This document shows, piece after piece, positions 1-40,585 of a DNA stretch of 40,585 nt. The position numbers were made by a program, and so were the translations under genes. Positions within the stretch are counted from its first letter, which is position 1; every line of letters starts with the position of its first letter. The notes below the pieces were generated by a model. It was not told the DNA's origin, searched no databases, and worked only from the letters and a program-made list of their open reading frames with translations. This DNA comes from an uncultured Victivallales bacterium (GTDB lineage Bacteria; Verrucomicrobiota; Lentisphaeria; Victivallales; UBA1829): contig CALXSJ010000027.1 in NCBI GenBank assembly GCA_944391115.1, positions 1-40,585 on the forward strand. Reading direction: 5' to 3'.

Positions 1-75
1 GCAGCTATGATGATAACGATGAATAAAATTATGGCAATTTATCCTCCGTTATGATATTATTAGTTGATAAGTTCT

Positions 76-145
76 TATAATGATAATAGCAGAGAGCGAA
101 AATCTTTTTTTTGCCGTTTCTGCGTCTATTGACAATAGCAGAAAG
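76..145 (+). promoter_or_regulatory. Candidate promoter -10 and direct-repeat operator upstream of the first regulator gene
   Basis: The AT-rich leader carries a consensus -10 (TATAAT, 76-81), but no good -35 lies 16-18 bases upstream. Two near-identical 15-mers follow, GATAATAGCAGAGAG (82-96) and GACAATAGCAGAAAG (131-145), differing at two positions and spaced 49 bases start to start. They lie between the -10 and the start codon at 159, where an autoregulator would bind. Binding by the neighbouring GntR/LacI-type protein is inference. Confidence 0.4.
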
Positions 146-158
146 ACGGGTGTGAGGC

Positions 159-1235
159 ATGACGAACCTTCTGAAATACAATCAGGCGAAGATGAAGATC
201 TTCCAGCTGGTGGCGGACCGCCAGCTGCGGATCGGGGACCGCCTGCCGCCGGAACGCGAACTGGTGGAGGACTTCTCCCTGAGCCTGATCACCGTCCGGC
301 GCGCCATGCGCGAACTGGAAGAGGAGCGCATCATCGAACGCCGTCCGCGCATGGGAACGTTTCTGCGCCAGACGCTTTCCAAGATGCCGGAATTCGGGAA
401 AATGCTCAACATCCGTGTCTGTCTGCCGGACAGCCGGGACAATCCCGCCTGCAGTTCCATGGGACAGAAAATTGCGCTGGAGCTCCAGAAGCGTCATATC
501 CGTCTGCTTCACCGCGTGACGGCCGCGCCGGAACTGGAAATCGCCAGAACCGCTTCCGAATGCATGGGCATTTTTGTAACCGGCAACCTGAACGGGCAGT
601 GGCGCGATTTCCTGAAGAGCCTCGGAACTCCCGTTGTCGTAATCGGCGGCAATCCGTTTCCCGGCGTCTTTTCCAATGTGAATTATGACATGTGCAACGC
701 CGCGGCGGACTGCCATCGCGCACTGCTGGATTCCGGCTGTGTGCGGACCGCTCTGGTGAACGGCGGCAGAACCTATCTGCAGTCCGTCGAGATTCACCGC
801 GGGTTCATGAAGGCCGCGCAGGAGCGGGGACTTGCGCCCGGCTCTCTTCCCGTGCTATGGCCGGAACCGGCGGAGATCGGCGGTTCCCTGATGCGTTTTC
901 TGCGGGAGCATCCCGATCTGGACGGCGTGCTTCTGGAATCGGGCGCACTTGACGCCATGCTGGGATGTCTCTGGCAGACGAATTACAACCGCGACCTGAA
1001 AATCAGCGTGATTCTCGACAACAGGAATGCGGTGCGTCCCTTTTCCACGGTCCGGAACGGAATCGGCGCCTATTTCGACCGGAGCATTCCGCTGCTTGCC
1101 GTGGAAAGAATGCTGGAACAGCTGGATGCCTCCGGCCGCCGCGTCACAACCGATCTGATCCGCCCGAAGCTTTATCATCAGAGCGGGGAATGCAATATTC
1201 TGAATTTGAATCTGTGGAACTTGTGCGAAATATAA
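159..1235 (+). CDS. GntR-type winged-helix regulator with LacI-like sugar-sensing domain
   Basis: Cytoplasmic transcription factor of 358 residues. Residues 1-70 form a GntR winged helix ([14 protein letters not shown], then [19 protein letters not shown] and GTFL). Residues of about 78-350 resemble the periplasmic-binding-protein-like ligand domain of LacI/GalR regulators, a known hybrid architecture (AraR-like) that usually senses a sugar. The start at 159 is kept because the following residues [15 protein letters not shown] belong to the first helix of the GntR fold; the GAGG at 154-157 is very close to it. It is the first gene of a tight six-gene operon, with 19 bases to the pseudopilin gene, so it probably controls the glycan-active proteins downstream. 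The ligand is unknown. Confidence 0.9.
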
Positions 1236-1254
1236 AACAGAAGGGGAAACCATC

Positions 1255-2097
1255 ATGCAGGCTTATGCTGCGAGTTTCATTTGCAAACGTGTCCGGAGAG
1301 AAAGCATGCCGTTCCGGAAGAAATCCCGCCGCAGATCTCATTTGCGGGCGGCAGGAATCTCATTTACGTTGATAGAACTTCTCATTGTCATTGCGATTAT
1401 CGCAATTCTGGCTTCCCTGCTGCTGCCGGCTCTCGGACGGGCCCGGGAGGTGGCGAAAAGGGCTCTCTGCTCCGGAAACCTGAAGCAGATCGGAGTGGCG
1501 GCGATCGCCTATACGCAGGATTACAAGGGATACAACATGGTGGCGAAGTTCAGGCCTGTTTCCTCCTATCGCTTTCAGACGCTGGTCTGGGAAATGCAGA
1601 ATCCCGGGAAACAGATTCCCGCCCAGTGGAACGTTGCCATCATGAACTCAAAAGCTCTGCAGTGCCCCGGCGACCGGATTCCGGTCAATTATTCGGATTC
1701 TTCCGCCCACAGTCAGTATGATTACAGTCCGAATGCCACGATCTGCCCTATTTCCGATGCAGACGGAGTCTTTCCGACCGGGCGGCAGTATTTCATCGCG
1801 AACCTCAAGGAGCCTTCCCGGACATTCCTTGCCGCGGAAGCGTTTTATCACGGACAGGCGGAATATTTTTCGAATTCCAACAATCTGGCGGACGTCTTTC
1901 TTTACAAGCATAATGCGGCTTATCTTTCCATGCGGCATCTTCAGAGCGCCAACATGGTATTCATCGACGGGCATGTCGCTGCGATGAAGAAATCGTTCTC
2001 CTGGTGGGCGCAGAACGATGACAACGGACTGCGCATGTACACGCCCGATGTCGCCCGTATGGTGAACAATTATAGCACCGAACTTTTCAAATTGTAA
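1255..2097 (+). CDS. Pseudopilin-like protein with prepilin N-terminal cleavage/methylation helix
   Basis: Exported, inner-membrane-tethered protein of 280 residues. A basic leader precedes the class III helix [19 protein letters not shown] and [13 protein letters not shown], the hallmark of prepilin-peptidase substrates. The C-terminal part has the H-X9-DG motif (H at RHLQ, DG in VFIDGHV) of the large PVC/Planctomycetes pseudopilin-like family. AGGGG at 1242-1246 supports the start at 1255. GGAGAG at 1295-1300 gives an equally good alternative start at 1306, which would make a more typical leader of about 17 residues. No secretion or pilus machinery genes are nearby. It lies between the regulator and secreted DUF4838 proteins; a role in displaying or moving glycan-active proteins is only inferred. 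Confidence 0.88.
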
Positions 2098-2165
2098 GAC
2101 GGGCTCCCTATTTCAGCAGGACAGCAATTTTCATCATAAAAGAATCAACAGAAAGGATATGCTGC

Positions 2166-2744
2166 ATGAAATTTCTCTCTCTTGCGCTGATCGCGGTTTT
2201 CGCGGCGTTCGGGCTGCGCGCCGCGGACGCCCCGGAACTTCCGGTTCCCGCGACGCAGAAACTTTCCATCGTCAACTCCAGAAGCCTTCCCGGAACCATC
2301 GAACTGACGGAAACGGAAAAGGACGGAAGGAAGATCCAGTCGTTCCGCATCCGTTTTGTCCCGGACGGCAAGGCGAAGTTCTTCCGCGCGGAGATCGTGA
2401 TGCGTCCTCCGCTCAACGCGGAGGCATACGACACATTTTCATTCCGGTGGAAAAGCAGCGCGGCTCTTTCCGGAAATACCGCTGTCTTTTCCATCACGGA
2501 CAGTTTCTGGAAGAGCAGTTACAATGCGACGCTTCCCGACGCAGCGAAGGCGAAGCTGCTGGAAGCCGGAAAGGAATATCCCTGCACGGCGGATGTGACG
2601 ACTCAGTGGGGACGTCCCGCGAAGCTGAACCGCTCCTCGCTCGGGCGCTTCAACTTTACCGTGAATCTGCCGAAGCTCGAAGCGGGGAAGGAAGTCGTCC
2701 TGGAGATCAGCGACATGAAATTCACGAAGACGAAAGGATTGTGA
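2166..2744 (+). CDS. Secreted stand-alone beta-sandwich protein related to the N-terminal module of the next gene
   Basis: Protein of 192 residues with a clear signal peptide (MKFLSLALIAVFAAFGLRA, cleavage near residue 19). The rest looks like one carbohydrate-binding-type beta-sandwich. The segment RPPLNAEAYDTFSFRW with ITDSFWKSS aligns by eye with RPPLDVGKYSDYSFQI and FMESNWKGN in the N-terminal module of the protein encoded at 2749-5148, so the two modules are probably paralogous. AGAAAGGAT upstream supports the start. The stop lies 4 bases before the next start, so the two are co-expressed. No catalytic residues can be assigned; glycan binding is inference. Confidence 0.8.
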   Translation: MKFLSLALIAVFAAFGLRAADAPELPVPATQKLSIVNSRSLPGTIELTETEKDGRKIQSFRIRFVPDGKAKFFRAEIVMRPPLNAEAYDTFSFRWKSSAALSGNTAVFSITDSFWKSSYNATLPDAAKAKLLEAGKEYPCTADVTTQWGRPAKLNRSSLGRFNFTVNLPKLEAGKEVVLEISDMKFTKTKGL

Positions 2745-2748
2745 AACG

Positions 2749-5148
2749 ATGAGAAGACTCTTTTTGCTGATTCCGCTTGCGGTTCTTGTCCTCGGAGTGT
2801 CCGCGCAGGAGGAGCTGGTCATTCCGCTTGAGCCTTCCGCATGGCGCGTGCAGGGGAAAAGCGACGGCGTGACGCTTGCGGGAAGCGTTCTGGAGCGCGA
2901 CGGAGCGAAAATCCCCGTTCTGGAAATCACCATCGATCCCGCTGTGAGACAGAAGGGGGAGGTTTATTATCTGTTCCGTCCTCCGCTGGATGTCGGGAAA
3001 TACTCGGATTACTCGTTTCAGATCTGCTCGAACATCCGCCTGGAAAGCGAGATGCTGAGTTTCCGCTTCATGGAGAGCAACTGGAAGGGCAATTCCGCGC
3101 GGCCGCTCACAAAATCCGCAAAGGTCTTCTGGGCGGGGCTTCCGCTGACGCAGCGCGTCTCCCTGCTTCCCGGGGTTTTCTATGACGCGAAGGGGGAGAC
3201 CGCCACGGTCCGCACCGCATTGCTGACACGCCTTGCCATGCGCATCAGCTTCATCTTCAACCTGCAGGATGCCGACCCGGCGAAACCTGTGAAATTTCAG
3301 GTCGCCGGTCTGCGCTTCTTCAACGGAAAGGATCCGTATGCCGGACGCATCGCGGCGTGGGACCGCTTCATCCGGGACTACAAGCCGGATTACAGCGACT
3401 CTTCGAAGTATCTTCTGCCGCCGGAGACCGGGCGCATGAAGGAGCCTTTCCCCGTGGTGAAGGACGGCAGGGCGCTTGCCGAGATCGTCTATACGGGCGA
3501 CGGAACCGAACCGGAGTGTGTCGCCGTCGCGGCGGAGGAGCTGCAGTCCGCCGTGCTTGCCATTACCGGCGTCCGTCTGCCGATTTCGAACGGCTGGAAC
3601 GCTGTCAAGCGCAAGACCGGAAAAAACAAGATCGTGCTCGGCAAGCGCGCATATGCCGACGGCGCCGTCCTGAAGAAACTTTCCGGGACGGACGGATTCG
3701 CGATTTCCCGCGACGGGGATTCCCTGTATGTCTACGGCATCGAAGGGAAGGGGACCATGAACGGCGTTTACGCGCTGATTGAAAACAACACCGATCTCAT
3801 CTGGGCGCGTCCGCACCGGGAGTTCGGGACGGTGTTCACGAAAAAGAAGGATCTCTCCTTCGTCTGGGGCGACAACATCGTGGACGTGCCGGACAGCCGC
3901 ACCCGCGGATGGAACGGTTATCTGGATCTTGAATGGATGGCGCGCAACCGCTGCAACGCCTATTACGGCGGCGGAGGCGGCGACATCACCTGGACAAACG
4001 CGAAGAAACGCCGCTACGGCATCCATCTCACGCGCCACTGCTACGGTCACAACATCGGGCATTTCATTCCGGCGAAGCAGTATTATGCCGAACATCCCGA
4101 ATACTACTCCCTGATCGACTTCCGGGACAGAAAGACCAAACGCGTTTCCCGGCAGCGCAAAGCCTGGAACCAGTACTGCTTCAGCAATCCCGAGGTGAAA
4201 CGGATTTTCACGGAAAACGCGCTGGACATGCTCCGGCGCGCGCCGGAGTCGATCGATCTGCTGACCGTGGACATGGATGACACGCTCAACTCCTGCCTCT
4301 GCGAAAACTGCATGAAGTCCATCCGCCTGCCGGACGGCACGGTGGTGGACAACGGCGACATCGCCTTCCGCTCGACGCAGTATTTCCTGTTCCTGAACGA
4401 CGTGATCGCCGCCGTGAACCGCGAGTTTCCCCATGTGAAAATCAAGACGCTCGCCTACTTCTGGACCGTGATTCCGCCGAAATGCGCCGTCCATCCGAAC
4501 ATCGTCCCGGAATTCGCCGTCTATCCGCGCCCGAACGACAAGACGCCGCTCTATCATCCGGAGAACCGGATGTATCTCGACTATCTGGAGGAGTGGGCGA
4601 AGAAATCCCCCCGGATCGATGTCTACAATTATCACGGGCTCGGGCTGGAGTTCCCGCGTCCTCTTTCGGAACCCAACGCGGAGGATTTCAAGCTGTTCCA
4701 CAAGTATACGCGCGGCATGTCCTCGGAATACCGGCAGGGCGGCGACCGCGACACGAAGGGCGGCGAGTCGAAGATCTGGGATTACTCCGCCATGGAGTTC
4801 TGGGTGCAGACGCGCCTCTACTGGAATCCGTCGCAGAATGTCGAACAGCTGCGCAAGTATTACATCGCCAGAACCTTCCGGGAGGCCGCCCCCGCCATGG
4901 AGCGGTTTTACGGCGCGATCCGCGAGGCCTGGCTGAAATCCCCGGCGCGTTCCGGAATCGGCGCAAGCGGCGCGGCTTCCACCAGAAGCTATGTGATGGA
5001 CGCGGGACTGGAAAATGTGCTGCGGTCCAATCTTGAGGAAGCCGCGAAGATGGTGAAGCATCCCGTTTCCGCAGAACTTGTGAAACGCGTCCGTGCCCGG
5101 TTCGAGGAGTATCTGACACAGGCGAAAACGCCGAAAAAGAAGAAATAA
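2749..5148 (+). CDS. Secreted DUF4838 protein (alpha-glucuronidase-like N-domain plus barrel) with N-terminal beta-sandwich module
   Basis: Protein of 799 residues with signal peptide MRRLFLLIPLAVLVLGVSA. Residues of about 20-195 are a beta-sandwich similar to the preceding protein. Residues of about 215-365 resemble the GH67-type N-terminal domain (AAEELQSAVLAITGVRLPI, ending GTMNGVYALIENNTDL). The remainder is the DUF4838 barrel, with DMDDTLNS followed by the cysteine motif CLCENC and a GLGLEFPRPL segment. The C-terminus is lysine-rich. DUF4838 proteins are abundant in Lentisphaerota and Planctomycetes and are presumed glycoside hydrolases, but no activity is assigned here. It is a tandem paralogue of the next gene, 12 bases apart, in the regulator-pseudopilin operon. 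Confidence 0.88.
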   Translation: MRRLFLLIPLAVLVLGVSAQEELVIPLEPSAWRVQGKSDGVTLAGSVLERDGAKIPVLEITIDPAVRQKGEVYYLFRPPLDVGKYSDYSFQICSNIRLESEMLSFRFMESNWKGNSARPLTKSAKVFWAGLPLTQRVSLLPGVFYDAKGETATVRTALLTRLAMRISFIFNLQDADPAKPVKFQVAGLRFFNGKDPYAGRIAAWDRFIRDYKPDYSDSSKYLLPPETGRMKEPFPVVKDGRALAEIVYTGDGTEPECVAVAAEELQSAVLAITGVRLPISNGWNAVKRKTGKNKIVLGKRAYADGAVLKKLSGTDGFAISRDGDSLYVYGIEGKGTMNGVYALIENNTDLIWARPHREFGTVFTKKKDLSFVWGDNIVDVPDSRTRGWNGYLDLEWMARNRCNAYYGGGGGDITWTNAKKRRYGIHLTRHCYGHNIGHFIPAKQYYAEHPEYYSLIDFRDRKTKRVSRQRKAWNQYCFSNPEVKRIFTENALDMLRRAPESIDLLTVDMDDTLNSCLCENCMKSIRLPDGTVVDNGDIAFRSTQYFLFLNDVIAAVNREFPHVKIKTLAYFWTVIPPKCAVHPNIVPEFAVYPRPNDKTPLYHPENRMYLDYLEEWAKKSPRIDVYNYHGLGLEFPRPLSEPNAEDFKLFHKYTRGMSSEYRQGGDRDTKGGESKIWDYSAMEFWVQTRLYWNPSQNVEQLRKYYIARTFREAAPAMERFYGAIREAWLKSPARSGIGASGAASTRSYVMDAGLENVLRSNLEEAAKMVKHPVSAELVKRVRARFEEYLTQAKTPKKKK

Positions 5149-5160
5149 AGGAGAAAATCC

Positions 5161-7614
5161 ATGACACATTGCAAAAGACTGTTTGCTTCCGCATGCGCCG
5201 TTCTCTGCGCGGCGGCCTTCTGCGCGGAGAAAACCCCTGCGCAGAAAATGGCGGAGTGGGAGAAATACATTGCGGCCTGCCGCCCGGATTACAGCGACAG
5301 TTCGAAGTATCTTCTGCCGCCGGAAACAAACCGCCTGGACAAGCCGCTCCCCGTCGTCCGCAGCGGCCGCGCCGCGGCGACGATCAATTACTCCTCCGAA
5401 GACGGTCCCCCCGTGAAGACCGCCGCGCTGGAACTCCAGGAGTTTCTCTTCCGCATCACCGGGGTCCGGATTCCGGTGCGTGACAGCATCGATCCCCGCG
5501 GCGAAACGCAGATCATTCTCGGCAAGCGCACACGCGACATCTCCTACGGAAAAAAGCTCTTCGGCGCGGAATTGAAGAAACTTTCCGGCACCGACGGCTA
5601 TGCCGTCCGGAACATCGGAAACCGTCTCTATGTTTTCGGCGAAACGGACAAGGGCACGATGAACGGCGTCTATGCGCTGCTGGAGAACAACACCGACCTT
5701 ATTTTCGCACGTCCGCACAAGGAGTTCGGAACCGTCTACACCACCCGGAAGGATCTGGATTTCGTCTGGGGGAAAGACGTGCTCGAACTGCCCGCCTCCC
5801 GCGCCCGCGGCTGGAACGGATATCAGGACATCGAGTGGATGGCGCGCAACAAGTGCAGCATCTTCAACGGAGGCGGCGGAGGGGACATCAGCTGGATGAA
5901 CCGGAAGAAAGGGAATTACGGCGTCTTCCGGCAGAAGCACAGCTACGGTCACAACATCGGACATTTCATCTACGCAAAACGGTATTTCAAGACCCATCCG
6001 GAGTATTATTCCCTGGTGAACGGCGTCCGCAGGCCCTGGAACCAGTATTGCTTCAGCAATCCCGAAGTGAAACGGGTCTTCGCGGAAAATGCGCTCGACA
6101 TGATCCGCCGCGCGCCCGAGGATGTCCGGATTCTCACCGTCGACATGGACGACACCTGGAACGCCTGCGAGTGCAAGGCGTGCACCGCACCGATCCGGCT
6201 TGCGGACGGAACCATGCTTGACAAGGAGGATCCCGCCTTCCGCTCGACACAGTATTTCCTGTTCCTGAACGACGTGGTGAAAAAGATCAATGCGGAGTTC
6301 CCCGAGTGGAAGGTCAAGACGCTTGCCTATTTCAGCACGGCTGTTCCGCCGAAATGCGAGGTCAGTCCGAATATCATCCCCGAGTTCGCGCCCTATGTGC
6401 GGACCAACGACAAGGTTCCGCTTTTCGCGCCGGAAAACCTGAAATGGCTGGAATATCTCCGCGTCTGGGCGGAGAAGTCGAAGGATATCGAGGTTTACGA
6501 CTATCACGGACTGGGACTGGAGTTCCCGCGCCCGCTGGCGGAGGTCCGCGCGAAGGATTTTGCCGAACTGCACAAATATACGCGCGGCATGTCCTCGGAA
6601 TACCGGCACAGCGGCGACCGCGACACGAAGGGCGGCGAATCGAAAATCTGGGACTACTCCGCCATGGAGTTCTGGGTGCTGACCCGCCTGTACTGGGATC
6701 CGTCGCAGGACGTGGAACAGCTGAGAAAGTATTTCCTCCGCAGAACCTTCCGGGAGGCCGCGCCGCCGCTGGAACGCTTTTACGGCACGATCCGCACCGA
6801 GTGGTTCCGGAACAGGCGCGCCTCCACGATCGGCGACAATCCCGTGGAGCTGACGAAGGTCATTCTGCTGGAGCCGGGACACGAAAAGACTCTGCGCGCC
6901 TGTCTTGACGAAGCCGCGAAGCTGGCGAAGCATCCCGCCTCCGCCGAAATGGTCCGCCGTCTGCGCAAACGCTTTGAGGATCAGGTGACCGCCGCGAAGG
7001 CCATCCGCACCCCGTCGATCGCGGTTCCGCTCCTGCGCCCGCAGGGGGATGTGGACTTTTCCAATCCGGTCTGGAAGGGAGCGGCGAAGATCGCCTCCTT
7101 CGGAAAATGCTATGCCAAGGAGCCTGCTCCCGCGGAAAATCCCTCCGAGGTCCGGCTTTTCCACGATTCCGACAATCTGTATCTTTACATGACCTTCCAC
7201 GATGCGAAGATCGCTGACATCAAACGGCAGAATCCGCCCGCGGGGAAGGAAAAGGACTTCATTCCCGAGGCCGACCATGTCGAAATCTTCCTCTGCGATC
7301 CCCTGAAGGAGGGGGTCTATTACATGTTCTGCGCGGATCCCTTCGGAACGCGCGCCGAACTGCAGCAGTATGATTACAAATGGAACGGCGAGTGGCACTC
7401 CCGCGCCCGCGTTCTCAAGGACCGCTGGGAAGTGATTGCGAAAATTCCGCTGAAGACCATCAACGCGGACAACGCCAAAGGCAATCTTCTGAAAGGACTG
7501 ATTCTGCGGGAGCGTCATGCGCACGGCGCGGACAAGACAAGGGAATACAGCAGCTGGGGCGGCGGGAATCATCATCAGACCGTTACCTTCGGCACAATCA
7601 AACTGATGCGCTGA
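5161..7614 (+). CDS. Secreted DUF4838 protein with C-terminal CBM9-like module
   Basis: Protein of 817 residues with a signal peptide (MTHCKRLFASACAVLCAAAFCA). It starts directly with the linker PDYSDSSKYLLPPET that it shares with the upstream paralogue, followed by the GH67-like N-domain (ALELQEFLFRITGVRIPV) and the DUF4838 barrel (TVDMDDTWNACECKAC, RGMSSEYR, DRDTKGGESKIWDYSAMEF). Residues of about 615-817 form a CBM9/DOMON-like sandwich (VRLFHDSDNLYLYMTFHD, ADHVEIFLC, WEVIAKIPL, ending in a W-G-G-G-N-H-H motif). It lacks the N-terminal module of its neighbour, so the two paralogues differ by swapped accessory domains. AAGGAG seven bases before the start is a good ribosome-binding site. Confidence 0.88.
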   Translation: MTHCKRLFASACAVLCAAAFCAEKTPAQKMAEWEKYIAACRPDYSDSSKYLLPPETNRLDKPLPVVRSGRAAATINYSSEDGPPVKTAALELQEFLFRITGVRIPVRDSIDPRGETQIILGKRTRDISYGKKLFGAELKKLSGTDGYAVRNIGNRLYVFGETDKGTMNGVYALLENNTDLIFARPHKEFGTVYTTRKDLDFVWGKDVLELPASRARGWNGYQDIEWMARNKCSIFNGGGGGDISWMNRKKGNYGVFRQKHSYGHNIGHFIYAKRYFKTHPEYYSLVNGVRRPWNQYCFSNPEVKRVFAENALDMIRRAPEDVRILTVDMDDTWNACECKACTAPIRLADGTMLDKEDPAFRSTQYFLFLNDVVKKINAEFPEWKVKTLAYFSTAVPPKCEVSPNIIPEFAPYVRTNDKVPLFAPENLKWLEYLRVWAEKSKDIEVYDYHGLGLEFPRPLAEVRAKDFAELHKYTRGMSSEYRHSGDRDTKGGESKIWDYSAMEFWVLTRLYWDPSQDVEQLRKYFLRRTFREAAPPLERFYGTIRTEWFRNRRASTIGDNPVELTKVILLEPGHEKTLRACLDEAAKLAKHPASAEMVRRLRKRFEDQVTAAKAIRTPSIAVPLLRPQGDVDFSNPVWKGAAKIASFGKCYAKEPAPAENPSEVRLFHDSDNLYLYMTFHDAKIADIKRQNPPAGKEKDFIPEADHVEIFLCDPLKEGVYYMFCADPFGTRAELQQYDYKWNGEWHSRARVLKDRWEVIAKIPLKTINADNAKGNLLKGLILRERHAHGADKTREYSSWGGGNHHQTVTFGTIKLMR

Positions 7615-7631
7615 AAGAGGTTTTCTGAATC

Positions 7632-9869
7632 ATGAGCAGTTCACTTTATGCATCCGCGCACGATCCGGTCCGGGATACGGCCGACTGGCTGATCGTCCGG
7701 AACGGGGCGCTGGAACTCGGGTTTTCAAAAACGAACGGACAGCTCGGATACGTTGCGGACGCGCGTTCCGGCGAGATCCTCATGGGATCGCGCGCAGACG
7801 CTTTCCGGAGTCTGGAACTTCACGAGGGGGGGAAAACGCTTCCGTTCCCGCCCGGACATCCGCATTTCTATACCGATCAGCTGCAGGATGCCGATGTCCG
7901 GGGAAAAGACACCCGTTATGCGGGCTTTGACGTGACGGCTCTCCCGGACGGTTTCCGGGTGTGCGTCGCATGCGCGGAGGAGCGCTGGAGAATCGAACAG
8001 AGCGTCACGCTCCGGGCCCGCTCCCCTTATGCGCGGCTGGACTGGAAACTGACTTTTTCCGGGGAAGCGGAAACCCTGTTCCGCAAATTCGTGTTCCGGC
8101 TGCCGCCGGTCCGGAAAAGTGAGCTTCTGGCAAGTCTGCCCGGCGCGTCGGCTCCGCCGGATTCCCCTGTCGGGAAACTTCCGGAACTCGTCTATTTCAA
8201 ATACGGGGTTTTCCTGCGGAATGTTGAAGATACCCTGACCGCCGGCGCATGGGCGACCGATCCGTATTTCATGAACCTGAACAGCTGCGCGAACCGTTCC
8301 GGCTCCCTTGCGATTGTTCTGGAACATCATGCCGCCATGCGTTTCGGCAAAGGGGATTCCCTTTCGTTCGGCGCGGATTACATCCAGGTGTTCCACGGTT
8401 CCCGGAACGGCGCGATCGAAAGTTTCCGGGAGCATTACGCGGAACACGGGCTGAGCTTCGACCGCGCCGTCGCCCCCGCAGCGAAAGACTGTGTGATCTG
8501 GGAGGGATGCGCCGGCGCGATTCTGTTTGATCCGGATTTCTCCTATGCGCCGTATCCGGCGCTGCGCGATTTCAAGGCGGATCTGCCGCGCATCGCCATG
8601 CTGGGCTTCAACACCGTCCAGCTGATGCCGCGGATGCCGTTCCCCTGGTACACCGTCCATCATTACGAGAATCTGCATGAAACATACGGCGGGGCTTCCG
8701 ACGGGGAGCTCAAGGATTTCATCCGCACGGCGAAAGCGCTCGGGCTGCGCGTGATCCTCGACATCGTGGTGCACGGCGTCGCGGACCGGGAGTCCAGCCG
8801 GAAGGGGCTTGCGCGCTACACATGCCGGGGGCGCCTGTTCAAGGCCGGTCTGGAACAGGCGGAGGAGGTGAACCGCTACCGCAGGGAGCATCCCGAATGG
8901 TTCCGGCGTCTGGAAAACGGCGAGATCAGTTTCATCCATACCTGGAGTCTCGATTTCGACTCCCCGACTCTCTGCCGGATGTTCACGGACCATCTGAAAC
9001 GCTGCGCCGGAGAATTCCAATGCGACGGATTCCGCATCGACGCTCCCTACTGGGGGTGCGAGCCGAACTGGGATCCGGCTTATCCGCTTGTTGCCGGCGC
9101 TTCCTTCACGAGGAACGTGAAGATGCTCCGAGACGCGGAACGCGAACTGCGGAGCATTTATCCGGATCTGATCTGGTACACGGAGCATGAACACGCGGAA
9201 TGGCGCGCGTTCATGGACATGACCTATACGTACGAGGAAAGCTGGCTGCTCTGGCGGAGCGATCCGTGGGAGAAACTGCCCGTTTTCGACGGCAGGATCA
9301 CCGCGCGCGGAATGGCGCTCTGGTTCGACCTCAGGAGACGGGTTCTGCCGCGGCGCGACATTGTGCTCCAGCATCATATCGACAGCCATGATTCTTGGTG
9401 GAACGAGGCCGTTTCCGCGTTCGGGCGCGACAAATTCGGCGAGGAGGCCGCGCGCCTGCTCACCGCGCTGTGCATGCTGCTTGACGGCGCGTTTCTGGCC
9501 TTTGCCGGCGCGGAAAAGGGCAGCGAGGCGTTTTTCCGGCGCATTCTCTTCCTGCGGCGGACTCTGCCGTCCCTCCGCTCCTCCGGCGTCTGCGATTATC
9601 TGAAATGTTCCGCGGACCATCCTTCCGTGCTGGCCCTTTACCGCGAATGCGGCGGCGCATTCTGCATTCCGCTTTTCAATTTCAGCGGGAAAACGGCGGA
9701 ATTCCTTCTTTCCGCCGCAGGGCCGCTCCCCGCATGTTCCGGCACGCTGCGGAATGCCGTGGACGGGACCGCGCTGCGGGAGGGAGTCTCCTCCGGAACG
9801 CTCGAAAGGGAAGGCGTCCGCCTGACCCTTCCGCCTTACGGCCTCATGATTCTGACTGTGGAAGACTGA
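7632..9869 (+). CDS. GH13-like (alpha-amylase clan) glycoside hydrolase, no signal peptide
   Basis: Protein of 745 residues. Residues 1-270 look like a beta-rich N-terminal domain. A barrel of about 285-640 carries the four GH13 signatures in order: VILDIVVHG (region I, lacking the usual N-H pair), CDGFRIDAPYW with candidate nucleophile D470, WYTEHEHAE with candidate acid/base E518, and HIDSHDSWW with D587. A C-terminal beta domain follows. There is no signal peptide, so it is probably cytoplasmic, unlike its secreted operon partners; it may process an imported oligosaccharide. It is 17 bases after the second DUF4838 gene and is the last gene of the operon. The family is clear only at clan level; the substrate is unknown. 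Confidence 0.82.
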   Translation: MSSSLYASAHDPVRDTADWLIVRNGALELGFSKTNGQLGYVADARSGEILMGSRADAFRSLELHEGGKTLPFPPGHPHFYTDQLQDADVRGKDTRYAGFDVTALPDGFRVCVACAEERWRIEQSVTLRARSPYARLDWKLTFSGEAETLFRKFVFRLPPVRKSELLASLPGASAPPDSPVGKLPELVYFKYGVFLRNVEDTLTAGAWATDPYFMNLNSCANRSGSLAIVLEHHAAMRFGKGDSLSFGADYIQVFHGSRNGAIESFREHYAEHGLSFDRAVAPAAKDCVIWEGCAGAILFDPDFSYAPYPALRDFKADLPRIAMLGFNTVQLMPRMPFPWYTVHHYENLHETYGGASDGELKDFIRTAKALGLRVILDIVVHGVADRESSRKGLARYTCRGRLFKAGLEQAEEVNRYRREHPEWFRRLENGEISFIHTWSLDFDSPTLCRMFTDHLKRCAGEFQCDGFRIDAPYWGCEPNWDPAYPLVAGASFTRNVKMLRDAERELRSIYPDLIWYTEHEHAEWRAFMDMTYTYEESWLLWRSDPWEKLPVFDGRITARGMALWFDLRRRVLPRRDIVLQHHIDSHDSWWNEAVSAFGRDKFGEEAARLLTALCMLLDGAFLAFAGAEKGSEAFFRRILFLRRTLPSLRSSGVCDYLKCSADHPSVLALYRECGGAFCIPLFNFSGKTAEFLLSAAGPLPACSGTLRNAVDGTALREGVSSGTLEREGVRLTLPPYGLMILTVED

Positions 9870-9886
9870 GATTCTCTTCCGGGAGA

Positions 9887-9913
9887 CGTTTTCGCGCATC
9901 CGGCGCGGAAACG
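9887..9913. terminator. Strong hairpin after the operon, without a U-tract
   Basis: An 11-bp stem, CGTTTTCGCGC (9887-9897) with GCGCGGAAACG (9903-9913), has one T-G wobble and a 5-base loop. GGAGACG (9882-9888) and CGTCTCC (9922-9928) can form an alternative outer pairing. It sits 18 bases after the GH13-like stop codon, where a transcript end is expected, but no run of T follows. Intrinsic termination is therefore doubtful. Confidence 0.35.
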
Positions 9914-9947
9914 CCTCCTGCCGTCTCCGCATTTCCCGATTCTGCGC

Positions 9948-9975
9948 TTGCATTGCACGGGGGGCGGGGTATATT
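9948..9975 (+). promoter_or_regulatory. Sigma-70-type promoter for the small ORF and GNAT-GrpB gene
   Basis: TTGCAT (9948-9953) and TATATT (9970-9975) are separated by 16 bases of very GC-rich DNA. It lies between the hairpin that ends the previous operon and a small ORF with a good ribosome-binding site at 10015-10020. Confidence 0.6.
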
Positions 9976-10025
9976 GCCTTTCGTCCGCCGCCGCGGACGG
10001 AATACGGGCAGAAAAGAGGATTGTC

Positions 10026-10178
10026 ATGTTCGAAGTGCGTTGTTTTCCCCATGGAGCCGCGTCCCCGGATGCGGGGATTGCCGGAGAACGTCTGTTGTTT
10101 CCGGAGGAGGGGAGTTTCCGTTCCTCCTGCCGTTTCCCCGCGGAATGTATCATGCGGAAGAAACGGGGTGCGTCATGA
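10026..10178 (+). CDS. Possible 50-residue small protein or leader peptide, ATGA-coupled to the GNAT-GrpB gene
   Basis: The ORF starts at 10026 after AGAGGA (10015-10020, 5-base spacing), downstream of a credible promoter, and ends with a TGA that overlaps the next start as ATGA (10175-10178). The predicted peptide begins MFEVRCFPHG and ends IMRKKRGAS, with three cysteines and no recognisable domain. The arrangement suggests it is translated, either as a real small protein or as a coupling leader. It could also be the decayed start of a lost gene. Nothing in the sequence reveals a function. Confidence 0.4.
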   Translation: MFEVRCFPHGAASPDAGIAGERLLFPEEGSFRSSCRFPAECIMRKKRGAS

Positions 10179-11230
10179 TGGATGCGGTCCTGGAGACGGA
10201 ACGGCTGATCCTGCGGCGGATGGAGGAGGGGGATTTTGCCGAAATCGCTTCCATGATGCAGGATGCGCGCGTCATGTATGCCTGGGAATATGTGTTTTCC
10301 GACGAGGAGGTCCGGGAGTGGATTGCCCGGATGCGCCGTCGTTATGAAACATGCGGATATGCGTATTTTCTCGCGCTGGAAAAAAGCTCCGGACGCGCGG
10401 TCGGGCAGATCGGTGTTCTCCCCTGCGGGATCCACGGCGCGCCGCAGACCGGGATCGGCTATCTTCTGAAATACGAATGCCGCGGACACGGCTATGCGCT
10501 GGAAGGCGCGCGCGCCTGCATGGAATACGCGTTCCGGCGTCTGGATGCGCCGTTTGCCGTTGCGGACATCCGCCCGGAAAACGGCGCATCACTCGCGGTC
10601 ATACGGAAACTCGGATTCACGCTGCGGGATGAAATCGTGAAAGTCGTGCGCGGGAAGTCCATGCCCCATCTGGTTTTTGCGAAAGATTCGCCGCTGGTCC
10701 GGGTTATGCCTTATCGGGAGGTCTGGCCGGAGCGTTTCGCGGAGTTGAAAGCGCATCTGGAACGCGCGCTGAAGGGCTGTTCCGTCCGGGTGGAACATGT
10801 CGGCAGCACCTCGGTGCCCGGACTCGCGTCGAAGGATGTGATCGATGCGGACGTCATTCCCGCGGACTGGAATGCGTTTCCTGAGATTTCCGCGCGCCTG
10901 TCCGCGGCGGGCTGGCGTCCGCGCGGCGATCTCGGCGTTCCGGGCCGGGAGGCGTTTGAAGCTTCGGTCCGTCTGCCTTTTGCGCATCATCTTTACGTCT
11001 GCCGGGCGGATGCCCCGGCTCTGGAAAACCACCTGCGGCTTCGCGGCTATCTGCGTGCCCGTCCGGAAGAGGCCGCCCGTTACGGCGCGTTGAAGATGCG
11101 GCTTGCCGCCCGCCATCCGGAAGATGTGGCACGCTACTGCGCGGGAAAGAGCGATCTCATCGGTGAATTTCTGACGGCGTCGGGGATGAGTCCGGAGACC
11201 GTCCGGGACATCCGGAAAATCAATGTGTGA
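10175..11230 (+). CDS. GNAT acetyltransferase fused to GrpB/UPF0157 domain
   Basis: Protein of 351 residues. Residues of about 1-170 are a RimJ/RimL-type GNAT domain (TERLILRRMEEGDF, GIGYLLKYECRGHGYALEGARA as the acetyl-CoA loop region, DIRPENGASLAVIRKLGF). Residues of about 175-340 are a GrpB/UPF0157 nucleotidyltransferase-fold domain (EHVGSTSVPGLASKDVID, HHLYVC, ALKMRLAARHPED). The two activities are usually separate proteins. The start at 10175 overlaps the stop of the 50-residue ORF; the open frame runs further upstream but is not protein-like there. N-acetyl transfer to a small molecule or protein N-terminus is plausible; the substrate is unknown. Confidence 0.85.
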   Translation: MMDAVLETERLILRRMEEGDFAEIASMMQDARVMYAWEYVFSDEEVREWIARMRRRYETCGYAYFLALEKSSGRAVGQIGVLPCGIHGAPQTGIGYLLKYECRGHGYALEGARACMEYAFRRLDAPFAVADIRPENGASLAVIRKLGFTLRDEIVKVVRGKSMPHLVFAKDSPLVRVMPYREVWPERFAELKAHLERALKGCSVRVEHVGSTSVPGLASKDVIDADVIPADWNAFPEISARLSAAGWRPRGDLGVPGREAFEASVRLPFAHHLYVCRADAPALENHLRLRGYLRARPEEAARYGALKMRLAARHPEDVARYCAGKSDLIGEFLTASGMSPETVRDIRKINV

Positions 11231-11281
11231 GAATTTCCGGCGGAAGCGCATGCCGGAGAGCCGCGGGGCTTTGTCTTTCAG

Positions 11282-11302
11282 AAAACGGGAGTTCCCCGTT
11301 TT
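11282..11302. terminator. Bidirectional terminator between GNAT-GrpB and the 30-codon gene
   Basis: Perfect 8-bp stem AAAACGGG (11282-11289) / CCCGTTTT (11295-11302) with a 5-base loop. The A and T runs in the arms allow termination in either direction. It lies between convergent genes, and the stop codon of the minus-strand small gene (11303-11301) is part of the stem. Confidence 0.65.
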
Positions 11303-11393
11303 ACCGGACTGTTTTCCGGATCAGCATTGCAATTCCGGCGAGGGCGCAGACTGCGAGGACGACAAGCGGAATTTCACGGAATCCGATCTCCAT
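11301..11393 (-). CDS. 30-residue single-pass membrane peptide
   Basis: Minus-strand ORF of 30 codons, MEIGFREIPL then a hydrophobic stretch VVLAVCALAGIAML and a basic end IRKTVR. This is the layout of a small single-span inner-membrane peptide with a cytoplasmic positive tail. AAAGGAG about nine bases before the start is a strong ribosome-binding site, and the gene ends in a terminator stem. It lies about 130 bases downstream of the membrane-anchored unknown at 11522-12178 on the same strand and may share its transcript. No family is recognised. Confidence 0.6.
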   Translation of the reverse strand: MEIGFREIPLVVLAVCALAGIAMLIRKTVR

Positions 11394-11454
11394 ACGGGCC
11401 TTCTCCTTTTTTTCCTCCTTTCTTTGAAAACGGGATGAAAGGGGGAACTCTCCA

Positions 11455-11490
11455 TTGAAAAATTGCTTCGTGCTTCCCCGTGAGTCCGGC
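11455..11490. repeat. Truncated copy of the intergenic multi-hairpin repeat
   Basis: The segment AAAATTGCTTCGTGCTTCC followed by CCGTGAGTCC resembles the 5' part of the longer elements at 16371-16399 and 16518-16546, then stops. It lies in the gap between two minus-strand genes, with no hairpin chain left. Confidence 0.45.
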
Positions 11491-11521
11491 TTCTTTTCCG
11501 CGTGCTCCGCTCAGGAGGAGT

Positions 11522-12178
11522 TCATGTCCCCAATATAGCCGGTTTTCCGGAGATTGCAAATGTTCCGCCTTCTCCGGAAAAAGACGGGAAAAACGCGCCT
11601 TGCGGAGGAAACAGATTCCACTCCGGATTGTCTTTGTTTTCCTCCCACTGCTTCCGGATGTCCCGGAGCGCTTCCTTGAACGGAATTTCTTTCTCTATGC
11701 GGACCGCGTGCAGTTTCATCACGATGAGTGGGAAATGGAGATCCTCGCTGTGTTTCAGACGGAGCAGAAAGTTGAGGTTTTCGATTTTTTCCTCTTCCCG
11801 GAATTCGTTCGAGGCGATGATGAAATCAAAGATGCTTTTAAATTTGACGTTGATGCCGCATGAGAGGCGCTCGTATCCGCCTCCGGAGAGCAGGGGAACC
11901 CGACGTTTCCCATGGAGGGGGACAAGGTGCGCTTTCCCATACGGCCCGTAATTCAGTTCCGAAGCGTGGCGTTTCAGAAATGCGCCCGACGGGGACGGCG
12001 TGACTGTTCTGAAGAAAGTCAGGCGGGAGGAGACGGTTTTTTCCCGGATCGTGTCTCCTGTTTTCATATCCCAGAGCATATTTTCGTCAGCGCCGATAAA
12101 GAGAATCAGCAGGAGCAGAACCAGAACAAGCCCGGCGAACCCGGACAGCTGTGCAATCTGCATGGCCTTGTCGTTCAT
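11522..12178 (-). CDS. Membrane-anchored protein of unknown function
   Basis: Protein of 218 residues. A transmembrane segment near the N-terminus (FAGLVLVLLLLILFIGA, residues of about 14-30) is followed by a soluble domain of about 185 residues, presumably periplasmic, with alternating charged and aromatic residues and no motif I can name. The start at 12178 is preferred over 12199 because GGAGG lies 6 bases upstream of it. A good divergent promoter precedes it (12248-12220). The neighbours, a 30-residue membrane peptide downstream and a divergent secreted protein, do not reveal its job. Confidence 0.7.
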   Translation of the reverse strand: MNDKAMQIAQLSGFAGLVLVLLLLILFIGADENMLWDMKTGDTIREKTVSSRLTFFRTVTPSPSGAFLKRHASELNYGPYGKAHLVPLHGKRRVPLLSGGGYERLSCGINVKFKSIFDFIIASNEFREEEKIENLNFLLRLKHSEDLHFPLIVMKLHAVRIEKEIPFKEALRDIRKQWEENKDNPEWNLFPPQGAFFPSFSGEGGTFAISGKPAILGT

Positions 12179-12219
12179 GAAACACCTCCGCAGCTGCATT
12201 TTTCCGTTTTTCCCGGGAT

Positions 12220-12248
12220 ACTTTAGGGGTAGCGGACCTTTTTTTCAA
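12220..12248 (-). promoter_or_regulatory. Promoter for the minus-strand membrane-anchored protein
   Basis: Read on the minus strand, TTGAAA (12248-12243), a 17-base spacer and TAAAGT (12225-12220). It is about 40 bases upstream of the start at 12178. Confidence 0.6.
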
Positions 12249-12258
12249 GGCTTCCTTC

Positions 12259-12286
12259 TTGACTTCCGGGGGAAAAGAGGTATTTT
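12259..12286 (+). promoter_or_regulatory. Promoter for the plus-strand secreted protein
   Basis: TTGACT (12259-12264), a 16-base spacer and TATTTT (12281-12286). It lies back to back with the minus-strand promoter at 12220-12248 and about 70 bases before the start at 12354. Confidence 0.55.
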
Positions 12287-12353
12287 TCAGGAAAAAAACT
12301 GCGGAAAACAGGAGTTCCACAGCGCAGAGAGGAATCTGATCCGGAGGGCAGCA

Positions 12354-13634
12354 ATGAAATCGTCATTTCCCGTTCTTGCAGGCATCTGTTTTATTTTTTC
12401 CGCATTCGGGAACGCGGGGATTTTCGGCGGAAACGGACAGACGCCGACACTTGGTTCCACAGACCGCATTCAGATGGTCGAGGAGGAGGTTGTGATGACG
12501 CCCGTCCGCGGGAACTGGCCAGCAGGCGGTGTGAATCAGGATCTGATGCATTTCCGTTGCACTTTCCTTCTCCGCAATCTTTCAGACGGCATTGTCACGG
12601 TTCCTGTCGGCTTTCCGATTTCGACGGAGGCGCTTTGGCCAGTTCCTTCCGGCCGTTACTCCGCGGCGGAGCTTGCCGCGAGATTCTCCTTTGTCGCGGG
12701 GACGGACCGGGAAACTTTTCCCGTGCACTATGTTCCGTATGACCGGAAGAAAAAATTTTCAAGCGTGTTTCTCTGGGAGATGACCTTTCGGCCAAGAGAG
12801 GAGATCACTCTGCGGGTCTCCTATACGGTTCCCGGTTATACCGGGCTGACCACTCTGCGGAAAGAAGGCCTGAAACAGAACGCTCCTTACCGCTGTCCTT
12901 ATCTGCAGTCTCTTGAAACCGCAATCGGCCAGATTCAGATGTATGTCACGGAGACCGGCGGATGCTGGGCGGGCAAGATCGAGAAGGCCGTGTTCCGGAT
13001 CGAACCCTTCCCGTTTGAGGAATATCTGGCGAAACGCGGTGCTTTCGAGGAGACCTCCGCCATGCGTGAACAGCGGATTCGCAGTATCCGGAAAGATTTC
13101 CGCAAGGCAATGATTACGCCGGATCTGCCGCTGCTGATCTCCTGGCGTCCGGAACGTGCCCGCTGGAAGGAGACCGTTTCCGGCAGAAAACGCTGTCTGG
13201 AACTGACGTTTGCCCCATTCCGTCCGCGCGGGAAGGAGGACAATTTGCGTTTCGCCTATCTTTTTCCGTTCTTTCCCCGTTCCGTCGAACAGTTTGAAAC
13301 GCTTCTGAAAATCCTCCGGAAAGATGCCGGAGATGCATGCGCCCGGTATGAAAAACGCCGTGAGTCGCTTGAGAAGCTCCGTCGGGAAAATCCCGAGGCT
13401 TACCGGAAGAAGGCCGCGCGTCTTTCCGAGCCGAAGCCCTTCCTTGCCGGAGATGAGAAAAATGTGGCGGATGTGATCCTGGAATTTTACGGATTCCGGC
13501 GTGACAATCCGGAGATTCGGGACTTCCTTTCCGCGCAGTGCTGGCATCCCGCGGAGCCGCGCCCGATCGATCCCGCCCTGCGGAAACGCCTGGAGGAGGT
13601 CTCCGGCGCTTCGCGCGGCACGGATTCCCCCTGA
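12354..13634 (+). CDS. Secreted protein of unknown function
   Basis: Protein of 426 residues starting MKSSFPVLAGICFIFSAFGNAG, a signal peptide. The GGAGGG at 12343-12348 fixes this start; the open frame continues upstream but is not coding there. The first 200 residues are beta-rich with phrases such as RCTFLLRNLSDGIVTVPVGFP and REEITLRVSYTVPGY, faintly reminiscent of DUF4424-type proteins. The C-terminal half is basic and helical (RYEKRRESLEKLRRENPEAY). No catalytic motif is visible. It is transcribed alone, divergently from the membrane-anchored unknown, and converges with the Spy-like gene. Confidence 0.75.
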   Translation: MKSSFPVLAGICFIFSAFGNAGIFGGNGQTPTLGSTDRIQMVEEEVVMTPVRGNWPAGGVNQDLMHFRCTFLLRNLSDGIVTVPVGFPISTEALWPVPSGRYSAAELAARFSFVAGTDRETFPVHYVPYDRKKKFSSVFLWEMTFRPREEITLRVSYTVPGYTGLTTLRKEGLKQNAPYRCPYLQSLETAIGQIQMYVTETGGCWAGKIEKAVFRIEPFPFEEYLAKRGAFEETSAMREQRIRSIRKDFRKAMITPDLPLLISWRPERARWKETVSGRKRCLELTFAPFRPRGKEDNLRFAYLFPFFPRSVEQFETLLKILRKDAGDACARYEKRRESLEKLRRENPEAYRKKAARLSEPKPFLAGDEKNVADVILEFYGFRRDNPEIRDFLSAQCWHPAEPRPIDPALRKRLEEVSGASRGTDSP

Positions 13635-13716
13635 TGTCTGAAGCTGCCGCCGCATAGCTCAGGCTTGCAGTCAATCCGCAGGCGGAAGGCCGAGGAACGG
13701 CTGTTTCAGGCGCATT

Positions 13717-14361
13717 TCATCTGTCTCCGGATTTTTCTCCGGGCTGCGGAGGAGTCTTTCTCTCTCCGGGCGGAGGGCCTTTCCGGTCGCGTGGCGGGCG
13801 CATTTTCCGGCGTTCCTCCTTCGGCGTGCAGAGCCATTTCATGCGCATCCGGACGATCTCCTCGGTATTCTTCTGGTTCCGTTCATAGTGGGCTTTGAGC
13901 ATTTCAAGACGCTTCTGCGCCCTTTTCAGCATTTCCTCGTTTTCGGCAATGCTCCGTTTCGTGAACTCCATACGTTTGGCGAACTGAGCCCGGACCGCCG
14001 CTTCCAGCTCCTTGCGGAGTGCCTCCTTTTCTTCGTCCGTCCGCGCGGCAAGGTATTTGTCGCTCAGAAGCGAGACTTTCTTATCCTCCCCGGAGCGGTA
14101 TTTCCGGAACAGCTCCCGCATTTTCCGCCTGAGCTCCGAGACCTTCTTTTCCCTTGTCAGCTTCTCCACTTCCTCGCGCTCTTCGTCCGTCAGTTTTTCC
14201 ATGAAACGGTCATGCGGGCTCTTCATGCCCATATGCGGAGGGGGCGGTCCGGGCGGTCCCGGAGGCGGATTCCCTTTTCCCGGCGCCTCCTGCGCCGCCG
14301 ATGCGAGGCATACGGAGAGCAATGCCGCGGAAAGAAGTGTCATCATCGTTTTTTTCTTCAT
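13717..14361 (-). CDS. Periplasmic Spy/CpxP-like coiled-coil protein
   Basis: Protein of 214 residues with signal peptide MKKKTMMTLLSAALLSVCLASA. A proline/glycine-rich linker follows (PPPGPPGPPPPHMGM), then a long, highly charged helical region with LTDEEREEVEKL, reminiscent of the heavy-metal-resistance/Spy family. The tail is again proline-rich and basic. Such proteins act as periplasmic chaperones or stress sensors. It is the last of four minus-strand genes headed by an ECF sigma factor, 41 bases after the small exported protein, so it is probably a target or part of that envelope-stress system. Confidence 0.75.
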   Translation of the reverse strand: MKKKTMMTLLSAALLSVCLASAAQEAPGKGNPPPGPPGPPPPHMGMKSPHDRFMEKLTDEEREEVEKLTREKKVSELRRKMRELFRKYRSGEDKKVSLLSDKYLAARTDEEKEALRKELEAAVRAQFAKRMEFTKRSIAENEEMLKRAQKRLEMLKAHYERNQKNTEEIVRMRMKWLCTPKEERRKMRPPRDRKGPPPGERKTPPQPGEKSGDR

Positions 14362-14402
14362 ATCGCCTGAATCCCTTATTCTGTATTGTTTGATGTTTTC
14401 TG

Positions 14403-14762
14403 TTACTTCCCGGACGTTTCCGCTGCCGCCGCTCCGCTTACCGGCGCCGGTTCACCGTTGACGATCCTCGACGCGGCGCTGTCGGGATCCAGCATCGGTT
14501 TTGCCACGACGGGCGCGCGGTAAACGCGGGATGAACCGGTCTGCTGCGAGAGAGATGACGGCGCGGAACGGTTCGACGTGTCGAACGGCCGCGCCGATGA
14601 CTGCGTCCGGAGCGGCGTCGTCGGCTGCATCGCGACCTTGCCCGGCTGATACAGTCCCGTGCGCTGTGCCGGTTTGTTCCAGCTTCCGGTCGTGTGCCGG
14701 GAAATCTGTGCGGCAAGTCCCGTGCAGAGACCGGCGAGAAGAAGCGTCATCAGCGGTTTCAT
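14403..14762 (-). CDS. Small exported low-complexity protein in the ECF sigma operon
   Basis: Protein of 119 residues. MKPLMTLLLAGLCTGLAAQ is a signal peptide. The mature part is Ser/Thr/Pro/Gln-rich and probably disordered (TPLRTQSSARPFDTSNRS). The start at 14762 overlaps the stop of the upstream gene as ATGA, and GGAGGGG lies 5 bases before it; the same frame is open further upstream but is not used. No domain is recognised. Its place between the anti-sigma-like gene and the Spy-like gene suggests an envelope role. Confidence 0.72.
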   Translation of the reverse strand: MKPLMTLLLAGLCTGLAAQISRHTTGSWNKPAQRTGLYQPGKVAMQPTTPLRTQSSARPFDTSNRSAPSSLSQQTGSSRVYRAPVVAKPMLDPDSAASRIVNGEPAPVSGAAAAETSGK

Positions 14763-15223
14763 ATTTCCCCTCCGTTTTTCTGCGCCGTTTCCGTTGCCGA
14801 AGCGAAAAGGACCGTTTCCCCGAGCAGTTTGTCGGAGGCCTGTTCCAGCTGTGTGCTCAGCGCGAGAAGATCGGAATCCAGCGTGTCCATGGAGCTGTAA
14901 TATTCCGGCGGTCTGACGACCGGAGTCGCATAGTTTCCGCCGGGAAGCCCCGGCAGCGCGGTATAGGCGATGCCGAAGCAGATGAAAAGCGCCGCGGCCG
15001 CGGGCATCCAGATATATTTCAGATGGAAACGGCGCTGTTTCTTCCGAATCGCCGCCGCCGCATAGTTGCGGATGTTCGCGGATAGCATTTCCGGCACTTC
15101 CACGGGTGCGACGGCGTCTTTGACGGCGTTCCAGAGCCGTTCTGTTTCGGCGCATGCAAAGCCTTCTTCCTCCGGAGTGATTCCGGCGGGGATGTTTTTG
15201 TTCCGCATCTTTTCGTCTTTCAT
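14759..15223 (-). CDS. Single-pass membrane protein, putative anti-sigma factor
   Basis: Protein of 154 residues. A cytoplasmic N-terminal part of about 75 residues (EEGFACAETERLWNAVKDAV) leads into a basic stretch KKQRRFHLK and a transmembrane helix (YIWMPAAAALFICFGIAYTAL). An external C-terminal part of about 55 residues follows. This topology, and translational coupling to an ECF sigma factor (ATGA overlap, 15220-15223; GGAGG before the start), is typical of anti-sigma factors. No zinc-binding ZAS motif (H-X3-C-X2-C) is present, so the assignment rests on context and topology. Confidence 0.72.
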   Translation of the reverse strand: MKDEKMRNKNIPAGITPEEEGFACAETERLWNAVKDAVAPVEVPEMLSANIRNYAAAAIRKKQRRFHLKYIWMPAAAALFICFGIAYTALPGLPGGNYATPVVRPPEYYSSMDTLDSDLLALSTQLEQASDKLLGETVLFASATETAQKNGGEI

Positions 15224-15807
15224 TTTGCGCCTCCTTCTTTGTCCGACCATTCCTTCAATGCCTTCCGCAGGTTCTTCAGCGCATACTGCATTCTGGCGAG
15301 CGCCGTGTTGATGGAACACTTCTGAATCTCCGCGATCTCCTTGAAGGGCACGTCGTCGCGCCGCATCAGGAAGACTTCGCGCAGCTCAGGCGCGAGTGTG
15401 TCCAGAGCCGCGTCGATGGCTTTCGCCAGCTCCTCGCGCTGCATTTCGCGCCAGGGTTCGCTTGCCGGCGCGGCGATCTCCCGGGGCTGCTCTCCGTCTT
15501 CCAGGGGAAGTTCCGTTTCCCCGGTCCGTGCATTTTTCCGGAATCCGTCCACCGCGATGTTGTGCGCGATCCGGATCAGCCAGGCGAGGAACATCTGCTT
15601 GTGTTCGTATTTCGGCAGATTGTCCACCGCCTTGATCCACGTCTGCTGAAAGATGTCGTCCACCGGCACCGCGCTTCCGGCCAGCATCTTGTTCAGATAT
15701 GCGTAAAGCCGGCGTTTGTAGCGCTCATAGAGGGTGTTGAAATCTTCCGGATTTCCGGCCAGATAACCCCGGATCAGCATTTCGTCGTTGACCGTGTTCT
15801 CATCCAT
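15220..15807 (-). CDS. ECF-type RNA polymerase sigma factor
   Basis: Protein of 195 residues. Region 2 spans about residues 20-95 (DFNTLYERYKRRLYAYLNKML, DDIFQQTWIKAVDNLPKY, FLAWLIRIAHNIAVDGFRK). A charged linker follows, then region 4 at about 125-190 (LAPELREVFLMRRDDVPFKEIAEI, SINTALARMQYALKNLRKAL). It redirects RNA polymerase to a small regulon, probably including this operon. It is coupled to the next gene by ATGA. The ribosome-binding site is weak. I see no confident ECF promoter in the 73-base gap upstream, so it may be read from the NUDIX gene. Confidence 0.93.
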   Translation of the reverse strand: MDENTVNDEMLIRGYLAGNPEDFNTLYERYKRRLYAYLNKMLAGSAVPVDDIFQQTWIKAVDNLPKYEHKQMFLAWLIRIAHNIAVDGFRKNARTGETELPLEDGEQPREIAAPASEPWREMQREELAKAIDAALDTLAPELREVFLMRRDDVPFKEIAEIQKCSINTALARMQYALKNLRKALKEWSDKEGGAK

Positions 15808-15880
15808 ATTTTCTGCTTTTGTTTCCTGTAACGTCCGTATGCCGCGTTTTATTGTGTCCGGCGGAGAAAATTATGAAAAA

Positions 15881-16300
15881 TCATTGCCTTCCGGCGTTCC
15901 GCGCGCTTTCCGCGAGGAGTTCTGCGATGTGCAGGTCGGCGGGCAGCATGTTGACCGTGTCAAGCTGCGCGGTTTCGAGCCATTCGACACTCTGGTTTTC
16001 CCGGGGAACGGGTTCCGGCGCGCCGGGACGCAGAACCGCCCGGAGAAAGTGAAGGTGATAGATCCGGTCCGGCAGTTCCAGACGCGCCTGGTATGCCACG
16101 TCCAGCGTCAGAATGTCCGTTCCGAGTTCCTCGCGGATTTCGCGCCTGAGACATGCGCTGAGACTTTCCCCCCGTTCCGCCTTGCCGCCTGGAAATTCCT
16201 TGTAGCCGGCAAGTTTCGTGCCCGGAGCACGCCCGCAGATCAGAATTTTCGACCCTCTGCGGACGACCGCGCCGCAGACGGCGATCACAGGTTTTCGCAT
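15881..16300 (-). CDS. NUDIX hydrolase (MutT-like)
   Basis: Protein of 139 residues, the usual size of a single NUDIX domain. The NUDIX box is GGKAERGESLSACLRREI continuing REELGTD, matching G-X5-E-X7-R-E-U-X-E-E-X-G apart from the last position. The N-terminus IAVCGAVVRRGSKILICGRAPGT and the F-P-G-G-K stretch resemble MutT/8-oxo-dGTP pyrophosphatases and the CTP-pyrophosphohydrolase (NudG) group. It would hydrolyse oxidised or unusual nucleoside triphosphates in the cytoplasm. GGAG lies 9 bases before the start. It precedes the ECF sigma gene on the same strand and is divergent from the two-component system. Confidence 0.9.
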   Translation of the reverse strand: MRKPVIAVCGAVVRRGSKILICGRAPGTKLAGYKEFPGGKAERGESLSACLRREIREELGTDILTLDVAYQARLELPDRIYHLHFLRAVLRPGAPEPVPRENQSVEWLETAQLDTVNMLPADLHIAELLAESARNAGRQ

Positions 16301-16346
16301 GATGTTTTCTCCATTTCATCCATTTATTCAAAAAAAATTAGGTTAA

Positions 16347-16699
16347 TACCGCGATGCTCTGCATCGCCAAAAATTGCTTCGTGCAGGACTCTCAGTCCTG
16401 CCGCGGTCCAGCTGCGTAAGCTGGTCGCCGGAGGCGAAATCCCCAATACCGCGCATGCTTGCATCGCGGTAATTTATTGAAAAATCAGTTTCATAGTGCG
16501 ATGCTCCGCATCGCCAGAATCGCTTTGTGCTTTCCAGTGAGTCCTGTCGCGGTCCGGCTGCGCAGGCTGGCCGCCGGAGGCGAAACCACCCCGATGGGGA
16601 TTTCGTGCTGCGCACGACCAGCGTCTCGCCGCTGGATCACGACAAGGGGCAGAGACCCTTGACCCCGAAAAAAATGCAAGGCTTTTTCCGTAATTTTTA
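16347..16699. repeat. Multi-hairpin intergenic repeat, cluster A (one partial and one full element)
   Basis: This cluster fills most of the gap between divergent genes. The partial element (16350-16444) has the stems GCGATGC/GCATCGC, GCAGGACT/AGTCCTGC, CCAGCT/AGCTGG and CGCC/GGCG. A link region with ACCGCG/CGCGGT follows. A second, more diverged and fuller element (16498-16699) then runs through CGATGC/GCATCG, a GTCCTG remnant, GGCTG/AGGCTGG, CCCC/GGGG, CGTGC/GCACG, a GC-rich arm pair, GGGGCAGAGACCC and a final A/T-rich terminator-like stem followed by TAATTTTT. The frames open across it are by-products of the repeat, not genes. Confidence 0.8.
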
Positions 16700-16746
16700 A
16701 TTTCCGGAAAGTATACTGCGGAAATCCGGAAAATCAAGACTTGCTC

Positions 16747-16774
16747 TTGATTTTCGGCTCCGGCATGGTATAGT
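16747..16774 (+). promoter_or_regulatory. Promoter for the two-component system
   Basis: TTGATT (16747-16752), a 16-base spacer and TATAGT (16769-16774). It follows the end of repeat cluster A and lies about 150 bases upstream of the kinase start; the long leader between (16780-16926) shows no obvious structure. Confidence 0.5.
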
Positions 16775-16926
16775 GTCCGGCATGGACGCCTGTGAAAAAC
16801 CGGACGGCGGTATGCCTGCTTTCGATGCTTCCGCATGATCCCCCCTGAACATTTTTCCAGGCGGAACGGTTTTTCGGGTGAGACAAAACAGCACAATGGG
16901 AAATCTTCCGGGGAGGTGTGTCAGCA

Positions 16927-18153
16927 ATGCCCAGAAAGGAATTTTTCAGCAAGTTTGCTTCCAAGCTGGACGCGATGGATCCGGCCAGCATCAACTCCTA
17001 TATTCATCTGCTGGCGCGCGAACATGGGTTTCTGGAGTCGGTGTTCAACTCGATCAAGGAGGGGATCGTCGTGATCGATTCGTCGTTCCGCCTGGTCTAC
17101 CACAATGCCGTTGCCAAGGAGATGTTCGGCATTCCCGACCGTTTCGAGCATATCCGGATCTCCCATCTGGTGAAAGGCATCTCGTGGAACGATCTCGTGT
17201 CGCCCGACCGGGAGAATCCCTCCAGCGCATATCACGAGGTGGAGATCCTCTACCCGCGCCGCCGCATTCTGAAATTCTATGTCGCGCCGCGGCCGGATCC
17301 CGATCCGGAACAGCGTTATGCCACGCTGATTTTCAATGACATCACGGACATGTACGACCGCATGCATTCCGCCGCGGAATCCGAGCGGACCCAGCTTGTT
17401 TCCATGCTCGCCGCCGAAGTCGCCCATGAGATCGGAAATCCGCTGAACAGTCTTTACCTCAACCTTCAGCTCTTCCAGCGGATGCTCGCCAAGGGGGAGC
17501 TTGACCGGGAGGAGGCGTCGGAAATGATCGGGGAATCCCGGAAAGAGGTCGAGCGGCTCGACAGCATCATCCACCAGTTTCTCCAGGCGATCCGGCCGTC
17601 CAAGCCGGAAATGCACGTGCTCGACGTGAAGAATGTTCTGCTTGAGTCCCTGACTTTCATGCGTCATGAGATCGAGGGGCGCAATGTCTCCGTGAACTGC
17701 CTCTGGAACGACACGCTTCCGAAAATCCGGGGCGACGCCAATCAGCTCAAACAGGCGTTCTACAACCTTATCCGGAATGCCGTGCAGGCGATGCCGCAGG
17801 GCGGCGCGCTGACGATCTCGTGTTCCTCCGACGACCGTTACGTCTTTATCGTTGTCGCCGACAAGGGCAGGGGGATTCGCCCGGAAGACGCGGCGCGCCT
17901 GTTCAAACCCTTCTTCACGACAAAGGAGAAGGGGAACGGGCTCGGGCTGATGGTCGTGGAGCGTGTGGTCCGTGAACACGGGGGGCGCCTCTCGTTTGAG
18001 AGCAAGGTCGGGAAGGGGACGAAGTTCACGATTGCGCTTCCCCGGCTTGGCGCGCGGATCCGGGTTCTGCCTCCTCCGCCTGAAAATGCGGGCATTCTGC
18101 CAGGTCCGGGTGTGAAAGAGAAGCAACCCTCCCATACGGAGAAAAAAGGATGA
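16927..18153 (+). CDS. PAS-domain sensor histidine kinase (NtrB/AtoS-like)
   Basis: Protein of 408 residues, with no transmembrane segment, so a cytoplasmic sensor. Residues of about 30-150 are a PAS domain (ESVFNSIKEGIVVIDSSFRL). A HisKA helix pair has the phosphoacceptor at H167 (EVAHEIGNPLNSLYL). A HATPase_c domain follows (NLIRNAVQAM as N box, DKGRGI as G1, FFTTKEKGNGLGLMVV as F/G2). The C-terminus is proline-rich. ATG 16927 is preferred over GTG 16918 because GGAGG (16912-16916) is only one base from the latter. It is ATGA-coupled to the sigma-54 response regulator, its obvious partner. The signal is unknown. Confidence 0.93.
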   Translation: MPRKEFFSKFASKLDAMDPASINSYIHLLAREHGFLESVFNSIKEGIVVIDSSFRLVYHNAVAKEMFGIPDRFEHIRISHLVKGISWNDLVSPDRENPSSAYHEVEILYPRRRILKFYVAPRPDPDPEQRYATLIFNDITDMYDRMHSAAESERTQLVSMLAAEVAHEIGNPLNSLYLNLQLFQRMLAKGELDREEASEMIGESRKEVERLDSIIHQFLQAIRPSKPEMHVLDVKNVLLESLTFMRHEIEGRNVSVNCLWNDTLPKIRGDANQLKQAFYNLIRNAVQAMPQGGALTISCSSDDRYVFIVVADKGRGIRPEDAARLFKPFFTTKEKGNGLGLMVVERVVREHGGRLSFESKVGKGTKFTIALPRLGARIRVLPPPPENAGILPGPGVKEKQPSHTEKKG

Positions 18154-19520
18154 CAGTATTCAATAAGAAGGGGAAACCCTCCATTCTGATCGTGGACGAT
18201 GAACGCGGCACGCGCGAGGTGCTTGCCAAGTTCCTCCGCGCCGATTACGACGTGACGCTTGCCGAGGACGGCGAGATCGGCTTGAACCTCCTGAACCGCA
18301 ATCATTATGACCTCGTGCTGAGCGATATCCGCATGCCGGGCGCAACGGGGATGAAGATTCTGGAAACAACCCTGAAAATGACTCCTCCCCCGCCGTGCAT
18401 CCTTTTCACCGCCTATGGTTCCATCGAAAGCGCGGTCGAGGCGATGAAGCACGGAGCGTTCGATTTCGTGACCAAGCCGGTCAATTTCGATCAGCTGGAA
18501 ATCCTGATTCAGCGCGCGCTGGAGTCCGGGCGCATTCGCGAAGAAAACGCGGAGCTTAAGAAACGTCTGGATTCCAAGTTCGGCGTTGCGAACATCATCG
18601 GAAATTCCGCCGCGATCCAGAAGGTGATCGACAGTGTCCGCCAGGTTGCGCCGACGCGTGCGACAATCAGCATCACCGGCGAAAGCGGAACCGGAAAGGA
18701 ACTGATCGCGCAGGCGATTCACCAGCTCAGCGGACGCACCGGAAAATTCATTGCCGTGCATTGCGCGGCTCTGCCGGAGACCCTGCTGGAAAGCGAACTT
18801 TTCGGTCATGAGCGCGGCGCGTTCACCGGCGCGACCGAACAGCGCAAGGGGCGTTTTGAACTGGCCGACGGCGGAACGCTGTTTCTGGATGAGATCGGCG
18901 AGATTCCGCTTTCGACTCAGGTCAAACTGCTCCGCGTTCTGGAAACGCGCTCCTTTGAGCGGATCGGCGGGAGCGAGACGATCACCGTCGATACGCGCGT
19001 CGTGACCGCCACCAACCGCGACCTTGCCGAAATGGTCCGCGAGGGGACTTTCCGCGAGGATTTGTTTTACCGGCTGGATGTTGTGACGATTCATCTGCCG
19101 CCGCTCCGGGAGCGCCAGGAGGACATCCCCCCGCTCGTGAAGCACTATCTCGACTATTTCGCACGCGAGAACGGACGTCCGCTTTTCACGATTTCCGAAA
19201 GCGCAATGTCCGCTCTCTGCTCCTACTCCTGGCCGGGGAATATCCGGGAACTGAAGAACTGCATGGAGCGCATGGTGGTGCTGACGCGCGGCTCGCAGAT
19301 CGACATTGAAAATGTGCCCGTGAACATCCGGGAAAAGATCACTCCTGGCATTTCAAAGTCGATTCTGAATCCTGTCACCTGTGATCTGGAGAAGAATGAA
19401 AAACTTCTGATTCAGCGGGCGTTGAACGAGTGCGACGGCAACCGGACGCGTGCCGCTGAGAAACTGGGAATCAGCAGACGGACACTGCATCGGAAACTGG
19501 CCCAGTACGGATTGCAGTGA
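18150..19520 (+). CDS. Sigma-54-dependent response regulator (NtrC/AtoC family)
   Basis: Protein of 456 residues. The receiver domain, about residues 10-125, has acidic residues DDE near the start and phosphoacceptor D59 ([10 protein letters not shown]). The AAA+ sigma-54 activator domain has Walker A GESGTGKE, the GAFTGA loop that contacts sigma-54, a Walker B-like [11 protein letters not shown] and an arginine region [13 protein letters not shown] Fis-type HTH ends the protein ([24 protein letters not shown]). Phosphorylated by the coupled kinase, it would activate sigma-54 promoters; none with a clear GG-N10-GC core was seen in this window. Downstream is repeat cluster B, which probably ends the transcript. 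Confidence 0.95.
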
Positions 19521-19557
19521 AAAATAAACATTTCAGAACGCGAGGGCTCCGCGGCAG

Positions 19558-20016
19558 GTGTGAGACACCTGCATCCGGCAAGCACGGTCTGCCGTTATTT
19601 TTTCGAGATTTTATAAAAAAATATCTTCGTGCAGGACTCTCAGTCCTGCCGCGGTCCAGCTGCGTAAGCTGGTCGCCGCAGGCGAAATCTCCCCGATGGG
19701 GATTCCGTGCTGTGCACGGCCGGCGTTTCGCCGCCGGCCCACGACAAGGGTCAAAGACCCTTGACCCCGAGAAAAATGCGTTGCATTTTTCCGTGATTTT
19801 TAAGAAAAATTGCGGAGGAATCTTCGAGCAGGCTGTGTAAGCCGGTCGCCGCAGGCGAAATCTCCCCGATGGGGATTCCGTGCTGTGCACGGCCGGCGTT
19901 TCGCCGCCGGCCCACGACAAGGGTCAGAGACCCTTGACCCCGAGAAAAATGCGTTGCATTTTTCCGTAATTTTTGAGAGTGTGAGACACCTGCACCCGGC
20001 AAACACGGTTTGCCGT
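19558..20016. repeat. Multi-hairpin intergenic repeat, cluster B: two tandem elements bracketed by 38-bp direct repeats
   Basis: Element B1 (about 19624-19804) is a chain of eight small stems: GCAGGACT/AGTCCTGC, CCAGCT/AGCTGG, CGCC/GGCG, TCCCC/GGGGA, CCGTGC/GCACGG, GGCCGGC/GCCGGCC, CAAGGGTC/GACCCTTG and AAAAATGC/GCATTTTT followed by a T-run. Element B2 (about 19830-19975) repeats it at a 173-base period, nearly identical from 19671 on (two differences seen over about 130 bases), but lacks the first stem. The pair is flanked by direct repeats at 19558-19595 and 19979-20016 (35 of 38 identical), each with its own small stems. It occupies the whole gap between two convergent genes and could end transcription from both sides. 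Confidence 0.9.
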
Positions 20017-20040
20017 CTTTTTATTGATGAAATTTACTGG

Positions 20041-20820
20041 TCAGTCATGGCATTTGCAGTTTCCGTCATGAGCATGGCATCCTTCCCCGTGCTCATGCGC
20101 ATGATGATTGCACTGGAATCCGGGATCCGTCTTCAGCGTTCCCGCCAGATAGGCGCCGACCGCCTCAATGACGCTACCGCTGACTCCGGGAACCACCTGA
20201 ATCCCGTTTTCCGCCAGGGCAGCGAGGGCTCCGCCGCCGATTCCGCCGCAGAGCAGCACCTCCACATTGCGTTCCTTCAGAAAACCCGCGAGCGCGCCGT
20301 GTCCGCTGTCCCCGGTCGGTTCGATCCGCATGGCATCGATGAGTCCGTCCTTGATCGTGAAGATCGCAAAGGCCGGTGTCCGCCCGAAGTGCTGGAAGAT
20401 TTCCTCGTTTTCGCATGTTGCCGCAAGAATCATTGTTTTTTCTCCTCTTTGGGTGTTGTTTGAATATTGTGGAATGGTTTCATTTGTATGCGCCATGCGG
20501 CGGCAGTTTCCGCACGCCGCATGTTTTTCGCAGTCCGGCGCGGGCTCGCCGAAATCTCCGTCCGGAATCACGATATGCCAGCCGGAGACCAGCGCGGATA
20601 TGAGTTTCTCCCGTCCGGCGCGGAGCAGACGCTGCACGGTGCCCCGCGAGACCCCCATTTTTTCCGACGCCTCCCCCTGTTCCAGATGCTCCAGGTCGAC
20701 CAGACGCATCGCCTCCAGCTCGTCCAGCGGAATGTTCACCGAACGCGTTCCGGACTGAGCCCGGAAACGCCGGCATGCGGGGCGGCAGCAAACTCTCCGG
20801 CATTTTTTGGCCCGCGGCAT
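20041..20820 (-). CDS. DUF134 (UPF0251) DNA-binding domain fused to NifX/NifB-type Fe-Mo cofactor domain
   Basis: Protein of 259 residues. Residues 1-100 are a DUF134/UPF0251 putative DNA-binding protein: a cysteine-rich start (CRRVCCRPACRRF), IPLDELEAMRLVDLEHLEQGEA and the helix-turn-helix MGVSRGTVQRLLRAGREKL. After a linker, residues of about 130-235 form a dinitrogenase iron-molybdenum cofactor-type domain (FQHFGRTPAFAIFTIKDG, LLCGGIGGGALAALAENGI). A His/Cys-rich tail (HHAHEHGEGCHAHDGNCKC) suggests metal binding. The two domains are commonly neighbouring genes; here they are in one frame. A nitrogenase role is unlikely, as no nif genes are near; metal-responsive control is more plausible. 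A promoter with a palindrome lies upstream. Confidence 0.85.
   Translation of the reverse strand: MPRAKKCRRVCCRPACRRFRAQSGTRSVNIPLDELEAMRLVDLEHLEQGEASEKMGVSRGTVQRLLRAGREKLISALVSGWHIVIPDGDFGEPAPDCEKHAACGNCRRMAHTNETIPQYSNNTQRGEKTMILAATCENEEIFQHFGRTPAFAIFTIKDGLIDAMRIEPTGDSGHGALAGFLKERNVEVLLCGGIGGGALAALAENGIQVVPGVSGSVIEAVGAYLAGTLKTDPGFQCNHHAHEHGEGCHAHDGNCKCHD
20431..20451 (-). other. Internal ribosome-binding site and start codon inside the DUF134-NifX gene
   Basis: Read on the minus strand, AGAGGAG followed by AAAAAAC and ATG (start at 20433, residue 130 of the fusion, beginning MILAATCENEEIF). It lies exactly at the start of the NifX-type domain and in frame. A separate product of 130 residues (20433-20041) could be made alongside the full fusion. 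Confidence 0.5.
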
Positions 20821-20839
20821 GAAAAGGTTTCTCCTGTTC

Positions 20840-20882
20840 TGTGCATATGCACATAATATAGAATGAAAAACACAGACTGCAA
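20840..20882 (-). promoter_or_regulatory. Promoter with perfect 14-bp palindrome (operator) for DUF134-NifX
   Basis: On the minus strand, TTGCAG (20882-20877), a 16-base spacer and TATATT (20860-20855). The perfect palindrome TGTGCATATGCACA (20853-20840) starts one base after the -10 and covers the expected transcription start. This is a classic repressor site and suggests autoregulation by the DUF134 domain, which is inference. Confidence 0.6.
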
Positions 20883-20900
20883 GAAAAAAGGGAAAAATTT

Positions 20901-21626
20901 TCAGACGGTTCCGCTCAATCTTCCGCAGAGAAAGGCGAGCGCGAATTCGACGCGCAGGATGCGCCTTCCCAGTGTGACGGGGGCGAATCCCGCCTCAAGA
21001 AAGGCGCGGACCTCTTCTGTGGTGTAGCCGCCCTCCGGTCCGATTGCGATCCAGGTCCGTCCCGGCAGCGCATGCGGGCAGGGGGGCGCGCCGTCCATCG
21101 GATGTGCGACGATTTTGCGGTCCGCCCCGGCCAGCGCGGCAAGTTCGCCGCCGGATACGAAGTCGCGGAAGGAGCGGCGGAATTCCAGTTCCGGGAGGAT
21201 GGTGTCGACTCCCTGTTCCAGTCCGAGCAGCAGTTCCTCTTCGATGGCGTCCGGTGTCATTGCGCCGCTTTTCCAGTAACTTTTTTCAACTTTCGCCGAG
21301 GCTGTGAAAAAGGCTTTTTTGATTCCGGCGGAGGCGATGAAGTGAAGCGTCTTCTTGAAGCTCTGCGGACGCGGGAGCGAGATGACGGGAACGATTTCAG
21401 AGGGCGGAGGAGGCGGAACGGGAAAGGCGGGACAGGAGAGTTCCGCGCGGCGGCCTTCCACCTTTCGCAGTTCGGCTGTTCCGAGATTTCCGCCGAGGAG
21501 CCCCGCCCGGAGTGTGTCTCCGGCTTTTGCGCGGAGCACGCATTTGATATGTTCGGCGCGGCGGCCTTCCACCCGGAAGAGATCATCCGCAATCCGATCA
21601 CTTTCCCGCAGGAGCAGAAGATTCAT
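20901..21626 (-). CDS. rsmE: 16S rRNA (uracil-1498-N3)-methyltransferase RsmE
   Basis: Protein of 241 residues, the usual RsmE length. An N-terminal PUA-like domain (LFRVEGRRAEHIKCVLRAKAGD) precedes a SPOUT methyltransferase domain with the signature IGPEGGYTTEEV and LGRRILRVEFA, which form the knotted SAM-binding site. It methylates U1498 in the decoding region of the small ribosomal subunit. The start overlaps the stop of the upstream NagD-like gene as ATGA (21623-21626). It is the last gene of a four-gene minus-strand operon with no obvious functional theme. Confidence 0.93.
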   Translation of the reverse strand: MNLLLLRESDRIADDLFRVEGRRAEHIKCVLRAKAGDTLRAGLLGGNLGTAELRKVEGRRAELSCPAFPVPPPPPSEIVPVISLPRPQSFKKTLHFIASAGIKKAFFTASAKVEKSYWKSGAMTPDAIEEELLLGLEQGVDTILPELEFRRSFRDFVSGGELAALAGADRKIVAHPMDGAPPCPHALPGRTWIAIGPEGGYTTEEVRAFLEAGFAPVTLGRRILRVEFALAFLCGRLSGTV

Positions 21627-22408
21627 TTTCCGAGTTTCTCCACGAGTTCGTCCAGCCCGCGCATCACGTAGCGCGGACGGTAGGGAAAATGGGGGAGGTC
21701 CTGCATCGCGGTGACACCGCTCAGCACCAGAACCGTATCGACTTCCGCCTCAATTCCGGCGACGATGTCCGTATCCATCCGGTCGCCGATGATGACGGTG
21801 TCGCGGGACATGGCGTTGAGGTGCTTGACCGCTCTGCGCATCATCAGGGAATTCGGTTTTCCGACGAAATACGCCTTGCGCCGCGTCGCCAGTTCGATCG
21901 GTGCGATCAGCGCGCCCGTGGCGGGTGCGATTCCGTGTTCGGTCGGGCCGGTCAGGTCGGGATTCGTGCCGATCAGCTTTGCTCCGTTGAGAACGAGCTG
22001 CACGGCCTTCTCAACGCGTTCCAGACTGTAGGTGCGAGTCTCCCCGACGACCACGTAATCCGGAGAGGAGTCGTTCATGGAAATGCCTTTTTCATAGAGC
22101 GCGTTGTAGAGCCCCGCTTCTCCGATTACGAAGGCGGAGCACCCGGGATGCTGTCTGGCAAGAAAATCCGCCGTCGCCAGTGCGCTGGTGTAGAAATGGG
22201 TTGCGTCGACCTGCACGCCCAGGCGCGCCAGCTTTTCCGCCAGTTCGCGGGGCGTCCGTTCGCTGGAATTGGTCAGGAAAAGAAATTTTTTCCTGTGTTC
22301 GATGAGCCAGTTCACGAATTCCGGCGTGCCGGGGAGCAGTTTGTTCCCGTGATAGATCACGCCGTCCATATCGGAGATGAAGGAGGTTTTGTTTTTCAGC
22401 GATTCCAT
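21623..22408 (-). CDS. HAD-IIA family phosphatase (NagD-like)
   Basis: Protein of 261 residues. Motif I, FISDMDGVIYHG, has nucleophile D13 and acid/base D15. Motif II is in FLTNSSERTP and motif III/IV in IIGDRMDTDIVAGIEA; the GTNPDLTGPTEHGIAPATGALI segment is typical of NagD/4-nitrophenylphosphatase-type HAD-IIA proteins. It dephosphorylates small phosphate esters, often nucleotides or sugar phosphates. The start at 22408 has AAGGA 7 bases upstream and lies next to the motif, as is normal; the longer frame upstream is unlikely. It is ATGA-coupled to rsmE and 16 bases downstream of the M20 gene. Confidence 0.92.
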   Translation of the reverse strand: MESLKNKTSFISDMDGVIYHGNKLLPGTPEFVNWLIEHRKKFLFLTNSSERTPRELAEKLARLGVQVDATHFYTSALATADFLARQHPGCSAFVIGEAGLYNALYEKGISMNDSSPDYVVVGETRTYSLERVEKAVQLVLNGAKLIGTNPDLTGPTEHGIAPATGALIAPIELATRRKAYFVGKPNSLMMRRAVKHLNAMSRDTVIIGDRMDTDIVAGIEAEVDTVLVLSGVTAMQDLPHFPYRPRYVMRGLDELVEKLGK

Positions 22409-22424
22409 GCGGAAGTCCTTTTTT

Positions 22425-23585
22425 TCATTGGTTCGGATGCTTTGCGAGATATTCATATGCGGCTGCGGCAAGGAAGATCATGCCGTTTTTCAGGACCGTG
22501 TCGTCAAAATCGAACCGGCTGCTGTGGAGCGGCGCATGTTCGCCGAGCCCGAGATGACAGAAGACGCCGCTGCTTCTCTGAAGGAAATACGAGAAATCTT
22601 CGCTGGCCATCGCGGATTCTTTCATCGGAACGAAGGAGTCCTTCCCGAGATAGTGTTCTGCGACCTCCCGCGCGAGAAGCGCGCCCTCTTCCGACGACGC
22701 CGTGACCGGATAAGGAACCCGATAGACCAGTTCGTAGTTCACCTGTTCCTCTGTGCAGATGCGTTCCGCGGCGTTCCGGAGAAGCGCGTCGATTTTTTTC
22801 CCCGTCTCCTCGTCCAGGAAACGGGTGGTTCCTTCGATTTCCGCCGTCGCGGGAATGATGTTGGAGTTGCTGCCTCCCGCGATGCGGCAGACCGAGCAGA
22901 CGCCGTTCTCCGGGCACTCCCGCCTGAGCGCGTCCGCGATCCGCGCAAGGACGAGAATCGGATTTTTCGTTTTGCGCGGCATGCTTCCGTGGCCGCCCTG
23001 CCCGAGAACGGTCAGACGGAAGAAACCCGCCGCCGCCATGACCGCTCCGCAGCGTGTGGAGATGCAGCCGTGCGGGACGTTCGGCCATCCGTGGAGCGCG
23101 GCGCAGAAGTCCATTTCCGGATGATCCGCCGCGCCCGCCTCCAGAAGCGCTTTCGCCATTGCGGCGATTTCCTCGCCAGGCTGAAAGAGGAAGCGGACGG
23201 AGCCGGGAAGTTCCGATCGCAGCTCGCAAAGAATCCGTGCCGCGCCGTAGAGCATTGCCATGTGGCCGTCGTGTCCGCAGGCGTGCATGGTTCCGGGGTG
23301 TTCCGAGCGGTAGGGCAGGGGTGTTTCCTCCGCAACCGGCAGCGCGTCGATATCCGCGCGGAGCGTGACGTTGCATCCCGGGGAATCCGCATTGAGAAGT
23401 GCGACGACGTCCGTTTCCAGGTAAGGCTTTTCCACTTTCAGCGGCAGCGCGTTCAGGCGTTCCCGCAGGAGTGCGGAGGTCTTGAATTCCTTTCCCGCGG
23501 TTTCCGGTATTTTGTGCAGTTCATGACGCAGAGCGGACACTTCGTTCAGAAAGAGTCCGGCCAGTTCCGCGATTTTCCGTTCCAT
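22425..23585 (-). CDS. M20-family metallo-amidohydrolase (hippurate/N-acyl-amino-acid type)
   Basis: Protein of 386 residues, typical of the family. Metal ligands are in MHACGHDGHMAM, FQPGEE (catalytic and bridging glutamates), ALHGWP and near the C-terminus FCHLGLGEHAPLHSSRFDFDD. The dimerisation domain has the usual GQGGHGSMPRKTKNP. It cleaves N-acyl or N-benzoyl groups from amino acids in the cytoplasm; related proteins act on diaminopimelate or indole conjugates, so the substrate is uncertain. GAGG 7 bases before the start is a good ribosome-binding site. It follows the esterase gene by 9 bases, suggesting joint expression of two hydrolases. Confidence 0.92.
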   Translation of the reverse strand: MERKIAELAGLFLNEVSALRHELHKIPETAGKEFKTSALLRERLNALPLKVEKPYLETDVVALLNADSPGCNVTLRADIDALPVAEETPLPYRSEHPGTMHACGHDGHMAMLYGAARILCELRSELPGSVRFLFQPGEEIAAMAKALLEAGAADHPEMDFCAALHGWPNVPHGCISTRCGAVMAAAGFFRLTVLGQGGHGSMPRKTKNPILVLARIADALRRECPENGVCSVCRIAGGSNSNIIPATAEIEGTTRFLDEETGKKIDALLRNAAERICTEEQVNYELVYRVPYPVTASSEEGALLAREVAEHYLGKDSFVPMKESAMASEDFSYFLQRSSGVFCHLGLGEHAPLHSSRFDFDDTVLKNGMIFLAAAAYEYLAKHPNQ

Positions 23586-23594
23586 GTTTTGACC

Positions 23595-24377
23595 TCATTC
23601 GTTCGGGAATGCACGTTTGTGCGCAAAGAGCCAGTCCAAACCGTCCCGGTCCGCAAAAAATGTATCCCATACATTGTGTTCAAGTCCCGGCATCTCCCGG
23701 TAGACGACATCGGGGTTTCCCGCACGGCGCAGCGCCTCCGCCATGCTCCGGGAGCGGATGACCGGAACTGCCGGATCCGCTGAACCGTGGATCAGATAAG
23801 ATGCGACGTTTTTCAGAAGAGGCGCTTTGGTCGTATCCGCGCCGCCGCAGATGGATGCCATTGCGGCGAAGACGTCGGGCATCCGGCAGACGAGATCCCA
23901 GATTCCGTAGCCTCCCATCGAAATTCCCATGCCGTAGATGCGTCCGCGGTCCGGATTGAACTCGGCGATTTTTGAGCGCAGGAGTTCCATTGCCATGGAA
24001 AGGTAGAGGGACGGGGTTTCCGGCATAAGATGGCTTTCCGTGTTCCACGGCACGTCCACCCACTGGAAACCGCGCTCGCACTGGGGAAAGAGAAGAACGG
24101 TCTTGATCCCGCGGCTTTCGCAGTAGGCTGTCAGCGGTTCCCCCGGAATCCTGATCTGGAGGAAGTTGTCATGCCCCACGGAGCCGACGCCGTGCAGAAA
24201 GATCAGGAGCGCGGGTGCGCCGGGGCGGTCGGGACATGTGATTTTCTGGCAGTAAGGCAGCGCCTGGTCTCCTCTCCTGAAGAGGAGCTGCTCAAATTGC
24301 AGACGCCGAATCAGTTCTGGTTTCTGTGCGAGTTCTCCCGCACTGTTGTGAATGAAAATGTTTGAATCGCTCATCAT
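23595..24377 (-). CDS. Alpha/beta-hydrolase esterase
   Basis: Protein of 260 residues without a signal peptide. The oxyanion region FLHGVGSVG, the nucleophile elbow GISMGG (S153), D201 in HGSADPAVP and H234 in LEHNVWD form a complete catalytic triad in the expected order. It resembles the phospholipase/carboxylesterase and PHB-depolymerase-like esterases that are often found with polysaccharide-degrading genes. AAGGA lies just before the start. A promoter with its start point about 12 bases upstream makes this the first gene of the operon with the M20, NagD-like and rsmE genes. The substrate is unknown. Confidence 0.88.
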   Translation of the reverse strand: MMSDSNIFIHNSAGELAQKPELIRRLQFEQLLFRRGDQALPYCQKITCPDRPGAPALLIFLHGVGSVGHDNFLQIRIPGEPLTAYCESRGIKTVLLFPQCERGFQWVDVPWNTESHLMPETPSLYLSMAMELLRSKIAEFNPDRGRIYGMGISMGGYGIWDLVCRMPDVFAAMASICGGADTTKAPLLKNVASYLIHGSADPAVPVIRSRSMAEALRRAGNPDVVYREMPGLEHNVWDTFFADRDGLDWLFAHKRAFPNE

Positions 24378-24395
24378 TTCTTTCCTTTTTCTGTT

Positions 24396-24424
24396 ACTAT
24401 ACCCCGCCTTTTTCCCCGCGACAA
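24396..24424 (-). promoter_or_regulatory. Promoter for the esterase-M20-NagD-rsmE operon
   Basis: On the minus strand, TTGTCG (24424-24419), a 17-base spacer and TATAGT (24401-24396), close upstream of the esterase start at 24377. The rest of the gap up to 24620 holds nothing recognisable. Confidence 0.6.
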
Positions 24425-24620
24425 GGTGTCCGACAGAAAAAAACGGATCTTCCGCGTTCTGTACAGGAAAAAGAAACGGCCGGAATCCCGGCGCAGTCTG
24501 GCGCGCCGGTTTCCGGAAGCGGGAACCCTTTTACCGGGGAAGCGGTTCAAAACATGATTTCATGACAGAAGTTCCGCATCGCGGGACGGTCATCAGGCCT
24601 TCCGTTTTGGAAACCCGTGT

Positions 24621-27473
24621 TTAAAGTTCCAGCAGGTAAAGCCCGAAGGAATCAGGTTCAATCCTCACTTTGACAATGCCGTTTTCCAGCTTCGCCGGAG
24701 AAAACGGGGAAAGAGTCCTTACCGCTTTTACACGGGAGGGGGATAATTCTGCGTCGGCTTTTCTCTGCGTTTCATAATTGCCGACCAGATACAGAATTTT
24801 TCCTCCCAGCTTTCTTGCCGTATAAAGCAGGGCGGGATTGGATCCGGCAAGCTTTTCATCCAGAGACCCTTTCATCAGAATATCCTCATACGGGGCGAGA
24901 GCCGCAAACGCTCTTGCAAGATAAAAATAATCAAGGGGAGACTCAAAACTTCTCCGGGAATAGAACTGAATTCCGCCGGCCCCGTTCATGAGTGTTTCCA
25001 GAATGTGCTGTTCCGTGCGGTATGAAGAAGGTTCCGCGTAATAGGCTCCCGTTCCTCCGCTCAGCCAGGGAATCCGGATGGAAGGATTGCCGGCCTTCCG
25101 GTAGACGGCACGCATCTGGTGATGCACTTCTATGGAAGAACGTCCGTAATAGGATTTCTGGATTTCCTCACAGTATTTCGGATACAGATACTGTTTCCCA
25201 AGAAAGGAAACCAGACCTTCCCTGCAGCGGTAATTTGTACCTGTATCCCCCGGCGCGACAGCATAAAATCCGATTCGGGGCGCCGGACGGCCGGCGAGTT
25301 TTGCCCCTTCCCGCGCAGCCTCCGCATATCTTTTCACATAATCCGCCTGAAATTTTTCAAAGTATTCCACCCATGAGGCAATGCCGGCCTTTTCCTTGGC
25401 TTCTTTGCAGCGGGTGCATTTTTCGATGGAGGCATTCATCCTCTGCGGTTCCCAGTTTTCAATGTCAAACGTGACGGCGTCGGCGGGGAGTATTTTCAGA
25501 ATATCGCGGATTTCTTCAACCGTTTCGAGGTATTCCTCACCGCGATACGCAAGGCAGACGGAGGCGCGGATTTTTTCAGAACCGATACAGCGATAGGTAT
25601 TCCGGTCCTTGTAACGCGCCCACAGTCTTTGTGTCGGTTCAAGCTCCAGCCGGATTTTTTTGCCTGCCGCTTTGGACTTCAGGACAAGGGGCAGCAGTTT
25701 TTCCGCATCCTTGACGGAACGAGGAAAGAACATATCGGTTGTAAATCCGAGCGTTTTCCAGACTGTATGGTAATCCGGGGCATCCGTTTTATAGCGGTCC
25801 TCAAGCCAGAGCGAGACATCAAGATGTTTCAGAACCGGGACCTTCGGTATTTTCAGAAATTTGATGTCACGCCGGACTTCCAGAGCTTTTTTCCCGTTGT
25901 GCCACACGGTGAAAACGGCGTATTTTTCCGCATCCGGAATCCCGGCGGCATGATCCTTGGAAAAGTAAAACGGCCCCAAACCGTATGTCAGCAGGGAGAG
26001 AAACTGCTGCAGCGGAACCGGCACCTGAAACATCCGGATGATCCGTCCGTTTTTTTTCTCCTCACCGGCAAATGTGCGCGGCTGCGCCGGCCAGGCCTTG
26101 CTGTCACGGAATGTCACACCCTCCGGCAGGTCAATGGAATAAGCGATTTTCCCGCTGTTTTCCTTCAATTGAGATTCGAAATGAAGATAATTCGGCAGAT
26201 AAATGCCTTCCGCGATATAAAAGGTATCCATCTTCGGCGCGATCATGAGACTTCCGTGATTGATGAAATGCGGTTTCTGCCGGTATGCTTCATTGTAATC
26301 CGGACGCGCCCTGTCTTTGTCGTCCGCCTCGATAACGGCAAGTTCATCGCTGAACATGGAGCGCAGGCGGTAAACGGGCGACCGGAAGATGACGAATCTG
26401 GCGTCCGCATGGATGTCCAGAGAGAACGGATAGACATACGGCACGCCCGAATTATCCAGACTTTCCGGCAGGTAATAAAATTTTTTCCAGTCGGAGAGCT
26501 CCGCTTCCGTGCTATTCAATTTCGTCAGTTTCGCCGCAAGATACGAATTTTTCCCGTCTTTGCTGATCCATACCTCAAGAACATCGGGAAACGCAACCGC
26601 AAAATCCTGCATGCGCCCGCCCTGAAGCCGGATTACCGCTTTTTTCAAACTGTGGACCTTGCCCAGATCAATCGCAATGGACGCTCCGTTGCGGGCACGC
26701 TCAAAGCCGACAGCGGCCTTTTCAAACCAGATCTGATTGCCCGCCGCGAAACGTCCGTCCGTCAGGTCCCGGGCATCCGTGCCGCCCGCAGAGGTCAAGG
26801 CATACGAAGGCTCGGGATGAAAAGACACGTTTTTCCCCCGTGCAAGATTGATCCCCTTTGTCCGTTCCAGGAAGGCTTTCCTGGAATGCAGTGTGGAATA
26901 ATAGCGGGCCTGTTCCCTGTCAAGCTTTCTGATTTTGACGTTGGAATATACGACTCTGGCGCCGGGCCTGGCGCTGACGAAGGCCCGGATTCTGGAAGTT
27001 TCCGTTTTTTTGATCTCAAAAATCGCAACGCGCTGTTCCCATCCGTCGGATGTCACGGTGAAATTTTTCGCGTCATATTCGCTGAATCCCTTTTCCGAAC
27101 TGCCGTAGAAACCGAATCTGCCTTGCCCGCCGGCGGCCGTCTTGAATATGCACTCGATGACAACGACATCACCGGCGGATGCGGGAATCCAGGTCTGGTG
27201 GATCAGATCAACCGCTTTGGTTGCACTGCCGCATAGCTCGGCGGCCTTTTTCCATTTTGTGCCGCCGTAGGCTTCCGGAATGATACGCACGGTGCCGTAA
27301 GGCTTGAAGGATTCATGGAGATTCTGCTTCCATTCTTTCGGAAGAACGGCACCATCTCCGTCATTGAATCCGGCCTCGTGGGAATCCTGTGCCGCTCCTC
27401 CCAGGAGGAGGCACAGACAGCAGAGTGTCAGCATGTTTTTCAGCATTTTTCCATCATCCTTTTTGATGTTCAT
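24621..27473 (-). CDS. Large secreted multidomain protein with discoidin-like and TIM-barrel-like regions
   Basis: Protein of 950 residues. A signal peptide ([19 protein letters not shown]) begins at residue 10. Residues of about 30-185 look like a CBM-type sandwich. Residues of about 205-395 look like an F5/8-type galactose-binding domain ([43 protein letters not shown]). Residues of about 545-870 look like a barrel ([38 protein letters not shown] with a candidate acid E, then [29 protein letters not shown]). A short beta domain closes. Start 27473 is ATGA-coupled to the pseudopilin stop; 27446 would give a cleaner signal peptide. It is probably a glycan-active enzyme of a family I cannot name. 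Confidence 0.82.
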
Positions 27474-28303
27474 TTTGCAATATCATATCCTGAGGAATAC
27501 ATTTTTCTGCTCTTGTAAATGGAATACGGGTTTGCATCCCAGTCGATGGCGGAGGAATTGGCGGGCTGCCAGTTGGAAAACTCACGGAAAGTTGCTCCTG
27601 CGGCATGTCCGTCCATGAAGGTGAACTGCGCTTTTCCTTTTGTATATGCCCCTCCTGTTGTCGGGGAAGTGCCGATCGGCAGAGGGCGCGGATCGGGGGT
27701 CCCATGACGGAAGGAGGGATCCTCGGGAGTGACAAAGCGATAGCTCCCGGTGGAAATGGAATCCCCGGCAAACATTGCATGGGATGGTTGGGTCAGTGCG
27801 GAAAGTCTGCGCTGAAAAGTTGAGTATGCCGTCCGGGTATTGGAATCTCCGGAAAGCCAGGTGTTGATGGCATAGTGCGTAAATCTGAAATATCCATTCT
27901 CCTCTTTGAACGGCTTCTGGCCATTCGGACAGACAAAGGAGCCGGCGGTGACATTCGGCCCTTTGTAAATGACGCCGTAGCCATTTGTGATTGCCGGAGA
28001 CCTCTGGCCTCCCGAATTATATCCCGCGAAGCCGGAAAGCAGTCCGAACCAGATGCTGCTGTAATAACTGTAAACACTCTGATCACAGGGGATTCTTCCG
28101 GGCACAATCCATTCATTGTAATCCGCGGAATACCCCCCTTGTGCCACGCCGATCTGCTTCAGATTGTTCAGGCAGCTTATTCCCTGAGCGGTTTGTTTCG
28201 CTTTCTGCAAAGCCGGAAGCAGCATGCCGGCAAGAATGGCAATAATTGAAATTACGACAAGAAGTTCTATTAAAGTGAATGCATCGGACTTCCGTTGTCT
28301 CAT
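27470..28303 (-). CDS. Pseudopilin-like protein with prepilin N-terminal helix
   Basis: Protein of 277 residues. A short basic leader MRQRKSDA is followed by [19 protein letters not shown] and [15 protein letters not shown], the prepilin-peptidase substrate helix. The residue before F is Ala rather than the usual Gly. The C-terminal block [15 protein letters not shown] corresponds to the H-X9-DG motif, but the His position is Thr. AGAGG precedes the start at 28303, which overlaps the LacI stop as ATGA; its own stop overlaps the next gene's ATG the same way. It is similar in type and operon position to the pseudopilin at 1255-2097. Confidence 0.9.
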
Positions 28304-29373
28304 GATATCCTCTCTTTTGTTTTTATGGTTGTTTTTCCCGTGTCCGCAGTCCATGGAGGCGAGGCAGTGGAGTCCGCCTGCCGGAATCTGTTCGGCAGTA
28401 TGATATTCCGGCCGTCAATGGGCGCATGGTTCACAATATGATCCAGAAGCATGGCGGCGGATTTGCAGCCGATTTCTTCAAAAGGCTGTTCAATCGTGGA
28501 GAACGGTACCGGAGTGCATCTGGATGGGGAAAGACCTCCGAATCCGACAACTGAAAGGGAATCCGGAATCCGGATATTCAGCTGGTAGGCTGCCTGGAAG
28601 AGTTCCATTGCATGATAATCGGAATCACATACGACGGCACTTGCACGTTCCTCCGGCGGTTCCAGCAGAAAATGTTTGAGCGCTTCCAGATTGCTTCCGA
28701 AACCGTTGAGGCCGATCCTGAGAATGCGGGGACGGGATCCGGGGAGTCGCTTCATTCCATTGAGATAGCCTTTTTCGCGTTCGCGCACATATTTCCAGTC
28801 CATGTCGGCTGTCAGATGAGCGATTCTGGAATGTCCGAGAGAAATCAGATGGCGGACCGCCCGCTCGACACTTTCTGCATCATCTGTGCTTACTCCGCAT
28901 CCGATGCCGGTGTCATTGCGCAGATTGGCGATACAGCACGATATCTGCAATGCCTTCAGATCGGCAAGCCAGGGACGCAGGAGGTTGATGTCGGGATGAT
29001 GGAAAATCACTCCCATGATCCGCTGCTCCTGAAGATAGCGGATGATGGTATCTCTCCCCGATAACTGCCAGTCGAAGAGCTTCAGCGAAAACTCATACTT
29101 TTCCACTGCCTGAAGCATGCCGGTAAGAATCCGCTGTATGTATTCCGCATTCATCTCTCTGGAATTGATGATGAATGCGATTGTATTGGTGCGTCCGGTC
29201 ACCATGGATCGTGCCAGAGTGTTCCGCACATAACCGAGTTCTCTGGCTGTCGCCAGGATTTTTTCGGTGACTTCCTTGCGGATTTTAAAGGATTCCGCAC
29301 GTCCGTTCAGCACATAGGACACTGTGGCATGGCTGATCCCCAGATGCCGGGAAATGTCTTTGATGGTGACCAT
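28300..29373 (-). CDS. LacI-family transcriptional regulator
   Basis: Protein of 357 residues. The N-terminal helix-turn-helix and hinge ([23 protein letters not shown] and [20 protein letters not shown]) are textbook LacI/GalR. The ligand domain runs from about residue 62 to 335 ([43 protein letters not shown]), and the final 20 residues are an extra tail. It probably senses a sugar released by the co-transcribed secreted protein. It is the first gene of the ATGA-coupled trio and lies directly behind a consensus promoter with a perfect palindromic operator, strongly suggesting autoregulation. Confidence 0.95.
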
Positions 29374-29410
29374 CGGCTTTTTCCGCAGTTTTCCTGTTTG
29401 TTTTTTTTAC

Positions 29411-29422
29411 TTACACGTGTAA
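29411..29422. promoter_or_regulatory. Perfect LacI-type operator palindrome
   Basis: TTACACGTGTAA is a perfect 12-bp palindrome with a central CpG, the hallmark of LacI/GalR operators. It lies about 10-20 bases after the expected transcription start of the lacI-pseudopilin-secreted protein operon, where a bound repressor blocks transcription. That the local LacI protein binds it is inference. Confidence 0.75.
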
Positions 29423-29437
29423 CTGATTCTTCTATAT

Positions 29438-29466
29438 ATTATAAATATCCTTGATTTTTTTGTCAA
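29438..29466 (-). promoter_or_regulatory. Full-consensus sigma-70 promoter of the LacI operon
   Basis: On the minus strand, TTGACA (29466-29461), exactly 17 bases and TATAAT (29443-29438). Both hexamers are perfect. Such a strong promoter makes sense under tight repression by the operator just downstream. Confidence 0.9.
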
Positions 29467-29759
29467 GAGGTATTTCTTGAAAACTTCATGATTTTTTTTA
29501 GTTCTTCAGCATTGCATGCCGGCAGGAAAAAGAGACGGCGGGAGTTCCGGATGAAACTGTTTCCCCGAGTATTGACGGCGGCGTATGGAGACGGCAAATA
29601 GGAATCCTTACGCATCGAAACCATCATTTTGAGCCGGGTTTTCAATAAAAATGCAATCCTTGCGGAAAAAGCGTGAAACAAATCGGGAAAAGCGCTGTCA
29701 TTTCCCTCTGTAATGATTATTGGAGACGACCCGCAGGATTGTGAAAGGATCAAGGACTT

Positions 29760-30944
29760 ATGAACAACATGAAATCGACCGTCGTATTTTCCGTTCTCGC
29801 CGCATTCGTCGGCGCATTGTCCGCTCTGGCGGTGCGCGGACTTTTTGACGACACCCCCGCACAGGTTCAGCCCGGCACTCCGAAACAGTGCGCAGCCCCT
29901 CTTCCGCCGCCGGATCCGAAAGCGGCGGCAACGCAGTCTATGTTCGCTTCGGCGATCCAGCGTTCGATGCCGGCGGTGGTGCTGATTACCGCGCAGCGCA
30001 TGGTCGGGGTCGTGTCTCCGTATTTCGATTTCAGCAGCGCCCGTCGGCGCATCGACTACATGGAAGTGCCGTCCGGACAGGGGTCCGGCTTTTTCATCCG
30101 GAAGGACGGATACATTCTGACCAACTATCATGTCGTCCGCGATCAGGATTCCTTCTGGATCACGACGCATGACGGGAGCGAATACCGCGCGCAGGTCGTG
30201 GGAGTCGATCCCCCGACCGATCTTGCGCTTCTGAAGATCAAAAGCGATAAAAAGGTCTCCTTTCCGGTTCTGGAGTTCGCGGATCCGGAGACGCTGCAGA
30301 TCGGACACTGGGCGATTGCCATCGGCGCGCCGTTCAGTCTCAGCCGCACCGTGACTGTCGGGATTGTTTCGAACAAGAAACGCAACGGAGTCGGCGTGAA
30401 CCTTCATGAAAACTATGTGCAGACCGACGCATCGGTCAATCCCGGCAACTCCGGCGGACCGCTGCTTGACATCAACGGGCGCGTGATCGGCGTGAACGAC
30501 TTCATTCTTTCTCCTTCCGGCGGGAATATCGGCCTGAGCTTCGCCATCTCCTCGGAGATCGCGGGCCGCGTCGCCGGGGAACTGATCGCCAAGGGGCGCG
30601 TGGAGCGTCCGTGGCTCGGCGTGACGCTCGGCGCGCTTGACCGTGAGATGAAACGCAAATACAATCTGCCGCATGGCGGCGTTCTCATCGGACAGGTGTT
30701 CCGCAATTCTCCGGCAGCCGGCATTCTCCGCTCCGGCGACGTTGTGGTCAAGGCGAACGGCAGGGAAATCGCTACCCCCTCCGATCTCCAGGGCTGCATC
30801 TTCAGTTCCAAAGTTGGTTCCGTGATTGAAATGGAGCTTCTGCGTTCCGGTTCCCGGAAGACGGTGAAAGTGACCGTGGAAAAAGCCCCGTCTGATTTTT
30901 TCAGGGGCGGGCGGCAGACCGGCATGCAGCTCTTCGGGAACTGA
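29760..30944 (+). CDS. HtrA/DegP-like serine protease with one PDZ domain
   Basis: Protein of 394 residues anchored by an N-terminal transmembrane segment (VVFSVLAAFVGALSALAV), probably facing the periplasm. The trypsin-like domain has catalytic H124 (LTNYHVV), D154 (PPTDLALLKI) and S231 (NPGNSGGPLLDINGRVIG). A single PDZ domain follows at about 295-380 (RPWLGVTLG, VFRNSPAAGILRSGDVVV). It resembles DegS more than DegP in having one PDZ and a membrane anchor. It degrades or senses misfolded envelope proteins. No clear promoter was found in the 293 bases upstream (29467-29759), which also hold nothing else recognisable. It is convergent with the methyltransferase gene. Confidence 0.93.
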   Translation: MNNMKSTVVFSVLAAFVGALSALAVRGLFDDTPAQVQPGTPKQCAAPLPPPDPKAAATQSMFASAIQRSMPAVVLITAQRMVGVVSPYFDFSSARRRIDYMEVPSGQGSGFFIRKDGYILTNYHVVRDQDSFWITTHDGSEYRAQVVGVDPPTDLALLKIKSDKKVSFPVLEFADPETLQIGHWAIAIGAPFSLSRTVTVGIVSNKKRNGVGVNLHENYVQTDASVNPGNSGGPLLDINGRVIGVNDFILSPSGGNIGLSFAISSEIAGRVAGELIAKGRVERPWLGVTLGALDREMKRKYNLPHGGVLIGQVFRNSPAAGILRSGDVVVKANGREIATPSDLQGCIFSSKVGSVIEMELLRSGSRKTVKVTVEKAPSDFFRGGRQTGMQLFGN

Positions 30945-30976
30945 CCCGGAGTGCGGGCTTCCTTTCCTCCTGTATG

Positions 30977-31681
30977 TTACAGTCCTTTCCCTGCGCAATA
31001 GAGCATCAGGAAATCACCGGCGGCGCGTTTTTGTTCGATGGCAAAACCTGCGCGTGTCAGCAGTCCCTCCATGATCCATGCCAGCGTGCTGTACTCCTGC
31101 GCAATATGGCGGATGAAATTGGGGCGGCTTTCACCGGCGGCGGAAACGATCCGTTCAAAGTAGGCCTCCGGCGCTTCCGATTTCCAGTCGAACACCACAT
31201 CCAGCAGCACGAGACGCCCGCCCGGCTTGAGAATCCGGTGAATGCGTTCCAGGGCGACCGCTTTCCAGACGTCCGGCAGATGGTGGAAGGCAAGACCCGA
31301 AACGACGCCGTCGAACGTTTCCGGTGCAAACGTGTGGGTCAGGAATCCCGCCCTGCTCAGTTCCAGATTCTGCAGCTTCTCCTCGTCGGCGCGTGACCGG
31401 GCATACCGCAGCATGACTTCCGAAATGTCGATGCCGGCCGCACGGGCGCACCGCTTTGCCGCCGTCCGGAGAAACGCTCCGGTCCCCGTGCCGATTTCCA
31501 GTACCGCTCCGTCCGGCGGAAGCCGTAGGAAATCCAGCATTCCGGCATTTTCCGCGTCAATGTCGCGGATTTTCCGCATCCTGCGGTCATACATCGCGAC
31601 TTCCTCCTCGGACGCATAATCGGTGCCGATCTGCTGCAATTCATTCCATTGCCATGGCGGTGTCTTTTCCCGTGTTTCCAT
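30977..31681 (-). CDS. Class I SAM-dependent methyltransferase
   Basis: Protein of 234 residues. Motif I, AVLEIGTGTGAFL, binds SAM; then AAGIDISEVMLRYAR, the post-I region FDGVVSGLAFHHLPD and RILKPGGRLVLLDVVFD follow in the order of the Methyltransf_11/UbiE-like group. The C-terminus ends in LTRAGFAIEQKRAAGDFLMLYCAGKG. The substrate cannot be told from the sequence; small molecules are typical. GGGGAGG before the start is a strong ribosome-binding site. It is transcribed alone, divergently from the XRE-cupin gene. Confidence 0.9.
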   Translation of the reverse strand: METREKTPPWQWNELQQIGTDYASEEEVAMYDRRMRKIRDIDAENAGMLDFLRLPPDGAVLEIGTGTGAFLRTAAKRCARAAGIDISEVMLRYARSRADEEKLQNLELSRAGFLTHTFAPETFDGVVSGLAFHHLPDVWKAVALERIHRILKPGGRLVLLDVVFDWKSEAPEAYFERIVSAAGESRPNFIRHIAQEYSTLAWIMEGLLTRAGFAIEQKRAAGDFLMLYCAGKGL

Positions 31682-31712
31682 GATTCACCTCCCCAGTTTT
31701 CGATGTGAATGC

Positions 31713-31741
31713 AAGATACTTCATTCTTTATGAAAATTCAA
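31713..31741 (-). promoter_or_regulatory. Promoter for the methyltransferase gene
   Basis: On the minus strand, TTGAAT (31741-31736), a 17-base spacer and TATCTT (31718-31713), about 30 bases before the start at 31681. Confidence 0.5.
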
Positions 31742-31759
31742 TATTTTTAAAAAATTTAA

Positions 31760-31788
31760 TTATATTTAACGAAAATCCATGCTATATT
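31760..31788 (+). promoter_or_regulatory. Weak candidate promoter for the XRE-cupin gene
   Basis: TATATT (31783-31788) lies in an AT-rich stretch, about 130 bases before the gene; the best -35 at 17-base spacing is only TTATAT (31760-31765). The unusually AT-rich segment 31722-31800 separates the divergent genes and is the likely control region. Confidence 0.3.
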
Positions 31789-31918
31789 TTTCAGTAAAAT
31801 GGAACATTGCGGGGGATTTCCCCGGTCCGGGCTTCCGATCTCTGCCGCGGTCCGGCGGCGGATGCCGGCCGCAGAGGAGAGGGAAACGTTTTTCCGGACG
31901 GAAAGAGGAGGCGACACA

Positions 31919-32476
31919 ATGAAGGAAAACCGCCTGGGAAAGCTGATCCGGCAATACCGGAGGGAGAAACAGCTTTCGATCAAGGATTTTTCCGCAGTCT
32001 GCGGAATCAGCACGGCGCTGGTGAGCCAGCTGGAACGGGGAATCGGGAATCCGAGCCTGAGTGTGTTGCGTGCGATTGCCGCGACGCTCGGAGTTTCGCT
32101 TTCCTCTCTGTTTGTCGGGGAAATCAGCAACGAGTCGCTGATCCGGCGGCGCGCGGATCAGGAGCGGATCCGCAATCCGAACGAGAAGGACGCGCTTTAT
32201 TACGGGCTCACGCCGGGGCCGCTGAAATCGAATGTGGAGCTTCTGCTGATGTCGCTTGCGCCGGATGCGGAGACAAATCCGGGATTTTCGCAGCATTTCG
32301 AGGAGGAGATCGCCTATGTCGCGCAGGGGGAGGCGGTCATTCTGTTCGAGGACGAGGAGTTTGCGCTTTCACAGGGGGACACGGTCCGTATTCTGCCATC
32401 CCGCAAGCACAAGTTCCGGAATCCCGGCGCGCTTCCTCTGAAAATTCTCTTTATCAAAAGCAAGGCGGCCTACTGA
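31919..32476 (+). CDS. XRE-family regulator with C-terminal cupin domain
   Basis: Protein of 185 residues. Residues of about 5-62 are an XRE helix-turn-helix ([41 protein letters not shown]). Residues of about 105-180 are a cupin ([39 protein letters not shown]). This PuuR-like architecture senses a small metabolite, commonly an amine or amino acid. GAGGAG 8 bases before the ATG fixes the start; the open frame upstream of 31919 is not coding. It lies upstream of pckG on the same strand and could regulate it, but this is only proximity. Confidence 0.93.
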
Positions 32477-32497
32477 GGGGGCGCGGATCGCCGGATT

Positions 32498-32526
32498 CCG
32501 CAGGACGCCTGTGCGGGCCGTTTTTT
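32498..32526 (+). terminator. Possible terminator after the XRE-cupin gene
   Basis: An imperfect stem, CCGCAGG (32498-32504) with CCTGTGCGG (32508-32516, two-base bulge), is followed a few bases later by six T (32521-32526). Confidence 0.4.
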
Positions 32527-32562
32527 CTGCTGTGCTTTTCCGGATTCTTTGCGCCGGGGCGG

Positions 32563-32580
32563 TTGTGATTCTTTTCACAA
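32563..32580. promoter_or_regulatory. CRP/FNR-family-type binding site upstream of pckG
   Basis: TTGTGA-N6-TCACAA is a perfect 6-bp inverted repeat that contains the E. coli CRP core TGTGA-N6-TCACA. It is centred at 32571.5, roughly 105 bases upstream of the expected pckG transcription start. No CRP gene is in the window, so the binder is inferred from the site alone. Confidence 0.55.
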
Positions 32581-32641
32581 TAAAAATAAAGGCGGTTTTG
32601 CGAGGAAGCTTGTTTTTCTCGAAAAAAAGAGGGATTGCCGT

Positions 32642-32670
32642 TTGTAAAATCTTTCACAGCAGAGTATATT
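32642..32670 (+). promoter_or_regulatory. pckG promoter overlapping a second CRP-like half-conserved site
   Basis: TTGTAA (32642-32647), a 17-base spacer and TATATT (32665-32670). The -35 and spacer also read TGTAA-N6-TCACA (32643-32658), one base from the CRP core, so a bound factor here would block polymerase. Confidence 0.6.
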
Positions 32671-32720
32671 ATCCGGATTTATATTTCAGGAAGAGAAACC
32701 TAGACTCAATGGAGGTAAAA

Positions 32721-34562
32721 ATGGTCAAGAATCTGAATGCGGCCCCGAACCATCCGAAGATGGTTGCCTGGGTCAACGAATGGGCCGAGCTCTGCGAGCC
32801 GGACGCGATTTACTGGTGCGACGGCACGAACACGGAGTACTACGGACTGTGCGACGAAATGGTCAAATCCGGTCTTGCGACCCGCCTGAACAGCAAACTG
32901 CGCCCCGACTGCATTCTGTTCCGGAGCGATCCGTCCGACGTCGCCCGCGTCGAGGCCCGCACGTTCATCGCCTCCGAGAAGGAGGAGGATGCCGGCCCGA
33001 CCAATCACTGGATCGATCCGGTCAAGCTCAAAGCCGAGATGAGAGCGCTCTACAAGGGCTGCATGCATGGCAGAACCATGTATGTCATTCCCTTCTCCAT
33101 GGGGCCTGTCGGTTCCAACATCGCGAAAATCGGCGTTGAGATCACCGACTCCGCCTACGTTGTGATCAACATGCACATCATGACCCGCGTCGGCAATGCG
33201 GTTCTGGACGTTCTCGGCGAGGACGGCGAATTTGTCCCGTGCATTCACTCCGTCGGCAAGCCGCTGGAAAACGGCGCTTCCGACAACGGCATCTGGCCCT
33301 GCGCCCCGATGGAACACAAATACATCGCGCAGTTCCCGGAAACCCGCGAGATCTGGTCCTACGGATCCGGTTACGGCGGAAACGCCATCCTCGGCAAGAA
33401 GTGCCTTGCTCTGCGCATCGCGTCCGTCCAGGCTCGCGACGAGGGCTGGATGGCCGAGCACATGCTCATCCTCAAGCTCACCAATCCGAAGGGCGAAGTC
33501 AAATATGTGACCGGCGCGTTTCCGTCGGCCTGCGGCAAGACCAATCTTGCCATGCTCATCCCGACGATCCCCGGCTGGAAGGTCGAGACCATCGGCGACG
33601 ACATCTCCTGGATGAAATTCGGCAAGGACGGCCGTCTCTACGCGATCAATCCTGAAAACGGATTCTTCGGCGTTGCGCCCGGCACTTCGATGAAGTCCAA
33701 CAAGAACGCGATGCTCTCCTGCGCGAAGGAGACCATCTTCACGAACTGCGCGCTGCGTCCCGACGGCGATATCTGGTGGGAAGGCATGGACGTGGAACTC
33801 GCTCCCGGCGAAAAACTGATCGACTGGAAGGGCAATGTCTGGGAAATGGGGCAGACCGATGCCGAAGGCAAGCCGGTCAAGGCTGCGCATCCGAACGCCC
33901 GCTTCTCCGCCCGCGCCAAGAACTGCCCGGCGATCGCCCCGAACTGGGAGGATCCCGCCGGCGTTCCGATCGATGCGTTTCTTTTCGGCGGACGCCGTCC
34001 GTCCACCCTGCCGCTGGTTTACCAGGCTCTCTCCTGGGAGCATGGCGTGATGATCGGTTCCTCCGTCGGTTCCGAAGTGACCGCCGCCGCGCTTGACGTC
34101 AAGGCCGGCACGGTCCGCCGCGACCCGTTCGCGATGCTGCCGTTCTGCGGCTACAACATGGGCGACTACTTCCAGCACTGGCTTGACATCGGCAAGGTCG
34201 CCGGGGCGAAACTGCCGAAGATTTTCTGCGTGAACTGGTTCCGCAAGACTGCTGACGGCAAGTGGCTCTGGCCCGGATTCGGCGACAACAGCCGCGTCCT
34301 GAAGTGGGTCTTCGAACGCTGCAACGGCGAAGGCAAGGCCGTCGAAACTCCGATCGGATACATGCCGACCGTGGATGCGATCGACCGCACCGGCATTGAA
34401 AACGAGGTCACCGAGGCCGATATGAAAGAGCTTCTTTCCTTCGACAGGGAAGGCTGGCTCAAAGAGGTCGAAATGATCAAGGAGCATTACAAGAAATTTG
34501 ACAGACTTCCGAAAGAGCTTGCCGCTCAGCTGGAAGCTCTGGAAGCCAGACTCGCAAAATAA
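32721..34562 (+). CDS. pckG: Phosphoenolpyruvate carboxykinase (GTP)
   Basis: Protein of 613 residues, the normal length of the GTP-dependent enzyme. It interconverts oxaloacetate plus GTP with PEP, CO2 and GDP. The P-loop with its reactive cysteine is [13 protein letters not shown] (C271). Other landmarks are [30 protein letters not shown] (metal-binding Asp), KETIFTNCA and [17 protein letters not shown]. The start at 32721 follows GGAGGT by four bases; an in-frame ATG at 32709 is less likely. In anaerobes that also carry an oxaloacetate decarboxylase, as here, it often runs in the carboxylating direction. It is preceded by a promoter with CRP-like sites and followed by a terminator. Confidence 0.97.
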
Positions 34563-34583
34563 CCATTGCGCGCTGACGAAGCA

Positions 34584-34626
34584 GGGGAGGCCGGCTCGCT
34601 GCCGGCTCCCCGTTTTCCCTTTTTTG
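34584..34626 (+). terminator. Rho-independent terminator after pckG
   Basis: GGGGAGGCCGGC (34584-34595) pairs with GCCGGCTCCCC (34601-34611) with one bulged G, followed by T4 and then T6 (to 34626). Only 15 bases separate its end from the birA start. Confidence 0.85.
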
Positions 34627-34641
34627 AAAAATTGTTGTTTT

Positions 34642-35448
34642 ATGCATTCCGAGCCCCATATTCTTGAGCTGGAGTCAGTTGATTCCACCAACATTTACGC
34701 GAAAAAACATTTCGATGCACTGCCCGACGGCACACTTGTCGCCGCCTGGGAACAGACGGCCGGACGCGGCAGACTGGGGCGGAAATGGGTCTCTCCGCCG
34801 GGGAGGAATCTTTCCGTTTCGCTGGTCATGAAGAATGTTGAGAATCCCTTCTATGCAACAGTCGTGACTTCTCTTGGGGCTCTTGAACTGCTCGAAAAAA
34901 ATGCCCCGGAACTCGAATTTTTCCTTAAATGGCCGAATGACATTTACCATGGAGAGAGAAAAATTTCCGGCGTGCTCTGTGAATTCACGCAGGGGAAGGG
35001 GGGCGTGAAGGGGGTCATTGCGGGGGTTGGCATCAACATTAATCTGGAACACGGTGAAATCGATGCCATCGACAGGCCCGCAACGTCGCTGAAAGTCCTC
35101 ACAGGGCTCCATTATGATGTAAAAAAATTGCTCCGGGAACTGGCGGACAGCCTGATCCGGTATTATATTATCTACTCCCGGTCCCCGGAAACGGTTTTCG
35201 CCGAATGGAAACGGCGGAATTTCGTGATCGGACGGCGGGTGGAAATCGAGGACGCCTCCGGTTCCGTGACACGGGTGCTGGTCCGGGACATCGCGGACAA
35301 CGGCGAACTCGTTGCGGAGCGGAACGGAACAACCTTCCGTTTCAGCTGCGGCGACGTGCGGATCACGCGGGAATCGCTGGATTTTCAGCGTCTCGGCGGA
35401 CCCCGTGCGGCCGCCTCCGGCAATCGTATGGAAAATGATGAAAACTGA
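34642..35448 (+). CDS. birA: Biotin--protein ligase, catalytic domain only
   Basis: Protein of 268 residues, class I ligase without the N-terminal repressor helix-turn-helix. Motifs: ESVDSTNIYAK, the biotinyl-AMP loop GRGRLGRKW, SPPGRNLSVSLVM, KWPNDIY, KISGVLCEF and GVGININLE; a C-terminal SH3-like domain follows. It makes biotinyl-5'-AMP and transfers biotin to the carrier lysine of OadA, whose gene lies two genes downstream. The start at 34642 has no Shine-Dalgarno sequence and no room for a promoter after the pckG terminator, so expression probably relies on read-through. Longer frames upstream run through the terminator and are not credible. Confidence 0.92.
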   Translation: MHSEPHILELESVDSTNIYAKKHFDALPDGTLVAAWEQTAGRGRLGRKWVSPPGRNLSVSLVMKNVENPFYATVVTSLGALELLEKNAPELEFFLKWPNDIYHGERKISGVLCEFTQGKGGVKGVIAGVGININLEHGEIDAIDRPATSLKVLTGLHYDVKKLLRELADSLIRYYIIYSRSPETVFAEWKRRNFVIGRRVEIEDASGSVTRVLVRDIADNGELVAERNGTTFRFSCGDVRITRESLDFQRLGGPRAAASGNRMENDEN

Positions 35449-35477
35449 AACCCAAAACAACATAAAGAGACAGCAAA

Positions 35478-35702
35478 ATGGAACTGATTCTTGATGGTGT
35501 GAAGCTGATGGTCATCGGCATGCTGACAGTGTATGTCTTTCTGATGATCATGATCTGGTGCATGAACCTGATGGCGAAGATTCTCGCTCCCCTTGCGGCG
35601 AAGTATGAAAAGAAGCCCGAGGCGAAAACCGCGGTCCGCAATGATGACGACGCTCTCCGCGCCGCCGCTGCCGCCGCCGCATTCGACGCGAATTCCAAAT
35701 AA
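35478..35702 (+). CDS. oadG: Oxaloacetate decarboxylase gamma chain (OadG)
   Basis: Protein of 74 residues. One transmembrane helix (LMVIGMLTVYVFLMIMIWCMNLM) near the N-terminus is followed by a charged and alanine-rich tail (DDALRAAAAAAAFDANSK), the layout of OadG. The gamma chain joins the alpha and beta chains of the sodium-pumping decarboxylase, and in other species its C-terminus binds zinc. Here no clear His-rich end is present. Its place just ahead of oadA and oadB supports the call. Confidence 0.88.
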   Translation: MELILDGVKLMVIGMLTVYVFLMIMIWCMNLMAKILAPLAAKYEKKPEAKTAVRNDDDALRAAAAAAAFDANSK

Positions 35703-35744
35703 ATAAGACAGAGTCAAAATAAAATACAGAAAGAAGAAAAGAGT

Positions 35745-37541
35745 ATGAAAAAAATCAATTACATGGACTGCTCTTTCCGCGACGGATTTCAGTCCTGCCT
35801 CGGCGCGCGCGTGAAAACAGAGGACTTCCTTCCCGCTCTCAAGGCGGCGAAAGAGGCCGGAACCACCTATTTCGAAATCGGCGGCGGCGCCCGTTTCCAG
35901 TCCCTTTACTTCTACTGCCAGGAAGACGCCTTCGACATGATGGACAAGTGCCGCGAAGTCGTCGGCGCGGATATCAACCTCCAGACTCTCGCCCGCGGGG
36001 TCAATGTCGTCGGACTCAGCTCCCAGCCGCGCGACATCATCAACCTCCACGCGGTTCTCTTCAAAAAGCACGGCATCACGACGATCCGCAACTTCGACGC
36101 GCTGAATGACGTCCGCAACCTTTCCTACTCCGGACGCTGCATTGCCAACGCCGGACTCAAGCATCAGGTCACCGTTACGCTGATGGGACTTCCTCCGGGA
36201 CTTGACAACGGCTATCCGCACAGCCCCGAATTCTATATCGACCGTCTCAAGGAAATCCTCAAGGACGGCGTTCCCTTCGACTCCCTTGCGTTCAAGGACG
36301 CTTCCGGAACGACCACGCCGCACACGGTCTACGAGACCATCAAGGCCGCGCGCAAACTTCTGCCCTCCGAGGTCAGAATCCAGTTCCACACTCATGACAC
36401 CGCGGGAATGGCGGTCGCCTGCAACATGGCCGCGATCGAGGCCGGCGCCGACACCATCGACCTTGCGATGGCTCCGCTCTCCGGCGGCACCTGCGAGGCC
36501 GACATTCTGGTGATGTGGCAGAAACTCCGCGGTACCGACTACACGCTCGACATTGATCCCGAAAAGATCATGAAGGCCGAGGATGTCTTCACAGAGTGCA
36601 TGGAAAAATACTTCATTCCCCCGGAATCCATGCAGGTCAGCCCGAAAATCATCTTCTCGCCGATGCCCGGCGGCGCGCTTACCGCGAACACTCAGATGAT
36701 GCGCGACAACAACTGCCTTGACAAATACGACGCCTGCATCGAGGCGATGCGCGAAGTCGTCGCCAAGGGCGGATTCGGCACCAGCGTGACGCCGGTCTCC
36801 CAGTTCTACTTCCAGCAGTCCTTCGCCAACGTCATGCAGGGACGCTGGAAGAAGATTTCCGAGGGGTATGGCAAAATGGTGCTCGGCTACTTCGGCAAGA
36901 CTCCCGCACAGCCTGATCCGGAAATCGTCAAAATCGCGTCCGAGCAGCTCGGACTCCAGCCGACGACCGAGGACGTGATGGATATCAACGACCGGAATCC
37001 GAAACTCGGCATTGAAGCCCAGAAGAAGATTCTGACCGAGAACGGCCTCCCCGTCACCGACGAGAACATCTTCATTCTCGCTGCGTGCGGCGAAAAGGGA
37101 CTCGCCTATCTCAAGGGCGACAAACCCATGGGCATCCGCTACAAGGAGGAGAAGAAACCCGCGAAGAAGGCGGCCGGTCCCGCTGCATACACCGTCACTG
37201 CCGGCGGAAAGACATTCAATGTCCAGGTCAACGGCTCCAAGGTCACGGTCGATGGCAAACCCTTCGACGTGAACGTTGCAACCGGCGCTGCAGCTGCGGC
37301 TCCCGCGGCGGCCTCCTCCGGCGCGGCCTTTGAAGTGACCTCCCCGCTTCCGGGAACGATCACGAAGATCATCGCCCCCGAAGGCACTGCCGTGGCCGCG
37401 GGCGACACGATCCTCATCATCGAGGCGATGAAGATGGAGACCGAGATCAAGACCGAGAAGGGCGGACGCGTTTCCAAGATTCTCGTGAATGTCAAAGACG
37501 TTGTAACAGCTGATCAGGCGGTCGCTCTGGTCGAGGAGTAA
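35745..37541 (+). CDS. oadA: Oxaloacetate decarboxylase alpha chain (carboxyltransferase plus biotin carrier)
   Basis: Protein of 598 residues. The N-terminal HMG-CoA-lyase-like carboxyltransferase barrel begins with a divergent active-site motif [10 protein letters not shown] (usually D-T-T-L-R-D-x-x-Q-S), and has [12 protein letters not shown] and [15 protein letters not shown] with metal-binding histidines. After a conserved helical domain and a lysine/alanine-rich linker, the last 75 residues form a biotin carrier domain with EAMKMETEI, biotin on K563. It moves CO2 from oxaloacetate to biotin; OadB then decarboxylates it and exports Na+. Pyruvate-carboxylase B-type activity is the alternative, but the gamma and beta genes argue for the pump. 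Confidence 0.93.
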
Positions 37542-37549
37542 GTTTGCAT

Positions 37550-39328
37550 ATGAAAAAACTGACAGCACTTTTTCTGACTCTGGCGCTTCTTGCCGGGTTC
37601 AGCGCGGCATACGGCGCTGACGCCCCGGTGAAGAAACTGCCGAAGGCGGATTCCTACGAGGCGCTTAAACTTGATCCGAAACACGGGATCGGATCCAATC
37701 TTGTTGAGCTCACGAAACAGGACAAGGCGACCCTTTTCACCGATGAGATGAAGGCGAAGCTTCTGACGGAAGCAAGTTATCTGAATGAATATGAGGATGA
37801 CCTCTTTCAGTGGTTCCGTCTTGCCGACGGCCGTATTGCGCTGGTTTACAAGGACATCGTGAAGAATGCCAAAGGCGAGGAGATCAAGGCGAGTCCCGCG
37901 ACGATCTATTCGGTCTCCATGCAGGCGAATCAGAAGATCACTCCCGGACGCGAGATCATGGTTCTCGCAATTCCGGGCCGCAGCAAGGCCAAGGTCAAGA
38001 ACATGGGCAATTTCCTGCCGCTGGTTCTGAATCCCGATCTGCGCCCCGCGGGCATTCTCAATCCCGGCGCGATCGTCGCCTACTTTGCACCCGAAATGCT
38101 GGTTCATGACTCCGTCCGCGAAGGCACGGCGTCCCAGCGCCTCGGCTCGATGGGCAGCCTGCTCAAGGGACTTTGGGAGAGCACCGGGATCTCCGACATC
38201 ATCCAGCAGACGAAATCCAATTTCTCGTCCACCTGGATTCTCGGACTCGGCCGCGTCCTGATGATGGCGGTCGGACTGCTCCTGATCTATCTGGCGATTG
38301 CCAAGGAGTTTGAACCGCTGCTGCTTCTGCCGATCGGCTACGGCGCGGTGCTTGCGAACATTCCTCTCGCCGGAATTTCCGGGCCGGACGGACTGCTCGG
38401 CATGGTCTATGTCGTCGGCATCGACTCCGGCGTCTTCCCGCTTCTGATCTTCATGGGCGTCGGTGCGATGACGGACTTCGGTCCGCTGATCGCCAATCCG
38501 AAGTCCGCGCTGCTCGGCGCCGCCGCGCAGTTCGGCATCTTCTTTGCCCTGATCGGCGCACTGGTTCTCGCCAAGCTCGGCATTCCCTTCGACCTGAAGG
38601 ACGCCGCCTCCATCGGCATCATCGGCGGAGCGGACGGCCCGACATCGATCTTCCTGACCAGCAGACTTTCTCCGAAACTGCTCGGCGCGGTCGCGGTCGC
38701 CGCCTATTCCTATATGGCGCTCGTTCCGATCATTCAGCCGCCGATCATGAAGCTCTTCACGACCGAGGCGGAACGCAAGATCCGCATGAAACAGCTCCGG
38801 CCCGTCTCCAAGCTGGAGAAGATCTGCTTCCCGCTTCTCATCACGCTTCTGTGCGCCTTCCTGCTGCCTGACGCGGCTCCGTTGATCGGCATGCTGATGT
38901 TCGGCAATCTGATGCGCGAGTGCGGCGTTGTCGAGCGTCTGAGCGACACCGCCCAGAATGCGTTGATCAACATCGTCACGATTTTCCTCGGCACGGCTGT
39001 CGGCGCGAAACTCTCCGCCGATCAGTTCCTGACGAAGCAGACAATCGGTATTCTGATCCTCGGTGCGATCGCGTTCTCGGTCGGCACAGCGGCTGGTGTC
39101 ATTTTCGGCAAGATCATGAACAAGCTCTCCAAGGATCCGATCAATCCGCTGATCGGTGCGGCCGGCGTTTCCGCCGTTCCGATGGCGGCGCGTGTCGTCA
39201 ACAAAGTCGGCCTCGAATCCGATCCGCGCAACTTCCTGCTCATGCATGCCATGGGTCCGAATGTTTCCGGCGTGATCGGTTCCGCTGTCGCGGCTGGTGT
39301 GCTGCTCAAGGCGCTTGGCGGGCTCTGA
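37550..39328 (+). CDS. oadB: Oxaloacetate decarboxylase beta chain (Na+ pump) with exported N-terminal extension
   Basis: Protein of 592 residues, against about 375-435 usual for OadB/GcdB/MmdB. Residues of about 200-592 are the standard multi-span pump: [50 protein letters not shown] with the Na+-site aspartate D362, [31 protein letters not shown] and [12 protein letters not shown]. Ahead of it lie a signal peptide ([22 protein letters not shown]) and about 170 soluble residues of no known family. GAGGAG overlapping the oadA end, 11 bases upstream, supports ATG 37550. The periplasmic side of the pump would carry this extra domain; its role is unknown. Confidence 0.93.
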
Positions 39329-39339
39329 TTCCGCTTCCG

Positions 39340-39402
39340 CGCAGGACTTTCAATCCTGCCGCGGTCCAGCTGCGTAACCTGGTCGCGGAAGGCGAAATCT
39401 CC
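39340..39402. repeat. Partial, degenerate copy of the multi-hairpin repeat (copy C)
   Basis: GCAGGACTTTCAATCCTGC then CGCGGTCCAGCTGCGTAACC and a GGCGAAATCTCC block match the first third of the elements at 16347 and 19624. The first two stems are degraded by point changes. It begins 12 bases after the oadB stop. Confidence 0.75.
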
Positions 39403-39449
39403 GATACGTGCGCGGTTCTGCTAGTTCATTTTTGACGCGAAATAAAAAC

Positions 39450-39491
39450 CCCCGTTTTTTCTACATGTTATGGAAAAACGGGGATTTTTTT
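39450..39491. terminator. Strong bidirectional terminator between oadB and the epimerase gene
   Basis: CCCCGTTTTT (39450-39459) pairs perfectly with AAAAACGGGG (39474-39483), followed by a run of T on the plus strand (39485-39491). Read from the minus strand it also ends in T's, so it serves both convergent genes. Confidence 0.92.
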
Positions 39492-39558
39492 AACTCGATT
39501 TTTTTCTTTTCCAGGCGGGATTGTCATTTCCGGATGTGTTCAGGAGCGGTGGAAACGC

Positions 39559-40449
39559 TCAAAGGGGCCTGACTGCAATGCTTGTCTCCAGTCTGATTTC
39601 TTCTCCCGGGGCGAGAAGCTTTACACCCGTATCTCCAAGCAGCTTTGCCGCCTTGACTGCATTTACGGTACAGGTCTGCGGTTCGGCACAGAACATTTTC
39701 CGTTTCCCCTGCCAGTTCCACAGCATCCAGAATCGGTAGCGCGGATCGACGGAATAAACAATCTCGATATTTTTTGCCGGATGGCGGATGACCGCTCCTG
39801 TGAATTGACTGGAGTCCGGCAGGTTTTCCGCATGAAGGGAAACAGGTCCGGAGGAATTGTCAAAGCAGTTGGTCTTGATGGGTTCATAGGTTCCGCTCGG
39901 GAGATTCCGTGCGTTCAGAACAATTCTGTGCGGTGCAAGTGTTACCTGCACAGTCGAATCTTTCCAGGGAAGACGGAAGGCGGAATGCTGTCCGAAAAGG
40001 AAAGGCATCGGTATTTTACCCGTGTTGCGGAAGGAAACTTCCTGGCGGACAGTTGAACTGTAAAAGTGATAATAGACTTCCGCGTGGAAGTCATGCGGCC
40101 AGATTTCTGAGTGGCGATGCTCATATTCCGCTTTCAGTGAATTGCCTTTCAGGGAAAGGCTCCAATACGCCTGATGAAGCCATCCATGAATATGATTATG
40201 CCCGTTCCGGTCATTCAGCGGCAGAGAGTAGCGGATGCCGTTCAGCGTGAAGGTTCCATCCTCAATGCGGTTCGGGAGAAAAAGCGGAGGCAGCCCCCAG
40301 ACTTCCGGTTTTTCCTCCAGAAGCCGGTAAGCGTGGGGATACCGCAGGATATCCAGTTCCCGGGCGCGCCATTGCAGGCGGATCAGGTTGCCTCCGAGCG
40401 GAGCCAGCACGGCTTTCCATGCGGAGTCCGAATAATGAATCGCTTTCAT
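39559..40449 (-). CDS. Aldose 1-epimerase-family protein
   Basis: Protein of 296 residues, cytoplasmic. The galactose-mutarotase fold is recognised from FLPNRIEDGTFTLNGIRYSLP, the NHIHGWLH block with its substrate-binding His, GQHSAFRLPW with the catalytic His, and a glutamate in FCAEPQTCTVNA that matches the catalytic base position. It would interconvert alpha and beta anomers of a hexose, or a sugar phosphate. AAGGA 7-8 bases upstream is a good ribosome-binding site. It starts only 22 bases after the terminator of the rRNA operon on the same strand, leaving little room for its own promoter. Confidence 0.88.
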   Translation of the reverse strand: MKAIHYSDSAWKAVLAPLGGNLIRLQWRARELDILRYPHAYRLLEEKPEVWGLPPLFLPNRIEDGTFTLNGIRYSLPLNDRNGHNHIHGWLHQAYWSLSLKGNSLKAEYEHRHSEIWPHDFHAEVYYHFYSSTVRQEVSFRNTGKIPMPFLFGQHSAFRLPWKDSTVQVTLAPHRIVLNARNLPSGTYEPIKTNCFDNSSGPVSLHAENLPDSSQFTGAVIRHPAKNIEIVYSVDPRYRFWMLWNWQGKRKMFCAEPQTCTVNAVKAAKLLGDTGVKLLAPGEEIRLETSIAVRPL

Positions 40450-40471
40450 TCTTTTTCCTTTTTATGAGCAC

Positions 40472-40509
40472 AAAAAAAGACCGGAGGACGCTTTTGACGT
40501 TCTCCGGTC
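40472..40509 (-). terminator. Terminator of the rRNA operon
   Basis: Read on the minus strand, GACCGGAG (40509-40502), a 15-base loop region and CTCCGGTC (40486-40479), followed by seven T (40478-40472). It lies just after the 5S rRNA 3' end. Confidence 0.9.
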
Positions 40510-40518
40510 GGAAAGAAA

Positions 40519-40585
40519 TCCCGGCGTCTAACTACTCTCCCGCACTCGAGTGTGCAGTACCATCGTCGTGGAGGTTCTTAACGAT
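40519..40585 (-). rRNA. rrf: 5S ribosomal RNA, 3' half (cut by the window end)
   Basis: On the minus strand the last bases read GTTAAG, CGATGGTACTGC, GCGGGAGAGTAG and GACGCCGGG in the order found in the 3' half of bacterial 5S rRNA (loop B/C remnant, loop E region with GATGGTA, helix IV with GGGAGAGTAG, and the closing stem). The 5' half lies beyond the window. The exact 3' end is uncertain by a few bases. The 23S and 16S genes are expected further right. Confidence 0.92.

Follow-up and report, generated by a model that had tools for sequence, protein, structure and literature searches.

A hairpin array in a Victivallales genome and the family of apparently guide-directed mobile repeats from which it probably derives

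The hairpin array and its surroundings

The window, i.e., the whole stretch of 40,585 nucleotides analysed here, is contig C27 of the 3.66-Mb draft genome (G000) of an uncultured Victivallales bacterium. Between positions 19540 and 20030 it contains an array of short hairpins, preceded by a gene for a sigma-54 response regulator, which ends at 19520, and followed by a convergent gene on the minus strand, which carries DUF134 and Nitro_FeMo-Co domains and has its stop at 20041. The frame of the latter gene (20041-20820, minus strand) is a single ORF of 259 aa fusing the DUF134 domain with the Nitro_FeMo-Co domain.

Eight perfect stems, each of 5-9 bp, follow one another at 19631-19791, and the last of them, GAAAAATGC-gtt-GCATTTTTC, followed by a T-rich tail, was scored as terminator-like. 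These are the eight consecutive stems within about 160 bases, ending in a terminator-like stem and a T-run, of the preliminary description of this DNA. The region 19540-20030 holds 18 perfect stems, whereas 500 dinucleotide shuffles contained 2.0 on average and never more than 7, and its RNA folding gave z = -9.5; terminator-like sites numbered 4, when 1.1 were expected. A block of 147 nt (19659-19805) is found again at 19832-19978 with 97% identity and a spacing of 173, so that the second, almost identical copy was described correctly, except that the first two stems of the first copy are not perfect there. The array is flanked by a direct repeat of 49 nt (19558-19606 and 19979-20027, 86% identity), whose first 38 nt are the reported 38-bp repeats, identical at 35 positions. 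The statement that all stem arms are intact holds for the eight array stems, which are perfect, but in the left flanking repeat the terminator stem, CGGCAAGC...GTCTGCCG, is imperfect; therefore, not all stems are intact. The features of the array and of related sequences elsewhere in the window are collected in Table 1.

Table 1. Repeat modules, hairpins, and mobile elements in the window
Feature	Position	Strand	Content	Basis
Module D, left copy	19546..19606	+	Hairpin 19554-19572, imperfect terminator-like hairpin, T-run	nhmmer, stem search
Degenerate left end of ~150-bp element	19607..19626	+		Comparison with L252 (end of G016:C37)
Module A	19627..19689	+	H2 19631-19649, H3 19656-19672, H4 19673-19685	At least 150 genomic homologues
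Stem joining modules A and B	19690..19702	+	TCCCC-gat-GGGGA	Stem search
Module B, reverse-complement homologue of A	19698..19796	-		Alignment with A, stems
Stems of module B	H4' 19705-19719, H3' 19720-19737, H2' 19745-19763, H1' 19771-19791	-	H1' terminator-like	
Covariance-model match in module B	19700-19764	-		
Second module A, truncated	19832..19870	+	H4 intact, 19846-19858	
Second module B	19871..19970	-	Four stems all present	Module search, covariance model, stems
Module D, right copy	19978..20022	+	Terminator-like CGGCAAAC-acg-GTTTGCCG 19997-20015, then T-run	
Complete ~150-bp mobile element	16323..16478	+		99% to family consensus
Left part of this element	16323-16328 (target TTTATT)	+	Target, A-run, guide GGTTAAT, hairpin H1, module A	
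Right part of this element	16473-16478 (terminal TTTATT)	+	Guide CCCAAT, hairpin H5, terminal TTTATT	
Second element, diverged, in tandem	16473..16694	+	TTTATT in common with the first; modules A and B	
Diverged module A copy	39339..39399	+	Followed by a TTCATT-type right end	

Modules, copy number, and conservation of pairing

The 38-bp direct repeats belong to a module of their own, D, which bears a terminator and consists of a hairpin and a terminator-like hairpin. The module is found elsewhere too, including 3' of module A in relatives (L060, L082, and L087), and its two copies around the array were rejected as target duplications. The array itself is best described, on its arrangement, as a BIME-like mosaic, in which composites mix modules A and B, mutually inverted homologues; in the comparison of module B with reverse-complemented A, the linkers GGTCC, GGTCG, and CGAAATC are conserved and the stems are different. 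At another locus (L020) two element ends separated by 344 bp enclose a module B and a second module A. A clean TTNATT right end is lacking in composite A+B arrays of the kind found at 19540-20030.

A covariance model, R1, built on hairpins H3 and H4, gave at least 150 matches in the same genome, where a DNA search gave at least 82 pieces (40 of 140 candidates scored) and where about 20 copies of one element of about 150 bp are 95-100% identical. Contigs C16, C17, C25, C35, and C44 of this genome terminate inside the element; the repeats therefore break the assembly, and the copy numbers are lower bounds.

In an alignment of 37 sequences, 99.3% of the cells of hairpins H3 and H4 are paired, and two-sided changes in four H3/H4 pairs were counted in 29 cells, compared with 6.3 in shuffles; shifted partners, taken as a control, pair in just 20-34%. 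Hairpin H2 occurs as several sequence variants, each of which pairs (GCAGGACT, CAAGGGTC, and GCAGGTC), and it is lost from some module A copies, so the conservation of pairing is strong and not absolute. The dozens of intergenic copies and the compensatory stem changes predicted in the preliminary description were thus both found, the latter in H3/H4, and its suggestion of selection on structure or of hairpin-dependent spreading is supported.

The same changes would also be expected of a functional RNA, chiefly a bidirectional terminator or a 3'-end stabiliser between convergent genes, for which spread would be secondary. The position of the array between two convergent genes and the terminator-like stems above chance agree with it. 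However, single-stranded DNA hairpins would equally conserve pairing, genes stand beside module A in all four orientations (according to crude gene calls), and the corresponding locus of one congener (G017) is repeat-free. The Rfam search returned no family above the gathering score and nothing convincing at E <= 1. A functional RNA alone would also leave unexpected the insertion polymorphism and the agreement between guide and target presented below, and this explanation is considered unlikely.

Anatomy and insertion of the intact element

The intact element is about 150 bp long, too short for a transposase gene, and has palindromes near both termini. Its parts are, in order, the target TT[N]ATT, no more than two bases, an A-run, the guide [N']AT(A/C), hairpin H1 (GCGATGC-NNN-GCATCGC), module A (H2, H3, and H4), the right guide CCC[M']AT, hairpin H5, and the terminal TT[M]ATT. 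The end hairpins are alike, and TACCGCGATGC and GCATCGCGGTA are similar inverted sequences at the two ends. When the copy at 16323-16478 was folded as single-stranded DNA, z = -6.5 was obtained, and its ends pair with each other. Copies in head-to-tail tandem have one TTTATT in common and a period of 150 bp.

The flanks of copies in the genome under study were searched in two congeners (G016 and G018) and compared base by base. At locus L013 the occupied sequence reads GCTTCATT / TCAAAA...GGTAATTTATT / CGAATTC and the unoccupied site of G016 reads GCTTCATTCGAATTC. At this locus, as at L022 and L143, the sister site is TTCATT, which the occupied site keeps as its left 6-mer, the right one being TTTATT; L021 and L028 have a pre-existing TTTATT in the unoccupied site. 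No target duplication was found at these five compared sites. Since the unoccupied sites match the left 6-mer, this one is the old target and the right one belongs to the element. Insertion occurs 3' of a pre-existing TTNATT, which is kept on the left, and the right end is fixed as TTTATT or TTCATT. A flank logo has almost no information to the left of TTN and, on the right side, little beyond a pyrimidine bias at +1. These unoccupied sister sites, together with the matching of guide and target, directly support the spreading of intact ~150-bp members.

Similar inverted end sequences and direct 6-mers flanking the element are what would be expected if the repeat were a MITE mobilised by a DDE transposase, or else a cassette of a site-specific recombinase. 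Nevertheless, the two 6-mers differ and the unoccupied site equals the left one, which rules out DDE-type target duplication, and the target base tracks a base inside the element; this origin can be regarded as very improbable.

In two of the insertions (L013 and L022) the stop codon of the neighbouring antisense gene went from TGA to TAA, supplied by the element. When open antisense frames of 100 codons were considered at single right ends only, an antisense-frame stop was found at 9 of 15 ends, compared with 55 of 465 (12%) background TTYATT sites (Fisher p 2e-5); selection against insertions within genes suffices to explain this excess. GC skew is positive on the element strand in 28 of 37 loci (p = 0.003, with gene direction uncontrolled and the replication origin not located). 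Placement on the G-rich strand is the direction expected for insertion into the lagging-strand template.

The locus of the array also differs between species. In G016 the left side of the array has a complete left end of the element, TTTATT / CAAAAAAATTTAGGTTAATACCGCG, with the hairpin present and a matching guide base; in the array described here, H1 of the left end has been lost. In G017 the same two genes are separated by a short gap with zero repeats. Because G016 keeps the complete left end and the gap of G017 is repeat-free, the array, judging from the sister species, was most probably seeded by insertion of a ~150-bp element at TTTATT, after which rearrangement and duplication would have given its present form.

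It is also worth mentioning that at two sites occupied in both species (L014 and L027 here, L203 and L207 in G016) the copies are distinguished by two internal positions (T/C and C/T), the same at both sites, which would fit homogenisation of the copies within each genome; collapse of repeats during assembly could look alike, the overlap between contig ends being about 75-81 nt.

Guide base and target base

Of 63 non-tandem sites, 52 have a target base N that is Watson-Crick complementary to the guide base N', and 4 have a G-T pair, when at most 39 matches were obtained in 20,000 permutations; these sites are not fully independent, since three main lineages dominate them and some are common to two species, and the test concerns one variable guide base. 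The genome under study has two groups of near-identical elements, with guide GGTTAAT or GGTTGAT, one of which also has an additional T at the left end. The first group is found at TTTATT and the second at TTCATT in 10 of 12 cases; guide A is associated with T, and guide G for the most part with C (Fisher p 7e-5). The elements of G018 have C as the guide base and mostly TTGATT as the target. At the right end, guide-A lineages always have TTTATT and guide-G lineages mostly have TTCATT or TTTATT; agreement between right guide and cleavage site is weak, at 27 of 48 Watson-Crick pairs, some of these matches being spurious.

In IS608, TnpA chooses the target by pairing with a guide located 5' of a hairpin (PMC5934647; PMC6006769), the target is retained on the left, and a change of the guide, which has been made in the laboratory, re-targets the element (PMC5934647). 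By analogy with IS608-type transposons, base pairing with a guide letter within the repeat apparently determines the six-letter site next to which the intact members insert, and nature appears to have carried out the same re-targeting in groups that, the guide base and the extra T aside, are nearly identical.

Search for the mobiliser

In the genome under study the search for TnpA (PF01797) found a broken remnant only, and none that is apparently functional was found in the genus: G016 has one truncated match, G018 has none, and G017 has fragments in addition to an IS200-type TnpA frame (L183, G017:C2:52-408) that is otherwise intact and has the HUH motif HIP, not HIH. The resident IS200 remnants were rejected as the source of the repeat ends, as their own ends (...CCGGTGGTTTTGACT) differ. 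TnpB (PF07282) was not found in the search for a TnpB-bearing IS605, the search for a Y2 (IS91) transposase gave no match with the controls likewise unmatched, and no gene-bearing longer copy with the same ends occurs in the ~1.5 Mb of DNA examined (overlaps counted). At a contig end in G018 (L044, CASEFP010000197) an IS200-like right end, CCACCGGCTAAGCCGGTGG, directly adjoins a module A copy, a junction which suggests that IS200 elements may insert into these hairpins. Since draft assemblies break at repeats and this IS200-like end lies at a contig end, an intact enzyme may be unassembled. A comparable situation has been reported from Haloquadratum, in which PATEs have moved though nearly all tnpA genes are pseudogenes (PMC3119063).

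A RAYT (NF047646) was found in none of four congeners, although the E. coli control matched, and RAYT was rejected as the mobiliser. This bears on another explanation, in which the repeats would form a REP/BIME (REPIN) system with a RAYT transposase as its driver. Hairpin mosaics in intergenic DNA with inverted pairs, present in hundreds of copies, are in agreement with it, and so is the guide-like sequence 5' of the hairpin, as in REPs (PMC6006769). However, besides the absence of RAYT in these four genomes, NAT(A/C) precedes the hairpin on the 5' side in place of GTAG or GTGG, and the insertion of entire ~150-bp units is documented, so that such a system is very unlikely here.

Proposed mechanism

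It is proposed that the array is a module mosaic derived from non-autonomous mobile elements that move, or once moved, by single-strand transposition of the IS200/IS605 type, to which a probability of about 0.8 is assigned. According to this model, the left guide, just 5' of H1, would pair with the flanking target TT[N]ATT, and the right guide, just 5' of H5, with the terminal TT[M]ATT of the element itself. Working in trans, a transposase would then cut the element out as single-stranded DNA, which would be inserted 3' of a matching TT[N]ATT, with the target remaining on the left side and zero duplication. The right end is often a valid target itself, which would explain the head-to-tail tandems with one common TTTATT. 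As the right end carries an antisense stop codon (TAA or TGA), insertions hitting the stop codon of a neighbouring gene restore it. Modules A and B are exchanged between composites, the pairing being kept by compensatory change.

A less expected form of single-strand transposition should also be considered, in which the enzyme that moves the guide-directed elements would belong to none of the recognised Y1 (TnpA/RAYT) families, and the internal hairpins would be of use to the host or to the element, e.g., as terminators making insertions at stop codons harmless. This can be regarded as possible and not probable.

Relation to known systems

The closest named class is that of the PATEs of Haloquadratum walsbyi (PMC3119063). 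Common to both are a length too short for a transposase, near-terminal palindromes, a lack of target duplication, a 5' targeting oligonucleotide, insertions specific to strains or species, and tnpA genes that are mostly pseudogenes. In contrast to the PATEs, the host of the present repeats is a bacterium, a resident IS605-type element whose ends match was not found, and there are an internal hairpin chain under compensatory change and natural changes of the guide base that track the target. By these likenesses the repeats can be classified as a PATE-like variant with BIME-like mosaics; they are filed as PATE-like and not as a member because no related resident transposon was found, an absence which in draft assemblies is no proof.

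With the IS200/IS605 elements IS608 and ISDra2 (PMC5934647) the repeats have in common a left-side target, a guide 5' of the hairpin foot, and a right end that has a putative guide of its own and a cleavage site. The ISDra2 target TTGAT (PMC5934647) is also the pentamer of most targets in the G018 lineage. On the other hand, the repeats have no internal tnpA or tnpB, about 3 nt separate the guide from the hairpin, and no enzyme was found. Intergenic, mosaic clusters of hairpins with inverted pairs are common to the repeats and to REP/BIME/REPIN sequences (PMC6006769; PMC3733652), compared with which they have no GTAG tag and no RAYT, a longer unit, and a family essentially limited to one order. 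The family may be of wider interest: it links REP-like mosaics to IS200-type targeting in a phylum for which searches of the Lentisphaerota literature gave no relevant description of such repeats, it provides a case of a mobile repeat settling at stop codons and restoring them, and, being apparently recently active with no visible transposase, it raises the question of the mover.

Distribution of the family

Model R1 gave at least 150 matches in G018, 115 in G016, and 6 in G017, and 36-52 in each of four species of the sister genus. Most genomes of the phylum sample have no match, and the phage, plasmid, and viral-contig collections gave zero family matches. Weaker matches were obtained in some members of the order's second family and in one genome elsewhere in the phylum. 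In one genome of that second family (G044, loci L274-L276), copies of the H2-H3-H4 hairpins are located immediately 5' of N-termini that look prepilin-like when read by eye, or in frame with them.
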